A stretch of DNA of 64,000 nucleotides from Candidatus Zixiibacteriota bacterium (GTDB lineage Bacteria; Zixibacteria; MSB-5A5; GN15; FEB-12), in contig JBFMGC010000010.1 of NCBI GenBank assembly GCA_040752815.1, positions 1 through 64,000 on the forward strand, in the 5' to 3' direction. The notes under the pieces are model-generated. The model saw nothing but the letters and a program-made list of their open reading frames with translations, ran no database searches and was not told where the DNA came from. How positions within the stretch are numbered: the stretch's first letter is position 1; every line of letters begins with the position of its first letter. Below are positions 1 to 64,000 of this stretch, piece after piece. Made by a program: the position numbers and the translations under genes.

Positions 1-1
1 C

Positions 2-127
2 CACATCGAAACCTTCATTGCTCACTACAATGCCACGACCAAACCCTTTGTCTGGACCGCCACAGCTGATTCCATCCTCGGAAAAATCAACCGACTATGT
101 AAAGCTATTGACGGGACAAGACACTAG
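2..127 (+). CDS. IS630-family transposase, C-terminal end (partial)
   Basis: A reading frame enters from the left edge and stops at TAG 125-127, leaving 41 residues. They include HYNATTKPFVWTATADSIL, which matches the 'HYN...KPFVWT..ADxIL' ending typical of IS630-type DDE transposases. The start and catalytic residues lie outside the window, so it cannot be said whether the element is intact. The following 87 bases up to the next gene hold no ORF and I could not recognise a terminal inverted repeat there. The assignment rests on this conserved tail only. Confidence 0.7.
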   Translation, partial: HIETFIAHYNATTKPFVWTATADSILGKINRLCKAIDGTRH

Positions 128-214
128 CTCAAAGCTGTATTGGTGCACCGACCGCTTTTGTGGCGCCGGATATGTGAGTGGGAAGCGGTCTCACTCTGCA
201 ATCGTAAGTAGTGC

Positions 215-1522
215 CTACGCCACCCCCACCGGGCGGTCCAGCGATTTCAGTTTGCTTCTGATTCTGTTTTCCACCGCCTCGACACCCTTCTGGTCATAAT
301 AGAGAGCGCTTTCGGTACGGGTCAGGCGCTTCATCTCGGCCATGACGGCGCTGACGGCCTGCATCTCGCTGGTGATTGCCTTGGCCGACTGGGCCACCAG
401 GCCGCGCGGGTCAATTATCGAGCCGTTCTTGATCCCGGCCTCGACTTCGCTTACCTGGAGCAGAATCGCGCTGGTGATGCCGTCTATGTACTCGGTAAAT
501 GCCGATGTGGTCGCCTTCAGTGATTCGAGAAAGCCGGTCTTCACCTGTTCCCCTGCAAACTGAGTCTGGAAACGACGGTTCTCTTCCAGAAGCGTCTCGA
601 CCGCCGAGTACTGCTGAAATAGCAGCAGGTTTGCCTCTTTGAGTATCTCCTCGGTGGAACCAATATCGATCTCCAGGTATTTGGACTCCTCCACCGTGCT
701 GGCGAAGAGCTGTTTCTCGATGGCGCAGAGGTTCTCCACGGACAAGCGAAGGTTCTCGCGGATGATCTCACGGTTGTTTCGTTCAGCCGGATCCACGCCG
801 GCCTGACGGTCAGCGATGCGGAACTTAGATATCCGGTTGGCCAGGTTGACAATCTGGCTTGGGATTAGTTCGGCATCGGCTGCTCCGGGCGAAAAGACCG
901 TGTGGTGATGGCCTACCGCCTGGCAAATCGACTCCGGCAATTGCCACTGTTCCAGCAGGAACTGGCCGACCCGCGCATGGTTGCTGCCCCAGGCCTCTTC
1001 CTCGAGATCCACCAGTGAGCCGTTGCCGAGCGACTGTTTCCATAGTTTTTGGTACTGGTCGGCGAAGGACCGTTCCAGCACCAACAGGCCGATATCGTGG
1101 AGCAACCCAGCGACAAACATCTCTTCGACCTTTTTGTAGCCGATCTTTTCAGCCAGTACACGCGCTGCGATGGCCACCTCGAGCGAATGCCGCCAGAAGC
1201 GGACCCGGTCGAACGATGACTGCCAGCGCTCGGTCATGGAATAGACCGAGGTCGACAACGCCAGCGCCGTCACCTGGCGCATACCGATTGTGACCACCGC
1301 CTGTGACACCGATCCGATCTTGCGGCCGACCCCGTAGAACGGCGAGTTGACCACGCGAAGCACCCGCGCGGTTATGGCCGGATCGCGCATCAGAACTTTC
1401 GCCAGATCGTCGGCCCCGGTAGATTCGTCTGAAACGACCTTAAGAACCTCCGCTAGCGTCTGTGGCAGGGCGTAGAGCTTGAGCCCGTCGTCGAGAACCT
1501 TCTTAATAGCGTCGTGCACCAT
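215..1522 (-). CDS. HDOD-domain signalling protein
   Basis: This 435-residue protein has an HDOD domain in its N-terminal half: LPQTLAEVLKVV, then RDPAITARVLRVVNSPFYG, then an HD-type HSLEVAIAARVLA...AGLLHDIGLLVLE. HDOD proteins are non-enzymatic HD-superfamily regulators, often tied to signalling, motility or stress control. The C-terminal half is helical and has no domain I recognise. A longer frame starts at 1609, but ATG 1522 has a clean GGAGG seven bases upstream and leaves the gene clear of the exonuclease gene ending at 1579, so I chose it. It is the last gene of a three-gene minus-strand group with the HEAT and exonuclease genes. The target is unknown. Confidence 0.85.
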   Translation of the reverse strand: MVHDAIKKVLDDGLKLYALPQTLAEVLKVVSDESTGADDLAKVLMRDPAITARVLRVVNSPFYGVGRKIGSVSQAVVTIGMRQVTALALSTSVYSMTERWQSSFDRVRFWRHSLEVAIAARVLAEKIGYKKVEEMFVAGLLHDIGLLVLERSFADQYQKLWKQSLGNGSLVDLEEEAWGSNHARVGQFLLEQWQLPESICQAVGHHHTVFSPGAADAELIPSQIVNLANRISKFRIADRQAGVDPAERNNREIIRENLRLSVENLCAIEKQLFASTVEESKYLEIDIGSTEEILKEANLLLFQQYSAVETLLEENRRFQTQFAGEQVKTGFLESLKATTSAFTEYIDGITSAILLQVSEVEAGIKNGSIIDPRGLVAQSAKAITSEMQAVSAVMAEMKRLTRTESALYYDQKGVEAVENRIRSKLKSLDRPVGVA

Positions 1523-1578
1523 AGGGCTGCCTCCTACGCTCTTTATCGGCGGATTGTAAGCGACTATGAGTGTTGTAG

Positions 1579-2805
1579 TTATCTGGTTCGGACGGCCAGT
1601 TTCCGACACAGCCGGGCCACCCGAAGCTCCAGCAGCTTCCGCTGGCGGCTGGACAGATCAAGCCGTCCTGCCTTGCGGGCATTATCCAGGGCCAGAGCCA
1701 TATCTCCCTCCCGGTGCTCATAGTGCTTTGCCAGTTCGAGCGCGGCCACAGCCGCTTCCGGGCCGGTGCCTTCAGCCAGCTTGTGCCAGATTTCGAGCGC
1801 CCCGGCCCAGTCCCCCTGACGCTTGAACGCCATTGAGTGAAAGAGCAGTATTTCGTCGGTCAACGGCGGCCCTATGCTCCTCCGAAGGGTCTCGAAGTTG
1901 GCGATCACGGCTTGGTGGCGCCTGCGACGACCATAAACGCGGGAGAGCGAGTAGATGTCTTCAGCAAAGTCGAGCACGGCGCCCTCACTGCGGAAAACGC
2001 TGTCGACATGCAGAAGGAGAAAGAAGAGGGATAGTATGTCCAACTTATTGTGCTCGAGCACGGCAGGAAGGAATTCAACCGACTCGGTCTGCAGCCAGTC
2101 GAAATACACCGAAGGAATCAAGTGGCCGGGTAAATCGTCACTGCGATAATAGCCGAAGATTTCGCGCTCGATACTGGTCAGGCTGCAGTCATTCAGGCGA
2201 CGCTTGAACAGACGCCGGACCGGGTGCAGCAGGTCGAAGTGTCCGGCGCACGGAACATCGCGAGCTACCCGATTAACGATAAACCGATCCCGAATCAGGT
2301 TGAGGTCAAACGCTGCGCCGTTGTAGCTGACCAGAGTCCGATCGCCGCCCAGCTCGGCCAGCACTTGCTCCAGCATGGCGGCCTCGTCGGTATATTCCGG
2401 CAGCAGATACTGCCGAATCTCGAACCCGGCTTGGGTCAGCGAACCACACCCCACCAGAAAGGGTACCGCCCCCGCGCCGCTCAGACCGGTAGTCTCGGTG
2501 TCGATAAACAAGAGCCTGCCCAGCGCCACCTCTCCCTCGCATTCAAGCGCCGTGTATGACGCTACGGCTACGGATGATCCGTCCGCCGGACGCTGAAGGC
2601 ACGTCGAACCAAACTCGAAACCAAACGGATAAATCGAGACTACTTTGACATAGTTGCCGGACGGCGCCGGAACCAGTTGACCGCCGACTGCCCCGGCCAG
2701 TCGCTCATATCGGGGCGGGATCGCTGTTGGTTTGGCCCAGTGTTGTGGTTTGGCTACCAGGTTTTTTACGCGAGAAAGGCGTTCTGTGAGTCGATCATTG
2801 TCCAT
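1579..2805 (-). CDS. DEDD/RNase H-like exonuclease (YprB-type)
   Basis: The protein is 408 residues. A 3'-5' exonuclease core begins with the DxE motif (LLFIDTETTGLSGAG, D102 and E104) and continues through VSYNGAAFDLNLIRDR and ends near EHNKLDILSL, the remaining acidic metal ligands. This arrangement is that of YprB-like ribonuclease-H-fold proteins. The C-terminal 120 residues are TPR-like helices (GDWAGALEIWHKLAEG...AALELAKHYEHREGD). The frame is open upstream to 2922, but the added residues are the out-of-frame tail of the HEAT gene. ATG 2805 overlaps the HEAT stop by 11 bases, which suggests translational coupling. Substrate (RNA or DNA) cannot be told from sequence. Confidence 0.8.
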   Translation of the reverse strand: MDNDRLTERLSRVKNLVAKPQHWAKPTAIPPRYERLAGAVGGQLVPAPSGNYVKVVSIYPFGFEFGSTCLQRPADGSSVAVASYTALECEGEVALGRLLFIDTETTGLSGAGAVPFLVGCGSLTQAGFEIRQYLLPEYTDEAAMLEQVLAELGGDRTLVSYNGAAFDLNLIRDRFIVNRVARDVPCAGHFDLLHPVRRLFKRRLNDCSLTSIEREIFGYYRSDDLPGHLIPSVYFDWLQTESVEFLPAVLEHNKLDILSLFFLLLHVDSVFRSEGAVLDFAEDIYSLSRVYGRRRRHQAVIANFETLRRSIGPPLTDEILLFHSMAFKRQGDWAGALEIWHKLAEGTGPEAAVAALELAKHYEHREGDMALALDNARKAGRLDLSSRQRKLLELRVARLCRKLAVRTR

Positions 2806-3730
2806 GTTGCGCTGCCCGGATAGTCGACTCCACTTGCAGACGGGCCAGGCGGTCCGGCTCGGTTTCGAGATACTGCCGGCGAAAAGCGCACTCATCATTG
2901 GGATCGGCTTTCGCCAGCGCAACCGCCGCGTGAGCGCGGCGCACCAGGTCGATGGACTCGGCCTGCTCGATCAGCAGCGAAAGGGCTTCGTCTCCGCCGA
3001 TCCTGCCAAGCACCCGGCAAGCCATGTGTCCGACCATAGGATTTGTGGATTCCAACGAATCTTTGAGAACTCTCAGTACTGCGGCGGTATCCAACTGCAA
3101 CAGCGAATTTGCAGCGGTAAGCCGTGCCCCGTAGAAATCGTCTCCCAGGCGATGCACAAGTTCCTCGACCGCCTCGGCTACTCTCAACTGGCCACACGAA
3201 ACCACCGCCGATTTCCGCACCTGACCAATTGTGTCTTCGAGCGCGCGCAAGACAGCGCCTGATGCCCGTGCCTGACCGATGCGCCCCAGCGCGGCGATAG
3301 CCTCATCTCGCACCTGCCACGACGAGTGTCCGCAGACGCCGATAAGTCCGTCGACCGCTGACGTATCCTTGATATCGCCCAGCGCCCAGGCAACACGCTG
3401 AACCACCAAATCGTCGGGCCGCCTGAGGGCTTCGAGCAGCAACGGTACTGCCGGTGATCCTATGCGCTGGAAGATCCAGATCAGCGTCCAGCGGTCCCAG
3501 CTCGACTTGGTGGACAACTTGTCGATCAGGTACGGTACGGCGTTTACGCCGTAGGCTGCGATCTGATTCATGGCCGAATCACGCATATCCTGGTACTGAA
3601 TCTCGGCCGATGACGCTACCACGAAAAGCGAGTCGAGGGTGCGTTCAAAACCGCTTTGGGCGTTTACGGCCGGAGCGAGTGCCACAGACACAATTATGGC
3701 AACCAGCGCAAGCGCGAGAATCACATTCAC
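2795..3730 (-). CDS. Secreted HEAT-repeat protein
   Basis: About 311 residues. A hydrophobic segment (ILALALVAIIVSVALAPAVNAQ) looks like a signal peptide with cleavage after NAQ. About six HEAT/PBS-lyase-like helical repeats follow, e.g. AVPLLLEALRRPDDLVVQRVAWALGD and QVRDEAIAALGRIGQ, forming a protein-binding solenoid in the periplasm or envelope. The open frame extends to 4033, but that part runs through palindromic intergenic repeats and reads as low-complexity Arg/Pro. I place the start at GTG 3730 just before the signal peptide; GTG 3724 is also possible and neither has a strong ribosome site. No partner is known. Confidence 0.75.
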   Translation of the reverse strand: MNVILALALVAIIVSVALAPAVNAQSGFERTLDSLFVVASSAEIQYQDMRDSAMNQIAAYGVNAVPYLIDKLSTKSSWDRWTLIWIFQRIGSPAVPLLLEALRRPDDLVVQRVAWALGDIKDTSAVDGLIGVCGHSSWQVRDEAIAALGRIGQARASGAVLRALEDTIGQVRKSAVVSCGQLRVAEAVEELVHRLGDDFYGARLTAANSLLQLDTAAVLRVLKDSLESTNPMVGHMACRVLGRIGGDEALSLLIEQAESIDLVRRAHAAVALAKADPNDECAFRRQYLETEPDRLARLQVESTIRAAQHGQ

Positions 3731-4037
3731 GCGAACGCTTGCGTCAGGTCTTGAGCTCGATCCGGTTCCGCGCAGCGGACAGGGTCGAGCGGTGACCTGA
3801 CGCCGTCGACCCTGAGCGCGAAGCAGCGACAGGTCAGGGCCGGTGCCGATGCAGGAGGAAAGGGATGATCGCAGAACCGCCGGTCGCTCGCTGACCCGAT
3901 CGATCCTGGGGTTCTGCCCTACGATTCGACCGTCGGGATGACAAGCATCCCGACCTACAGTATTGTCTTTGAGCCGTGGTGGACGAGGACGTCCACCACG
4001 CACAAGCCGGCCTCTTGTTGTCTCTAACGACATGACG
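3731..4037. repeat. Intergenic region made of short palindromic repeats
   Basis: I see no gene here. At 3975-4003 there is a 29 bp palindrome with arms CGTGGTGGAC/GTCCACCACG that recurs at 12404, 39735 and 48811. At 3932-3957 a second palindrome (GTCGGGATG...CATCCCGA.CTAC) recurs at 34300-34326. The stretch between contains further 'ggttctgc' and 'ggtcagg' type repeats also seen near 23640-23730. Confidence 0.7.
3975..4003. repeat. Dispersed palindrome, family A copy 1
   Basis: Perfect 10 bp arms (CGTGGTGGAC / GTCCACCACG) surround a six-base loop GAGGAC and are followed by GCAC. The other copies are 12404-12455 (loop enlarged), 39735-39764 (opposite orientation, one change) and 48811-48840 (three changes). 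Confidence 0.85.
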
Positions 4038-5975
4038 TCAATCCCCCTTCGCCACCGAATCCACCGGGCTCAACTCGATATCCATCCCGCCGCCATATTC
4101 GCGGACCGCTTCCCAATAGAAATTGTCACGACCGTTCCCGTCGTACTGGTCCTTCCCGCCTAAATCCATAAACAGACCGATAGAACCAAAGCCCCGTCGG
4201 GGATCGCCGGCCCCCTGGCTGAGAGTCGGATTCGAGCTGAAGTACCGATCGGCGCCGGCGATATCCATCAGCAGCCCGATACCGTTGGCGGAGCCGTCGC
4301 CCTGCACCTTGTCATAGCCGGTATAGGTGTCATCGCCGCCGCGGTCAAGCAGCCAGCCGAAGGCATAGTCATGTCCGCACCCCTGCATGACCCCTTTGCC
4401 GTAGTATCCGTCTTTGCCGCTCTCGTCCATCAGAAAACCGATCGCCATGTGGGTGGCTACGCCCTGACCGTACTGGTAGCATTGATACGAATCGAGTCCG
4501 GCGGAATCGTAGAGAACGCCCAGCGACCACCAGTACGCAGACCCCTGTCCGTATATATCAGCCGTGTAGTTGTCGCTGCCGCCGAGATCAATAATCGCTC
4601 CCACGCCGCCGGATATCCACGGCCTGATGCCATATCCCATCCCCTGTGACATGGACAGGTAGTGATCCTCGTACCGGTTGATATCTTTGTACTTCCCGCC
4701 GGCGTAGTAAGAGTCAGAACCGCCGGCTTCGAATATCAGCCCGACACCCTCGACAAAGCCCAACCCCTGGGCGAAAACGGCGGCGTTGTAGATGTCCCGC
4801 CCGCCGTCGTCAATCAAGAGTCCGACCCCAAATGTACCCGCTCCCTGCACGTGGGTATCACCGTCGTAACGGTCATCGCCGGCGGCATCGTAGAGCAACC
4901 CCAGCCCGAACCATCCGGAGCCGAGACCGAACGAACGGGCATCATACCGGTCATCGCCGGCATAGTCCAGCAGCAGCCCCACCGACAGACAACCGGACCC
5001 AAGCGCGAAATCCGACCCGGCGCGATAGAGATCATCTCCCGCCAGATCGATGATGATCACGCCGTGGGGATTCGACGGATCGTAGGTGAGAACGTAGATA
5101 TCGTCGCCGCCTATGTCGAGAATAAACTTGTAATCGCCCTGGTAATAATCGTTGCCGGGACCACCGACTTTCCAGCCTGGCTGCCGCCCCAAATACGCGG
5201 CGTCCACCAGGTCCTTAGGAACGTAGCCGGTGGTGGCCAGAATTCTATCGACGTTTGCGTTGTTGGCGGCCTCGGCGCGAACAGCCGCGATATCCGGCAG
5301 AATGTCACGTAGGCAATCCACTCCGGCAGAGACAATCGGGTCCTTTTGGATTTTGCCCGCGAACTTCACGAATTCCTCGACATACGCTTCCTCTTTCTTT
5401 TCGAGAGAATCCGCCCCCGCCACCGACAGAAATTCCTCATCTTCTCTCATGGCGAGAACATCGCGGAATTCCGCGGTGAGATAGCGGCGCTGCCTGTCAG
5501 TCAAATCCGGCAGGGCCAGCGCGGTGGAGCCGGGGAAGATGGCGTCCAAGTAAGCGGCGGCCTTGGTCAACAGCCCGTTGAGGGCCAGATTGGTGTAGGC
5601 CAGAGTATAGTGATCGCGGATTTCCGCCAGTTCCGGTCGGTGCGGCCGACCGCGTTCTCTCTGGTATTCCAGCGCCATGTCGGCGTGGATGACACCGGCG
5701 AGAATATCCGGCTGCCCCCTGACATGGGCGTTGCGCAGCGACGCGACATACCCGTGTACGCGCAGAGGACTGCGCATGAGACCGGCCACCAACCGGAGGC
5801 GGAGCGAATCCGGGTCGGTATAGTCAGACCGGAAGGCGATATCCGATGGTTTCAAGCCGAGGAATTCGGTCAGGTGTTCGAGTCCGAACTGCTCGGAATC
5901 GGTCAGCGTCTCCTGACCTGCGGCGACGGCTCCGAGGCTTAGCCCGATGAGTACTGTGGCGAGAATCGATTTCAT
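4038..5975 (-). CDS. Secreted protein with a 12-fold GxDxY repeat solenoid
   Basis: The protein is 645 residues from ATG 5975, chosen because it begins a clear signal peptide (MKSILATVLIGLSLGAVAAG); the longer frame from 6041 would hide it. Residues 20-270 are a helical region with no family I know. From about residue 288 to 612 there are twelve copies of a motif [AG]GxDxY, spaced about 25-45 residues, each followed by a QGxGxxxxxGxLxD-like stretch (for example LLLDYAGDDRYDARSFGLG and LLIDDGGRDIYNAAVFAQG). The regular glycine/aspartate pattern suggests a beta-solenoid, perhaps Ca2+-binding like RTX repeats, but the consensus differs from RTX. It is probably periplasmic or surface located. The function is unknown. 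Confidence 0.8.
   Translation of the reverse strand: MKSILATVLIGLSLGAVAAGQETLTDSEQFGLEHLTEFLGLKPSDIAFRSDYTDPDSLRLRLVAGLMRSPLRVHGYVASLRNAHVRGQPDILAGVIHADMALEYQRERGRPHRPELAEIRDHYTLAYTNLALNGLLTKAAAYLDAIFPGSTALALPDLTDRQRRYLTAEFRDVLAMREDEEFLSVAGADSLEKKEEAYVEEFVKFAGKIQKDPIVSAGVDCLRDILPDIAAVRAEAANNANVDRILATTGYVPKDLVDAAYLGRQPGWKVGGPGNDYYQGDYKFILDIGGDDIYVLTYDPSNPHGVIIIDLAGDDLYRAGSDFALGSGCLSVGLLLDYAGDDRYDARSFGLGSGWFGLGLLYDAAGDDRYDGDTHVQGAGTFGVGLLIDDGGRDIYNAAVFAQGLGFVEGVGLIFEAGGSDSYYAGGKYKDINRYEDHYLSMSQGMGYGIRPWISGGVGAIIDLGGSDNYTADIYGQGSAYWWSLGVLYDSAGLDSYQCYQYGQGVATHMAIGFLMDESGKDGYYGKGVMQGCGHDYAFGWLLDRGGDDTYTGYDKVQGDGSANGIGLLMDIAGADRYFSSNPTLSQGAGDPRRGFGSIGLFMDLGGKDQYDGNGRDNFYWEAVREYGGGMDIELSPVDSVAKGD
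4135..5115 (-). repeat. Protein-level repeat array (12 x GxDxY unit)
   Basis: This is the coding part of the solenoid. The motifs in order are GGDDIY, AGDDLY, AGDDRY, AGDDRY, GGRDIY, GGSDSY, GGSDNY, AGLDSY, SGKDGY, GGDDTY, AGADRY and GGKDQY. The copies have diverged at DNA level, so this is an old amplification rather than a recent tandem duplication. Confidence 0.8.
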
Positions 5976-6043
5976 CGTGACATCACAATAGGGCAACTTT
6001 TGTTCTGCGGTCAACCACAATGATGGCGACCGATTCGGCACAC

Positions 6044-6074
6044 AAAAAAGAGGCGCCCCGTGGCGGGACGCCTC
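6044..6074 (-). terminator. Rho-independent terminator after the first pilin gene
   Basis: On the minus strand an 11 bp stem (GAGGCGTCCCG / CGGGGCGCCTC, one G-T pair) with a three-base loop is followed directly by TTTTTT. It lies 30 bases after the pilin stop codon and isolates the pilin from the solenoid gene. Confidence 0.9.
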
Positions 6075-6103
6075 TCGCTTGATCCAGGCTCTGAACGCGA
6101 GGG

Positions 6104-6478
6104 TTACGGAGCGATGGTGCCGTCTTCGTTGATGGTGAACGTGGTCACCAGGTCAGCATCGGTACCGTCCGGGGTCGCCGAGGCCGTAAAGGTGTTCGCT
6201 GCGGCGGCGTCGATGGCATAGATGAACCGTGAGTTGGTCGGGACATCAAAGCCGATCGCGTTCAGGTCGTTCGAGTATGCGCCCTGCTCCTGACGATAGG
6301 TCCGCTCCAGCGTGAAGATCTGCTTCAGAATGGTCTTGGCCTCAGACTCCTTAGCCTTGACCGTGGCAGCCATGAAACGCGGAATGGCCAGGGCCGCCAA
6401 GATGCCGATAATCACAACCACGATCATCAGCTCGATAAGGGTGAAACCCTTCTGACGGTTGTGGAACTTGGAAAACAT
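6104..6478 (-). CDS. Type IV pilin-like protein (pilin 1)
   Basis: A 124-residue prepilin. The class III leader FSKFHNRQKG is followed by FTLIELMIVVVIIGILAALAIP, with cleavage expected between G and F, N-methylation of F and the conserved E5. The rest forms the alpha1 stalk (AKESEAKTILKQIFTLERTYRQEQG) and a small globular head with no cysteine pair. Two ATGs lie side by side; TAAGGAGG sits four bases before the second (6478) but only one before the first (6481), so the second is preferred. A sigma-54-type promoter precedes the gene and a strong terminator follows. It resembles major pilins or type II secretion pseudopilins; which one cannot be decided here. Confidence 0.9.
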   Translation of the reverse strand: MFSKFHNRQKGFTLIELMIVVVIIGILAALAIPRFMAATVKAKESEAKTILKQIFTLERTYRQEQGAYSNDLNAIGFDVPTNSRFIYAIDAAAANTFTASATPDGTDADLVTTFTINEDGTIAP

Positions 6479-6548
6479 CATGCCTCCTTAAAGGTTGTTG
6501 TTATTGCATCCTATAATCGGTTTCCGTTGCATTTCGCTTTATCATTAG

Positions 6549-6563
6549 GCAATGCTTATGCCC
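6549..6563 (-). promoter_or_regulatory. Sigma-54-type promoter of pilin 1
   Basis: Read on the minus strand, GGGCATAAGCATTGC fits the consensus TGGCAC-N5-TTGC: GG and GC are separated by exactly ten bases and the -12 TTGC is perfect. The expected transcription start is near 6537, giving a leader of about 59 bases. A sigma-54 activator gene lies 1.1 kb upstream. Confidence 0.6.
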
Positions 6564-6831
6564 TGCCGGTCGCCGAAAATTGCACATACCGGCCTAATCT
6601 TAAGCTCTTGATTGACAGAGGGTCGCGCCGATGAACCGGCCATAACAATTCGGATTCTCCCATCCTTGAGCATGACAGCTGTTGAGTCGCCCCGCAGATT
6701 GCCATGATTTTTTGCACTCTGCAATGGTTAGGCCGACCCAACCGGTCCTGTGGGCGAAAAGTGACCAGCCGAGCCGTCCCACCCGAATGGTGGGGCACCA
6801 GGGATGCAACAAGGGACTGCCGGGCAGAAAC

Positions 6832-6879
6832 GTAGGCCGGGTTCCGCGCCTTGTCCAATTGAGCGCGAAACCCGACATC
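6832..6879. repeat. Dispersed palindrome, family D copy 1
   Basis: It has ends GTAGGCCGGGTTCCGCGC and GCGCGAAACCCGACATC. Its reverse complement matches the element at 34209-34253 along most of its length, and a third version with GGGCGAACCCGAC arms is at 35114-35163. Confidence 0.75.
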
Positions 6880-6904
6880 GTCAGTCCGGCGGGTTCGATC
6901 CAAT

Positions 6905-6930
6905 CCCACCCGCAAGCGGGTGGGCCACCG
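6905..6930. repeat. Dispersed palindrome, family B copy 1
   Basis: CCCACCCGC/GCGGGTGGG arms plus the flank GCCACCG. The reverse complement is identical over 26 bases to 34154-34179, and a copy with one change is at 25660-25685. Confidence 0.85.
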
Positions 6931-7069
6931 TGCGGCGGTCTCAGTCCCGTCCCTCTTGCATCGGGCCGGGACAAGGACCCCGGATCAAGTCCGGGGCAGG
7001 CTCTGCCGCAACTTTCCTAACTTCTGGGACAACCTCCACAGGGTGGGGCCCCGGGGATGAAACCGGAGA

Positions 7070-7093
7070 CTGTCGGGCGGAGCCGCCCGACAG
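7070..7093. repeat. Perfect hairpin after pilin 2
   Basis: CTGTCGGGCGG and CCGCCCGACAG are exact reverse complements separated by AG. It lies 16 bases beyond the pilin 2 stop. There is no T-run on the minus strand, so it could be a 3'-end stabilising hairpin or another dispersed palindrome rather than a classical terminator. Confidence 0.6.
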
Positions 7094-7108
7094 CACAATG
7101 ATTAGAAG

Positions 7109-7537
7109 CTAACCGGTGGCGTCGTTGGAGGTGCAGGTCATCACGCCGTCGGCGTGGATGGTCCAGGTATCGAGAGTGGCGTCCTCATCGAGGTTGGCCG
7201 AGGCTGTGGCTTCAAAATCGGCTCCCACCAACTGGATCGTGTAGTCGTAGCGGGCGTTGGACGGAATCTCGACATCGATCGCGTTAAAGGCCATCGGATT
7301 GCCCGCGTTGGCGGTGGCGCCGGTCGACCAGTAGCTGTTGGTCGGGGACGACGCCCGGTAGAGCATCTGCATGGTGCAGACCTGCTTGAGAATCAACTGG
7401 GCTTCGCCCTGCTTGGCGCGAATAGCCGACTGCCCGTAGCGCGGAATAGCCAGGGCGGCGAGAATGCCGATGATGACAACGACTATCATCAACTCAATAA
7501 GCGTAAAGCCGTTCTGTCGGAACAACCTTCTATTCAT
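7109..7537 (-). CDS. Type IV pilin-like protein (pilin 2)
   Basis: A 142-residue prepilin with leader NRRLFRQNG and the same FTLIELMIVVVIIGILAALAIP segment as pilin 1, then a stalk (AKQGEAQLILKQVCTMQMLYRA) and a distinct head. Two cysteines (VCTMQM and MTCTSN) could form a disulphide, which pilin 1 lacks. ATG 7537 is preceded by GAGGTGG at good spacing; the longer frame from 7588 would place 17 residues before the leader and is rejected. The gene lies 87 bases after the NtrC-type regulator and has its own sigma-54-like promoter, so the regulator probably controls it. Confidence 0.9.
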   Translation of the reverse strand: MNRRLFRQNGFTLIELMIVVVIIGILAALAIPRYGQSAIRAKQGEAQLILKQVCTMQMLYRASSPTNSYWSTGATANAGNPMAFNAIDVEIPSNARYDYTIQLVGADFEATASANLDEDATLDTWTIHADGVMTCTSNDATG

Positions 7538-7587
7538 AAACCACCTCTTGGGCGGACAGAACGTCCGTCCGGTTTCCCCTGGATTCA

Positions 7588-7603
7588 TGCAAGCCGCGTT
7601 CCG
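7588..7603 (-). promoter_or_regulatory. Sigma-54-type promoter of pilin 2
   Basis: On the minus strand CGGAACGCGGCTTGCA matches TGGCAC-N5-TTGCA with GG and GC ten bases apart and a perfect -12 TTGCA. The expected start near 7577 gives a 40-base leader with its own ribosome site. It sits in the short gap between the regulator's stop and the pilin start. Confidence 0.65.
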
Positions 7604-7623
7604 GCAGGCTGTTCAATATTCGA

Positions 7624-9033
7624 CTACTCGGAATCATTGTCCGCCTTCCGCCCCGGCGACTTCTTCTTGTCGCCCGTGGGAAGATCATAACGCTGGATTT
7701 TACGGTACAGTGTCGACGTGTCGATTCCGAGTATTCGCGCCGCCTCGGCTTTCTTTCCATCGGTCTGTGTCATCACATAATGGATATACGCCTTTTCGAT
7801 CGACTCCAGTGTCGGTGTCACCGGCGCAACTTCTCTAACCAGCTGCGTCTCTTCGGAACGGATCAGCTTCTCCGGAAAGTCGCTCGGTTCGAGAGTTGCC
7901 GACCGGCTGAGCAGAATTGCCCGCTCGATGACATTTTCCAGTTCTCGCACGTTGCCCGGCCACGAGTAGCGCCGCAGCACCTCCATGGCGGCATCGGAAA
8001 CCAGGCGGGGACGCGCTCGTGTCTTCTCCGCAAACATCCGCACGAAATGATCCACCAGCAGCGGCAGATCGTCCATACGCTCACGCAGCGGCGGGATATC
8101 GATCGGGATCACATTCAGCCGGTAAAACAAGTCGGCGCGGAAGCGGCTGTCGCGGACGTCTTCCTCGAGGTCAGCGTTGGTCGCTGCGATAAGACGGACG
8201 TCGACATCGATAGGCCTGGTGTCGCCTACCGGGATAATCTTCTTGTCTTCGAGTACCCGCAGCAGCTTTACCTGGATCGCCGGCGAGGTGTTTCCGACCT
8301 CATCGAGAAAGAACGTCCCGCCGGACGCCACTTTGAACAGGCCGTCCTTGTCTTTTATGGCGCCCGTGAACGAGCCCTTCTTGTGGCCGAACAGTTCAGT
8401 CTCGAGCAGGGTCTCCGGCAGGGCAGCGCAGTTGATAGTTACAAACGGCCCGCCGCAGCGCGGCGAGAGCGAATGTATCGCCCGCGCTACAAGGTCCTTG
8501 CCGGTGCCCGATTCACCCCTGATCAGCACTGTCGAGTCGGAGCCCGCAATGCGGGTGGCCAGCTTCTTGACTTTGACCATTGACTCGGCCTGCCCGATGA
8601 AATTGTCGAACGAGTGATCGCCCTGAAGCTGTTTCTTCAGCGTAATATTCTCGCCGATAAGCTTGCGGCGGCTGATCGATTTCTCGATAACCAGCTTGAT
8701 CTCGTCGACCTTGAACGGCTTCGTGATGTAATCGGCCGCGCCCTGTTTCATGGCCTCGATAGCCGTGTCCACCGAGGCAAACGCGGTCATCACGATAAAC
8801 TCCTGGTCCGACTTGAACGACCGCACCTCTTTGAGCACATCGATTCCGGTCATCTCCGGCATGTTAAGGTCGGCAATGATCAAATCGAAATTGTCGTCGC
8901 GCACGCGGGCAACTCCCTCGCGCGGGGAGGTGGTGACATCGACGGCGTACCCTTCACGGGTCAACATGATCTCCATGAAATGACACATGGAGTCTTCGTC
9001 GTCGATCACGAGAATCTTGGCCGGTATGGTCAA
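7624..9033 (-). CDS. NtrC-family sigma-54-dependent response regulator (PilR-like)
   Basis: From TTG 9033 the protein is 469 residues. It has a receiver domain (ILVIDDED, phospho-acceptor in LIIADLNMPEMTG, then VMTAFAS and ITKPF), an AAA+ domain with Walker A GESGTGKD, the sigma-54 contact loop GSFTGA, Walker B GGTFFLDEV and arginine fingers RADLFYRLNVI, and a C-terminal Fis-type helix-turn-helix (KKAEAARILGIDTSTLYRKIQ). The frame is open to 9186, but TTG 9033 gives the usual few residues before the first receiver strand. No sensor kinase is in the window. Position beside two pilin genes with sigma-54-type promoters supports a pilus-control role, which is inference. Confidence 0.9.
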   Translation of the reverse strand: MTIPAKILVIDDEDSMCHFMEIMLTREGYAVDVTTSPREGVARVRDDNFDLIIADLNMPEMTGIDVLKEVRSFKSDQEFIVMTAFASVDTAIEAMKQGAADYITKPFKVDEIKLVIEKSISRRKLIGENITLKKQLQGDHSFDNFIGQAESMVKVKKLATRIAGSDSTVLIRGESGTGKDLVARAIHSLSPRCGGPFVTINCAALPETLLETELFGHKKGSFTGAIKDKDGLFKVASGGTFFLDEVGNTSPAIQVKLLRVLEDKKIIPVGDTRPIDVDVRLIAATNADLEEDVRDSRFRADLFYRLNVIPIDIPPLRERMDDLPLLVDHFVRMFAEKTRARPRLVSDAAMEVLRRYSWPGNVRELENVIERAILLSRSATLEPSDFPEKLIRSEETQLVREVAPVTPTLESIEKAYIHYVMTQTDGKKAEAARILGIDTSTLYRKIQRYDLPTGDKKKSPGRKADNDSE

Positions 9034-9169
9034 TTCCGAAAAGCTGCTCCTGGGGCGTATTTCTATTCTATAAACACCATTTTCGGCAGCGTTTGGGGAC
9101 GGTGAACCAAGGGCACGGACTCTGCTCATACTTTCTACAGGAGGTTTGACGCCGCCCGGAACCGCGCCT

Positions 9170-9189
9170 ATATTGGACCGTTCCAATAT
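9170..9189. promoter_or_regulatory. Inverted repeat in a divergent promoter region
   Basis: Perfect 8 bp arms ATATTGGA and TCCAATAT around CCGT lie between the divergently transcribed regulator and UroD-like gene. The AT-rich arms stand out from the GC-rich surroundings. It could be an operator for a dimeric regulator; no factor can be named. Confidence 0.4.
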
Positions 9190-9235
9190 TTGTTTGCGCT
9201 TTGAAACAGCACCACAGGAGAAAGCGAACCGAGAC

Positions 9236-10240
9236 TTGAGACGCGAAAAGTACTCTCATCGTGAACGCCTCCAGATGATCCTTGCCGGCGAGAAACCGGA
9301 CCGCCACGCCGCGTCGTTCTGGCGGCATTTCTTCCACCGGGAGCACTTCGCCGAGGGCACCGCCGAGGCGATGCTCTATTTCCAGAAGGAATTCGACTGG
9401 GACTTCATGAAGATCAACCCCAGGGCGGACTACCATGTCGAGGGCTGGGGATTGCTGCAAGAGTGGTCCCACGACGAATTCAAGAAGCACGTCAAGAGCA
9501 ACTTCCCGGTGAGCAGGCCCGAGGACTGGTTCAAGATCAAATCGCTGCCGATATCGACCCCGGCACTAGTCGAGCACTTGAAAGTCGTCTCGCTCATCCG
9601 GCGTAAGTCGGACCCCGAGCTGCCGATTCTGATGACTGCCTTTACACCCCTGGCTGTCGCCGGGCGGATGGTGGAACGGCAGGAGACGCTCGTAGAGCAT
9701 ATTCGTAAATCACCCGAACTGGTCGAAACGGCTCTGCGGGCCATTACCGATACGTTCAAGGGATTCGTCTCGGAGCTGCGGAACGCCGGAGCCGACGGCC
9801 TCTTTTTCGCCACCACCCAATGGGCAAGCGGCGATATGATTACCTGGGAGGAATATCAGAAATTCGGAGTGCCGTACGACCTTGAAGTTATCAAAGCGAC
9901 CGAGTCAGACGCGCTCAATCTTCTGCACGTCTGCAGCTCGAACAACTACTTGCGAGAACTGACTCAATTGGAGTACAACGCGGCGCTGGTCAACTGGGAG
10001 GCCAACGACCCGACTAACCTGCCGCTTGACAAGGCCAATGATATCCTCAGCCCCAAAGTCATGGTGGGCGGGGTCGACCACAACGGCTGGCTGCAGCAGA
10101 GCGAGCCGGAGGAAATCAGGTACAAGATCGATGAACTCAAAGAGCGCTTTGAACCTACCCGCCTGATTATCGGGCCGGGCTGTTCGATTCCACCAGAGAC
10201 GCCTGTTGCCAATTTGCGTGCTATCAGGGAGCGATTATAG
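9236..10240 (+). CDS. Uroporphyrinogen decarboxylase-like protein (HemE/MtaA/CmuA superfamily)
   Basis: About 334 residues. The start region SHRERLQMILAGEKPDRHAASFWRHF resembles the substrate-entry motif of UroD proteins (canonical 'GexPDRvPvwlmR'), with the RHF arginine retained. Later blocks (GADGLFFATTQ, ALNLLHVCSSN, NILSPKVMVGGVDHNGW, IIGPGCSIPPETP) match UroD-like barrel strands. The superfamily includes decarboxylases and corrinoid methyltransferases; the terminal GPGCSIPPETP motif is shared by both, so neither haem synthesis nor methyl transfer can be claimed. Start choice is weak: TTG 9236 fits the family length, while TTG 9146 lies against an AGGAGG. The next gene overlaps the stop by one base. 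Confidence 0.7.
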   Translation: MRREKYSHRERLQMILAGEKPDRHAASFWRHFFHREHFAEGTAEAMLYFQKEFDWDFMKINPRADYHVEGWGLLQEWSHDEFKKHVKSNFPVSRPEDWFKIKSLPISTPALVEHLKVVSLIRRKSDPELPILMTAFTPLAVAGRMVERQETLVEHIRKSPELVETALRAITDTFKGFVSELRNAGADGLFFATTQWASGDMITWEEYQKFGVPYDLEVIKATESDALNLLHVCSSNNYLRELTQLEYNAALVNWEANDPTNLPLDKANDILSPKVMVGGVDHNGWLQQSEPEEIRYKIDELKERFEPTRLIIGPGCSIPPETPVANLRAIRERL

Positions 10241-10704
10241 TGGATCTCAGACGACAAAGACTGATTGACTCGGTGAAAGACGCCGTCGCCGGTCTCGGAA
10301 CGGAGAATGAGATTCTAAAGAAAGCAGTCGAGCTGATCGACGCCTTCTCCCCTGATTTCAACTGGACCGGTGTTTACATGATGCGGGACGGCTTACTCGA
10401 GGTGGGGCCGTACATTGGACCGGTAACTGAACATATACGAATCGAACTAAATAAGGGCATATGCGGGGCGGCGGCGACTCAGAAGAGGACCGTAATAGTG
10501 GATGACGTCAACGCCGACCCGCGCTTTCTGGCCTGCTCCCTGACTACCTGTTCCGAGATTGTCGTGCCGCTCATGGACGGCGAGACTTGTATAGGTGAGA
10601 TCGACATTGACTCGGATAAGCCGTCGAATTTCACCGATAATGACCGCCGGATGCTGGAGGAGATTGCTAAGGTTGTCGTGCAAAGGCTGAAAGCGATTGA
10701 CTGA
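10240..10704 (+). CDS. GAF protein, free-methionine-R-sulfoxide reductase-like
   Basis: A 154-residue single GAF domain starting at GTG 10240, whose G is the last base of the upstream TAG. The block KGICGAAATQKRTVIVDDV, then FLACSLTTCSEIVVPL, follows the fRMsr pattern. Cys75 and Cys99 align with the family's Cys94 and Cys118 (E. coli numbering), but the third conserved cysteine (Cys84) is His65 here. Family enzymes reduce free methionine-R-sulfoxide with thioredoxin as electron donor. An extra Cys104 could compensate. Loss of one redox cysteine leaves open whether this is an active reductase or a ligand sensor. It is coupled to the UroD-like gene. Confidence 0.75.
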   Translation: MDLRRQRLIDSVKDAVAGLGTENEILKKAVELIDAFSPDFNWTGVYMMRDGLLEVGPYIGPVTEHIRIELNKGICGAAATQKRTVIVDDVNADPRFLACSLTTCSEIVVPLMDGETCIGEIDIDSDKPSNFTDNDRRMLEEIAKVVVQRLKAID

Positions 10705-10873
10705 CTCCTTTGAGGAATAGTGCGTCCGTGCATTGGTTTCTTCCCATTAATCTTTTGGTTCGCTGGACGTGTCACAACAACCGTGAGTGACCGCGTTTAA
10801 CGCGGGATAGACGACATACCACGCGTGCGGCGACAAGCAAGCCGCTCGTCATCACTGATGCGGAGGTACTTTC

Positions 10874-11749
10874 GTGAAAACTGACAACCGACTCCGGCTA
10901 ACCGTCCTAGCGTTCGCAGTACCCGTAGTCATGGTTCTGGTTAATCAATTATCTGCCAAGGAAAAGGCTGACCTTAACTCGACTTGGGTTCACGGTGTTG
11001 TCAATGTAGACGGGCTTGCTGAAGACTGGACCGATCTGTCACCAAAATACTTTGACAAGCAAAACGCAGTAATCGGTGTAGCCAACGACTCGACCAGACT
11101 GTATTTACTGTGGCGATTCCGCGACGCCAAATGGGCGCGGGTAATCAGAGTGACGGGTCTGAAACTGACTCTCCAGACACCGTCCAGAGAAAAACGCACT
11201 TTCGTCCTTACCTACCGAGGCGGCCCGACTCTGGAACAGATGAGGCATCTCGACCCAAGAGCGGGCAGCGACAGAAGCGACTCCGTTTTCCCCGATGCGC
11301 AGCGACCGGATGACCTCGGTCCGGAAGACCACCGTTTGTTTACTTGCTACATAAAGGACCGTATCGAAGAGAAGGAAATACCGGTAGATGGTTCCGAGGG
11401 ACCCGCGGCTAATTTCGGAATGGATCAGGGAATGTTTGTCTATGAGTTCTCAATCCCGTTGCTCGAAGGGGCGGTGCTTAACTATGGTCTCGGCGCCGAG
11501 ATTGGCGACAGGATCAAGCTGAGCGCGGTTTGGGGTGACGTGAAGGCGCATCGAGGACGACCCGGCGGCGGATTCGGGATGATTGGGGGAACAGAGGGTG
11601 GCCCTCCCAGCGGAATTCCGGACGGCGGAATGGGCGGGGGCAGACAAGGCGGCGGGATGCGTGGTGGCCCGCTGGGTGGCGAACGACCGGATATGCCGGA
11701 GAAACAGGGAATAGAGCTCAACTTCAGCCTGGCAAGGCCTGCTGAATAA
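10874..11749 (+). CDS. Exported CBM9-like protein with Gly/Met-rich insert
   Basis: 291 residues starting at GTG 10874, with GGAGG seven bases upstream. The N-terminus is a signal peptide or anchor (LTVLAFAVPVVMVLVNQLSA). The next part, VVNVDGLAEDWTDLSPKYF...DSTRLYLLWRFRD, resembles the start of carbohydrate-binding family 9-type beta-sandwiches found in envelope proteins. Residues near 235-275 are very rich in glycine, methionine and proline (GGGFGMIGG, GGMGGGRQGGGMRGGPLGG), then a final strand EKQGIELNFSLARP. The insert is probably flexible. No partner is adjacent and the ligand is unknown. Confidence 0.7.
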   Translation: MKTDNRLRLTVLAFAVPVVMVLVNQLSAKEKADLNSTWVHGVVNVDGLAEDWTDLSPKYFDKQNAVIGVANDSTRLYLLWRFRDAKWARVIRVTGLKLTLQTPSREKRTFVLTYRGGPTLEQMRHLDPRAGSDRSDSVFPDAQRPDDLGPEDHRLFTCYIKDRIEEKEIPVDGSEGPAANFGMDQGMFVYEFSIPLLEGAVLNYGLGAEIGDRIKLSAVWGDVKAHRGRPGGGFGMIGGTEGGPPSGIPDGGMGGGRQGGGMRGGPLGGERPDMPEKQGIELNFSLARPAE

Positions 11750-11889
11750 AGAGGCTGCGCTTCAGGTTAGCTAACTCGAAACTGCCGCCAATTGGCTTCA
11801 AACGAGACTGTCCCCACAACCTTTTTGTTGTCCCACCGGTCTGGTGTGATGTGATTACGCCGACCTGTTCGCGAAAGGAGACAGTGCCT

Positions 11890-12045
11890 ATGTTCACCGG
11901 AGTGCTCTTACTGATCATCGGGACGCTCATGATCCTTCAGAAAGCGGGCGTTCTCGAAGGCTCGGCCTGGGAGTTTCTCCTGCCCGCTGTGCTGATTGCT
12001 CTCGGCCTGGACTTTGTTTTCAGGAGCGGCAAGAAGAACCGCTGA
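11890..12045 (+). CDS. Small membrane protein (LiaF/DUF5668-like)
   Basis: 51 residues with two hydrophobic helices: FTGVLLLIIGTLMILQKAGVL and EFLLPAVLIALGLDFVF, ending FRSGKKNR. The pattern 'G.lli.G...L...G........LPa.liaLGl' is that of the short LiaF-type/DUF5668 membrane domain. AAGGAG lies nine bases before ATG 11890; the longer frame from 11851 lacks such a site. It is one base away from the BlaI-type gene, so the two are probably co-transcribed. The role is unknown. Confidence 0.65.
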   Translation: MFTGVLLLIIGTLMILQKAGVLEGSAWEFLLPAVLIALGLDFVFRSGKKNR

Positions 12046-12046
12046 G

Positions 12047-12391
12047 ATGACGGCCGAGCCGTTCTACTTCGATATCACCGGCGAGGGGATCGGCGTATTT
12101 ATGGGGCCGACCGAGGCCCGCTTGATGGAACTGGCCTGGCGCCACCAGAGCCTGACCGTCAAGAGCGCGCTGGCGCTCCTTGAACCAAACCAAACTGCCG
12201 CCTATACGACCGTGATGACCGTGCTCAACCGGCTTGTTCAAAAAGGCCTTCTCTTGCGTGACAAGGACGGCCGGAATTTTGTCTATCGCCCGGCGGTTGA
12301 CAGGGAGCAGTTTATTCGGTCAAGAGTCGGTCAGGTCGAAGACTGCCTGACAAGGAACTTTCCTGTACAGGGCCGGCGCAAGCGCGACTGA
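12047..12391 (+). CDS. BlaI/MecI/CopY-type transcriptional repressor
   Basis: 114 residues. It has a winged helix-turn-helix of the BlaI family: MGPTEARLMELAWRHQSLTVKSALALLEPNQTAAYTTVMTVLNRLVQKGLLLRDKDGRNFVYRPAV, with the typical recognition segment AYTTVMTVLNRL and 'wing' YRP. Family members dimerise and repress an operon, often controlled by a BlaR1-type protease or by a metal. No BlaR1-like gene is nearby; the upstream small membrane protein and downstream envelope protein are candidate targets. ATG 12047 follows the previous stop by one base. Confidence 0.85.
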   Translation: MTAEPFYFDITGEGIGVFMGPTEARLMELAWRHQSLTVKSALALLEPNQTAAYTTVMTVLNRLVQKGLLLRDKDGRNFVYRPAVDREQFIRSRVGQVEDCLTRNFPVQGRRKRD

Positions 12392-12403
12392 CCGTATACC
12401 GGG

Positions 12404-12455
12404 TCGTGGTGGACGAGGACCCCCGATCGAGTCGGGGGCACTCTTCACCACGCAC
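12404..12455. repeat. Dispersed palindrome, family A copy 2 with nested palindrome
   Basis: CGTGGTGGACGAGGAC on the left and TTCACCACGCAC on the right match family A, but the centre is replaced by another palindrome, CCCCCGATC...GTCGGGGG (12420-12438). This inner one resembles 6978-6996. It looks like one palindromic unit placed inside another. Confidence 0.75.
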
Positions 12456-12508
12456 GGCCGAGAGAATTACCGGTAAACGACGGGCTGTTCTGATCCGATT
12501 ATGTCCCT

Positions 12509-13177
12509 ATGAAAGCGGCGGTTCGATGCTTGGCGCTGGCTGCTATGGCGGCGGGAGGCGTCTCGGCCAACCAGTTTGTCCGGGTGGCCGGCGAGCTGGA
12601 AATCCCTGTTCCTGCCGGGTGGCATCTGGCGTCTGATACGTCTTCCCTGCCCGCGCAATTGGTGCACTGCAACGATTCCGCCGAAATCCTGATATTCCGC
12701 TCCGAATTGGGCGAAAGCGAAATAATCGCCAACGAACGCGAACTGAGGAAATCGGTCGACCTGGTGGTCGACGATGTCATAGAAGCCCTCCCGGGAGGCC
12801 AACTGCGGGTTTCCACCGGGTTTTACGACCAGTACCGCACCGGCTTCGTGCTCGAGTTTGCGTCGCTCGACAGCCTCAGCAGCGTGCCGCTGGAACACAG
12901 CATAAAGGGAGTCATTTACCGCACACCGGACCAGCGCCAGATCCTATTTACCATCTGGGGGAAGGCAGCCGGGGTCGTCTATCCGGCGGTAAAAGAGCAG
13001 GTCAGGTTCGTTCAGGACAATTTCGCGTATCGCGGCGAGTATGAGTCCGAAGTGTTCGCGGGTGCGGCGATGTCCTACTGGCCGCTCGCAATTGTCGCTA
13101 TGGGACTATTGGGTCTGCTCCTCCTAAGACCCCGGCGCAAGAAGGCGGTTACTTCCGCGGCGGCTCCAATCAGCTAA
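12509..13177 (+). CDS. Signal-peptide protein with C-terminal membrane anchor
   Basis: 222 residues with signal peptide AAVRCLALAAMAAGGVSA, a soluble domain of about 165 residues and a terminal anchor (WPLAIVAMGLLGLLLLRPRRKK). This is a periplasm-facing, membrane-tethered topology with a short cytoplasmic basic tail. The early segment GELEIPVPAGWHLASDTSS...AEILIFRSELG is reminiscent of domains that start with 'vPegW', but I cannot name a family. It follows the BlaI-type gene by about 120 bases with a palindrome between. Confidence 0.65.
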   Translation: MKAAVRCLALAAMAAGGVSANQFVRVAGELEIPVPAGWHLASDTSSLPAQLVHCNDSAEILIFRSELGESEIIANERELRKSVDLVVDDVIEALPGGQLRVSTGFYDQYRTGFVLEFASLDSLSSVPLEHSIKGVIYRTPDQRQILFTIWGKAAGVVYPAVKEQVRFVQDNFAYRGEYESEVFAGAAMSYWPLAIVAMGLLGLLLLRPRRKKAVTSAAAPIS

Positions 13178-13201
13178 GCCGCGCCCGACGCCCGGTCGAG
13201 C

Positions 13202-13618
13202 TCAGCGCTCTTCCAATTCGAACAGCACCCCGTGGGTATCGGCAGGGTGGACGAACGCGATACGATGTCCATCCGCGCCGATCCGGGGCACTTCGTCTAT
13301 AAGCCGTCTGCCGGAGCTTTTGAGCCGGGCCAGGGTCTCCGGAAGGTCATCCACATAGATACAGATATGATGCAGCCCCTCGCCCCGCTTTGCGATAAAC
13401 CGCGCTATCGGGCTGTCCGGGGAGGTCGCTTGTAGCAGCTCGACTCGCCCTCCTGAATCGAGACGGGAGTTGGCTCTGTCAAAGAAGGCCGCTCTCACTT
13501 GCTGGTCGGGAACGTCATGAACCGATACCGGTTCGCAACCGAGCAAGGCGCGGTATTTCTCAATGGCGGCGTCGAGATCGCGGACCGCAATCCCCACATG
13601 AGATATCAGCGCCGACAT
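13202..13618 (-). CDS. mce: Methylmalonyl-CoA epimerase
   Basis: 138 residues, the usual length for this vicinal-oxygen-chelate enzyme. Two betaalphabetabetabeta modules are visible: ISHVGIAVRDLDAAIEKYRALLG and GEGLHHICIYVDDLPETLARLKSSG, with metal ligands H7, the second-module histidine and the glutamate of GVLFELEE. It interconverts (S)- and (R)-methylmalonyl-CoA, linking the carboxylase product to the mutase. It is the last gene of the propionyl-CoA locus, six bases after the lipoprotein gene. Confidence 0.93.
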   Translation of the reverse strand: MSALISHVGIAVRDLDAAIEKYRALLGCEPVSVHDVPDQQVRAAFFDRANSRLDSGGRVELLQATSPDSPIARFIAKRGEGLHHICIYVDDLPETLARLKSSGRRLIDEVPRIGADGHRIAFVHPADTHGVLFELEER

Positions 13619-13624
13619 GCCGTC

Positions 13625-14146
13625 TTACCACTCCTCGTCCTCTTCGGCGGCGGCTGCGGAATCGGCCCTGCGGCGGCGCTCCTCGAATTCCTGCTGTCCG
13701 GCGGGCGTGCTCATGGTGGGGCGAATCCAGCGGCCGCGATGATAAAACATCGTCCATTCTTGCGGCAGATACGTGGTAGCGCCGGACGGCCCGACGAAGA
13801 CTACGTCGACCGCCACCCGCGCCGAATCACGGCCGAAGAAATGGACGTTTTTGACAAGAAACGCTTTGACCGTATCCGCTTCCATGCGCCTGATCTTTTC
13901 GACTTCGAGATATTTGTCATAGCTGAAGTCGACCTGGACGTATTCAAACTCCTGCTCGTACAGCACCGCCTTGTCGCCGTAGTGCCAGCGCACGGCGGTC
14001 TCGGCGAGCGTGGCCTCGATCTGCTGACGGTCCTCTTCCGGGGACGGGCTGTCGCTGCCTGACCTGGCGTCATCGGAGGAGCATCCCCACAAGAGCACCA
14101 CCAGCCCAAACATCACCAAAGTAACATACTGCTTAGCGATTGTCAT
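13625..14146 (-). CDS. Lipoprotein with NTF2-like domain, inside the mutase operon
   Basis: 173 residues. Signal sequence [14 protein letters not shown] ends in a lipobox-like cysteine. The body ([28 protein letters not shown]...[29 protein letters not shown]) has the helix-strand order of NTF2/SnoaL-like folds, a tentative call. The C-terminus is acidic ([10 protein letters not shown]). ATG 14146 overlaps the mutase stop by 14 bases and follows GGGGTGA; the extension to 14200 lies in mutase sequence. A lipoprotein between mutase and epimerase genes is unexpected. No metabolic role is evident. Confidence 0.7.
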
Positions 14147-15704
14147 GATATTCACCCCATACGTCACGTAAAGCGTCGGAGATCTCGCCCACCGTGGCAT
14201 AAGTCTCGACCGCGTCGATCACTGCCGGCACGATGTTCGCTTTGCCCGCGGCGGTTGTGCGAAGGCCGTTCAAAGCGTTTCGCATCCGGGACTGGTCACG
14301 ATCGGCGCGGAGCCTGCGCAGGCGCTCGATCTGCTTGCTTTCGAGTTCCGGATCGACCTTGAGAGTCGCCGGGGTCTCCGGCTTGTCTGTTTTGAACTTA
14401 TTCACTCCCACTATGGTGGTCTGTCCGGACTCAACCTGCCGCTGGTACTCATACGCGGAACGGGCTATGGCATCGCGGAAGTATCCTGTTTCGACACAGC
14501 GTACCGCTCCGCCGGACCGCTCTATCTCGGCCATCTCCGCGGTGATCTTCGTCTCAAGTTGTTCACTCAGGAACTTGATATAGTACGATCCCGCCAACGG
14601 ATCGGCGGTGGCGGTTACGCCCGATTCGAATGCGAGGATTTGTTGAGTGCGAAGCGCGATCTCGGCCGCTTTCTCGCTCGGAAGCGCGAGTGCCTCATCG
14701 TACGAATTGGTGTGCAGCGACTGCGTGCCGCCCAGCACCGCCGCCAGGGCCTGGACAGTCGTGCGGATGATATTGTTCTCCGGCTGCTGCGCGGCGAGAG
14801 TCGAGCCGCCTGTTTGCGTGTGGAACCGGAGCAACCAGGAGCGTTCGTCTTTGGCGCCGAACCGTTCCTTCATGGTTTTCGCCCAGAGCCTGCGCGCGGT
14901 CCTGAACTTGGCTACCTCCTCGAAGAGGTCGTTGTGCGCGGCGAAAAAGAACGACAGCCGCGGCGCGAAGTCATCGACATCCAGGCCGGCGGCGCGCGCC
15001 GCCTCCACATAAGCAATCGCGTTTGAAAGTGTGAACGCCACTTCCTGTACCGCGGTGGCGCCCGCCTCACGGATGTGATACCCGGAGATCGATATAGTGT
15101 TGTAGCGCGGCAGGTGTTCGCCTGCGAAAGCGAAGATGTCAGTGATGATGCGCATCGACGGCTGTGGCGGGAAAATGTAGGTCCCTCGCGCGACAAACTC
15201 CTTGAGGATGTCGTTCTGCACAGTGCCTGAAAGCTTGTCCTGAGGTACGCCCTGCTTGCGGCCGACCGCGACATACATCGCCAGCAGGATGACCGTGGTG
15301 GCGTTAATTGTCATCGACGTGGACACCTTGTCGAGTGGGATACCGTCGAAAAGCCGCTCCATATCAGCAAGTGAGTCAATCGCCACGCCGGTGCGACCCA
15401 CCTCGCCGCGCGCCATCGGGTGATCCGAATCATAGCCGATCTGCGTGGCCAGATCGAACGCTACTGACAGACCGGTCTGGCCCCTATCCAGGAGGTACTT
15501 GAAACGGCGATTCGTTTCTTCGGCGGTGCCAAACCCGGCATACTGGCGCATGGTCCACGGACGCTGACGGTACATCTCCGGGTAGATACCGCGAGTGAAC
15601 GGATACTTGCCGGGGAGTTCGGGCTCGATTTCTCGAATGTCCCTGCGCGTCAGTACCGGCGGGATTTCGATACCCGACGTGGTCGTGCGTTTCGCGGCGG
15701 CCAT
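14133..15704 (-). CDS. mcmA: Methylmalonyl-CoA mutase large chain (catalytic, no B12 domain)
   Basis: 523 residues, the catalytic TIM-barrel chain of two-part B12-dependent mutases. The substrate entry [25 protein letters not shown] carries Tyr55, and [23 protein letters not shown] carries Arg173. These align with Tyr89 and Arg207 of the P. shermanii enzyme, which bind the carboxylate of methylmalonyl-CoA, so true methylmalonyl-CoA/succinyl-CoA specificity is supported. The B12-binding domain is missing; the separate subunit at 21377-21796 would supply it. ATG 15704 follows the BCCP stop with no gap. Confidence 0.93.
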
Positions 15705-16226
15705 CTACTCGAACTCCACCAATATGTCGCCCTTTTCGACTGACTTTCCGACTGCGACCGGGACTGACCTGACTACACCCGCAGTTCGCGCCTTGAGGAT
15801 ATTCTCCATTTTCATGGCCTCGATCACGATAAGCGGGTCGCCGACCTTGATCTCCTGCTCCGGCTGCACTCGTATCTGCACCACCAGTCCGGGCATGGGC
15901 GCGCGGAAACTCGTTTCGCTTGTCGACGGCGAACTCTTGCCGGCCGCCTTATTCATCTGGGCGAGGGCGTAATTCTCGACAGTGACATGAACATCACGAC
16001 CACGCAAAAAGACGATTTTTTCCGCCGATGCCCCCGCCGCACCGTTACTCCTGATATCAACCTCGTACGAGCGGTTGTCAATCAGCACCAGGGAGCGGGT
16101 GTCACGAAGGCGGTGCACGACCACCTCGCGTTTCTGGCCGTTGATATTGGCCACCACGCGGTCCGCAAGATAATCGAGCGTGATGTCGTACTCGCGGTCC
16201 TTGATTTTGGCTATATAGCGCGGCAT
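15705..16226 (-). CDS. Biotin carboxyl carrier protein of acyl-CoA carboxylase
   Basis: 173 residues. The C-terminal biotinyl domain has the EAMKMEN motif with the biotinylated Lys139, flanked by APMPGLVVQIRVQPEQEIKVGD and ARTAGVVRSVPVAVGKSVEKGD. The N-terminal 90 residues form a small beta-rich domain that in this carboxylase class contacts the carboxyltransferase. The ATG overlaps the biotin carboxylase stop by one base (TGATG), implying coupled translation and equal stoichiometry. It carries carboxybiotin between the carboxylase and the transferase encoded upstream. Confidence 0.93.
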   Translation of the reverse strand: MPRYIAKIKDREYDITLDYLADRVVANINGQKREVVVHRLRDTRSLVLIDNRSYEVDIRSNGAAGASAEKIVFLRGRDVHVTVENYALAQMNKAAGKSSPSTSETSFRAPMPGLVVQIRVQPEQEIKVGDPLIVIEAMKMENILKARTAGVVRSVPVAVGKSVEKGDILVEFE

Positions 16227-17755
16227 CAGCGCGAACCTCCGAACCGGCGCAGGGCGTGGCCGCGATAGAAGCGTGTCCAGCCCGAAGCTGTCGTGGGGGC
16301 GGCGGGGTCAGACAAGGAAATCCGCCGCTCGGTGATCATCCGGTCGACGGCCGCGGCGAGCGCGGCGGTCTCGAGCAGGGAGTCATCGTGTGTGCTGTAG
16401 TCGTTTTCCGGGTACTCTTCCTGGAGAAACCCGGTTGAGAAGTCCCCCCTGATGAAACGCTCATTCTGAAGTATGGCGCGATGAAAACTGATAGTCGATT
16501 TGACGCCGGAGATATTGTACTCCTCGAGCGCCCGCCGGGTGCGAGAGAGTGCCTCGACCCGGTCCCGCCCCCAAACTACTAACTTGGCGATCATCGGATC
16601 ATAGTAGATCGGAATCTCCGAATGCACGACCACCCCGGAATCTACCCGCACCCCCGGCCCAGCGGGAATGCGGTAATTGTACAACGTGCCGGTGCTGGGC
16701 ATAAACCCGGCATCGGGATCCTCGGCGTAGACACGGCACTCGATTGCGTGGCCCCGAATCTGGATATCCTCCTGCCTCAGGCGAAGCGCGTGTCCCTCGG
16801 CAACGGCAATCTGCTCTTTGACCAGATCGATCCCGGTGACCATCTCGGTGACCGGATGCTCCACCTGCAGGCGGGTGTTGACTTCGAGGAAGTAGAACGA
16901 CAAATCCGGATCGACCAGGAATTCAACCGTGCCGGCGCCAACATATCCACTCGCCCTGGCGATACTCACCGCGGCATCGCCCATCCGCTTCCGGAGATCG
17001 TCGGTCATGACCACCGATGGCGATTCCTCAATGACTTTCTGATGCCGCCGCTGGATAGAACATTCGCGTTCGCCCAGATGAATGCCGTTGCCGTACTGAT
17101 CGCACAGGATCTGGATTTCGATGTGCCGGGGCCCGTCGAGATACTTCTCCAGAAACACGCGGCCATCGCCGAACGCGGCTTGTGCCTCGCGGCTGGCGGT
17201 GGCGAGTGCCTCCGCGAACGCTTCAGCGGACTCGACCACCCGCATACCCTTGCCGCCGCCGCCGGCCGCGGCCTTGACCAGTATAGGATAGCCGGCCTGT
17301 GCGCCGAACAGTTGCGCCGTGCTGAGATCTTTCGGGCCGATATCGGTCCCCGGCACCACCGGCAGGCCGGCCTTTAACGCCATAGCGCGCGCCTCAAGTT
17401 TGTCGCCCAGCAAACGGACCGTCTCCGCTTTGGGCCCGATGAAGATGATCCCCTCGTCGGCGCAGCGCTGCGCGAATTCGGCGTTCTCCGCGAGAAAACC
17501 GTAGCCGGGATGGATGGCGTCGGCACCGGACTGTTTGGCGGCGGCGATGATGTTGTCGATTACAAGATAACTCTGGGTCGACGGCGACGGTCCCACGTAG
17601 TAGGCCTCATCGGCGACGCGCACGTGGAAGGCGGTGCGGTCGCAGTCGGAGAAGACCGCCACCGACCTAATCCCCAGGTCCTGGCAGGCGCGGATTATCC
17701 TGACGGCGATTTCGCCGCGATTGGCGATGAGGATTTTCCTGATCGGCGTGGGCAT
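16226..17755 (-). CDS. accC: Biotin carboxylase subunit (acetyl/propionyl-CoA carboxylase)
   Basis: 509 residues. It has the biotin carboxylase N-terminal fold (KILIANRGEIAVRIIRAC), an ATP-grasp domain with the glycine-rich lid KAAAGGGGKGMRVV (161-174), ECSIQRRHQKVIEESPS, and the catalytic EVNTRLQVEHPVTEMVTGIDLVKEQI. The C-terminal domain follows (GHAIECRVYAEDP). It carboxylates biotin on BCCP with ATP and bicarbonate. It is about 60 residues longer than E. coli AccC, as usual in propionyl-CoA carboxylase clusters. Its place between pccB and BCCP genes points to propionyl-CoA as substrate rather than a fatty-acid-synthesis role. Confidence 0.93.
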   Translation of the reverse strand: MPTPIRKILIANRGEIAVRIIRACQDLGIRSVAVFSDCDRTAFHVRVADEAYYVGPSPSTQSYLVIDNIIAAAKQSGADAIHPGYGFLAENAEFAQRCADEGIIFIGPKAETVRLLGDKLEARAMALKAGLPVVPGTDIGPKDLSTAQLFGAQAGYPILVKAAAGGGGKGMRVVESAEAFAEALATASREAQAAFGDGRVFLEKYLDGPRHIEIQILCDQYGNGIHLGERECSIQRRHQKVIEESPSVVMTDDLRKRMGDAAVSIARASGYVGAGTVEFLVDPDLSFYFLEVNTRLQVEHPVTEMVTGIDLVKEQIAVAEGHALRLRQEDIQIRGHAIECRVYAEDPDAGFMPSTGTLYNYRIPAGPGVRVDSGVVVHSEIPIYYDPMIAKLVVWGRDRVEALSRTRRALEEYNISGVKSTISFHRAILQNERFIRGDFSTGFLQEEYPENDYSTHDDSLLETAALAAAVDRMITERRISLSDPAAPTTASGWTRFYRGHALRRFGGSR

Positions 17756-17774
17756 AATTGGACTACGCCGCCCC

Positions 17775-19325
17775 CTATAACGGTATATTCCCGTGCTTCT
17801 TCGGCGGGTTGGCGTCTTTCTTGGTCGTGAGCATCTCGAACGCGCGAATGAGACGCGGCCGCGTTGACATCGGCTCGATCACGTCGTCAACATACCCCCG
17901 CGCCGCCGCTACAAACGGATTGGCGAACTTCTCCCGGTATTCCTCGGTCTTGCGCTGCGTTTCGGCCTCCGGATCGGGGGCGTCGGCAATGTCCTTCTTG
18001 AAGATAATCTCCACCGCCCCTTTCGGCCCCATGACCGCAATTTCCGCAGTCGGCCATGCGTAGTTCATATCGCCGCGCACATGCTTGGAGTTCATGACGT
18101 CGTAAGCGCCGCCGTAAGCCTTGCGCGTTATAACTGTAATCTTCGGCACGGTTGCCTCACAGTAGGCATAGAGCAGCTTCGCGCCATTCTTGATAATGCC
18201 GCCGTGCTCCTGATCGACCCCGGGCATGAAGCCGGGGACATCCTCGAATGTCAGCAGCGGAATGTTGAAACAATCACAGAAGCGAATGAAGCGCGCTCCC
18301 TTGGCCGAGGAGTTAATATCCAGCACGCCCGCCATGACCGCCGGTTGATTAGCGACAATACCGATCGATCGCCCACCCAGCCGCGCAAATCCGACCACGA
18401 TATTCTGCGCGAATTCCTCGTGCACTTCGAAAAAGGTCCCTTCGTCCACGACGAGTCTGATAACGTCTTTTATATCGTACGGTTGGTTGGGATTGTCAGG
18501 AATAATCTGGTTCAGGGCCTCGGCCTCGCGGTCGGGAGGATCGTTGGTCGGCACCCAAGGTGGATCTTCACAATTGTTCTGCGGAATGTAGCTGACCAGC
18601 CGTTTGAGTTTATCGATTACGTCCGCCTCGTTCTCACAGGCGAAATGCGCCACGCCCGACTTGGAGGCGTGCACCATCGCGCCCCCCAACTCCTCTGATG
18701 TCACCTGTTCGTGGGTTACCGTCTTGACAACGTTTGGGCCGGTGACGAACATGTACGACGTACCTTTGGTCATTAAGACGAAATCGGTGATGGCGGGGCT
18801 GTAGACCGCGCCGCCGGCACACGGGCCGAGGATAGCCGAAATCTGCGGGATGACCCCCGAGGCCAGCGTGTTGAGCAGAAAGATATCCGCGTATCCGCCG
18901 AGCGAGACCACCCCCTCCTGAATGCGCGCGCCGCCGGAGTCGTTCAAGCCGATCACCGGCGCACCCACTTTCATCGCCATCTTCATGATCTTGCAGACTT
19001 TTTCGGCGTGCGCCTCGGAAAGCGAGCCGCCGAACACGGTGAAATCCTGCGAGAAGATGTACACGAGGCGGCCGTGAATTTTGCCGCAGCCGGTGACCAC
19101 ACCGTCACCGAGTACTCTCTTTTCCGCCAGGCCGAAATCGCTCGAACGGTGCGTGACAAACGTATCGAACTCTTCGAACGAATTGGGATCGACCAGCAGC
19201 TCGATCCGCTCCCGCGCGGTCAGCTTGCCTTTCTTGTGCTGGTCGTCAATCCGGTCCTGCCCGCCGCCCAGCCTGGCGCGCGAGCGCATGGCCTCGAGAT
19301 ACTCGAGCTTCTCCTTGAGAGACAT
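17775..19325 (-). CDS. pccB: Propionyl-CoA carboxylase carboxyltransferase (beta) subunit
   Basis: 516 residues from ATG 19325, chosen for AGGAGACAAGGA just upstream; the frame open to 19433 begins inside the MBL gene. It has N- and C-terminal crotonase-fold domains: [80 protein letters not shown] and [16 protein letters not shown]. The length and the acyl-CoA oxyanion glycine motifs match PccB/MmdA proteins. With no decarboxylase membrane subunits nearby and a biotin carboxylase next door, a carboxylase is favoured over sodium-pumping methylmalonyl-CoA decarboxylase. Confidence 0.93.
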
Positions 19326-19338
19326 GTATCCTTGTCTC

Positions 19339-20196
19339 CTATGATTTACGTCGGCCGGTTTTTTCGTCGATCGCGTGCGCAATGAGTTTGCCCTCGTGCT
19401 CGGTGAATTCCGCCAGCGGCGCCTCGATATCATGGTCGAATGCCATGATCACGCCCTTATCGACAATCCGCTTGAGTGCCTCGCGTTTGACCGCCATGGT
19501 TTCGCGGGGCACGAGGTCGGTCGCGGGCACAAACGCGACTCGCATATGATGCCGCGACGGAAAGATATCGGCGTAATAAAAGAGCTTCTTTCCCTCGGAT
19601 TCGATTTCGAGCGCGAAATGATCCTCGGTGTGTCCGCCGGTGCACACCGCCCTGATTCCCGGAAACAACTCGGTGTCCTGGTCAATAAACTGCACCTGCC
19701 CAGCTTGCTCGAGCGGCAATAGTCGTTCCGGGATGTAAACTGCCGACGTGCGTTCATCCGGATGCGTGGCCGCTTCCCATTCATCGCGATTGATGATGAA
19801 CCGGGCGTTCTTGAAGCGGGGATTGAGTTTATCCCCGTCGCGTTTTACCACACCGCCGCAATGATCGGTGTGCAGGTGGGTGAGGATGACAACGTCGATA
19901 TCATCCGGGGCCAGCCCCAGCGATTTGAGACCCGGCTCCAGGTTTGATACCCCGTCGGTGTTGTATACTTTCTTCTCGCGGCCGGTGAGGGCGTCGCCCA
20001 GGCCGATATCGAATATCATGTTCTTGCCGTGCGCCTTGAGCACGAACAGATTAGTGACCATCGAAATCATGTTGTTGTTATCCGATGGCCACAACTTATC
20101 CCACATCACTTTGGGGATGACGCCGAACATCGTACCCCCGTCGAGCTTAAAATGCTGCTCGACGAAGGTACGGATTTCAAACTGTCCTAGTTTCAT
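19339..20196 (-). CDS. MBL-fold metallo-hydrolase in acyl-CoA operon
   Basis: 285 residues with the metallo-beta-lactamase motif [14 protein letters not shown], a later zinc histidine in [24 protein letters not shown] and [10 protein letters not shown]. The architecture resembles lactonases and thioesterase-like hydrolases, including AHL lactonase relatives. Its ATG shares a base with the acyl-CoA dehydrogenase stop (TAATG) and pccB follows 13 bases after its stop, so it is firmly part of the operon. A role in hydrolysing an acyl-CoA or a lactone side product is possible but unproven. Confidence 0.85.
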
Positions 20197-21338
20197 TAAC
20201 GTCCTATGACATTGCCGGCGATCACCAGCCGCTGGACCTCCGAGGTGCCCTCGTAGATCTCCAGCACGCGCTGGTCGCGGTAGAGCTTCTCGATCGGCGA
20301 GAACTCACCGATATAGCCGTAACCGCCGTGAATCTGCATGGCGCGGTCGGCGCAGAACCCGGACATCTCCGCGCAGAACAGCTTGGCCTGCGCCGCCTGC
20401 AGCGAGAACGGCTGGCCGGCGTCCTGAAGTTGCGCCGCCTTGTAGCAGAGCATCCGGCCCGCCTCGAGCTGTGTCGACATATCGGCGATCATCCACTGAA
20501 TCGCCTGAAGCTTGGCAATCGGCGCGCCGAACGCGATACGCTTTTTCGAATACGCCACCGACTCATCCAACATTCGCTGCGCCAGCCCGACACCCTGTGC
20601 GGCGACACCGATCCGCGCGCCGTCGAGTGTCATCATGGCGTACCGGAATCCCTTGCCGACCTCGCCCAGCAGGTTTTCTTTCGGCACCTTGACATCCTTG
20701 ATGACAATCCCGCCGGTCGTGGCGGCGCGCATGCCCATTTTGCCCTTGAGAATCCGCTTTTGCCAGCCGGGTTGGTCGGTTTCGACAATCATCGCCGACA
20801 GTTTGGGCTGGCCGTCGATACGCGTGAACAGCACCGCGATCTCGGCCACATCGCCGTGCATGATGAAAATCTTCTCGCCGTTGACCAGGTAGTGATCGCC
20901 TTTGTCAACCGCGTTAGTCTGCACGTTGGCGGCATCGGAGCCGGCGTTCGGCTCAGTCAGGACGAACGCCACCACCTTCTTGCCGGAGAGGATATCCGGA
21001 AGGTACTTCTTCTTCTGTTCGTCGCTCCCAAAATGCACGATCGGGTAGGCGGCCAGTTCGCCGACCGCACACAGCAGGCCCATCGCCGGATCGTGATAGC
21101 ACAGATCCTCGATCAAGGTGATATACTCAAGGTTTGACTTGGCCTTGCCGCCGTACTCGACCGGCGAATTGTAGCCGATATAGCCGGCCTCGCCGAACCT
21201 GCGATAGATGTCGCGCGGGAACGGGCGCGGCTCCGGCTTCTGATCCCACTCGACGGAATTGGGATAGATATATTTGTCGGCAAACGCTTTGGCTTCGTCA
21301 CGGACGGCTTGTTGTTTCGGGTCAACGTTAAACGGCAT
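20196..21338 (-). CDS. Acyl-CoA dehydrogenase
   Basis: 380 residues, the usual length. FAD/acyl-binding blocks are present: AFVLTEPNAGSDAANVQT, YLVNGEKIFIMHGDVAE, GFRYAMMTLDGARIGVAAQGVG, and the C-terminal IHGGYGYIGEFSPIEKLYRDQRVLEIYEGTSEVQRLVIA. The glutamate of YEGTSE, near residue 363, is the catalytic base in short-chain members. It oxidises acyl-CoA to enoyl-CoA with electron-transfer flavoprotein as acceptor; no etf genes are in the window. AGGAGG lies four bases before the ATG. Location beside acyl-CoA mutases suggests a short or branched substrate such as butyryl- or isobutyryl-CoA (inference). Confidence 0.92.
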   Translation of the reverse strand: MPFNVDPKQQAVRDEAKAFADKYIYPNSVEWDQKPEPRPFPRDIYRRFGEAGYIGYNSPVEYGGKAKSNLEYITLIEDLCYHDPAMGLLCAVGELAAYPIVHFGSDEQKKKYLPDILSGKKVVAFVLTEPNAGSDAANVQTNAVDKGDHYLVNGEKIFIMHGDVAEIAVLFTRIDGQPKLSAMIVETDQPGWQKRILKGKMGMRAATTGGIVIKDVKVPKENLLGEVGKGFRYAMMTLDGARIGVAAQGVGLAQRMLDESVAYSKKRIAFGAPIAKLQAIQWMIADMSTQLEAGRMLCYKAAQLQDAGQPFSLQAAQAKLFCAEMSGFCADRAMQIHGGYGYIGEFSPIEKLYRDQRVLEIYEGTSEVQRLVIAGNVIGR

Positions 21339-21376
21339 CTTTCCTCCTGAATCGTATATTCTAATGATCTTCCGTG

Positions 21377-21796
21377 CTACATAATTGGTTCGTCGCTCTT
21401 TTTCGCCTCGACTGCGCGGCGCAAGAACTCGATCGCTTCTTCGGTCGCTGCGCCGGGCGTGAATATCTTGGCCACCCCCATCTTCTCGAGTTCCTCTTTG
21501 TCTTCGTCAGGTATGATCCCCCCGCCGAACAGAAGCATGTCGTCGGCGCCGCGCTTCTTCATTTCGTCGAGAATGGCCGGAAACAGGGTCATGTGCGCAC
21601 CGGATAGAATCGAAATGCCGATCGCATCGACATCTTCCTGCACGGCGGCATCCACGACCATCTCGGGGGTTTGGCGAAGGCCGGTGTAGATGACCTCGAA
21701 ACCGGCGTCGCGAAAGGCCGCGGCGATAACTTTGATGCCACGGTCATGCCCGTCAAGTCCGGGCTTCGCTAAGAGGACTCTGATTTTTTTGGACAT
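21377..21796 (-). CDS. B12-binding small subunit of acyl-CoA mutase
   Basis: 139 residues, a stand-alone cobalamin-binding Rossmann domain. The signature DGHDRG (Asp15, His17, Gly20) provides the lower axial histidine to cobalt, followed by GISILSGAH and [11 protein letters not shown], which cradle the nucleotide tail. Such domains pair with separate catalytic chains. Two candidate partners are in this locus, the chains at 21851-23554 and 14133-15704, so it may be shared. It starts 54 bases after the nearer mutase chain with no clear ribosome site. Confidence 0.93.
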
Positions 21797-21850
21797 AAGT
21801 ATTTAGCTCAATACGTCAATGGAACATTTCGACATCCGCGCAGGTCCGAT

Positions 21851-23554
21851 CTACGACACCTGCATCGCTGACTGGCTCTCCGACCACTCGCCCCAGACCT
21901 TGCGCAAGACGTCGCACAGTTCACCGACGCTCGCGTACACCCGCACGCAATCCAGAATCGCCGGGAACGTGTTGCCGGTACCGGAGGCAACATCGCGGAG
22001 CTTGTTCAGCGCCGCCTGCACTTTGGCGAGGTCGCGCTCGGCCTTGATCTTTTTGCAGAACTTCACCTGGGACAGCTCGGTCTCACGGTCGATCTTGAGC
22101 ACCGGGATTTCGACCTGCTCGTTTTCGAGTATGTAGTCGTTCACGCCGACCACGATCCGTTCTTTCTTCTCGATCTCGCGCTGATAGCGATAGGCCGAGC
22201 GGGCGATCTCCCGCTGAAAATAACCGTCTTCGATAGCCTCGAACACCCCGCCGCGCTCTTCGATCTCGGCAAAAATCTTCTCGGCCTCAGCTTCCATCTG
22301 GTCGGTCAGCGCCTCGACAAACCATGACCCGCCCAGTGGGTCAACCGTGTTCGGCGCGCCGGTTTCATAGGCGATAATCTGCTGCGTGCGGAGGGCTATC
22401 CGCGCCGCCTTGTCGCTCGGAAGCGCCAGCGTTTCGTCCATCGAGTTCGTGTGCAATGACTGCGTGCCACCCAGCACCGCCGAGAGCGCCTGCAGCGCCA
22501 CACGGGCGATATTTATCTCCGGCTGCTGCGCAGTCAGAGACACACCAGCGGTTTGAGTGTGGAATCGAAGCAGCCAGCTTCTTTCATCTTTGGCCCGGTA
22601 TTTGTCGCGCATCCGCCTGGCGTAGATCCGTCGCGCCGCGCGATACTTGGCGATCTCCTCGAAGAAATCCGAATGCGCATTGAAAAAGAACGACAACCTC
22701 GGCGCGAATTCATCGACATCCTGCCCGGCCGCGATCGCGGATTCGATATACTGGAAACCATCGGCCAGGGTGAACGCTAACTCCTGCGAGGCGGTGGCCC
22801 CCGCCTCGCGGATGTGATAGCCGGAAATCGAAATCGTATTGTACTGAGGAACATGCTTGGTGCAGTAGGCCATCATGTCGGTGATCAGCCGCACCGAGGG
22901 TCTCGGTGGGAAGATATACTCTTTCTGCGCGATATACTCTTTGAGAATGTCGTTCTGTAACGTTCCCCTCACCTGAGTGAAGGGCACACCCTGCTTCTCG
23001 GCCACCGCCAGATACATCGCAAGCAGGATCGATGCCGGCGAGTTGATGGTCATCGATGTTGACACTTTGCCGAGATCGATACCGTCGAAAATGATCTCCA
23101 TATCGGCTAAAGTGTCGACCGCCACGCCGCATTTGCCGACCTCGCCGAGCGAGCGGGGGTGATCGGAGTCGTAGCCCATCAGGGTGGGCAGGTCGAACGC
23201 GGTCGAAAGGCCGGTCCCCCCCTCTTTGAGGAGCATGTGAAAACGCTGGTTGGTCTGGCGGGGAGTGCCCATGCCGGCGAACTGGCGCATGGTCCAGAGG
23301 CGGGTGCGGTACATGGTGTGGTGCACGCCGCGGGTGTACGGGAATTCTCCGGGAAGGCCGATGTGATCCCAGTAAAACGACTCCTGATTTGCGCCCTTAA
23401 GTGATTGTGGCGTATAGAGTTCGTCGATATCGACCCCTGAAACGGTAAAGAACCGGGGCATCGACTTTCGGACGCGGCTTCTGGCCGCATTCTGATCCCA
23501 GGTTTTGAGTCGTTCGTTGAGCTTGTCCAGGTGCTTCTTATCGAACATCGCCAT
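21851..23554 (-). CDS. Acyl-CoA mutase large chain, isobutyryl-CoA-mutase-like active site
   Basis: 567 residues of the methylmalonyl-CoA mutase catalytic-chain family, without a B12 domain. The specificity positions differ from the paralogue at 14133-15704. In FTRG...WTMRQFAGMGT residue 92 is Phe instead of Tyr89, and in NDILKEYIAQKEYIFPP residue 210 is Gln instead of the carboxylate-binding Arg207. Phe/Gln is the isobutyryl-CoA mutase pair. Residue 119 is Ala, not the Asp of 2-hydroxyisobutyryl-CoA mutase. A non-carboxylated acyl-CoA substrate is therefore predicted. It is the first gene of the ten-gene locus, next to the B12 subunit and an acyl-CoA dehydrogenase. Confidence 0.88.
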   Translation of the reverse strand: MAMFDKKHLDKLNERLKTWDQNAARSRVRKSMPRFFTVSGVDIDELYTPQSLKGANQESFYWDHIGLPGEFPYTRGVHHTMYRTRLWTMRQFAGMGTPRQTNQRFHMLLKEGGTGLSTAFDLPTLMGYDSDHPRSLGEVGKCGVAVDTLADMEIIFDGIDLGKVSTSMTINSPASILLAMYLAVAEKQGVPFTQVRGTLQNDILKEYIAQKEYIFPPRPSVRLITDMMAYCTKHVPQYNTISISGYHIREAGATASQELAFTLADGFQYIESAIAAGQDVDEFAPRLSFFFNAHSDFFEEIAKYRAARRIYARRMRDKYRAKDERSWLLRFHTQTAGVSLTAQQPEINIARVALQALSAVLGGTQSLHTNSMDETLALPSDKAARIALRTQQIIAYETGAPNTVDPLGGSWFVEALTDQMEAEAEKIFAEIEERGGVFEAIEDGYFQREIARSAYRYQREIEKKERIVVGVNDYILENEQVEIPVLKIDRETELSQVKFCKKIKAERDLAKVQAALNKLRDVASGTGNTFPAILDCVRVYASVGELCDVLRKVWGEWSESQSAMQVS

Positions 23555-23774
23555 GGTTCTCCTGACCGGTCAGACCGGCAACAATAATAGAAACGGCAGT
23601 CAAAAGCAAGCAGGTGACATGGCAGCGCCCCTTCGACAAGGACAGGCCCTTGGTGGTTCTGCCATGACCTGGATTCGCAGAACCACTCCGCCGAAGAGGC
23701 GAAGGGTTCTGCGCTACGAGAAACTGTGATGCAGTAGGTCAGGCCGACTCGCGGCCTGACAACCAACCAAATTT
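23555..23774. other. Gap between lepA and the mutase operon, repeats only
   Basis: No gene is visible. The segment 23640-23730 has inverted pieces GGTGGTTCTGC and GCAGAACCACT and GAGGCGAAGGGTTCTGC, similar to sequence near 3870-3920. The mutase-operon promoter is expected here, but I cannot place one, and I see no cobalamin riboswitch core. Confidence 0.5.
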
Positions 23775-25577
23775 CTACCGCTCCACCTGCAGCGCGGCCA
23801 GGAAGGCCTCCTGAGGGATCTCCACGCTGCCGATCTGCTTCATCCGCTTCTTGCCCGCCTTCTGGTTCTCGAGCAGCTTTCTCTTGCGCGTAATATCGCC
23901 GCCGTAGCAGCGGGCGGTCACGTTCTTGCGCAGCGGTCGGATACTCGCGCGGCTGATAATACGGCTGCCGATCGCCGCCTGTATCACTACCTCGAACATC
24001 TGACGAGGGATCAATTGGCGCAGTTTCTCGCACAGCTTGAGACCGTAGTTGTACGCCTGGTCACGATGAATGACCACGGACAGGGCATCGACAGAGTCCC
24101 CGTTGACGAGAATGTCGAGTTTGACCAAGCTGGAGCGGCGATAATACGGCAGGCCGTAATCAAACGACGCATAGCCACGGGTGATTGACTTGAGTTTGTC
24201 ATAGAAATCGAAAATGATCTCGGTCAGCGGAAACGCGAAAGTAAGGCTCACTCTCGTCGGCGAAAGATACTCGGTGTTCTTGTACTCGCCGCGACGGTCT
24301 GACGCCAGCTTCATGATCGCGCCGATATACTCCGCCGGCATGATGATCTGGCCGTCCACAAACGGCTCCTTGATGTACTCGATCAAACCTGGCGGTGGCA
24401 TTTTGGCCGGGTTGTCGACCACGGTCAACTCACCCTTCTTGCCGTAGACGTGGTTTTCGACACTCGGAACGGTATTGACTGTTGTCTGTCCGAACTCCCG
24501 CGCCAATCGTTCGGTGACAATCTCCATGTGCAGCAGTCCGAGAAAGCCGACTCGAAATCCGAACCCGAGGGCCGCCGACGATTCCGGCTCGAACGAGAGC
24601 GACGAGTCGTTAAGCCGGAGTTTCTCGAGCGCGTCGCGAAGCTGGCCGAAATCCTCGGCCACTGCCGGATAGATACCTGCGAAAACCATGGGTTTCACGT
24701 TGATGAATCCGGGTAGCGCGGTTTCTGCCGGTCGCGCGGCAGTTGTAACTGTGTCTCCTATCTTCGTGTCCTGTACGCGACGAATGGACGCAAAGAAGTA
24801 CCCTACTTCTCCGGCGTGGAGTTCCTGAAGAGGCATCGGTTCAAGGCGAAGAAATCCCAACTCATCGACTTCATACACATTGTCATTGGAGAAGAACCTG
24901 ACCTTGTCGCCGCGGCGCAACGTACCCTGCATCACTCGGATGACCGGCATCGCACCACGATAACAGTCGAACACCGAATCGAACACCATCGCCTGGAGCG
25001 GCGCGTCCGGGTCACCCTTCGGAGGCGGAATGACCTGCACGATTCGTTCGAGCAGTTCGCCGATACCCCTCCCTTCTTTGGCCGATACGAGCAGCACCTC
25101 GTCGGGCTTGCAGCCGATCAATTCCACCAGGCCGTTCCGGACCGATTCCGGATCGGCGTTGGGGAGGTCGATCTTGTTGATGACCGGCAGAATTTCGAGA
25201 TCGTTCTCCATGGCCAGGTAAAGATTGGATAAAGTCTGAGCCTCGATCCCCTGCGAGGCATCGACAACGAGTATCGCCCCCTCGCACGCCGCCAGCGACC
25301 GGCTGACCTCATACGTGAAATCGACATGGCCGGGGGTATCGATCAGATTGAACTGGTATTTGTCGCCGTTGCGGGCCGAGTAAATGAGCCGGATGGCATG
25401 AGCCTTGATCGTGATACCCCGCTCCTGTTCCAGGTCCATAGAATCGAGCACCTGCGCCCGCATCTGGCGTGCGCCGAGAGTGTGGGTGGTTTCGAGCAGA
25501 CGATCGGCCAGAGTCGATTTACCATGATCGATATGGGCGATAATCGAAAAATTGCGGATGTGTTTCAAATCGTACAT
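23775..25577 (-). CDS. lepA: Elongation factor 4 (LepA)
   Basis: 600 residues, the standard LepA length. The GTPase motifs are [13 protein letters not shown] (G1), RGITIKAH (G2), DTPGHVDF (G3) and NKIDLP (G4). The LepA-specific C-terminal domain is seen in the end ([26 protein letters not shown]), rich in basic residues for ribosome contact. LepA back-translocates or remodels stalled ribosomes and helps 30S assembly; it acts in the cytoplasm and at the membrane. There is a 338-base gap to cdaA upstream. Confidence 0.97.
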
Positions 25578-25915
25578 CGGTTCTCTGCTACGTCCACCAG
25601 CTCATCGGCCTTTCGCCGACCCATAACGCCAATCTACACAAGGCCGGCGCCAAGTCAAACGGTGGCCCACCCTCTTGCGGGTGGGGTGCAATCACCGCGG
25701 GTGGCCTCCCATTTGCGGCCGGTGACCCACCACCGTGGTAGGGCTGGTACTCCAACAACTGATATTTGCTGATTCCGTGCGCGACCCGCCGACGGCGGGT
25801 CCTCGTCTGCCCGTGTATCGAAGAAGGATCTGGAAGGGGCAGACCGGGAGGTCTGCCGCGCACGAGTACTCACGCAGAGGGGTGGACAGGAGGTCTGCCG
25901 CCCACAACCATGTCC
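25578..25915. other. Gene-free region with family B palindrome
   Basis: Between cdaA and lepA there is no convincing gene. A family B palindrome lies at 25660-25685, followed by related fragments (GGTGGCCTCCC, GGTGACCCACCACC), and two more inverted pieces around 25838-25905 (GGCAGACC...GGAGGTCTGCCGC repeated as GGAGGTCTGCCGCCC). The frames across it are composed of these repeats. Confidence 0.6.
25660..25685. repeat. Dispersed palindrome, family B copy 2
   Basis: Matches 34154-34179 over 26 bases apart from one substitution in the left arm (CTC for CGC before TTGCGGG). Confidence 0.85.
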
Positions 25916-26665
25916 TTAACGGAGGTACTCGGCCAGGCGGTCGCGGAATTCGGCTTTGGGGATGTCGGAATGAAGATCGCCGTCGACGGCAATCGATATC
26001 TGATGCGTCTCCTCGGAGACTACTACCACTACCGCGTCGGAGACCTCGCTCACGCCGATTGCCGCTTTATGGCGCATGCCGTAAAGCTTGTGATACCGAG
26101 GATTGGTAGTCAGTGGCAGCGAAGTGGCGGCGGCCTCGATTGTCTCGCCGGAGATAATCACCGCGCCGTCATGCAGGGGCGTGTACGGCGTAAACAGGGT
26201 AATCAAGAGTTCCGAGGACAGTTCCGAGTTTACCGCCTTGCCGGTCTCGGCGAAATTTCGAAGGCCGGTGTGCCGCTGGATCACGATCAGCGCCCCGTAG
26301 CCCAGCTCGGCCAGGCGAAGCGTGGCCCTGGCGACCTCACTCAGAACTTTCTTCTGCTCCAGGGGAATGAGCATGCGCATGAGCCGGTTTTGCCCGATAC
26401 TGGCCAGCGCCGAACGCAGCTCCGGCTGAAACACTACAACCAGCACGATAATGCCGAATGTAGCGAGCGTGGAAAACATCCAGGCGAGCCCCTCAAGTTG
26501 AAACCAGTACGACGCCACCGCGATCAGGGCCAGCAGCAGCAGCCCGACAATGATTTGCGCTGAGCGTGTCCCCCTGGTCAGGCGGAGAACCTGATATATG
26601 ATAAACGAGACAATTAGGACATCGATCAGGTCTTTGAAACCGAAATGCAGGAATTCGAACTGCAT
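25916..26665 (-). CDS. cdaA: Diadenylate cyclase CdaA (c-di-AMP synthase)
   Basis: 249 residues. Three transmembrane helices (DVLIVSFIIYQVL, IIVGLLLLALIAVASYW, FGIIVLVVVFQ) precede a DAC domain. The catalytic DGA motif is at 166-168 (LHDGAVIIS). The second motif reads GMRHKAAIGVSE, so the usual RHR is RHK. The enzyme joins two ATP into c-di-AMP, a messenger for turgor and envelope control. Its ATG is three bases after the folP stop, and cdaA next to folP and ftsH is a common order. No CdaR regulator follows. Confidence 0.95.
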   Translation of the reverse strand: MQFEFLHFGFKDLIDVLIVSFIIYQVLRLTRGTRSAQIIVGLLLLALIAVASYWFQLEGLAWMFSTLATFGIIVLVVVFQPELRSALASIGQNRLMRMLIPLEQKKVLSEVARATLRLAELGYGALIVIQRHTGLRNFAETGKAVNSELSSELLITLFTPYTPLHDGAVIISGETIEAAATSLPLTTNPRYHKLYGMRHKAAIGVSEVSDAVVVVVSEETHQISIAVDGDLHSDIPKAEFRDRLAEYLR

Positions 26666-26668
26666 CGT

Positions 26669-27553
26669 TTATCCCGCCGCTCTGATACCCTGGAAAACTC
26701 TGAGCGCTTCGACTGTCGGCGCCACGTCATGAACCCTTACGAAATCGGCCCCGTTAGCCACTGCAGCTACAGTGGCGGCAATTGACCCGCCCAGACGCTT
26801 GTCGGGTGTCTCACTCGACTTGGACAACATCCCAATAAACGACTTCCGCGACGCCCCCACCATTACGGGCGCACCGAAGCGCTTGAACCGAGAAATCCCC
26901 GCGAGCAATTCGAGATTGTCGGAAAGACGCTTGCCGAAACCTATCCCCGGATCGAGTATGATCCTGGATCGATCAACACCGCGATCGTCACAAAATCGTA
27001 GCCGCTCCTCGAAGAACGAGGCTACCTCGGCGACACAATTGTCATAATGAGGGTCCACCTGCATATCGCGCGGCGTACCCTTCATGTGCATCAGCACTAC
27101 CGGCACTTTGGAGGCGGCGATTAATGGAGCCATAGCCGGGTCGTGGCGAAGCGCCGAGATGTCGTTGACTATCACCGCGCCGGCATCAATGGCTGCTTGC
27201 GCGGTGGCAGCACGGTAAGTGTCGATGGAAATGCATATGTCGCTTTCGGCGGCGAGCTGACTGAGCACCGGGATTACACGCCGTAATTCTTCGGCTGGCT
27301 CGATGGGCGTCGCACCCGGACGCGACGATTCCCCGCCGATGTCTACGATATCCGCACCTTCCTCGATCATTTGATGCGCCCGCGCCAGAGCCTGCGCAAT
27401 TGTCACGTACCGCCCACCGTCGGAGAATGAATCCGGCGTGACATTAAGCACACCCATAACCAGCGGCCGCACGAGGGATAACTCACGGCCGGTAGCCAGA
27501 CGGATAACTCGTTTGGCCTCTTCGGGTTTGACCGTTGCATTTCTATCAGCCAT
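26669..27553 (-). CDS. folP: Dihydropteroate synthase
   Basis: 294 residues of the pterin-binding TIM barrel: VMGVLNVTPDSFSDGG at strand 1, GADIVDIGGESSRPGA, ISIDTYRA, VNDISALRHDP, PVVLMHMKGTP, IILDPGIGFGKRLSDN and VGASRKSFIG. It condenses p-aminobenzoate with hydroxymethyl-dihydropterin diphosphate in folate synthesis. No strong ribosome site precedes ATG 27553. It lies between ftsH and cdaA on the same strand. Confidence 0.97.
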   Translation of the reverse strand: MADRNATVKPEEAKRVIRLATGRELSLVRPLVMGVLNVTPDSFSDGGRYVTIAQALARAHQMIEEGADIVDIGGESSRPGATPIEPAEELRRVIPVLSQLAAESDICISIDTYRAATAQAAIDAGAVIVNDISALRHDPAMAPLIAASKVPVVLMHMKGTPRDMQVDPHYDNCVAEVASFFEERLRFCDDRGVDRSRIILDPGIGFGKRLSDNLELLAGISRFKRFGAPVMVGASRKSFIGMLSKSSETPDKRLGGSIAATVAAVANGADFVRVHDVAPTVEALRVFQGIRAAG

Positions 27554-27677
27554 AGCCGTGGTCGCATAGTAAGAAACTCGCGGAGAAAAAACAACGGCAA
27601 TTCGAGTGGGACAATTACTTGTATCAACCGAAGAAAGAAGGCCGATCGGAATCGTGATCGGGCTGAGTGAAGCGAGT

Positions 27678-29639
27678 TTATTTGCTGGGCGCAGGGGTAG
27701 GGTTCACCACGGGTTCGGTGTCACCTGGATGCGCCTTGATAATCTCATCGACCTCGTGGCTATCGATAATCTCTTTTTCGAGCAACGCCTTGGCCAGCTT
27801 GTGCAGCTTTTCCATGTGCTGTGTGATGATGCCGCGCGCGGTCTCTTCTGCCTGCTCTATAAACCGGCGAATTTCCTGATCGATAATCACTGCGGTTGAC
27901 TCGGAGTAGTCCTGGTGGCGCTGGATCTCGCGTCCGAGAAACAGATGCTCCTCGGTGCGGCCAAAGGTCACCGGTCCGAGCTTGTCTGACATCCCCCAGT
28001 TGCAGACCATTTTGCGGGCCAGCTTGGTGGCGCGTTCCAGATCGTTCCCCGCTCCGGTGTCGATCTGGTTGAACACGAGTAGTTCCGCCGTCCGGCCGCC
28101 CATGAATACCGCCAGCTGGGCCTCGAGGAATTCCCGCGAGTGCACGTGGCGCTCGTCGACCGGCAGCGACTGGGTCACTCCCAACGCCATACCGCGCGGG
28201 ATAATCGTGACCTTGTGAATCGGGTCGGCTTTGGGGAGCATCTTGGACACGAGCGTGTGACCGGCTTCATGATAAGCGAGTATCTTCTTCTCCTGTTCGG
28301 CGATCACCAGCGACTTTCGCTCCGAACCCATCATCACCTTGTCCTTGGCGTCTTCGAAGTCCCGCATGTTTACGGAGTCGTGGTTGCGCCGCGCCGCCAG
28401 AAGCGCCGCCTCGTTCACCATGTTGGCCAGATCGGCCCCGGTCATGCCGGGAGTGCCGCGGGCCACAACTGACAGGTCGACATCGTCCGCAGTCTTCACC
28501 TTGCGGGAATGGACTTTGAGAATCCCCTCGCGCCCCTTGGCGTCAGGCGAATCGACCACGATCTGGCGATCGAATCGGCCCGGGCGAAGCAGCGCCGGGT
28601 CGAGCACATCGGGACGGTTGGTCGCCGCGATCAGAATAACGCCCTCGTTCGATTCGAAACCGTCCATTTCGACCAGCAACTGATTGAGGGTTTGCTCGCG
28701 CTCATCGTGGCCGCCGCCCAAACCGGCGCCGCGATGACGGCCGACCGCATCGATCTCATCGATGAAAATGATGCACGGGGCGTTTTTCTTGCCCTGCTCG
28801 AAAAGATCGCGCACCCGGCTGGCGCCGACACCGACAAACATCTCCACAAAATCGGAGCCGGACATCGAAAAGAACGGCACATCGGCCTCTCCCGCGACCG
28901 CCCGCGCCAGCAGCGTCTTGCCCGTTCCGGGAGGACCGAGCAGAAGCGCCCCCTTGGGAATCTTGCCGCCCAGCTTCTGGAATTTGCCCGGTTCGCGCAG
29001 GAACTCGATAATCTCCTGAAGTTCTTCCTTGGCTTCTTCCGCACCGGCGACGTCGTTGAAATTGACCCGCGGACGTTCATCCGTGAGAAGCCGCGCCTTG
29101 CTCTTGCCGAATGAGAACAGACCCCGCGCCCCCGCTCCACCCTGCATCTGGCGAAGGAAGAATATCCAGACCAAAATCAGCAGCAGCCAGGGACCGACCG
29201 TGATGAGTATTGAGAAGAAGTCGGGGCCTTCCATCTTGGCGGTGATCTTGACGCCCTTGGCTTCGAGACGATTCACGAGTTCATAGTTGAGGTCGGCAAA
29301 GGGGATACGCGTGGTGAACTTCGATGCCGGTTCGTTGGCGGGCGACGCCGCAAAGGTTTTGGCCTTGAGCAGCTTGCCCTCGATCTCACGGTCAGAAAAC
29401 GTCACTTCGGCGACATTGCCCGAATCGATTTCCTGAACAAACTCAGTGTATGTAATCTCGACCGAACCCTGATCGAAACCGGCGAAGTACTGGTAGGTGA
29501 CAAACACCAGCAGGAACAGCGCCAGCCAGAAGAGCATGGATCGGCCCGAGCCCCACAGCTTCGGCTGGGGCTTCGGGTTTTCGTCGCGGTTACGCGGCGA
29601 CGAGGGCCGGCGACGTTCTCTGTTATCGGGCATGCTCAC
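27678..29639 (-). CDS. ftsH: ATP-dependent zinc metalloprotease FtsH
   Basis: 653 residues from GTG 29639 (GGAG five bases upstream). Two membrane segments (about 34-51 and 141-163) flank a periplasmic domain of about 90 residues. The AAA+ module has Walker A GPPGTGKT at 235-242 and Walker B IIFIDEID at 290-297, followed by the second region of homology ending [10 protein letters not shown]. The zinc site HEAGH is at 457-461. The enzyme degrades misfolded membrane proteins and short-lived regulators such as LpxC. The N-terminal 30 residues are basic, proline-rich and longer than usual. Confidence 0.97.
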
Positions 29640-29727
29640 TCTATCTCCGTCTTGCCGCCTGTGGCATATTCGTTGTTACCGCACGGCAAGGTTATTATTC
29701 AAAGTATCGGCTCTTTTCCCGGACAGC

Positions 29728-30279
29728 CTACTTTTCGACCATTCGCCCAACAAACGGCAGATTCCGGTACTTCTGCGTATTGTCAAGACCATAGCCGATT
29801 ACAAACTCATTTCCGACCGCGAATCCCCGATACTTAATGCTTATACGGGTACGATGGCTGGCCGGTTTATCCAGCAGAGTAACAATCTCAAGCGAGGCCG
29901 GTTCCTCCTTTTGCAGCCACTGCATGACAGTCGAGACGGTGCGCGCCGAGTCGATGACCCCGTCAACTAATAGCACATGCTTTCCCTTGAGAGGTATCTG
30001 GGAGCCGCCGCTGAAGCTGATTTCGGTCTCGCGGCTGGTGCCGACCCGGTACGACGCCGCCGAGACGAATTCCAGCTCGATCGGCAGACCGATCTGGCGA
30101 ATGAGATCGGCCATGAAGATCACGCAACTCTTCAGCACGCCGATCAGCACGACGGTCTTCCCGGCGTAGTCACTCGTGATTTGGGCGCCCAACTCTACCA
30201 CGCGCTTGTGAATCGTGTACTGGTCCAGCAAAAGCTCAAACGGTTGAGCCGCCGGTTTTTTTTCTGACGCTGACGGCAA
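29728..30279 (-). CDS. hpt: Hypoxanthine phosphoribosyltransferase-like protein
   Basis: 183 residues. The family layout is clear: TVVLIGVLKSCVIFMADLIRQI, ELEFVSAASYRVGT, VLLVDGVIDSARTVSTVMQWL, VVTLLDKPASHR and FVIGYGLDN. However the PRPP motif, normally VEDIIDTG, reads VDGVIDSA, so one of the paired acidic residues is replaced by Gly and the phosphate loop is altered. It probably salvages hypoxanthine/guanine but could have changed activity. The start is TTG 30279 with AAGGA nine bases before. It overlaps tilS by 44 bases and contains an A8 run in the overlap. Confidence 0.88.
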   Translation of the reverse strand: MPSASEKKPAAQPFELLLDQYTIHKRVVELGAQITSDYAGKTVVLIGVLKSCVIFMADLIRQIGLPIELEFVSAASYRVGTSRETEISFSGGSQIPLKGKHVLLVDGVIDSARTVSTVMQWLQKEEPASLEIVTLLDKPASHRTRISIKYRGFAVGNEFVIGYGLDNTQKYRNLPFVGRMVEK

Positions 30280-31660
30280 CGGTCAAAGTCCTTCTTGTTT
30301 TGTCGTCCACTTTCGCCCGATCGGCGATTTCCTGTCCCACGATCCAAACCGGCCCGTGCTGATCGCACAGCAGGAGGATTTCGTCGCGCAACGGCCGCGG
30401 TACTTTGCGATCGGTAAGAAAATCGCCGACTTTCTTGTGCCCTTTCATGCCCAGCGGCTGGAAGCGGTCGCCCGGGCGCGCGGAGCGTACCTCCAGCGGC
30501 GGCGCAAGCCGATCCCAGTCGAGCACCACGCAATTGGCGCCACGCTGCTTGGGCATGACTTTACGGCTTCGCTTTCGCACATTGCCGGCAAAAGTGAGGC
30601 GGGGCCGATTGAGTTCTAACCTGCGCCCCGGCTCGAAAGCGGCCTGAACACTTTCCGCGCGCTTTCGCCAGACGTACAGCGTTTCACCGGCAACTGCGGC
30701 CCGCACCTGATTGGGAAGCGTAAGCGTTCCGGTTCCGGTCATGGCCAGGCCGTCCAGCCGATCAAGCGCCTCTTTGTCAGGGCCGTAGCTTCCAGGGCAA
30801 GTTACTTTCAGACAATACCTTAGCAGCCTGCGCCGCTTCCACTTAGCATAAGTCCTGAAAGCCGCACACGCAAGCTCAATCTTGCCGCCGGGAGTGATTC
30901 GCGTCGCCCTGCGGGCGGCACGCGCCACCATGCCCTCAAGAAACTCGTCTTCGTCCCTGATCGTGTCCGCCAGGGCTCGAATGGCTGAATCCGCCTGTGG
31001 ATTCAGATTGCGCCTGATTTCGGGCAGAAGTTTGTGGCGAATCCAATTGCGGCGGTACTTAAGAGAGCGGTTGCTGACATCCTCGCACCAGCTCAGGTGC
31101 TGTTTTTCAAGGTAGCTCAGGATTTCGGAGCGAGTCAGATCGAGCAGCGGCCGAATGTACGGCCCGCGACGATACGGCATCCCTGCCAGACCCGATGGTC
31201 CGGTGCCGCGCACCAGGCGAAACAGGATTGTCTCGACCTGATCGTCAGCCTGATGCCCCAAAGCGACACGATCAAAACGCTGCGACTCGGCCAATCGCGC
31301 GAAAACTCCGTAGCGAACCTCTCGCGCGGTTTCTTCGATACCAAGACGGCGCTTCTTCGCCAGCGTGGGGACATCTTCACGCATGACAGTCAGGGGTACG
31401 CCGAGATTGTCACACAGGCCCTGACAGAAGCGTTCTTCTCTTTTGGCGGCGCGGGGACGAATCTGATGATTGACATAGACCGCAGCGAGTGTCAGGCGAT
31501 AGGTCTTTCGCAGTCGCCACAGTACGTGCAGGAGCGCGACAGAGTCCGGGCCTCCGGAGAGCGCGACCAGAACTCCTTGCCCTTTTTCGAGCAGGTTGTG
31601 AGTCTCTATGGTCTGCCTGACTTTCTCCAGCGTAGTCACGAGGGGAAGATAGGTAATCAT
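30236..31660 (-). CDS. tilS: tRNA(Ile)-lysidine synthase TilS
   Basis: 474 residues. The PP-loop ATPase signature VALSGGPDSVALLH (SGGPDS at 35-40) begins the N-terminal domain; ALGHQADDQVETILFRLVRGTGPSGLAGM is the second family block. The C-terminal substrate-recognition domains extend to RKKTGGSTV. It attaches lysine to C34 of the CAU-anticodon tRNA so that it reads AUA as isoleucine, an essential activity. The order tilS-hpt-ftsH is widespread in bacteria, which supports both calls. Divergent from purL across a 230-base gap. Confidence 0.95.
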   Translation of the reverse strand: MITYLPLVTTLEKVRQTIETHNLLEKGQGVLVALSGGPDSVALLHVLWRLRKTYRLTLAAVYVNHQIRPRAAKREERFCQGLCDNLGVPLTVMREDVPTLAKKRRLGIEETAREVRYGVFARLAESQRFDRVALGHQADDQVETILFRLVRGTGPSGLAGMPYRRGPYIRPLLDLTRSEILSYLEKQHLSWCEDVSNRSLKYRRNWIRHKLLPEIRRNLNPQADSAIRALADTIRDEDEFLEGMVARAARRATRITPGGKIELACAAFRTYAKWKRRRLLRYCLKVTCPGSYGPDKEALDRLDGLAMTGTGTLTLPNQVRAAVAGETLYVWRKRAESVQAAFEPGRRLELNRPRLTFAGNVRKRSRKVMPKQRGANCVVLDWDRLAPPLEVRSARPGDRFQPLGMKGHKKVGDFLTDRKVPRPLRDEILLLCDQHGPVWIVGQEIADRAKVDDKTRRTLTVAVSVRKKTGGSTV

Positions 31661-31712
31661 GTTGGAAACGGAACAAAAAAGGGCGAGTAGTCGTGGGCGA
31701 CTTCCTCCCGCT

Positions 31713-31817
31713 GATCGGCAGGGCTCCGTCCCTGCCGGTGTTCATCGCGGCAGGCGCAGAGGACCGCCGATCAAAGAACACGCCCTCTATCTGATCGGCA
31801 GGGCTCCGACGCTGCCG
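31713..31817. repeat. Two dispersed palindromes, family C copies 1 and 2
   Basis: Copy 1 (31713-31737) and copy 2 (31793-31817) share the frame GATCGGCAGGGCTCCG...CTGCCG in the tilS-purL divergent gap. Copy 1 is identical over 25 bases to the reverse complement of 35391-35415. Confidence 0.85.
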
Positions 31818-31891
31818 CGATTCCCCATTCCCTGTTGACCCCACCCCAATCGGCCTCTATATTCGGCCTTTCAACGATGAAAGGGTCGCAC

Positions 31892-34138
<2,247 letters not shown>

Positions 34139-34153
34139 GTGCGTAGATACAAC

Positions 34154-34326
34154 CGGTGGCCCACCCGCTTGCGGGTGGGATGGCTGTGACACTCGCGAAA
34201 CGAACGGTGTCGGGTTTCGCGCTCAATCGGATGCTGCGCGGAACCCGACGTACAAGCCAAGTGAAGTGTAGGTCGGGACGTTTACGGTCCCGACAAGATG
34301 TCGGGATGACGTACATCCCGAGCTAC
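34154..34326. repeat. Cluster of three dispersed palindromes (families B, D, E)
   Basis: The purL-lpxH gap is almost filled by a family B unit (34154-34179), a family D unit (34209-34253) and a composite E unit (34268-34326) with GTCGGGATG...CATCCCGAGCTAC at its end. All three have near-identical copies elsewhere in the window (6905, 6832, 3932). Confidence 0.8.
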
Positions 34327-34348
34327 TAATGAGTTCGAACAGGATAAG

Positions 34349-35074
34349 ATGGCCTTATACGTATTCTCAGACGCTCACCTCGGCTGCGACTCTCCCCCGC
34401 AGGAGGCGGAGAAGGTCGCTAAGCTCGGCGAACTCTGCGCCCTGGTCCGCAAGGACGGCGACCGTCTGGTGATCCTCGGCGACCTGTTCGATTTCTGGTT
34501 CGAGTACAAGCACGCTATCCCGAAAGAGCACACCGATGTCCTGCTGATGTTGCGGGATCTGGTCAAGCGAGGCATCCGTATTGACTATGTCAGCGGCAAT
34601 CATGATTTCTGGATGGACGACTACTTTGAGAGACAGATCGGGTTGTTTCTGCACCGAGACAAACTCGATCTGAAACACGCCGGCCTCCGTTTTCACATGA
34701 CCCATGGCGACGGCCTCGCCCGTGCTGACCGGGGATACCGCGTTTTGAAGCGTGTGCTGCGTAATCCGGTTAATGTCTGGTTATACCGAAAACTCCCACC
34801 CGACTGGGCGATCCCTCTGGCCAAGTGGGTATCGGGTTCATCGCGAGATCACACCTCGAAGCGCGATCACACTTTCGCTCCGGACTATGAACAGTATGCC
34901 GAGAGCAAACTTCGCGAAGGGTACGATGTCGTAATGATCGGCCATTTGCACATTCCCACGCATAAAAAGCTCGGCGCCGGAATCTATGTGAATACCGGCG
35001 ATTTCATTCGGCACTTTTCGTACGTGCGGGTGGATGATGCAGGTGTGGAGCTCAAGTACATGAGGGCTTTGTAG
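34349..35074 (+). CDS. lpxH: UDP-2,3-diacylglucosamine diphosphatase LpxH-like
   Basis: 241 residues of the calcineurin-like phosphoesterase fold. The metal-binding motifs are FSDAHLG, ILGDLFDFWFE, VSGNHDFW, THGDGLA and IGHLHIPTHKK. The length and the GDLFDFWFEYK signature match LpxH, which removes UMP from UDP-2,3-diacylglucosamine in lipid A synthesis. This points to a lipopolysaccharide-bearing outer membrane. No other lipid A gene is nearby; a palindrome cluster precedes it. Confidence 0.88.
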   Translation: MALYVFSDAHLGCDSPPQEAEKVAKLGELCALVRKDGDRLVILGDLFDFWFEYKHAIPKEHTDVLLMLRDLVKRGIRIDYVSGNHDFWMDDYFERQIGLFLHRDKLDLKHAGLRFHMTHGDGLARADRGYRVLKRVLRNPVNVWLYRKLPPDWAIPLAKWVSGSSRDHTSKRDHTFAPDYEQYAESKLREGYDVVMIGHLHIPTHKKLGAGIYVNTGDFIRHFSYVRVDDAGVELKYMRAL

Positions 35075-35113
35075 GTCGAAACCCCTGCGGTTTTGACTTC
35101 ATCACTCAGGATC

Positions 35114-35163
35114 GTAGGTCGGGTTCGCCCGGGTTGACCGGCTGAGCGGGCGAACCCGACATC
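35114..35163. repeat. Dispersed palindrome, family D copy 3
   Basis: GTAGGTCGGGTTCGCCC and GGGCGAACCCGACATCC form 13-15 bp inverted arms around a loop of about 18 bases. It resembles 6832-6879 and 34209-34253. Confidence 0.8.
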
Positions 35164-35172
35164 CGCTGTGGC

Positions 35173-35197
35173 GATCGGCAGGCCTCGGAGCCTGCCG
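35173..35197. repeat. Dispersed palindrome, family C copy 3
   Basis: GATCGGCAGGC and GCCTGCCG arms around CTCGGA. Related to 31713-31737 with changes in the centre. Confidence 0.75.
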
Positions 35198-35382
35198 CCA
35201 GCATAATAGTCAGCCTTCGACAGGCTCAGGGTGACTTGAGAGTCGACGGGCTCGAAGCAAACCCGCCCCACGAAACTAAAAGACTCTGCTCTTCCCCCGT
35301 CATGCCCGACCCGGTCGGCCATCCATGGCCACTCGCGTCCGACGCACGTGCCCCGCTACACGAGAGATGCAACCGTTCGCCC

Positions 35383-36375
35383 TCAACCTTCGGCAGGGAC
35401 GGAGCCCTGCCGATCGAAAAACGGGACACATCTCTCAATCAAACATGGCTCCGGCTTGCCGGCAAATGGCTCCTCTCTCTGCCAGCCGGTTTTGCCGGTG
35501 GCGCGAAAGCGCTCGAGGCGGCGGATCGTGATTTCCGCGAAGATAGGATCTATATCGATGGTAATGCAGCGGCGACCCAGTCGCTCACAGGCCAGCAAAG
35601 TCGTGCCCGAGTGCGCGAAGAAATCTATCACTGTGCCGCCCGGTTGCGATGAGGCCGCGATGATTCGCTCGATCGCCTTCAGCGGCTTCTGCGCGTAGCA
35701 GCCCGGCACGTTTTCCTCCATGCGGTAGAATACCTGCTGGATATCGACCCAGACATTTCCGGGGCGGATGCACTCGGAGTGCGATCGCTCCAGATTCTCC
35801 GTTCGGGATCCACCTACATCCTTATAGTACCCTCTGAGAATTTTCGGGATATCCGTGTACTGGACCTCAAACGACGGCTCGCCTTTCGTGTAGTAGAGCA
35901 GTTCCTGGCGGACGGCCATCCAGTTTTTCGGCGTGCCGTAACCGCGCTGATTGCGCATGGTGATGAATGAACGCGATTCAAACGGCGTCTCGGCCATCAT
36001 GGCCATAAACTGCGGGAGCGGTTGGAAGTGGCGCTTTTGGTCAGCTCCCAGCCAGACGTAGAGAGCGCTGTTTTCTGCCAATAGGTCATAGGTGATATCG
36101 ATCCACTATCGGCACCAGGCGACATAATCCTCCACCGGTCTCTGTTCGAAAGCGATCATGTTGTAGGGCGGATCATGCACCGCGAGAGTCGGGCGCGCCT
36201 GATCGATAATGAGCGATCTCACGAACCCCATATCGGCGGCATCGCCGCAAGCGACTACATGGCCGCGGAGCGGATCGCGCCAGATATCGCCTATGCTTAG
36301 GCGACAGGATGGCAGCCTTTGACAACGAACAGACTGATCAGACTGATCCCCAACATGAACACCAACTTTCGGCAC
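35383..36375 (-). pseudogene. Beta-class DNA N4/N6 methyltransferase split by in-frame amber codon
   Basis: One reading frame runs from GTG 36375 to 35383 with a single TAG at 36106-36108. Before it, 89 codons hold HVVACGDAADM and the catalytic DPPYN (68-72). After it come ALYVWLGADQ, the target-recognition region and the AdoMet motif IDFFAHSGTTLLACERLG. The order DPPY then motif I is beta class. The junction reads VAWCR-stop-WIDITYDLLAENSALYVW, collinear with intact relatives, so a point nonsense mutation is likely, unless amber is read through. The stop codon and last residues (QGSVPAEG) come from a family C palindrome. No cognate endonuclease is adjacent. Confidence 0.8.
35391..35415. repeat. 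Dispersed palindrome, family C copy 4
   Basis: Exact reverse complement of 31713-31737 over 25 bases. It overlaps the 3' end of the methyltransferase frame. Confidence 0.85.
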
Positions 36376-36423
36376 GACGACAAAGAAAGACGGCAGGTCA
36401 AGGGATCAACAAAAAGGTGACAC

Positions 36424-36453
36424 ACAAGAAAAGGCCCCGCTGTGGCAGGGCCT
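36424..36453 (-). terminator. Rho-independent terminator after the outer-membrane protein gene
   Basis: On the minus strand AGGCCCTGC-CACA-GCGGGGCCT (nine pairs, one G-T) is followed by TTTCTT. It lies about 27 bases after the stop at 36480. Confidence 0.88.
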
Positions 36454-36479
36454 ATCTTGGCTTAAACTAAACGTAGCTA

Positions 36480-37136
36480 CTAATTGCCGCCGAACATAAT
36501 CTTAATGCCCGCGCGAATCGGGACGTAGCTGGTGCTCTCACCTTCAGTCATGATGATCATGTACTTACCGTCGAACCAGAGTCCGGTCTTCGGGCTGAGC
36601 ATGTACTGGAACCCGGCACCGAATCCAAGAGTGAGATCAGTGGCACTAACATCGCTCATGTCGATAACCGTCGTTTCGCCAGCCTCGGTAACCGTTGCGT
36701 CATCGAAAGAGAGGTTGGTCATCCCGGCCGTGGCTACCAGATAGGGTACAAATGGTTTCGCTTCCTGGCCAGTACTAAACATGTACTTCACATCAGCTAG
36801 AAACTCCAGAGCGGTAAGGCCAAGCCCGTCGACAGTAGCAGTCGGGTCGACAGGACCAAAGTTGGCTTCGACCCATTCGATAAACTTGTCATCGTCAAAC
36901 GAGAACGAGCTGTACCCAATCGTAGCACCCACCTCTACCGCGGGGCTAACTTCGAACGCGAACCGCCCGGTTCCGCCGAAACCCATCTTCCAAAAGTCGC
37001 TAAAAGTCGAAGGGCTCATCGGCAATCCGAGTCCGCCGCCAAGATAAACAGCGGGTTTTGTTTCACCAGCGAACACTGTGCCACTCATGGCAATTACGAT
37101 TATGCCACATGTAGCGAGGAACAGTACTTTCTTCAT
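36480..37136 (-). CDS. Outer-membrane beta-barrel protein (OmpW/opacity type)
   Basis: 218 residues. The signal peptide MKKVLFLATCGIIVIAMSGTVFA is cut before GETKPAVYLGGGLGLP. The mature part shows alternating strands (RFAFEVSPAVEVGATIGYSSFSF, ADVKYMF, PFVPYLVATAGMTNLSF, DLTLGFGAGFQYML, TGLWFDGKYMIIM, VPIRAGIKIMFGGN), consistent with an eight-stranded barrel of the OmpA/opacity superfamily. Base composition is less GC-rich than the neighbours. CAAGGAGG lies before the ATG and a terminator follows, so it is a single-gene unit. The function (porin, adhesin or sensor) cannot be told. Confidence 0.85.
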   Translation of the reverse strand: MKKVLFLATCGIIVIAMSGTVFAGETKPAVYLGGGLGLPMSPSTFSDFWKMGFGGTGRFAFEVSPAVEVGATIGYSSFSFDDDKFIEWVEANFGPVDPTATVDGLGLTALEFLADVKYMFSTGQEAKPFVPYLVATAGMTNLSFDDATVTEAGETTVIDMSDVSATDLTLGFGAGFQYMLSPKTGLWFDGKYMIIMTEGESTSYVPIRAGIKIMFGGN

Positions 37137-37368
37137 AGAACCTCCTTGTAAAGTTTAGTAACCGGTTACTTGTCCAACCAATCGCCGCTATTCGGCCATT
37201 GCCTTCTTTGCTTGAGTCCCTTGACTCGGCCAAATCCGGCAGCAAAGAAGCCTCCATCAGACGGCTTTGTAAACAAAAAAATCCAATCCCATCAAAGTGA
37301 CTCAGGTTTCCGGTTTGCCCCGAGCGGAGATCAGATAGATTGAAGCCAATTCGACAGATATGTCTAAT

Positions 37369-38967
37369 TCACCGCCCGTGCCCGGCTGGATCGGTGATTA
37401 CGCCGTTAACCGCCGATGCCGACGCGGTCGCCGGCGAACAGATGAACAACTCGGAACCGTCGCGCAAGCGGGGTCCGAACCAAAACGTGGTCAGCCCGCG
37501 TTCCCCTGTTGCCGGCAACGGGAATCCGCTCAAGCTGCCGGGATGTTGCACGATTGCCCCCGCCTCGATATACACGCGAATCAACCCTTTCTTGAGCGCC
37601 TCGAGATAAACAGAGCGCGAACCAGGAACAACCGTCAGGCGACAACCGTCGTGCACTTCGTGGCCCCTGATAATATCAGCAGCCACTCGAAGATCCTCGA
37701 ACCGTCCCGCCATGCATCCGCCCACGAACACCATGTGAACCGGCAGGTCACGCATCTCCGCCACGGCGCGGGACTCGATCGGTTTGTCAACTGGAGCCGC
37801 CTGAGGCACAAGATGGTCGATATTGATCTGGTACAGTTGACGGTATTCGGCGTCCTTGTCCGGTACGAGCGGCTGATATCGAGTCATCGTGCGTCCGGTG
37901 AGATATCGCCGCGTGGTGGCGTCATACGCGCACAGCGCACCAACCGCACCGGTGTAGGTGCTCAGCGCGGCCAGAGTGTAGCGCTCGCCCATGGTCATCT
38001 GAGAAACTGCCGCCCCAGTGTATTCGATCACTCGTCCGGCCAGCTCTTCCGACGCGAGCTGCCTGATTACCGACAGGGCGATATCAATAGCCGAGACTCC
38101 ACGGCCGCGTCTGCCGCTGATGACCACGCGGACCGTCTCCGGTACGATGAGGCGGTACTTGCCGCCGGCCCACACCGCGGCCAGATCATGCGGATTGACA
38201 GCTATCGCCAGTCCGGCCATGGCGCCGAATCCGATGGTCTGGCCACCAACACCGAGCGTCATACTTCCCGGCACGAGATGTCCCTTTTCCAGCGCCACCT
38301 GGGGGCAGTTCCCCTCCTCGACATCGTGGAACGCCCTGATCCCCTGGCGGCGCGCGAATTCGCGCACCAGGCGGTGCGCCTCGACTACCGTGCCGCCGAT
38401 CTCATCATGGCTGTGACCGGGCATGAGGACTACCCGCGACGGATTCCAGACCCGTTCCTCGTTCTTGAGGAACTCCTTGATCACCCCGGCGGCGCCGTCG
38501 GGAGCGATAGTGAGGTCCGGCTCGACCTCTATCGACTGTCCAGGATCGACGCGGTCGGTCGCAGCAGCCCGGGCCAGTATCTTTTGTACCGCGGTCCTCT
38601 TACCGTAGAGGGAATTGGCATGCGCCGGAAGGGCCAGGCCAGGGAAAGCGAATTCCAGTTGTTCCAGCTTGAGAAACGCCGGCTTTTCCCTGAAACCGTA
38701 GCGACGGCGCCAGTTGTAAAACGCCGCCTTGGAGATTCCGAGTTCGAGGCCGGCTTTCTCGTCGTCTCCGTACCGCTCCCACAGATTGCGAATATCCTGT
38801 TCGGAGAACTTGGGCAGCGAGTACTTGGGGACGTTTTTCTTGCGCCGCCAGTAGGCAACCAGATATGCCGGAACGCCGCCGAGACGCTCGCCTATCTTTT
38901 CGTCAGTCTTGTAAAGCCTCTGAAGCCGGAGCAGTTCCGATTTGGTTGGAATCTTGCCCCTTTTCAT
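37369..38967 (-). CDS. Double helix-turn-helix protein fused to a degenerate aconitase-like domain
   Basis: 532 residues. Residues 1-92 hold two matching helix-turn-helix units: TDEKIGERLGGVPAYLVAYWRRKK and DDEKAGLELGISKAAFYNWRRRYG. Residues 120-532 follow the aconitase/isopropylmalate-dehydratase large-subunit fold: GHLVPGSMTLGVGGQTIGFG, VPETVRVVISG, GGCMAGRFEDLRVAAD, VVPGSRSV, EAGAIVQHPGSLSGF and ICSPATASASAVNG. The catalytic DSH has become GGQ, the N of 'CTNxR' is A, and two of three iron-sulphur cysteines (normally GCSMC) are gone; only the first remains. It is therefore probably not a dehydratase but a DNA-binding regulator sensing a small carboxylate (inference). The ATG overlaps the HIT gene stop by four bases (ATGA). 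Confidence 0.8.
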   Translation of the reverse strand: MKRGKIPTKSELLRLQRLYKTDEKIGERLGGVPAYLVAYWRRKKNVPKYSLPKFSEQDIRNLWERYGDDEKAGLELGISKAAFYNWRRRYGFREKPAFLKLEQLEFAFPGLALPAHANSLYGKRTAVQKILARAAATDRVDPGQSIEVEPDLTIAPDGAAGVIKEFLKNEERVWNPSRVVLMPGHSHDEIGGTVVEAHRLVREFARRQGIRAFHDVEEGNCPQVALEKGHLVPGSMTLGVGGQTIGFGAMAGLAIAVNPHDLAAVWAGGKYRLIVPETVRVVISGRRGRGVSAIDIALSVIRQLASEELAGRVIEYTGAAVSQMTMGERYTLAALSTYTGAVGALCAYDATTRRYLTGRTMTRYQPLVPDKDAEYRQLYQINIDHLVPQAAPVDKPIESRAVAEMRDLPVHMVFVGGCMAGRFEDLRVAADIIRGHEVHDGCRLTVVPGSRSVYLEALKKGLIRVYIEAGAIVQHPGSLSGFPLPATGERGLTTFWFGPRLRDGSELFICSPATASASAVNGVITDPAGHGR

Positions 38968-39452
38968 TGGCGGCGCAGCTCCTGTCGCAGGACTTCGTAG
39001 ACAGGTTCCAGCGGGATCGACACCACTGCGGTCTGCCCGATAACCGGCATGAAATTGGTGTCACCGTTCCAGCGCGGCACGACATGCATGTGCACATGCC
39101 CGGGAATGCCCGCGCCCGAAAGGCGACCGAGGTTCATGCCGACATTCAGGGCGTGGGGCTTGAGACGCTTCTTGATCGCGACTACAGTCATGCGGATAAG
39201 GTCGAAGAACTCGGCCGCCTCGTCCGCCTTGAGACTTTCCAACTGGCTGACATGGCGATTGGGGACAATCAGGGTGTGACCGGTATTGTACGGGAACTTG
39301 TTGAGGATGATGAAGTTCTTCTCGCCGCGATAGAGAATCAGATTCTCGACCGAATCCTCCATGCGGAACCGGTTGCACAAGATGCACCCTTTCTCCTTTT
39401 TGCCCAGGATAAACGCGGCTCGCCATGGAGCCCACATCGTATTGCCGGCCAT
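38964..39452 (-). CDS. HIT-family hydrolase
   Basis: About 162 residues from ATG 39452. It starts GNTMWAPWRAAFILG, a conserved opening in bacterial HIT proteins of the Ap4A-hydrolase/adenylyltransferase type, with a CILC zinc pair. The core NTGHTLIVPNRHVSQLESL and the triad GHVHMHVVPRWNGDTNFMPVIG follow. The frame extends to 39674 but that part crosses repeats and lacks similarity. Family members hydrolyse or transfer nucleoside monophosphates; this subgroup often acts on dinucleoside polyphosphates. It is coupled to the HTH-aconitase-like gene by an ATGA overlap, so the two products may function together. Confidence 0.88.
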   Translation of the reverse strand: MAGNTMWAPWRAAFILGKKEKGCILCNRFRMEDSVENLILYRGEKNFIILNKFPYNTGHTLIVPNRHVSQLESLKADEAAEFFDLIRMTVVAIKKRLKPHALNVGMNLGRLSGAGIPGHVHMHVVPRWNGDTNFMPVIGQTAVVSIPLEPVYEVLRQELRRQ

Positions 39453-39831
39453 ATATGTCAATATACGGTGCCGTGGAACGGCGCAACAGCGAAATTGAAA
39501 AGCCCTTCTTGCTATCTGATTGACCGATAGCGGCTTGGTGGGCGGTCGGCCTATGCGTGTTTGCCTCGGGAGGGTGCGAAGATGGGCCGAAGCATATTTC
39601 TTTGTGTCGCGGGCACTTAGGGGGAGATGTTTGCGTGCGACAGGAGACAGGCCGAGATCCTTGGGACCACCCACCGGGGCGGGATCCAGGCACGCCTTTA
39701 TCTTAGGCGACCCATCATTTTGCCGGGTTACCTCGTGCGTAGTGGACGTCCTCGTCCACCACGACGCGCCGATGCCCCAGGGGTTGGCCCTGCGGTGAGT
39801 TTAGCAGCTTCGGTGGGCCACCGAGACGGCC
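39453..39831. other. 379 bp gene-free region with family A palindrome
   Basis: Between the DUF885 gene and the HIT gene no gene is convincing. A family A palindrome lies at 39735-39764 and partial family B-like text (GGTGGGCCACCGAGACGG) near 39811-39830. The rest, 39480-39730, shows no recognisable element. The HIT promoter should lie near 39460-39520. Confidence 0.55.
39735..39764. repeat. Dispersed palindrome, family A copy 3
   Basis: In reverse orientation it reads CGTGGTGGAC-GAGGAC-GTCCACTACGCAC, one base different from copy 1 at 3975-4003. Confidence 0.85.
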
Positions 39832-41547
39832 CTACAGACCGAATGATGCGCGTATCAGAGCCGGAGGAATAGACCCGAATGACAGCAGCTTATCGTAGAA
39901 GGCTTGTTCATCGAAAGCATCACCATCGCGCTGCATGACCTCGTCGCGGAGCCTCTCGATCTCGATCTTGCCCACCAGATACGACATCCACACGCTCGGC
40001 GTCAGCGTATACTTGCGCACCATTTTCCGATGATACTCTTTATCGGACTCGCTTTCGGCGTCGAGCGTACTGATCATCCAGTCCGCGCACTGCTCATAAG
40101 TAAACTGCCCGGTGTGGAGTTTGACATCGGCGATAATCCGTGCCGCGCGGTACCTGATACCGCCGAGAATAGCCAGCCACATGGCCGGGTCTTCCTCACC
40201 GTAAAGGCCGGCGTGGTACATTAGTTCCTCGCAGTACAGCGCCCAACCCTCGACCATGAGCATGTTAGACTGCCAGCGCCGGATCAGCGACGCATTTCTC
40301 CCGGCGAGCTGCATCTGCAAATGGTGCCCGGGATAAGCCTCGTGCACGACCGAGCCTTTGAAACCGCGACGGTGGACATAGCGATAGAACGCCGCGCGCT
40401 GGCTGGGATCCAAAGTGTCCGGCAGCGGCCTTACGTAGAAAATCGCGCGCTGATTCCGTTCGAACGGCCCAGCCGGATGATATGCAATGCCCGCCACCAT
40501 AGATCTGAGAAACTGGGGTGTCTCCACCACCTCAACCGGCGCGATATCTTCAGGCACCGACACAACGGAATTATCGCCCAGAAACCTCCGCACTCGGTCG
40601 ATTTCCCAACGGTAGTAGTCCAGAACGTCCTTACGTCTAAAACTGGCTGGTACGAATACTGAATCGCGGCCGGTCTGGTGGTTTTCGTCGACATACTGCC
40701 GATACAGCCGATACTCCTCCTGCGCCGCGGCCAGCAGCGCCTCACCCATTCGCAGCAGCGAATCGGAATCATAGTTCAAAAAGCTGCCGTGGCTAAGCAT
40801 GTAATCGAAGTTCACTTTGCCGATAGCAAACGAGGTGGCCGGCCCCGGCGTTAAACCGTCGAGAAAAGCCGCGAAATCATTCATCGCCTCGCGCGCCTGG
40901 GTTGAGACGCGGAGAATCTCGTCTGCCCGCTCAGGAAACTGTCTCATGAGCTCCGCCGCTACCTCCTGGTAAAAGGCGTTGGCGGACTCCAACGATTCAT
41001 CGGCGAGGTCGAGATACACGTCGGGCGGGCCCTTGAGATTGCTACGCGCCGCCTGAAACAGCTCCGGCACCGCTTTCATGCGCGCCAGGATCGACAACAG
41101 CTTTTCCGACAGCGGAGCATGTTGCGACAGAAGCAGGAAGTAAACTCCGTTGACCGCCTCATCGATATACAACTGCGGCGATTTCTCATGCCACTTGATC
41201 TCTTTGATATCGAGCAGGGTCATCTCGACATTGGAGCGGATCAGCTTAAAATCGATCGCGTCTTCCGGGGAGAACGAATAATTGCGGTATTGATGGAGTT
41301 TTTCTACGAAACCGGTGAGCCGTCCGCGCATCTGTCTTACCGAGCCGGGGGAGTAGTCGGCCAAACGATGATCGTAATCATGGATGCCCATCTCGGTGGC
41401 GTGGACGGGGTAAAACAACTGCAGGGCGGCGAGTATCTCCCCCGTGAGCTTGTCAAACGATTCCTCGTTCCGGGCGGCGCTAAGATCTGGGGCAGCCAGT
41501 AAAGTCAGGGAGAGCAGAATTAACAGGGCGGTTGTCCAGCGGATCAT
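39832..41547 (-). CDS. DUF885 family protein (gluzincin-like, exported)
   Basis: 571 residues from ATG 41547, which has GGAGG four bases upstream and opens a signal peptide (IRWTTALLILLSLTLLAAPDLSA). The family hallmark GSVVHEAYPGHHLQMQLAG gives an HExxxGH-like zinc site, and SNMLMVEGWALYCEELMYHAGLY adds the downstream glutamates. DUF885 proteins resemble M3/M32-type metallopeptidases. A secreted carboxypeptidase-like role is plausible, but the substrate is unknown. The extension to 41613 adds residues from the intergenic space. Confidence 0.85.
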   Translation of the reverse strand: MIRWTTALLILLSLTLLAAPDLSAARNEESFDKLTGEILAALQLFYPVHATEMGIHDYDHRLADYSPGSVRQMRGRLTGFVEKLHQYRNYSFSPEDAIDFKLIRSNVEMTLLDIKEIKWHEKSPQLYIDEAVNGVYFLLLSQHAPLSEKLLSILARMKAVPELFQAARSNLKGPPDVYLDLADESLESANAFYQEVAAELMRQFPERADEILRVSTQAREAMNDFAAFLDGLTPGPATSFAIGKVNFDYMLSHGSFLNYDSDSLLRMGEALLAAAQEEYRLYRQYVDENHQTGRDSVFVPASFRRKDVLDYYRWEIDRVRRFLGDNSVVSVPEDIAPVEVVETPQFLRSMVAGIAYHPAGPFERNQRAIFYVRPLPDTLDPSQRAAFYRYVHRRGFKGSVVHEAYPGHHLQMQLAGRNASLIRRWQSNMLMVEGWALYCEELMYHAGLYGEEDPAMWLAILGGIRYRAARIIADVKLHTGQFTYEQCADWMISTLDAESESDKEYHRKMVRKYTLTPSVWMSYLVGKIEIERLRDEVMQRDGDAFDEQAFYDKLLSFGSIPPALIRASFGL

Positions 41548-41609
41548 CAAACCTCCAAAGTTGAGCAAACCAATGTACCCGCCGACTGCCGGCGAGCGCA
41601 ACCAAAGAT

Positions 41610-42968
41610 TCAACGGGAAAACAGGGCCACGAGTTCGATATGGCGCGTGTGGGGAAACATATCGACCGGCTGGACCTCGGACATGCGGTAGCCCCGGTCA
41701 CAGAGCGCCTGGGCGTCGCGGGCAAAAGTCGCCGGGTTGCAGGAATAGTAGAGCAGCCGGGCCGGAGCCAGGGCGAGTATTCGCTTGAGTGCCTTGGGAT
41801 GCAGCCCCGCCCGGGGCGGATCAATTATAAAAGCGTCAAAGTCGCGCAAGTGCTCCGGCCCCCCACGCAGGTATTCGGCGACATTGGCCTGCAGGAAAGT
41901 CACATTGACGATGCCATTCACCGAGGCGTTTTCGCGGGCGATGGTCACCGCGTCGGGAACAATCTCGACTCCGACCACCTCGGATACTCGCGGCGCCAGC
42001 AGATGTCCGATCGTACCGGTACCGCAGTACAGATCGAGCAATCGGTCACTGGGCAATGGTTTCAGCAGTTCGAATCCGGCCTGATAGAGCAGCTCGGCCT
42101 GTTCGGTGTTCGTCTGGAAGAACGAATTGGCTCTGATCCGAAAAGTCAGACCGAGGATTTTTTCTTCGATATAGCCCGGTCCGAACAAAACAGATTCGGT
42201 TTCGGCCGTAGCGATATTCGATTTGGAGCCGTTCTGGCCATGGATAATAGTCGTCATTCGTGGGAACGACTCAAGCAGCTCAGAGACCAAGCGCTCCGCA
42301 AGAGAAAACGGGCCCCGATTGGTGACGATGTTGACCATGGTTTGGCCGGTACGGAGGCCGCGCCGGACAATCAAAAAGCGCATATAGCCGGTGTGGCGGG
42401 TGACATCGTACACCGGCACCTGCTCGCGCTTGACGAAATCGCGCACGGACCCGACAATGCGATTGGCCATATCATCCTGGAGGTGACAGGCGTGCAAATC
42501 AAAGATATCGTCGAATCGTCCCCGTCGATGCAGCCCGAGGTGAAAACCGCCCTCCTCCAGCGCATGAAACGAGAACTCCATCTTGTTGCGGTATTCGAAG
42601 ACATTGCTGCAAGGGAGTACGTCGCGAACAGCGGCCTCGCGCAAACCCCCGATTCGCGCCAGGCATTCGACCACGTGCCGCTTCTTGAAAGCCAACTGTT
42701 CACTGTAGGCGAGGTCCTGCCAAGAGCAGCCGCCGCAGGTTCCGAAATGCAGACACCGCGCCTGGATTCGCTGAGGCGAGCGCGACGTAATCTCCCTCAC
42801 CAGACCCTGGCTGTAGCGTGGGTGCGAGCGGGTGATTTCAGCCAGCACCGTTTCCCCGGGCAGGCCGGAGTCGAGAAACACCACTTTACCGTCGAGATGC
42901 GCCACCGCCTTGCCGTCGAAGGCGAGATCCTCAATAGTGAGCTGGTGGAGAGGTCTATCCAAGTTCAT
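41610..42968 (-). CDS. RNA m5U methyltransferase (RlmD/TrmA family)
   Basis: 452 residues. A TRAM-like N-terminus (DGKAVAHLDGKVVFLDSGLPGETVLAEIT) is followed by iron-sulphur ligands RCLHFGTCGGCSWQ (Cys72, 78, 81) with a fourth in DLHACHL. The AdoMet site is LLDLYCGTGTIGHLL, and the catalytic motifs are IDPPRAGLHPKAL and YYSCNPATFARD with the nucleophile cysteine. It methylates C5 of a uridine in 23S rRNA, or possibly tRNA; sequence alone does not separate RlmD, RlmC and other subgroups. It overlaps the CDF gene by four bases (ATGA). Confidence 0.92.
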   Translation of the reverse strand: MNLDRPLHQLTIEDLAFDGKAVAHLDGKVVFLDSGLPGETVLAEITRSHPRYSQGLVREITSRSPQRIQARCLHFGTCGGCSWQDLAYSEQLAFKKRHVVECLARIGGLREAAVRDVLPCSNVFEYRNKMEFSFHALEEGGFHLGLHRRGRFDDIFDLHACHLQDDMANRIVGSVRDFVKREQVPVYDVTRHTGYMRFLIVRRGLRTGQTMVNIVTNRGPFSLAERLVSELLESFPRMTTIIHGQNGSKSNIATAETESVLFGPGYIEEKILGLTFRIRANSFFQTNTEQAELLYQAGFELLKPLPSDRLLDLYCGTGTIGHLLAPRVSEVVGVEIVPDAVTIARENASVNGIVNVTFLQANVAEYLRGGPEHLRDFDAFIIDPPRAGLHPKALKRILALAPARLLYYSCNPATFARDAQALCDRGYRMSEVQPVDMFPHTRHIELVALFSR

Positions 42969-43876
42969 TCGAGATCATGGCCGTGATGGCGGCAAAGCAG
43001 TTCCGAGCGGTCGCACCCTTTCTGTTCGATCTGGATGGTCGAGTGTCCGATACCGAACCGCTCGCGCATGAGACGGCCGATTTCGGTGACTATAGCCGGC
43101 CCCCGGCTGTAGTCTTCATCCTTGAGGCAGACGTGACAGGAAAGTGCAATTTCATAGGATGACAGCGACCAGATGTGAAGATCGTGTACGTCGCACACCG
43201 CCGGGACCGCCCGGATGGCGCGGTGGACCTGGTCGAAATTCACCGCCGACGGCACCGCCTCCATCAGGATCATCACCGCCTCCTTGATCACAAGATACGA
43301 CGACCAGAAGATCATAAGGGCGATAGCGGTGGACAGGATGGGGTCGATCACCGTCAAACCAGTGAACAGGATCACCACGCCGCCGATCAGCACCACGCCC
43401 GAAGAGGCGGTGTCGTAGGCCATGTGCAGGAAAGCGGTTTTTAAGTTGAGCGACTTGTCTTTCTCACGGTGCAGAAGGACGACCGAAAGCAGATTGCCCA
43501 ATAAGCCAATCGCTGTCACGGTAAGGAACAGCCAGGGCATGGAGATTTCCACGGGATTCATCAGTCGCTGGTACGCCTCCCAGATGATGAAGAGCGCGAT
43601 CACGACCAGGGAGACAGCCGATATGAACGCGGTCATTACCTCGATCCGCATGAAGCCATAGGTAGACCGTTTGGTGGCCGGTAACTGGGAGCCTTTGACC
43701 CCAAGCCAGGCCAGGACCAGCGCAGCGACATCAGACAAATTGTGGACGGCATCGGCGGTCAACGCCAGGTAACCGGAAATCAGTCCCGCGACAAACTCGG
43801 CCACCGTGATGATCGAGTTCAGGACAATGGTCCAGAACAGGCGACGGCCCGATACCGGATGATCACGCATATTCAT
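42965..43876 (-). CDS. Cation diffusion facilitator (CDF) transporter
   Basis: 303 residues with six transmembrane helices. The metal site is formed by DAVHNLSD in helix 2 and HMAYDTASS in helix 5, the classic HxxxD pair of zinc-type CDF proteins. A cytoplasmic ferredoxin-like domain follows (HRAIRAVPAVCDVHDLHIWSLSSYEIALSCHVCL), ending in a short histidine/cysteine segment CRHHGHDLE that may bind metal. It exports Zn2+ or a related ion by proton antiport. Translation is coupled to the downstream methyltransferase gene. Confidence 0.92.
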   Translation of the reverse strand: MNMRDHPVSGRRLFWTIVLNSIITVAEFVAGLISGYLALTADAVHNLSDVAALVLAWLGVKGSQLPATKRSTYGFMRIEVMTAFISAVSLVVIALFIIWEAYQRLMNPVEISMPWLFLTVTAIGLLGNLLSVVLLHREKDKSLNLKTAFLHMAYDTASSGVVLIGGVVILFTGLTVIDPILSTAIALMIFWSSYLVIKEAVMILMEAVPSAVNFDQVHRAIRAVPAVCDVHDLHIWSLSSYEIALSCHVCLKDEDYSRGPAIVTEIGRLMRERFGIGHSTIQIEQKGCDRSELLCRHHGHDLE

Positions 43877-43930
43877 ACGGGTAATGTACGAAAAAGAACC
43901 GTCGGAGCGTAGAGGGATTTGGGTCGCCGC

Positions 43931-45250
43931 TTAAGCGCGCGGCGTGGCCTCAGAGCTGATCTTCTCGACCTTCAGACGCAGAATCCGATTCTCGCTCTTG
44001 GCCAGCACCGTCAGGCGAGCGTCGGCGATGTTCACCGCCTCGTACTTGTCGGGCAGCCGCCCCAGAGCCTCCAAGAGCAGGCCCGCGAGTGTGTCGTGCT
44101 CATCCTCGGGCAGGTGACTATCGATCAGCTCGTTGGCGTCACCCGGCCAGACATCGCCATCGGCAAAGAGCGAACTCTCGGAGAGCCGGGCGATCGGCGC
44201 CGGCTCGGCATCGTACTCGTCCTGAATCTCTCCCACGAGTTCCTCGAGGATGTCCTCGATCGTGATGATCCCTGCCGTACCGCCGAACTCGTCGAGCACT
44301 ATCGCCATGTGGTTGCGGCCGCGCTGAAACTCCTTGAGCAGGCGCGGGAGCGGCATGGAATCCGGCACAAACAGGGCCGGTCGAATGAGCGCGCCCAGAT
44401 CAATCCGGCCAAGGTCGACCCGCCGCTCGATCAGGTCCTTGGTGTGAATGACTCCGATTACTTTATCGATGGTTTCTTCATATACGGGGTACCGGCTGTA
44501 GCCCTGCTCGGTGATCGTGCGGAGGATCGCCTCCGGATCGGCGGTACGGTCAAGGGCTATTACATCGGGCCGCGGAGTCATGGCGCGGCGCGCGGTGGAG
44601 TCGGCAAAATCGAAGACCGAGCGGATGAACTCGTGCTCGGTCTCGTCGAATACCCCCCGCCGCTTGCCCTCCAGGACCATCACATTGATCTCTTCCTCGG
44701 TGACGTGATGATGACTGTCAGAGCGTTTGAATCCAAGCATGCGCACGATCGCGTTGGCCTGCCAGCTCAACATGCGCGAAAACGGCGCCGTAAGCTTGAT
44801 GAACACGCCGGCCGGTGCGGCTACGTAGCGGGCGAATCGCTCCGGGTAACTCAGCGCGATATACTTCGGAACCAGTTCGCCGATCACCACGGACAGGATC
44901 GTGATGCCCACCACCACCAGGCCCATGGCAAGCGTGGTTGCGGATTCTACGACCCACTGCCAGGGCGAGTGCATCAGAGCGGCCTCGATCTTGGCGACTA
45001 TCGTGGCGCCGGAGAATACGCCCATAAGCGCCGTCACCAGGGTAATACCGACCTGAATCGACGCCAAGAAACGCTCCGGATCGGAGCGCAGCTTTCTCGC
45101 GCGCGTGGCGCCCCATTTCTTTTCCGCGGATTTCTGAGCGAGGCGGCTCAGCCGGCTAGAAATGATGGAGAATTCCGCCAGCGCGAAAAGCCCGTTGGCG
45201 AGCACCAGGACAACGATGGCCGCCAACTCCAGGAGAAGTTCGCGGTCCAT
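43931..45250 (-). CDS. HlyC/CorC family membrane protein (CNNM + CBS pair)
   Basis: 439 residues. The N-terminal DUF21/CNNM membrane domain (AAIVVLVLANGLFALAEFSIISSR..., LASIQVGITLVTALMGVFSGATI) is followed by a CBS pair (MTPRPDVIALDRTADPEAILRTI; VIHTKDLIERRVDL; MAIVLDEFGGTAGIITIEDILEELVGEIQDEYD) and the CorC/HlyC C-terminal domain (LLLEALGRLPDKYEAVNIADARLTVLAKSENRI). Family members influence Mg2+/Co2+ efflux or ion homeostasis. ATG 45250 lies 62 bases after htpX. Confidence 0.93.
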   Translation of the reverse strand: MDRELLLELAAIVVLVLANGLFALAEFSIISSRLSRLAQKSAEKKWGATRARKLRSDPERFLASIQVGITLVTALMGVFSGATIVAKIEAALMHSPWQWVVESATTLAMGLVVVGITILSVVIGELVPKYIALSYPERFARYVAAPAGVFIKLTAPFSRMLSWQANAIVRMLGFKRSDSHHHVTEEEINVMVLEGKRRGVFDETEHEFIRSVFDFADSTARRAMTPRPDVIALDRTADPEAILRTITEQGYSRYPVYEETIDKVIGVIHTKDLIERRVDLGRIDLGALIRPALFVPDSMPLPRLLKEFQRGRNHMAIVLDEFGGTAGIITIEDILEELVGEIQDEYDAEPAPIARLSESSLFADGDVWPGDANELIDSHLPEDEHDTLAGLLLEALGRLPDKYEAVNIADARLTVLAKSENRILRLKVEKISSEATPRA

Positions 45251-45312
45251 GTCAGCGCCCCGGTCTCAGTGAGGCGCGCCGGCGTTCATAGCCGGGTGCG
45301 GTGTCACTCGGT

Positions 45313-46173
45313 TCATCCATGGTGTGGCATCTGAGCCATCTGCCGCAGCCTGCTGATCCGCTCCTCAACCGGCGGATGGGTCGAGAACAGGGTCGTAAAG
45401 CTCTTTCCCGAGAGCGGGTTGGCAATCATCAGGTGTGCTGTGGCCGGACGATCATCGAGATTCATGCGAATCGGTGAGCGATGCAGTTTTTCGAGCGCCG
45501 AAGCCAGCGAAAGGTACTTGCCCGTAACCCGCCCGCTCTCAGCGTCGGCTTTGTACTCACGCTGGCGCGATATGGCCATCTGAATGATCATCGCTACAAT
45601 CGGCGCAAGGAACGCGGCTACAAGGAGGCCGATAGCGCCGCCGCGGTTGTCGTCGCGGCCGCCACCGCCTCCGAAAATCGCCCCCCAGCGGGCGATCGAC
45701 GCCAGTATGCCGATCGCACCGGCAAACGTGGCCGCGATTGTACCAACCAGCATGTCTTTATTCTGAATGTGAGCTATTTCGTGGCCGATCACGCCTTCCA
45801 GTTCGTCTTCGGTCAGCAGCTCGAGAAGTCCCTCCGACACTGCCACCGCGGCGTGATCCAGGCTGCGGCCGGTGGCAAAGGCATTGGGGGCGCGGGTCGG
45901 CACGATGTAAACCGCCGGCATGGTCGGCATCATGGCCTGCTGGACCACCCTGCGGACAACGCGAAACAACTTCGGATGGTCTGACTCATTCACGCGACGA
46001 GCGCGATACATGGCCAGCACCACCTTGTCCGAGAACCAATAGGCCAGGAAGTTCATGATCGAGGCGAAGACAAAAGCCATCACCATGCCAGACTGGCCGC
46101 CTGCTGAATATCCGACAGCCACGAAGAGGGCTATCAGACCAAGCATCATGAAAGTAACTTTAACACTGTTCAT
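45313..46173 (-). CDS. htpX: Membrane protease HtpX
   Basis: 286 residues, the usual length. Two N-terminal helices precede the zinc site GVIGHEIAHIQNKD (HEIAH at 131-135); another two helices follow (LVAAFLAPIVAMIIQMAI) and SRQREYKADAESGRVTG supplies the third ligand glutamate. The protease works with FtsH in membrane protein quality control. A perfect hairpin lies 14 bases upstream of the ATG. Confidence 0.95.
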   Translation of the reverse strand: MNSVKVTFMMLGLIALFVAVGYSAGGQSGMVMAFVFASIMNFLAYWFSDKVVLAMYRARRVNESDHPKLFRVVRRVVQQAMMPTMPAVYIVPTRAPNAFATGRSLDHAAVAVSEGLLELLTEDELEGVIGHEIAHIQNKDMLVGTIAATFAGAIGILASIARWGAIFGGGGGRDDNRGGAIGLLVAAFLAPIVAMIIQMAISRQREYKADAESGRVTGKYLSLASALEKLHRSPIRMNLDDRPATAHLMIANPLSGKSFTTLFSTHPPVEERISRLRQMAQMPHHG

Positions 46174-46186
46174 TTCTCATCTACCT

Positions 46187-46212
46187 GCCCGGCACGTAAT
46201 ATGGTGCCGGGC
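46187..46212. repeat. Hairpin in the htpX leader
   Basis: GCCCGGCAC and GTGCCGGGC are exact reverse complements around an eight-base loop. Being within the htpX leader it could affect its translation, or it is another dispersed palindrome (its flank 'gggctactac' resembles family E flanks). Confidence 0.5.
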
Positions 46213-46355
46213 TACTACAATCAACCTTTTTCCGCGTCCGTGGGCCGGTCGCGCAGTCCTACCAGTATATCGCCGAAAACGCCGCAATGTTCCGCCCCGA
46301 CCGGACAGCCGGCCGCAACTCATTGTCGCACAGACAGATGAAGAGCTCCGCTACC

Positions 46356-48557
46356 TCAGCGGGGTCGCTTGCGCTTGATCCGCCCGAAAGAAACGTCTTC
46401 GGATGAAAACCCCGGCGGCGCGACCTCGTCTTCCGGCTTCTCTGGCGACTCTTCTTTTGGTGTCGCCTCGGCGCCACGAAATGCCGCTCCCCGAAAATGA
46501 CGGCCGCGTCCAAAGGCAATATCCGCAGATTCGCCATCGCCATGGCTCTCCCTGCTGCCTTCCTGCGAATCGTCGGCCGCTTCCACCGCGCCCGGGGCCT
46601 CGTAATCCCGCGCCTCGAACATATCCCGATTTCCTTCGTCGGACTCCGAGTCGCTTTCGGGAAGTTCATCGTCAATATGGCGCCCGTGGCGGAACGGGGT
46701 CGGCTCTTCCGGACCGGGCGGCAGGTCGTCATTGAGATCATCGGACGGCGCTACGGCTTCAAGCTCAGGCGTCGGCTCTGCATCTGAATCGCGCAACTGC
46801 GCCGACACCCTGGACAATTCTCTGGCGACTACCTCCGGCTTGAGCCGGGGTGGTTCGGCGGGGGCAGTTGTACCTTCGGCGGACGCTTCCGCCGGACGGC
46901 GCGGGGGGCCGGTCTCCGGCCTGTCTGTTCCGTGGCGGAATCTACCGCGCGGCCGGCGCGACTCGCCCGACCCTTCAAACGGCCGCCTTGGCTCACGGCG
47001 CTCGTCGCGGTCCCGTCGCTCATCGCGGTCCCGCCTCTCTTCGCGCGGCGGGCGCTCAGGCGCGGGGCGATCGCGATCGATCCCCAGCGCGGGAGTGCGC
47101 CCGGCCTTCATCTGGAAGGGCGAGCGTTCGTCGTTTTCGGCGCGGCCACGGTACCCGCCACCGACCGGTGCAGGTCGACCCCCGCCTGGTTCGTCGCGTC
47201 GCACTCGCTCACGGCCACCAGGGCCTCCGCGGCGACGGCGATCGCCGAAACTGTCGGGCCGAAAGCCCACGCGCTCGCGGACCATTTCTCCGGTTTCGCG
47301 TTCGGGCCGTTCGGGATGTCGCGCGCGGGGGGGACGTACTGCAGCGCGCGTTTCAAGCGCCCGGGCCACCACCGTGCAGGCAGTGGCATCGCTGGCGACA
47401 GAAACCATCGCTTTCACTCGGTCAACCAGCCAGTCCAAAGCCGCCATGCCGGCAACTGCCACCGCCGCCTGCTCCGCAGACAAGCCTACGACTCCGAAAA
47501 GTACCGGCGCGGCCAGCAGAGTCGACGAGGGGATGCCCGCGGCGGCTATTGCGATGAGAACAGAAAGCCCGGCGACCAGCAAAACTACACCAAATCCGAC
47601 CGAGAGACCAAAGGCGTGGGCGGCGAATACGGTGCCGACTGTCATCAGTATGGCGGTGCCATCCAGCCCGAGCGCCGTACTCACCGGAAGCACGGTCGAC
47701 ACGGAACGGTGATCGACATGCGACTTCTCAATCAAGCATTGGTAAGTTACCGGGTAGGTTGCTGTTTTGGATGAAGAGCCGAACGCGGTCAGCAAGGCGG
47801 GTGAAAGCTCAGAAAAAAATGGCCAAATCGGGCGGCCGCCAAAGAACCAGATCGACAGAGGCAAAACCACAACACCGAATATCGCCGTCGCGACAAGCGC
47901 CGCCCACAGGTACGATCCCAGCGTAGCTGATAATTCAAGTGGCGACGAAACACTCCCCGCGACAGCAGCCGCAACCAGCGAGAAGACACCGAGCGGAGCC
48001 AAGTACATTACGTACTTGACTACCTGGAGAAGGCCCTCGTGGAGGCCCTTGAAAAACGTGACCACTGTGCGGCCACGCAGCCCCATTGACGCCAGTACCC
48101 CGCCCAGCAGCACCGCGCCGACGGCCACGCCCAGGAATTTGCCCTGAATGACTGCTTGAAACAGATTGCCGGGGATGAGGCCGCTGAAAACCTCACCAAG
48201 TGAGGCCCATGGAGCGGTCGTCGGCGACGCAAACAGACCGGCGAAACCGGCTTGCGGCACGAAAACGATCGCTGCTCCGATCGCCACAACCACCGCCGCG
48301 ACAGAGGTTGCCGCGAAATAAGCGAGCATAGTCGAAACCGCTCCCCCGATCTTACGCAACTCACCAAACGACGCAACCCCGGTGATGGTCCCCGCGATCA
48401 GAAGCGGGACCATGATCAAACGCAAACCTCCCACGAACAATTGGCCCAGGAATGCCAGGGCCAGACCGACCTGCGGCAGGAAGTACCCGAACAGCACCCC
48501 CAACAGGACGCCTCCGAGCAACAACAGCGGCAGCATCTTGACGATTCTTTCACTCAT
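46356..48557 (-). CDS. Dicarboxylate/amino acid:cation symporter homologue with 330-residue charged tail
   Basis: 733 residues. Residues 1-402 form a DAACS-type transporter with hairpin motif AFGSSSKTATYPVTY (258-272), TALGLDGTAI (294-303) and GIPSSTLLAAPVLFGVVGLS. The usual Asn of 'NxDG' is Gly and the Asn of 'TMVNV' is Ser (AMVSVASD), so cation coupling may differ; the last Asp is kept. Residues 403-733 are predicted disordered: an arginine/glycine part (GDRRRRGGPGGRERVRRD, EERRDRDERRDRDERREPRR) then an acidic part (DDELPESDSESDEGNRD) and a basic end (GRIKRKRPR). Such a tail is not normal for this family and looks like RNA-binding RGG/RD sequence. A fusion of two genes is possible but the frame is continuous. 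Confidence 0.85.
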   Translation of the reverse strand: MSERIVKMLPLLLLGGVLLGVLFGYFLPQVGLALAFLGQLFVGGLRLIMVPLLIAGTITGVASFGELRKIGGAVSTMLAYFAATSVAAVVVAIGAAIVFVPQAGFAGLFASPTTAPWASLGEVFSGLIPGNLFQAVIQGKFLGVAVGAVLLGGVLASMGLRGRTVVTFFKGLHEGLLQVVKYVMYLAPLGVFSLVAAAVAGSVSSPLELSATLGSYLWAALVATAIFGVVVLPLSIWFFGGRPIWPFFSELSPALLTAFGSSSKTATYPVTYQCLIEKSHVDHRSVSTVLPVSTALGLDGTAILMTVGTVFAAHAFGLSVGFGVVLLVAGLSVLIAIAAAGIPSSTLLAAPVLFGVVGLSAEQAAVAVAGMAALDWLVDRVKAMVSVASDATACTVVARALETRAAVRPPRARHPERPERETGEMVRERVGFRPDSFGDRRRRGGPGGRERVRRDEPGGGRPAPVGGGYRGRAENDERSPFQMKAGRTPALGIDRDRPAPERPPREERRDRDERRDRDERREPRRPFEGSGESRRPRGRFRHGTDRPETGPPRRPAEASAEGTTAPAEPPRLKPEVVARELSRVSAQLRDSDAEPTPELEAVAPSDDLNDDLPPGPEEPTPFRHGRHIDDELPESDSESDEGNRDMFEARDYEAPGAVEAADDSQEGSRESHGDGESADIAFGRGRHFRGAAFRGAEATPKEESPEKPEDEVAPPGFSSEDVSFGRIKRKRPR

Positions 48558-49007
48558 CTTGTGTTACATGCTCCGATTATGCCGAACCCCTCTACCAGCG
48601 CACCAGATTGCTGTCCAACGAGTTCGGGACGTATTCAAACCCAAACAATTATTATAGCTCCATTTTCAACAGATAGCAAGCGGATTCCGGTACAGATATA
48701 ACCGTTTGACCGGCACGCGGATAGCGGTCGCCAGAATCGCCGGTCACCCGCGTTCGCAAGCGCCCAAGGGATTCCTCACCTAAGCGCTAACTTCGCATTC
48801 GAGAGTGGGGCCGTCGTGCACAAGGACGTCCACCACGCACGAGAGCTAAGTTAGCGTCTGTTGGATTCCTCCCTACGCGTGTGGGCTACAAGGATTGCAC
48901 GCGAGCTGTCCTCCTATTCCCACGCTGAAGGATGAGTCTCCGGGTCGTTTTCGTGCGAGATGAATTGCAGCAAAAGCCCAAGGCGGCGGGCCGCCAGTTT
49001 AACTGGG
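48558..49007. other. 450 bp gene-free region with nested inverted repeats
   Basis: No gene is convincing. A family A palindrome at 48811-48840 lies inside a longer inverted repeat whose arms are CGCTAACTT (48785-48793) and AAGTTAGCG (48848-48856). The rest (48560-48780) is unremarkable and holds the upstream region of the symporter gene; 48890-49005 shows nothing I recognise. Confidence 0.6.
48785..48856. repeat. Family A copy 4 within a 72 bp inverted repeat
   Basis: The outer arms are CGCTAACTT/AAGTTAGCG and the inner unit is CGTCGTGCACAAGGACGTCCACCACGCAC shortened by three changes from copy 1. The outer arms are not seen around the other copies. Confidence 0.65.
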
Positions 49008-50171
49008 TCAGTCGCAAACTTGTCGAAATACCCGCATGAAATTGCCGCCGAGAATTTTGCGAATATCCCCCTCGCTGTAGGCTCGGGCGAGTAACTCCTC
49101 GGTGATACGCGGCACACCCGTGCAATCGTCCAGGCCCGCGGGCAGAGCAAAGACCCCATCGAAATCAGACCCCAGGGCGACATGGTCGGGCCCGACCAGC
49201 TTGACGATGTAATCGATATGATCGACTACCGTGGCGACATTGACCCCAACAGGCGCGAGCTTCCGCTCAATTTCTTCAAAGAGAACTGCCCTAGCGGCAC
49301 GACGGCCGGTCTTGTCGTCAACAAAGGTGCTATCAACCGAATCAAATGTCGGTTCGTATGCCTCGAATAACGAATCGGCCATCCGGTTCCATTCGTCCGA
49401 TAGGTATCCATTGTAGAAGTTGATCCCGATCACGCCTCCGTTGGCGGCTATCGCCCTGATCTGATCGTCAGTGAGGTTTCGATCATGCTTACAAAGCGCA
49501 TACACGCACGAGTGCGACGCGATTATCGGATCAGTGGTAATCTCCAGGACCTCGTCGACAGCCGTCGGCGACGCATGAGAAATATCGACGATCATCCCGA
49601 GCTCATTCATCTTACGCACTATGTCGCGGCCAAGATCGGTCAATCCTTGAAACGCCGGAGCGGTATCGGCCGATGATATACACCAGTCGTTCGACGCCGT
49701 ATGGGTCAGGGTCATGTACCGCACTCCACGCTCGTAGAAGTGGCGCAGGTTCGCGGTATCATTGGCGATGGCCACGCCATTCTCGATGCCGATAAAGACG
49801 GCTGTTTTGTTTGAAGCGATAATCCGCTCCGCGTCCGCGGCCGTTCGGCACACTGCGACCTCATCCGGATACCGATCAAGCTGCACCATGAGCGAATCCA
49901 ACATGCTGTCTACGTGAGGGCGACACTCCTCCAGCGGCGTTGTCGTGGACAGCCAGCAGGCCATTACCTGAAGATCGATACCCCCGTCGCGCAGGCGCGG
50001 AATGTCCATGTCACCGGCGGTGTCGCGCGTGCCGAAATCGGCGCCTTCCATCATGCGCAGCACTGCGTCGCTGTGCAAATCGGCAACCAGCGCGTCAAAG
50101 TGAAGGTCGTTCCGCTTCGCGCAGTGCGTTACCAGCAAAGCCAGCCCGAGCACAAGAGTGAATCGTCGCAT
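49008..50171 (-). CDS. Membrane dipeptidase (renal dipeptidase family), exported
   Basis: 387 residues from ATG 50171, which has AAAGGA nine bases upstream. The leader FTLVLGLALLVTHC ends in a cysteine, a weak lipobox. The M19 peptidase barrel follows: ALVADLHSDAVLRMMEG (HxD metal pair), AVFIGIENG (bridging Glu), YMTLTHTASNDWC, IVDISHASPTAVDEVL, IIASHSCVYALC and VALGSDFDGVFALP. Family enzymes cleave dipeptides, including D-residue substrates, with two zinc ions. The longer frame to 50210 overlaps the DUF362 gene, so it is rejected. It follows that gene by 22 bases. Confidence 0.9.
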   Translation of the reverse strand: MRRFTLVLGLALLVTHCAKRNDLHFDALVADLHSDAVLRMMEGADFGTRDTAGDMDIPRLRDGGIDLQVMACWLSTTTPLEECRPHVDSMLDSLMVQLDRYPDEVAVCRTAADAERIIASNKTAVFIGIENGVAIANDTANLRHFYERGVRYMTLTHTASNDWCISSADTAPAFQGLTDLGRDIVRKMNELGMIVDISHASPTAVDEVLEITTDPIIASHSCVYALCKHDRNLTDDQIRAIAANGGVIGINFYNGYLSDEWNRMADSLFEAYEPTFDSVDSTFVDDKTGRRAARAVLFEEIERKLAPVGVNVATVVDHIDYIVKLVGPDHVALGSDFDGVFALPAGLDDCTGVPRITEELLARAYSEGDIRKILGGNFMRVFRQVCD

Positions 50172-50193
50172 GAGTGAGCTTCCTTTGCAAGTT

Positions 50194-51096
50194 TCAGATG
50201 AGGATATCACGCTCCCAGCCGAGGCGGATCAGTTCGATGTTCTCGGGCAGGCTGTTGCCAAGATGATACTCGATGTCAGCCAGGGCGATATGATGAGCGG
50301 TCGGCTGAATAGGGCGATCTTCGCCGAATACTGCCTGCCTCTTACGCTGTATGATACGCAGCCCCACGCTGTCGGCGGCCACCGGGTCAGTACTGACGAT
50401 CAGGCCGTTGTAATTCCAGATATAACTCCGATCAAAGTGGTGCGGCCCGACACTGTGGAACTGCGGCGTGAGCATCACCAGAACATTGAGCCGTGTCTTG
50501 CCCTTGACTATGGGCAGTTGCCATAGCTTTGCCAGTCCGGCGCACGCGTCATCGTGATAGTCCGGCGGGTTTTCGGCGAACATGATGTAGTTCTTGATCA
50601 GGCTGCCCACACCCGACCAGGCATGGGTGCGCATCGGGCGCGTGTTGATCAGTGCCGTCGCCGTCAGGAACACCGGGTTGTCGAGTACGCCGCGATCATC
50701 AATGGCGATATTCTCAGCTAACACGCCGACTTCGAGGAGACGCGCTCGGATCGCCTGCTCCACCTCGGGCGGAGTTGGGAGGTATTTCCATTCATTGCTC
50801 TTGATGCCCACTATGTCAGAGGGCCTGATAATCTGTTGCCAGCAGTCAATCGGTTTCTCCTTGCCGAAAAGCGCAACTACCGCTTCATCGAGCATCTGCT
50901 GTATCAGAGCAGCGTTGATCTTGCCGTCGCTGCCGACCACCGACTCGTGGCGAATGAGCACCACCCGCGACCTGACCTCGGCATCCTGAATGATATCGTC
51001 GGCGAGCGCCGGCAGCCCGACCGCTAAGCCGACCGCGACACCGCCGGCCCCTTTGATAAAATCGCGTCGGGTAAGACAATCATCGAGCAGAGTCAT
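50194..51096 (-). CDS. Tat-exported DUF362-like protein
   Basis: 300 residues. A twin-arginine signal (CLTRRDFIKGAGGVAVGLAVGLPALA) begins the protein. The core ...VGIKSNEWKYLPTPPEVEQAIRARLLEVGV...INTRPMRTHAWSGVGSLIKNYIMF...GLIVSTDPVAADSVGLRIIQ follows the DUF362 pattern. The family often accompanies an iron-sulphur domain; no CxxCxxC motif is present here, so no cluster is expected. The role is unknown; the Tat signal suggests it folds with a cofactor before export. It lies between the dipeptidase and DUF6599-like lipoprotein genes. Confidence 0.75.
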   Translation of the reverse strand: MTLLDDCLTRRDFIKGAGGVAVGLAVGLPALADDIIQDAEVRSRVVLIRHESVVGSDGKINAALIQQMLDEAVVALFGKEKPIDCWQQIIRPSDIVGIKSNEWKYLPTPPEVEQAIRARLLEVGVLAENIAIDDRGVLDNPVFLTATALINTRPMRTHAWSGVGSLIKNYIMFAENPPDYHDDACAGLAKLWQLPIVKGKTRLNVLVMLTPQFHSVGPHHFDRSYIWNYNGLIVSTDPVAADSVGLRIIQRKRQAVFGEDRPIQPTAHHIALADIEYHLGNSLPENIELIRLGWERDILI

Positions 51097-51110
51097 GGCG
51101 GTGATCCTTC

Positions 51111-52067
51111 CTAATTGAGACGGGACAGACTGGCACGCGATGCATCGAGCAGGCTGTCCGCGACGTGGGGGCTCGGGGCATCGAGCACCACGGCGACATA
51201 TTTATTGACCTGAACGCAAGACGCAAACTTCCCCGGCTTAATCTCCACCGGGAAGTTCGTATCGGATGCTGATAGATAGTCGCTCCGGAACGATGCCAAT
51301 GCCGTCGAGGCGGTCGTGACGTCCCGGTATGCTATCAGGATTAGAGAGGCGGAGGCCGCTTGATAGCGAGCGAGAACCACGCTGGTGGTCGAATCCAGGT
51401 TGAGGATATTCTCCCGCGCCAGATAGTAGTGGTAGTTGAGCGATTGCTGATTGTGAAAATAACGGACGCTGGACAGACTCATGCCCTCGGACGGCAGAGC
51501 ATCGACAAGGGGCGGCCTAATTGATGGGCGAGGCAGGAAATCGCTAAGTGCGCCCGCTATCGACTTCAGCAGCTCACCTGATTGCTCGTCGCTTCGCTCG
51601 ATTGTCACGCAGGCATAGAACCTGGCCTGCCAGAAACAGAGCACGCCGCCGCGCAACTCGTAGCCGCCGCCGATACCTGATTCTTCCTGCTCGCGCGCAT
51701 AGCTGAATACACCGTAGGCATCCTCCGGCACACCCATGTCAAACAATTCGACTGTAACTTCGGGCTGATTGTCCTGTGTATAGCGCGCCAGGGCGACTTC
51801 TTGGAACGCGTATGAGTTGTAAACCTCACCGGCGCCGTCGATATAGTCGAAGATCGTTTCGCGGTTAAAGATGGCAACACCAGGCTGCCGCTGCCAGGAG
51901 TTGAGCTGAGGAGGAAGGTGATGTTCTAACTTTATCCTGCCCTTCCGCGCCGATTCATCGCACGATCCGAGAAATAACGAGAGCGTGCAGACCAGATAAA
52001 GGCCGGCCACATAGACTGGAACACGTCTGAACTGTAGTTGCAGGAGTTGGTAGGTTGTCATAGGCAT
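51111..52067 (-). CDS. Lipoprotein (DUF6599-like)
   Basis: About 318 residues. An N-terminal hydrophobic segment VPVYVAGLYLVCTLSLFLGSC ends in an LGSC lipobox. The body has the run FNRETIFDYIDGAGEVYNSYAFQEVALARYTQ...VTVELFDMGVPEDAYGVFSYAREQE..., the typical opening of DUF6599 proteins (IDGgAelY...vaeYt). The family is often encoded near DUF362 proteins, as here. Start is uncertain: ATG 52067 or 52061, neither with a clear ribosome site; the frame opens at 52127. The function is unknown. Confidence 0.75.
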   Translation of the reverse strand: MPMTTYQLLQLQFRRVPVYVAGLYLVCTLSLFLGSCDESARKGRIKLEHHLPPQLNSWQRQPGVAIFNRETIFDYIDGAGEVYNSYAFQEVALARYTQDNQPEVTVELFDMGVPEDAYGVFSYAREQEESGIGGGYELRGGVLCFWQARFYACVTIERSDEQSGELLKSIAGALSDFLPRPSIRPPLVDALPSEGMSLSSVRYFHNQQSLNYHYYLARENILNLDSTTSVVLARYQAASASLILIAYRDVTTASTALASFRSDYLSASDTNFPVEIKPGKFASCVQVNKYVAVVLDAPSPHVADSLLDASRASLSRLN

Positions 52068-52250
52068 GGCGAGTTGCGGACCGGCGATTCCAACTTCAAT
52101 AAAGCCACTAAGCAGTTCGTGAGTCAAGAGATAGTCCGCCCCCCCAGATACCCCTTGCTCCGGCCGAATATTCTGTTATGTTTTTGCAATCTAACGGCTG
52201 GCGCGTCATCAGTTTGACCCCGTTGACCCCAGCCGAGGAGCTGTACACTG

Positions 52251-54956
52251 TTGACCCACCGCGTTCGTCAATTCGCCGCATCCGCTGTAGCCGTACTGGC
52301 AGCGGCAGTTCTGGTGTCGTCCGGCGGTAGTCTGTGGGCGCGGTCGGAGCCGTCCCCACCGGCCCCTCCGGGAGAGCCCTTGTCGTCGGCGGCCGCCGGC
52401 CCCGCCTACTGTAATGTCGAACACAATGTGGGCAATATCGTAATGTCGGTCAGCAACGACGGCTCATTCGGCAACGGCTGGTCGCTCGGGGGCGAGACCG
52501 ACTGCGTCACCCATGAGCAGGTGAAATCATGCGAGTACCCCAAAGGGAGCTTCACAACGTATTTGTGGGGGGCCGACCTCTGGGTCGGGGCGATTGTCGG
52601 CCGGGACACCCTGGTCTCCACCGCCGGTATGGGCGGACACGAGTACCACCCGGATACCACCGGTATTACCCGACGTTCAAACATCGATCCCGCCAAAGAG
52701 AAGGAATACCTGGGCGCTATTTCGGAGCAGGACTATATCGCCGTATACTATGACACCTGCCTTCGCTGCCGCGGTGTCGGAACCGATTATCTCGACGGTC
52801 GCTCCCACCGGCCGCTCGGAATCGAGGTGACCCAGCGTTCGTTTGCCTGGTCATATTCGTACGCGCAGGATTTCGTGCTGATGGATTTCGGGATAAAGAA
52901 TATCCGGGACGACCGCCTTCGGCAGGTCTATATGGGGTTTTATGTCGACGCCGACATCCACTCGCTGGGCGACAACTCCGGCCAGGGCTACGAGGACGAT
53001 TTGAGTGGTTTCAAAAAGACGCTGCCTGCCCTGTATCTGGAGCCTCCGTGCCCGCCCGACAGCGACGAAGTCAATCTCGCGTGGACGATCGACAACAACG
53101 GAGACCTGATCGGCAGCCCGTACGGTCCGGTACCTCACGCCGCCGCCATGCGGGTGGTTCGCACTCCGGCGGATACGCTCGTGGTTTCCTACAACTGGTG
53201 GATTCGGAACACCGATCCGGCGCTCGATTTCGGCCCCCAGGCCCGGCGCACGTACCGGGATCTCCAGACCGGGGGTCTTGGCCAGCCGCACGGTGACCGG
53301 AACAAGTACCATTATCTGCGAAATGGTGAGGTCGACTACGACCAGCCTCGGGTAGCCACGATCAGCGAGCTGGATTCGATCTGGCTTCCGCCGCCTCAGG
53401 ATCGCGTCGCTCGATGGGCCACCGGGTTGGACGTTCGCTACCTGATATCGTTCGGGCCGTTCGACATCGACCCCGGCCAAACCCTGCCGATCTCTCTGGC
53501 GTACGTTTGCGGGCGGGATTTTCACACCGATCCGGGCAATTTCGCCAATCTGCCGAATAACCCGGATTCCTGGTACGACGGAGTTAATTTCGATTCGCTT
53601 GGCGCCAACTCCACGTGGGCCGAATGGGTCTACGACAACCCGGGGGTCGACACCGACAGCGACGGTTACGCCGGCGAGTTTACGATCTGCAATCTCGGCG
53701 ACGATTCGAGCTACTACTGTGATACCGGTATTGATACCAGCGCCGATCCTGACACTTTGACTGTCATTTGCAGCTGGCAGTACGAGCTGGCCGACACTGT
53801 CTGGCGCAAGGGTGATGACGTGCCTGACTTTCGCGGTGCTACCCCGCCTCCGAGTCCGGCGAGCTATTCCACCACCGATGCCAACGGCAATCTCGTATGC
53901 GGCCTGCGAGTCGAACAGCAGGTGGGGAAGATCCGGGTGCTGTGGAACGGCGTGCTGTCAGAGACGACCCGTGATGTTTTCTCGCGGGAATTGGATTTCG
54001 AGGGATACCGGGTCTGGATCGCCCGCGATGATCGCCCCTCCAGCTACACGGTGCTGACCTCGTATGATCTCGAGGACTACAACCGGTGGGAGTGGTCCGA
54101 GGCTTACGGAGAGTTCATCCTCAGGGAAAGTCCGTTCACACTGCAGGAACTTCGCTGTCTCTATGGCGATTCGTGCGGCGACACCACGTGGCACCCGAAT
54201 AGCTACCCGCGGACGCACCCACTGAGAGTGCCCGGTAACCCCGAGCAGATCTATTACTTCGAACCCCAGGACTATAACCGTTCTGTGCTGGCTAACGATC
54301 CGATAAATGCCACCACCGATATCCGGAAAGTGTATCCCGGCGCGCCCAAACCGCCGGTACCGATACCGGACTCGATACGCGCAATGTTCCCCAACGGTGC
54401 GGACTCGCTTTACTTGACCAGCGACGGTTTCATCAAATTCTACGAATACGAGTATGTCATAGATCACCTTTTGCCCACTATCCCATACTGGATCAACGTG
54501 ACCGCGTTCGACTACGGCTCCCCCAAGTCCGGCCTGGCATCGCTCGAAACCAGCACCACGCTCCTGTCGTTAGACTGCTACGCTCTGCCGTCGGCCTCTG
54601 AAATAGAGGCCAAGTCTCTCAAAGTATTCGTATATCCAAATCCGTACAGGGTGGACGAGGACTACCGCGGGCGCGGGTTTGAGGATCACGACCGGTCCGG
54701 CTTCGACGATGAGCGCGTGCGGCGGATACACTTCGCCAACCTGCCGGCCCGGTGCACGATCCGGATCTTCACTCTGGACGGCGACCTCGTGCGCCAGCTG
54801 TTTCATGACGTCGATCCGGCCGATCCGATGTCCACCCACGACACCTGGGACCTGATCACTCGAAACTTCCAGCAGGCACATTCCGGCCTTTACTACTGGA
54901 CCGTGGAGGAGGAGTCCGGAAACACTCAGATCGGGAAACTCGTTCTCATATTGTGA
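52251..54956 (+). CDS. Large surface/secreted protein 1 with C-terminal sorting-like domain
   Basis: 901 residues starting at TTG 52251 (GAGGAG ten bases upstream). A signal peptide (RQFAASAVAVLAAAVLVSSGGSLWA) is followed by a unique domain opening PAYCNVEHNVGNIVMSVSNDGSFGNG. A Ca2+-type loop DNPGVDTDSDGYAGEFTICNL lies near residue 465. The C-terminal 110 residues (SLKVFVYPNPYRVDEDYRGRGFED...RCTIRIFTLDGDLVRQLFHDVD...SGLYYWTVEEESGNTQIGKLVLIL) resemble the FlgD-like/type-A sorting domains that end FCB secreted proteins. Its paralogue follows with a four-base overlap. Confidence 0.8.
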   Translation: MTHRVRQFAASAVAVLAAAVLVSSGGSLWARSEPSPPAPPGEPLSSAAAGPAYCNVEHNVGNIVMSVSNDGSFGNGWSLGGETDCVTHEQVKSCEYPKGSFTTYLWGADLWVGAIVGRDTLVSTAGMGGHEYHPDTTGITRRSNIDPAKEKEYLGAISEQDYIAVYYDTCLRCRGVGTDYLDGRSHRPLGIEVTQRSFAWSYSYAQDFVLMDFGIKNIRDDRLRQVYMGFYVDADIHSLGDNSGQGYEDDLSGFKKTLPALYLEPPCPPDSDEVNLAWTIDNNGDLIGSPYGPVPHAAAMRVVRTPADTLVVSYNWWIRNTDPALDFGPQARRTYRDLQTGGLGQPHGDRNKYHYLRNGEVDYDQPRVATISELDSIWLPPPQDRVARWATGLDVRYLISFGPFDIDPGQTLPISLAYVCGRDFHTDPGNFANLPNNPDSWYDGVNFDSLGANSTWAEWVYDNPGVDTDSDGYAGEFTICNLGDDSSYYCDTGIDTSADPDTLTVICSWQYELADTVWRKGDDVPDFRGATPPPSPASYSTTDANGNLVCGLRVEQQVGKIRVLWNGVLSETTRDVFSRELDFEGYRVWIARDDRPSSYTVLTSYDLEDYNRWEWSEAYGEFILRESPFTLQELRCLYGDSCGDTTWHPNSYPRTHPLRVPGNPEQIYYFEPQDYNRSVLANDPINATTDIRKVYPGAPKPPVPIPDSIRAMFPNGADSLYLTSDGFIKFYEYEYVIDHLLPTIPYWINVTAFDYGSPKSGLASLETSTTLLSLDCYALPSASEIEAKSLKVFVYPNPYRVDEDYRGRGFEDHDRSGFDDERVRRIHFANLPARCTIRIFTLDGDLVRQLFHDVDPADPMSTHDTWDLITRNFQQAHSGLYYWTVEEESGNTQIGKLVLIL

Positions 54957-57739
54957 CTTTCACCTCGCACTGCGTTTGCCGCACCATGCCTCGGTCTGTG
55001 TTTTCGTTTCCCCGCATTTTGTGTTCGCGGTTCATTGTCCTTTCTGCGAGAACCGTGTGCTCGCTATGGCTGGCTATAGCGTCCGGCCCTGCCGCCCAGC
55101 CGTCCGATGAGAGGCCGAGCCGTGACCAGGCGGCCGCGGCCGGTGTGTCGCCGGCGTACTGCACCTCTATTCACGACGTCGGCCGTATCGCCATCCCGAT
55201 TACCAACGCTGGGTACTTCGGACGCGGCCACGATGGACTATACACGCGCGACTGTTTCACCGGGCGGCTGGTTTCGCTGGCCGAGTATCCCAAGCGCTCC
55301 TATGCGGTCTACCTGTCTACGGCGGCTCTGTGGGTGGGCGCTGTTGTAGAGCGCGATACGCTGGTATCAACCGGCGACGACGGTGTAGGACGCAGCCGAG
55401 AGTTTCATCCGGCCGAAGCCCCCTACGGCAATCTGATCTATCGCTCGACACTCGATCCTACCAGCCCGCGTTTCGAGGGGGCCGTTTCCGAGCAAGACTA
55501 TATCGCCGTTTACTCGGATACCTGCACCCACTGCCCCGGCGTACGCACCGACATAGTCGACAGCCGTCCCCACCGACCACTGAATATCGAGGTTATCCAG
55601 CGGTCGTATTCCTGGTCATATTCCTATGCGCAGGACTTCGTGTTGTTCGATTACGACGTCAAAAACATCGGCCGCCAGCGCCTGCGTGAGATGTATATCG
55701 GACTGTTTGTCGACGGTGACGTTTTTGTCAATCTGCCGATCAGCAATGCCGATTACGGCCGCGATGACCTCTGCGGCTTCCGCGAGTATCAGCCGGCTTT
55801 CTACATGGACGAGCCATGCCCCCCGGACAGCGATCTCGTGAATCTGGCGTGGGTGGCGGACAACGACGGTGACCTGACTCGCCCGCAAGAGTATGCCCGG
55901 CTGCCGCATATCACCGGAGCGCGAATCATCAGCACACCCAATGACTCCCTCAGAGTGTCTTTCAACTGGTGGTCGACCAACCGGTTCAACCCCGGTCTCG
56001 ATTTCGGCCCGCAGGCACGGGTGTCGTATCGCGATCTCGGCTTTAACAATCTCGGCACGCCGTGGGGTGACCGCAACGCCTACCATTTCCTGCGGAACGG
56101 CGAGCATGATTATGATCAGGCGATGATCGGCACGATCGGGTTCCTGGACCCAACCTGGGTTTCTCCCCCTTTCGAGTTTATCGATTCGGTGGTCGCCGGA
56201 CTGGACAGCCGCTACCTCCTCTCATTCGGGCCGTTCGCGCTCGATCCGGGTCAGACTCTGCCGCTGACATTTGCCTATGTGGGTGGCGCCAACTTCCATC
56301 GCGATCCCGACAACCTGCAGAACCTGCCCGACTACCCCGAGCTCTGGTACGAAAACGTGCATTTCGATTCCCTTACCGCCAACGCTACCTGGGCGGGGTG
56401 GGTGTACGATAACCCCGGATTTGATACCGATAGCGACGGCTACGCCGGCGAATTTACTATCTGCAACCTGAGCGGGGATTCGACAATAGTGTGTGACACG
56501 TTGATCGACACCTCGGCCGAGCCGGATACGGATTACGTCCAATGCCGTTGGGAGTACGCCGTGGCCGATACGGTCTGGCGTACGGGCGACGGCATCCCTG
56601 ACTTTCGCGGCGCCGGGCCGCCACCTAATCCGTCCACATATACGTTTGTGAACGGCGACGGCGACACCGTGAGGGGGTTGCGCGTTTTCCCGGAGGTTGG
56701 CAGTGTGCGCCTGGTGTGGAACGGCGTGATGTCCGAGACCACGCCTGATCCGTTCACACATGAGTACGATTTCGAGGGGTATCGTGTGTATATAGCGCGT
56801 GATGACCGCGAATCAAGCTACTCGGTAATCGACTCGTACGACCGCGAGAACTACAATCGCTGGATCTGGAACGGCGTCGCGCGGCGCTTTGTACTGCGCG
56901 ACCCACCATTCTCGTTGCAGCAGCTCCGCTGTCTCTACGGCGACTCCTGCGGCGATACTACCTGGCACCCGGAGAACTATCCGCGAACTCGGCCGCTGGT
57001 AATCTCCGCCGGGCCGAAGTACGATCCCCTCATATACTACTTCGAACCGCAGGACTACAACCGCTCAGTGATGATCGATGACGGCGGAACGCCCACCACG
57101 AGAATCCGCAAGGTGTACCCCCACTCCCCCAGGCCGCCGTATGTTGATCCTGATTCTATCCGGCACTACTTCCCCGACCGCGATGACACACTGTATTTTA
57201 CAGAGGACGGTTATCTCAAATACTACGAATACGAGTATGTGTTCGACGGTCTGCTGCCGACCGTGGCATATTATGTCAATGTTACGGCGTTCGACTTTGG
57301 CTTCCCGGAGTTGGATCTGCCCGGGCTGGAAACCAACCCGTCACTGCTGCCCAAGATCGTGTATCCGCTCGCGTCGAGCGATGCCATCGCCGCCCAGGGT
57401 CTGCAAGTCTACGTCTACCCGAATCCGTACCGATTGGACGGCGACTATCGTGACAACGGCTACGAAGCCCGTGGCCGTCTGCACATACCGGAGGACAAGA
57501 CACGCCTGGTGCATTTCGCCAACCTTCCGCCCAAGTGCACGATCAGCATATTCTCACTCGACGGCGACTTGGTTCGCGAGCTTCAACACGACGTGGATCC
57601 CGATGACTACCTGGCCAATCACGCCACCTGGGATTTGATCAATCGCAACGCGCAGTTGGTGGTGTCGGGGATGTACTACTGGGTCGTTGAGGCCGACGAC
57701 GGCGCCACTCAGATAGGCAAGCTGGTAGTGATCATGTAG
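54953..57739 (+). CDS. Large surface/secreted protein 2, paralogue of the previous gene
   Basis: 928 residues from GTG 54953, whose codon shares GTGA with the upstream stop, indicating translational coupling. It matches protein 1 throughout: SPAYCTSIHDVGRIAIPITNAGYFGRG, GAVSEQDYIAVYSDTCTHCPGVRTDIVDSRPHRPL, the loop DNPGFDTDSDGYAGEFTICNL and the same sorting-like end (QVYVYPNPYRLDGDYRDNGYEARG...SGMYYWVVEADDGATQIGKLVVIM). Four paired cysteines near residues 690-700 (LRCLYGDSCGDTTWHP) are also shared. The gene pair arose by tandem duplication and has since diverged. An alternative start is ATG 54986. Confidence 0.8.
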   Translation: MTFTSHCVCRTMPRSVFSFPRILCSRFIVLSARTVCSLWLAIASGPAAQPSDERPSRDQAAAAGVSPAYCTSIHDVGRIAIPITNAGYFGRGHDGLYTRDCFTGRLVSLAEYPKRSYAVYLSTAALWVGAVVERDTLVSTGDDGVGRSREFHPAEAPYGNLIYRSTLDPTSPRFEGAVSEQDYIAVYSDTCTHCPGVRTDIVDSRPHRPLNIEVIQRSYSWSYSYAQDFVLFDYDVKNIGRQRLREMYIGLFVDGDVFVNLPISNADYGRDDLCGFREYQPAFYMDEPCPPDSDLVNLAWVADNDGDLTRPQEYARLPHITGARIISTPNDSLRVSFNWWSTNRFNPGLDFGPQARVSYRDLGFNNLGTPWGDRNAYHFLRNGEHDYDQAMIGTIGFLDPTWVSPPFEFIDSVVAGLDSRYLLSFGPFALDPGQTLPLTFAYVGGANFHRDPDNLQNLPDYPELWYENVHFDSLTANATWAGWVYDNPGFDTDSDGYAGEFTICNLSGDSTIVCDTLIDTSAEPDTDYVQCRWEYAVADTVWRTGDGIPDFRGAGPPPNPSTYTFVNGDGDTVRGLRVFPEVGSVRLVWNGVMSETTPDPFTHEYDFEGYRVYIARDDRESSYSVIDSYDRENYNRWIWNGVARRFVLRDPPFSLQQLRCLYGDSCGDTTWHPENYPRTRPLVISAGPKYDPLIYYFEPQDYNRSVMIDDGGTPTTRIRKVYPHSPRPPYVDPDSIRHYFPDRDDTLYFTEDGYLKYYEYEYVFDGLLPTVAYYVNVTAFDFGFPELDLPGLETNPSLLPKIVYPLASSDAIAAQGLQVYVYPNPYRLDGDYRDNGYEARGRLHIPEDKTRLVHFANLPPKCTISIFSLDGDLVRELQHDVDPDDYLANHATWDLINRNAQLVVSGMYYWVVEADDGATQIGKLVVIM

Positions 57740-58057
57740 TCGGGCGGGCCTGCACGACAGAGACGCCCATCCCAGGGCAAGCGCTGGAGCACCGGTGCAG
57801 CTGTCGGGCGGGGTAGCTCGGTGCGCTACCCTTTGGGTGGGACGGACCAACTTCTCTTTCAGATGAAGTGCCGTTCAGATGCGAACAACCTTCAACAGAG
57901 CTGTGGGCTACCAGTTGTGGGCTACCAGTTTCAAATCTGCCACGGAGGAGGCCCCACACTCGGTTTCTTCATCCTCAAATCGAACGGCCACCCTGCCCTT
58001 GAGACAGGATGGCCGTTTCTTATATCGTCGCGTCCCGATCGGGACGGGCTGAAGGGC
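57740..58057. other. 318 bp convergent gap, terminator only
   Basis: The gap lies between two convergent genes and holds one strong hairpin (57983-58017). No gene is credible in it; the text GTGGGCTACCAGTT is repeated twice (57901-57930). Confidence 0.6.
57983..58017 (+). terminator. Terminator after the surface-protein pair
   Basis: AACGGCCACCCTG pairs with CAGGATGGCCGTT (13 bp, one mismatch) around a nine-base loop, followed by TCTTAT. It lies 240 bases after the paralogue's stop. The reverse side shows weaker T-content, so it acts mainly for the plus strand. Confidence 0.7.
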
Positions 58058-61000
58058 CTACTTGAGTAACAACATCTTCCGCGTCTGAGTGAACTGACCG
58101 GCTTCCAGTCGATACAGGTAGACACCGCTGGCGCGATCGGTGGCGTTCCACTCCACCTTGAAAACGCCCGGAGTCTCGGCCTTACCCTGGAATACCTCCA
58201 CTACCCGGCCCTCGATGTTGTAGATCGTCAGCCGATACGACACCGCCTCCGGCAGAGCAAACTCGATTGTCGTCGCCGGGTTGAACGGGTTCGGGTAGTT
58301 CGGCTCGAGGCTGTACCGGCTCGGGACATTCTTCGCCACCACCGGTGCACCCTGAGCGGTCGCCAGTTCGATTGTCAAAACCTCGCCCTCGATCCCGCTG
58401 AGGAAGGCGCCTCGGAACGAGTGCATCGACGTAGCCTCGACCGGCGGAGTCACGATTATGCGCGTGACTCCGTCGCTGTACGCGTACGTCATCTCCATGC
58501 CGTCGGCCAGCAGAGTTGGGGCAACCTGGCCGCGCACCGAGACTGCCGCGCCGCCGATATCCACGCCTCCGGATACCGAGAGCACTCCGTCGTCAATCGC
58601 GTACCCGGCGGGGACGGCCGTCATGGGTGTACTCTTCGCGTACGGTACCGCGTCGCCGATGACCACCCGGATCAGGTAAACCAGGTCGGCTACCGAGAGC
58701 GCCATGCCGTCGCGGTTAACATCGGACGCCGCGATCGAGCCTTCGACATGACCGCCAAAGGCCCCGAGACCCGTAATGAAGTAGTTGGTGAACATCACAG
58801 CGTCAGCGATCTCGTAGGCAATGCCGTTAATATTGATATCACCGGGAGCGTCGATAGAATCGGCGCAGATGATGTCGATACCGCCGTTGTAGAAGTTGGC
58901 GCACCGCACCAGCTCGTACTTGTCGCTGATGTCACACTGGGGCGACGGAGCTCCGGTAAGGGTTGGCATGGTATTGTCCAGACCGGTTATGTCGCTCCAC
59001 TGCACGACCGGCGGATCACCGATCTCACCCGCGTAGTCATAGACGAAGTGGGAGATGAACAGGGTATCACCGCGGACATTAGACAGTGAGTTGTCGCCGC
59101 AGTCGTACCAGACGAAGCGGATCGGCACGAACTGGCACTCGAGCGTGCGGTCATTGGATACCAGGAACGTCATCACCGCAAGCTGAGTGGACGTGCTCGA
59201 ACCGGGACCGGGATCAGCCACGCCGTTATTGGTGTAGCAATCCGGGTGCACGGCGATATTGCCGCCGTTCTGTTCGGCCAGGGCCACTATCCTGAGCACG
59301 CCGGACGGACATGCGCCGGGACCGCAGTTGCCGTTGGCACCGAAGCGGTACGTGAAATACTCCCAGGCGCAGTCGGTGAAGAACTTGCCGGGATCGGCCT
59401 TCTGGAAGCTGAGCGCGCTGTTATCGTACTGAATCAGAAGATCGTAACCGGCAATCGGCCAGTTAGTCCCTACATTCATGAAATCAATGCTAACTTCGGT
59501 GTACTGGCCTTGATATTGATCATGCACTTTCTCGATAACCAGATCGAGCGACACAATATTGACCATGAAGCAGCACGTATCCGCATTCGACGGACTGCAC
59601 GGTGTGCAAACAGCCGCGCTGTCGGTGGCGATCACGCAGATCTCGTGCGCTCCGGGCGTTGGGTTAGCCCAGGTGATAGCGCCCGTGCCTGCGTTGACCT
59701 GCACTCCCGCGGGTCCGCTAAGCAGATAGTAGAACAGATATGGGCCCTGGTCGGGGTCGGTTGCTGTCGCTTGAACGGACAACGGGTACCCGTAGCAGAG
59801 CACCTGCGTACCGGGGCAGGTCACTACCGGCGGATCGTTGTATACGCAGACGTTGAATTCGCACGTGTCGGCCGCGTTACAGTCATCTCTGACAATCACG
59901 CAAATCTCGGGATCGCAGATATCACGAGCGGTCGACGCGAAGGTCAGCTCGCCGGTGCTGGTGTTAAGGGTGACGCCCTGCGGTGCACCGGGACAGAGGC
60001 TGAAGGTTAACGTCTGGCCGGCGTCCGGATCACTAGCGTCGAGGTTGATCGAGTAGGACTGACCCCAGTGAATTCTCTGATCCGGCGGACAGTTGGTGAA
60101 GCTCGGGCGCGTGTTCAAGGTGTAGTCTACGTGGAAAGTACGTTCAACGTAGTTGTTGCACACATCGGCCGCCCTGATAGTGACATCGTAGGAGGCAGTC
60201 GCAGTTGGGGTCACGCACCATTGACCGTTGACTATGCTGCCTATCCCATTGGTCACTGTTATCGTGACAGCACCCTGACAATTGTCAGTGGCCGCAACAG
60301 GCAGACAGATTTGGGCCGGCGCACACTGGAAGATGGTCTGGTCGGCCGGGAAGGTCGTGAAGGTCGGGGCGGTGTTGTCGTCCACCGTTATGATCTGCGT
60401 GCAGAAGCCCTCGTTGCCACAGTAATCGGTGGCCTTGTAGGTGCGAGTAATGATATACGGACAGCCTGAGCCGCTCTGGACATCGTCCACGAAGGTCACC
60501 ACCGGGTTGGGATCGCAGTTATCGATCGCCGTCACCAGCGCCGGATTCGGCTGAGGTACATCAGTTAGACACTCGACCGTGATGCCCGACGGACATGTAA
60601 CCTGCGGCGGAATCTGATCATCGACAGTGATGATCTGCGTGCAGAAGGCCTCGTTTCCGCAGAAATCGGTCGCCTTGTACGTGCGAGTAATGGTCAGCGG
60701 ACAGCCCTGGCCGGTCTGGACATCGCTCACAAAAGTCACGACCGGATTGGGATCACAGTTGTCGGTCGCCATCACCAGCGCCGGGTTAGGCTGAGGTACG
60801 TCGGTCAGACACTGAACGCTGATCGCCTGCGGACAGGTGATCTGCGGAGCGATATCGTCATCAACAGTGATGATCTGTGTGCAGAAGGCCTCATTGCCGC
60901 AGAAATCGGTCGCCCTATAGGTTCGAGTGATTGTCTCCGGACAGGTCTGACCGTTCGAGACATCACTAACGAAAGTCACGACCGGATTGGGGTCGCAGTT

Positions 61001-64000
61001 ATCCGACACCACAACCAGCGCCGGATTCGGCTGCGGCACGTCGGCCACACACTGAACCGCAAGCGGCTGCGGGCAGGCGATGGTCGGCGCGGTAACGTCG
61101 TGAACAGTAATGATCTGCGTGCAGAAGGCCTCGTTGCCGCAGAAATCGGTCGCCTTATAAGTACGGGTGATCGTCACCGGGCAGTAGGAGCCGGACTGAA
61201 CGTCACTCACAAATGTCACGACCGGACTGGGATCGCAGTTGTCGGTAGCTGTCACCAAAGCCGGATTCGGCTGCGGAACATCGGTTATGCATTCCACTGT
61301 CAGCGGCTGAGGACAGGTAATGCTCGGAGCCGTGTTATCATCAACTGTGATGATCTGGGTACAGAATGCCTCGTTGCCGCAGAAATCAGTCGCCTTGTAG
61401 GTGCGGATGATTGTCTCCGGACAGGACTGGCCGTTGGAGACATCACCGAGGAACACGACCATTGGATTCGGATCACAGTTGTCGCTTACGCTGACCAGCG
61501 CCGGATTCGGCTGCGGCACTAAAGTGATGCATTCCACCGAAATCGCCTGCGGACAGGTGATCTGAGGAGCGGTATTGTCGTCCACCGTTATGATCTGCGT
61601 GCAGAACGCCTCGTTGCCGCAGAAATCAGTCGCCTTGTAGGTACGCGTGATCGTCTCCGGACAGGTCTGGCCATCGGAGACATCGCTTACAAACACAACT
61701 GTCGGATTCGGATCGCAATTGTCGGTGGCGGTCACCAGCGCCGGATTCGGCTGTGGCACCAGGGTTATGCACTCAACCGATATCGGCGCCGGACAGGTGA
61801 CTTGCGGGGCGGTGATATCGTCAATGGTAATTGTTTGAGTGCAGTACGCCACGTTTCCGGCGGCATCGGTCGCTTTATATGTACGAGTTATGATCTCCGG
61901 ACAAGTCTGACCGTTGGAGACATCGTCGACAAACACTACCACTGGCGACGGATCGCAGACGTCGAATACGGTCACCAGCAGCGGATCGGGCTGCGGAACT
62001 TGTGTGAGACACTCGACAAAAATCGGGTTCGGACAGGTAATCTGCGGCGGAGTGGTGTCCGGGGGAGTGCTTATTGTCTGCACGCAACTGGCCTGGTTGC
62101 CGCACTCGTCGGTGGCCGTCCAGGTCCGCGTGATAGCTCCGCCGTTCTGATAATCAGAGTAAGTGATCGTAATGTTGCCGGGGGCCGAGCAGTTATCGGT
62201 AGCCGTCGCGTAACCGGTATTGGACGGATCGCTCGATTCGCCGCAGTAGATTGTGGTGTTTGGCGGACAGGTGATTACCGGCGGCGTGGTGTCGTCAACC
62301 GTGATGGTCTGCGTGCAGGTACCCACGTTGCCGCAGGCATCGGTCGCCTTGTAGGTCCGGGTGATGATCTTAGGACAGGTTCCGGGGGCGATCTGATCGC
62401 TCAGCCATGCGATTACCGGATTCGGATCGCAGTTGTCAGTCGCCGAAACCAGCGCCGTGTTGGGAGCCGGGACATCGGCGACACACTGCACCGTGATATC
62501 CGCCGGGCAGGTCACCGACGGCGGCGTGGTGTCATCAATGATGATAAGCTGGGTGCAGGTAGCATAATTGCCGCAGGCATCGGTGGCCTTGTAAGTGCGG
62601 GTGATAGTCTCAGGGCAAGTCTGGCCGTCGGAGACGTCGCTCACGAAAGTAACCACCGGCGCGGGATCGCAGGCATCCGTGGCCACCACCAGAGCCGGGT
62701 TCGGAGCCGGAACCAGGCTCGCACACTGGACCGTGATCCACTGCGGACAGGTTATGGATGGCGCCTGGGTGTCAATTACCGTGATCACCTGCGAGCACGA
62801 CGATGAATTCCCGCAGTCATCGGTCGCGGTCCAGGTCCGCGTCAGCGTGTACTGCTGAGCGCAGGAACCGGGAGTAGTCGACGAGGTCATCGTGATCGTA
62901 GGCGTGGGATCGCAGTTGTCAGTGGCCGTCGGCGTGGCCGGCGCCGGAACGGCGTCGCACTGCACGGTCACGTTGCTCGGACAGCCGGACAGCACCGGAG
63001 CCGTATTGTCTTCAACATTGATGGTCTGAGTACACTGAGCCCTGAGCGTGCCGTTGGCATCGTACGCCTTCCACAGACGCGAAATCGTCTTCTCCTGCGG
63101 GCAGGCGCCCGGTGTCTCGGAATCGACATAAGAGAAACTTATGGGAAGCGGGCAGGTACCGGACGTAGTGAAGGTGGGCGTGCCTGTATAAATGGGATCA
63201 GTTGACTGATTGCACTCCCTGGTCGCGGTAGGTGGACAAGTGAGAGACACCTGGCAACAATCCGACGCGTACACCGTATTCGTAGCGTAATTGCAACAGT
63301 AGTCGCCGTTGCATCCGTTCTCGGTATTACAAGCCTGGATGCTGATCGTGACAGGATTTCCCGCCGTAGCAGTCACCGTGTAAGTGATCGAATTCGTCCC
63401 CTGGCCGCTTGTTATGGTACCCCCTGTTACAGTCCAGAGGTAGCTGTCCGCGCCGGCCGGAACCGAGCAAGTGAACGAGGCGCCGGTACAGTACGGACCC
63501 GCGCTGCAAGTCATCGTGACATCAGGCGGCAGACAGATCACACCTTTCTGAATGGACCTGTTAGCCATGCCGCCGGAGCCGTCTACTTCGCCGGCCGCCG
63601 TGTGATACGGAGCACCGCTGATTGAGCCGGCTCCCATGCCAAGACCCCAGCCTGCCGGGACACCGTGCGCAAGATGGCCGCCCCAGAAGAAGCCGACGCT
63701 TCCATTGGCAATTACGTCGAATGTAATCGTTACCGAAAGCTCACGGTTGCTGGCAGTCCCGCCGATGGAGTAAGTGCTTATTGACACGTTGCTTACGTTA
63801 TATGCATATAGGCTGCCAGGGCCATCGATCGGAAATGACGGATTGATAATAGCGGACAACTCGGGAGGAACCGGGCCTGAATAGCTGGAGGCCAACCGTG
63901 GGTCTCGAAGCGGGGCTACCGCAATCGGTGTGGCGCAGTCGGCCGGGGCTGGCTGGGAGGTTGAACTGCATTCACCACCCACAGTCACGATTGGTCCGGC
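58058..64000 (-). CDS. Giant secreted protein: HYR-repeat array, cohesin-like, dockerin-like and sorting domain (5' end outside window)
   Basis: The frame is open to the right edge and no signal peptide is seen, so at least 1976 residues (from GTG 63988) are only part of the protein. Order: N-terminal beta-rich region (1-150); PKD-like segment (150-250); a partial and then eleven near-identical 80-residue HYR-type domains (about 325-1205), each with six cysteines, the block DNCDPNPVVTFVSDV and KATDFCGNEAFCTQIITVDD; two cadherin-like domains; a cohesin-like domain (EVSIDFMNVGTNWPIAGYDL); a dockerin-like pair (GDININGIAYEIADAVMFTN; SDVNRDGMALSVADLVYLI); and the NYPNPFNPATTIEFALPEA sorting domain (1893-1976). 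Such proteins are surface adhesins or scaffolds; the ligand is unknown. Confidence 0.88.
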   Translation of the reverse strand, partial: AGPIVTVGGECSSTSQPAPADCATPIAVAPLRDPRLASSYSGPVPPELSAIINPSFPIDGPGSLYAYNVSNVSISTYSIGGTASNRELSVTITFDVIANGSVGFFWGGHLAHGVPAGWGLGMGAGSISGAPYHTAAGEVDGSGGMANRSIQKGVICLPPDVTMTCSAGPYCTGASFTCSVPAGADSYLWTVTGGTITSGQGTNSITYTVTATAGNPVTISIQACNTENGCNGDYCCNYATNTVYASDCCQVSLTCPPTATRECNQSTDPIYTGTPTFTTSGTCPLPISFSYVDSETPGACPQEKTISRLWKAYDANGTLRAQCTQTINVEDNTAPVLSGCPSNVTVQCDAVPAPATPTATDNCDPTPTITMTSSTTPGSCAQQYTLTRTWTATDDCGNSSSCSQVITVIDTQAPSITCPQWITVQCASLVPAPNPALVVATDACDPAPVVTFVSDVSDGQTCPETITRTYKATDACGNYATCTQLIIIDDTTPPSVTCPADITVQCVADVPAPNTALVSATDNCDPNPVIAWLSDQIAPGTCPKIITRTYKATDACGNVGTCTQTITVDDTTPPVITCPPNTTIYCGESSDPSNTGYATATDNCSAPGNITITYSDYQNGGAITRTWTATDECGNQASCVQTISTPPDTTPPQITCPNPIFVECLTQVPQPDPLLVTVFDVCDPSPVVVFVDDVSNGQTCPEIITRTYKATDAAGNVAYCTQTITIDDITAPQVTCPAPISVECITLVPQPNPALVTATDNCDPNPTVVFVSDVSDGQTCPETITRTYKATDFCGNEAFCTQIITVDDNTAPQITCPQAISVECITLVPQPNPALVSVSDNCDPNPMVVFLGDVSNGQSCPETIIRTYKATDFCGNEAFCTQIITVDDNTAPSITCPQPLTVECITDVPQPNPALVTATDNCDPSPVVTFVSDVQSGSYCPVTITRTYKATDFCGNEAFCTQIITVHDVTAPTIACPQPLAVQCVADVPQPNPALVVVSDNCDPNPVVTFVSDVSNGQTCPETITRTYRATDFCGNEAFCTQIITVDDDIAPQITCPQAISVQCLTDVPQPNPALVMATDNCDPNPVVTFVSDVQTGQGCPLTITRTYKATDFCGNEAFCTQIITVDDQIPPQVTCPSGITVECLTDVPQPNPALVTAIDNCDPNPVVTFVDDVQSGSGCPYIITRTYKATDYCGNEGFCTQIITVDDNTAPTFTTFPADQTIFQCAPAQICLPVAATDNCQGAVTITVTNGIGSIVNGQWCVTPTATASYDVTIRAADVCNNYVERTFHVDYTLNTRPSFTNCPPDQRIHWGQSYSINLDASDPDAGQTLTFSLCPGAPQGVTLNTSTGELTFASTARDICDPEICVIVRDDCNAADTCEFNVCVYNDPPVVTCPGTQVLCYGYPLSVQATATDPDQGPYLFYYLLSGPAGVQVNAGTGAITWANPTPGAHEICVIATDSAAVCTPCSPSNADTCCFMVNIVSLDLVIEKVHDQYQGQYTEVSIDFMNVGTNWPIAGYDLLIQYDNSALSFQKADPGKFFTDCAWEYFTYRFGANGNCGPGACPSGVLRIVALAEQNGGNIAVHPDCYTNNGVADPGPGSSTSTQLAVMTFLVSNDRTLECQFVPIRFVWYDCGDNSLSNVRGDTLFISHFVYDYAGEIGDPPVVQWSDITGLDNTMPTLTGAPSPQCDISDKYELVRCANFYNGGIDIICADSIDAPGDININGIAYEIADAVMFTNYFITGLGAFGGHVEGSIAASDVNRDGMALSVADLVYLIRVVIGDAVPYAKSTPMTAVPAGYAIDDGVLSVSGGVDIGGAAVSVRGQVAPTLLADGMEMTYAYSDGVTRIIVTPPVEATSMHSFRGAFLSGIEGEVLTIELATAQGAPVVAKNVPSRYSLEPNYPNPFNPATTIEFALPEAVSYRLTIYNIEGRVVEVFQGKAETPGVFKVEWNATDRASGVYLYRLEAGQFTQTRKMLLLK
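60376..63014 (-). repeat. Tandem array of 11 HYR-type units (240 bp each)
   Basis: Units 6-11 (60376-61810) are the most alike at DNA level, while units 1-4 near 62000-63014 have drifted, and unit 4 is two residues shorter with an extra SAPGNITITYSDYQNGGA variant. The gradient suggests that the 3' units (towards 60376) were copied most recently. It should cause assembly trouble with short reads. Confidence 0.85.

Follow-up and report, generated by a model that had tools for sequence, protein, structure and literature searches.

Transcription regulators in which a helix-turn-helix (HTH) module is joined to a metabolic enzyme fold that is catalytically dead or altered include PurR of B. subtilis and the ROK repressors. 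The aconitase fold is, to our knowledge, not among the enzyme folds that such regulators use. Enzyme and transcriptional repressor can also be one and the same protein, as in the PutA-type trigger enzymes (PMC6978683), and those aconitases that have a second, regulatory role, such as AcnB, act as RNA binders (PMC6978683). Here we describe a gene in a stretch of 64,000 nucleotides from a Candidatus Zixiibacteriota genome (the window), for which an earlier note had proposed two HTH units fused to a non-catalytic aconitase-like fold, coupled to a HIT hydrolase, with the aconitase-like pocket sensing a carboxylate. The note knew of no described family of this architecture, and our searches of open-licence papers likewise returned no description of an HTH-aconitase fusion; HTH regulators that arose from dead enzymes are already known, and it is one with an aconitase fold for which that literature yielded no account. 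We consider it probable that the protein is a phylum-specific DNA-binding regulator derived from a LeuC-type enzyme and linked to HIT, and that its aconitase shell does not serve as a carboxylate sensor.

Domain layout and catalytic losses of the window protein

The gene, its domains and the adjoining elements lie on the reverse strand:

37369..38967 (-), HTH-HTH-aconitase-like protein (P0001), intact open reading frame of 532 aa with ATG start
38830..38949 (-), HTH unit 1 (residues 7-46), AlphaFold2 helices 9-18, 22-28 and 34-43
38692..38808 (-), HTH unit 2 (residues 54-92), AlphaFold2 helices 56-66, 69-76 and 80-90
37387..38595 (-), aconitase/LeuC-like domain, domains 1-3 (residues 125-527), from NCBIfam PRK00402 and Foldseek 4kp2
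38239..38247 (-), lost catalytic triplet, G241-G242-Q243 in place of DSH
37702..37716 (-), CMAGR in place of CTNGR, first cluster cysteine retained
37522..37545 (-), HPGSLSGF in place of CxxC, second and third cluster cysteines gone
38964..39452 (-), HIT-family gene (Pfam HIT, E=5.6e-16), its stop overlapping the HTH-aconitase start (ATGA)
39460..39465 (-), putative -10 box TATATT of the HIT/HTH-aconitase operon, read from the sequence
39512..39537 (-), candidate operator CAAGCCGCTATCGGTCAATCAGATAG ahead of the HIT promoter, with two CAA half-sites that are 15 bp apart, conserved in part of family f1

Two similar HTH units at the N-terminus had been proposed in the earlier note, and our analysis agrees. 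In the AlphaFold2 model of the protein (mean pLDDT 80) they form two three-helix HTH bundles, and global alignment of unit 1 with unit 2 gave a score of 33 when compared to a mean of 9.8 for shuffled sequences, a value that 0.08% of 5000 shuffles reached. BLASTP did not detect this internal repeat and neither unit passed the Pfam cut-off; residues 75-92 of unit 2 gave a weak HTH_Tnp_1/HTH_23 match. A Foldseek search of the PDB with the HTH found nothing significant, the top match being the Mos1 transposase at E 0.43, and the weak matches at the head of the list were DNA-binding transposase and homeodomain pairs. The conserved core of unit 1 (DEKIGERLGG..LVAYWRRKK) is strong in f1, which is the window protein's family and the largest one, and the recognition-type helices, WRRKK and YNWRRRYG, are conserved. 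A role in a defence system was considered and set aside, the sole PADLOC hint being a weak DrmC match over the HTH (E 0.005).

The assignment of the remaining chain to an aconitase/LeuC-like fold is backed by three kinds of search. Pfam places it in the aconitase superfamily (PF00330, E=2.5e-48, 165.7 bits vs a gathering score of 28.7), phmmer against the PDB retrieved 4kp1 (E=8.8e-61), and the nearest structure found by Foldseek was 4kp2, the large subunit of M. jannaschii homoaconitase (E=7.4e-41, TM 0.89 by target). Motifs of the fold and scaffold are retained, namely GRFDDLR, PASRxVYLEALKKGLIR and DKDAEY. The NCBIfam model PRK00402 matched residues 125-527 with 297.6 bits, which is below its cut-off of 385.

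The active site itself is largely gone, and the individual replacements are those that the note had listed. D165-S166-H167 (pig aconitase numbering) reads G241-G242-Q243, CTNGR reads CMAGR and the CxxC stretch reads HPGSLSGF, so that one of the three cluster cysteines is left (C418). The positions of the substrate arginines R447 and R452 are not occupied by arginine, and altogether 2 of the 12 catalytic positions are retained. LeuD is absent from the window's genome, in which matches to Aconitase_C (PF00694) are limited to two single-chain aconitases. Thus, the window protein falls short of a functional LeuC or HacA in its Fe-S cysteines, DSH, substrate arginines, LeuD and NCBIfam score, and with catalytic residues and LeuD gone it is non-catalytic in this lineage, as had been proposed. 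The note had asked whether the losses are shared; they are common to relatives and hence inherited, which rules out a sequencing error or a loss unique to this protein.

Phylum-wide occurrence, the HIT operon and the intact branch

When the HTH pair alone was used as the query, it was found in 120 of 132 Zixibacteria genomes, in a single copy in each. The 12 genomes without a match are mostly incomplete assemblies, with G044 and G002 as the exceptions. Spread beyond the phylum was not seen: none of 254 outside genomes carries the pair, and the one weak match among them (G228, E=6e-4) falls on the Fis-type HTH in a sigma-54 activator. One scan of contigs gave 13 relatives. Nearly all of these are from MAGs titled Zixibacteria or GN15 (one is titled 'bacterium'), and they are full length, shortened by contig ends alone, or C-terminally divergent. 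Family f5 and other families represent shortened, very divergent versions of the protein; in f5, f7, f9, f10, f18 and f19 (L119-L135) we observed that the HTH pair is retained and that the C-terminal part is short or scores weakly against the family model. The best explanation of this sequence distribution is a phylum-specific fusion that goes back to a single old event.

At 87 of 87 loci, the gene immediately upstream and in the same orientation is a HIT gene; 86 of these loci were recognised by clustering, and the last one (L061) carries the gene in a partly masked stretch. As genomic context the HIT link claimed in the earlier note is therefore very strong, and it suggests a functional tie between HIT and the HTH-aconitase protein. 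Elsewhere in the neighbourhood, a gene for an N6_N4_Mtase-type DNA methylase (window 35383-36375, reverse strand) contains a single in-frame stop (..VAWCR*WIDITYD..), and its relative in L079 is uninterrupted at the corresponding position.

The phylum also holds versions of the protein in which the enzyme looks complete. Families f6, f12, f13 and f14, to which we refer as the intact branch, comprise eight HTH proteins in an alignment with the phylum's own LeuC paralogues. The five members that were checked position by position retain all 12 catalytic positions, and the other three (L136-L138) were placed in the branch by their close match to other members and their position in the tree. LeuD with the GSSREQA substrate motif lies directly downstream at every intact-branch locus where the search reached that far, and the proteins pass the PRK00402 cut-off with 578-591 bits (590.9) vs 385. 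They reach no NCBIfam equivalog cut-off, and the neighbouring genes that were seen suggest no pathway. The earlier note had held against its own reading the possibility that homologues with the same N-terminus carry all catalytic residues and that the losses in the window are mere errors. The first part turned out to be right, in the intact branch; the second did not hold, because the losses elsewhere are inherited.

Intermediate states are present as well. L041, L063, L065, L070 and L078 have three cysteines without DSH, and L078, which keeps 8 of the 12 positions, is accompanied by a LeuD in which the GSSREQA motif reads GGADCGQA. As a separate observation, L051 and L126 (f10) have a LeuD with an intact GSSREQA directly behind a very degenerate HTH-aconitase gene; the partner of this LeuD may be a different LeuC that the genome encodes elsewhere.

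In a quick maximum-likelihood tree, the HTH-LeuC proteins form one clade with respect to the LeuC paralogues of the phylum (SH-aLRT 99), and the intact branch is sister to the remaining HTH-LeuC proteins, with a support of 82 for this one node. The same tree, read under irreversible loss and with the highly divergent families scored as lost, gives about 12 losses of the cysteine trio and about 10 of DSH. Since the intact branch has the same HTH pair on a LeuC with all catalytic residues, together with LeuD, we conclude that the fusion probably arose on a working enzyme, which decayed later and repeatedly.

Genomes G007, G101, G102, G106 and G109, which encode intact HTH-LeuCD, have no single-chain aconitase, neither AcnA nor the type of about 655 aa, and contain one to four LeuD-size genes, while nearly all other sampled genomes have a single-chain aconitase. 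We do not claim that the enzyme decayed upon replacement by a TCA aconitase, because this is essentially one phylogenetic contrast and because the idea is also weakened by the presence of other LeuCD pairs in most of the intact branch.

Selection on the two parts and the role of the protein

We compared how strictly the HTH and the aconitase part are held. Across 28 f1 sequences, the columns of the HTH have a mean entropy of 0.37 bits and those of the aconitase part a mean of 1.56. The 12 positions that make up the pocket and the cluster site reach 2.80, and none of 20,000 random sets of 12 columns was as variable as the latter. The same 12 positions are invariant in five aligned intact-branch proteins. 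The dN/dS values, which are rough because dS is saturated in several pairs, follow this pattern: among f1 pairs with measurable dS they range from about 0.003 to 0.033 for the HTH (about 0.02) and from 0.10 to 0.28 for the aconitase part, the latter part giving 0.05-0.06 in the intact branch, where HTH dN exceeds aconitase-part dN in two of three pairs. With the HTH near-invariant and the pocket the most variable region, selection evidently preserves the protein, its HTH more tightly than the rest, and the former active site has been free to change.

The fusion, its conservation, the losses, the HIT operon and the intact branch are read from sequence, and from them we infer DNA binding, regulation, autoregulation, a scaffold role and the tie to HIT. 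In the history that we propose, a tandem HTH module would have been fused once, long ago, to the large subunit of a LeuC/HacA-type [4Fe-4S] dehydratase downstream of a HIT-family gene. An operon of the order HIT - HTH-LeuC - LeuD was probably the ancestral arrangement and would have produced a catalytically competent DNA-binding enzyme, a state that the branch of f6, f12, f13 and f14 appears to retain. The window's lineage would then have lost LeuD, the cluster ligands, DSH and the substrate arginines, the protein surviving as a pseudoenzyme. Selection on its HTH pair is very strong, and the pair most likely regulates transcription by binding to a fixed DNA site, with its own operon probably among the targets; a regulatory role is suggested here by the presence of the HTH pair. 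The aconitase shell may serve as a scaffold, or as a surface for oligomerisation or for binding a partner, rather than sense a carboxylate.

A candidate for the DNA site is found in the promoter of the operon. Upstream of HIT and ahead of the TATATT -10 box, an element of 26-27 bp is conserved in part of f1, for which the best likelihood returned by the motif finder was 101 (width 18) vs 53-57 in shuffled sets. We counted it genome-wide with the strict pattern YAANNNNYTNNNNNNYAAKNRGATAG and used the reversed pattern as the control, tallying the counts by hand. There were 64 vs 4 reversed occurrences in the 54 f1 genomes and 70 vs 16 in the phylum's remaining 78; the 254 outside genomes gave 96 vs 61 (f1 vs outside, Fisher p=1.3e-7). 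Of 30 f1 sites that were fetched, a simple ORF test places most between genes. Several f1 sites lie just upstream of promoter-like -35/-10 boxes of genes that, named by eye, are outer-membrane-type, gyrB-like or peptidase-like. A tandem direct repeat suits a tandem HTH; sites outside the operon resemble an inverted TTG-N5-CAA as much as a direct repeat. Moreover, about half of the f1 loci have no such element ahead of HIT, despite a near-invariant HTH there, and the element perhaps belongs to another factor for this reason. As a candidate binding site of the HTH pair the promoter element is a lead, not a finding. It is consistent with a more far-reaching version of our reading, which we entertain tentatively, in which the protein would be a phylum-wide global regulator whose tandem HTH reads tandem CAA half-sites at its own HIT operon and at other promoters, the starting point, a DNA-binding, cluster-bearing LeuCD enzyme, being still represented by living relatives.

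Other roles for the aconitase part were weighed against a scaffold. A one-component regulator, in which a di- or tricarboxylate bound in the aconitase pocket switches DNA binding, would account for the retention of the fold with its GRFDDLR, PASRxVYLEALKKGLIR and DKDAEY motifs, and PurR and ROK, as HTH regulators with dead enzymes, sense ligands in this way. We nevertheless regard it as unlikely, and this part of the earlier note's proposal was not supported: nowhere does the domain vary more in f1 than at the 12 pocket and cluster positions, which is the main evidence against a carboxylate sensor there, and R447 and R452, which hold the carboxylate, as well as the SSR contributed by LeuD, are gone. 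A second alternative, which we judge quite unlikely, starts from the association with HIT at all 87 loci and the overlap of the two genes in the window, and posits that the shell offers a binding surface for nucleic acids or nucleotides and cooperates with HIT (for example on adenylylated nucleotides or RNA), with the HTH pair serving as an RNA- or protein-binding module instead of a transcription factor. Five arginines that are fixed in f1 at positions where LeuC mostly differs (R207, R289, R353, R427 and R464) would provide the basic residues for it and possibly form a new surface; against it, the WRRKK/YNWRRRYG recognition-type helix resembles those of DNA binders, and the top fold matches, weak as they are, belong to DNA-binding proteins. 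It is very doubtful that the protein works like IRP1, as an Fe-S or redox sensor with a cluster that responds to iron or oxygen and thereby governs the binding of nucleic acids. A non-catalytic cluster is possible in the five relatives that keep three cysteines without DSH, but a single cysteine disfavours such a switch in the window protein, most degenerate relatives are without the trio, and its loss was repeated. Finally, a decaying remnant with no set function would fit the fast-evolving aconitase part and the shortened, divergent families, but is hardly credible for a gene kept in 120 of 132 genomes with mostly open reading frames and a dN/dS well under 1 in both parts.

Significance and comparison with known systems

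With a regulator derived from a LeuC-type enzyme as our preferred reading, the family places within one phylum and one conserved operon a start (an HTH enzyme with LeuD), intermediates (cysteines kept, DSH lost, a degenerate LeuD still there) and an end state (a free pocket and a near-frozen HTH), all of them extant, so that the conversion of an enzyme into a transcription factor becomes directly testable. If the global-regulator reading is true, the path from enzyme through trigger enzyme to pseudoenzyme transcription factor could be studied in a single phylum. The family suggests a core regulator in a phylum that is uncultured and little studied, and it carries a warning for annotation: in domain searches these proteins score as aconitase or isopropylmalate dehydratase, and in most of the phylum the catalytic residues are missing.

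Among described systems, clear homology over aconitase domains 1-3 links the fusion to the LeuC/HacA large subunits (PRK00402, TIGR01343; 4kp1, 4kp2), and the intact branch resembles them further in passing the subfamily cut-off and adjoining LeuD. The fusion differs by its extra N-terminal HTH pair, and the window protein in addition by a score below the cut-off and by being without two cysteines, DSH, the substrate arginines and LeuD. IRP1 and AcnA/AcnB/CitB likewise have an aconitase fold in a regulatory role, but they are single-chain proteins that keep their cysteines, have no HTH and bind RNA via the aconitase fold; when compared to the four domains of single-chain IRP1, the window protein consists of domains 1-3 only and has one cysteine. 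Like the PutA-type trigger enzymes, the fusion combines DNA binding and a metabolic enzyme in a single chain, a likeness that, judged by sequence, fits the intact branch only; enzyme fold and DNA-binding module are different ones, and the enzyme is dead in the window's lineage. With PurR and ROK, the window protein has in common an HTH fused to a degenerate enzyme fold, and it differs from them in that the former aconitase active-site pocket lacks the conservation expected of an effector pocket.
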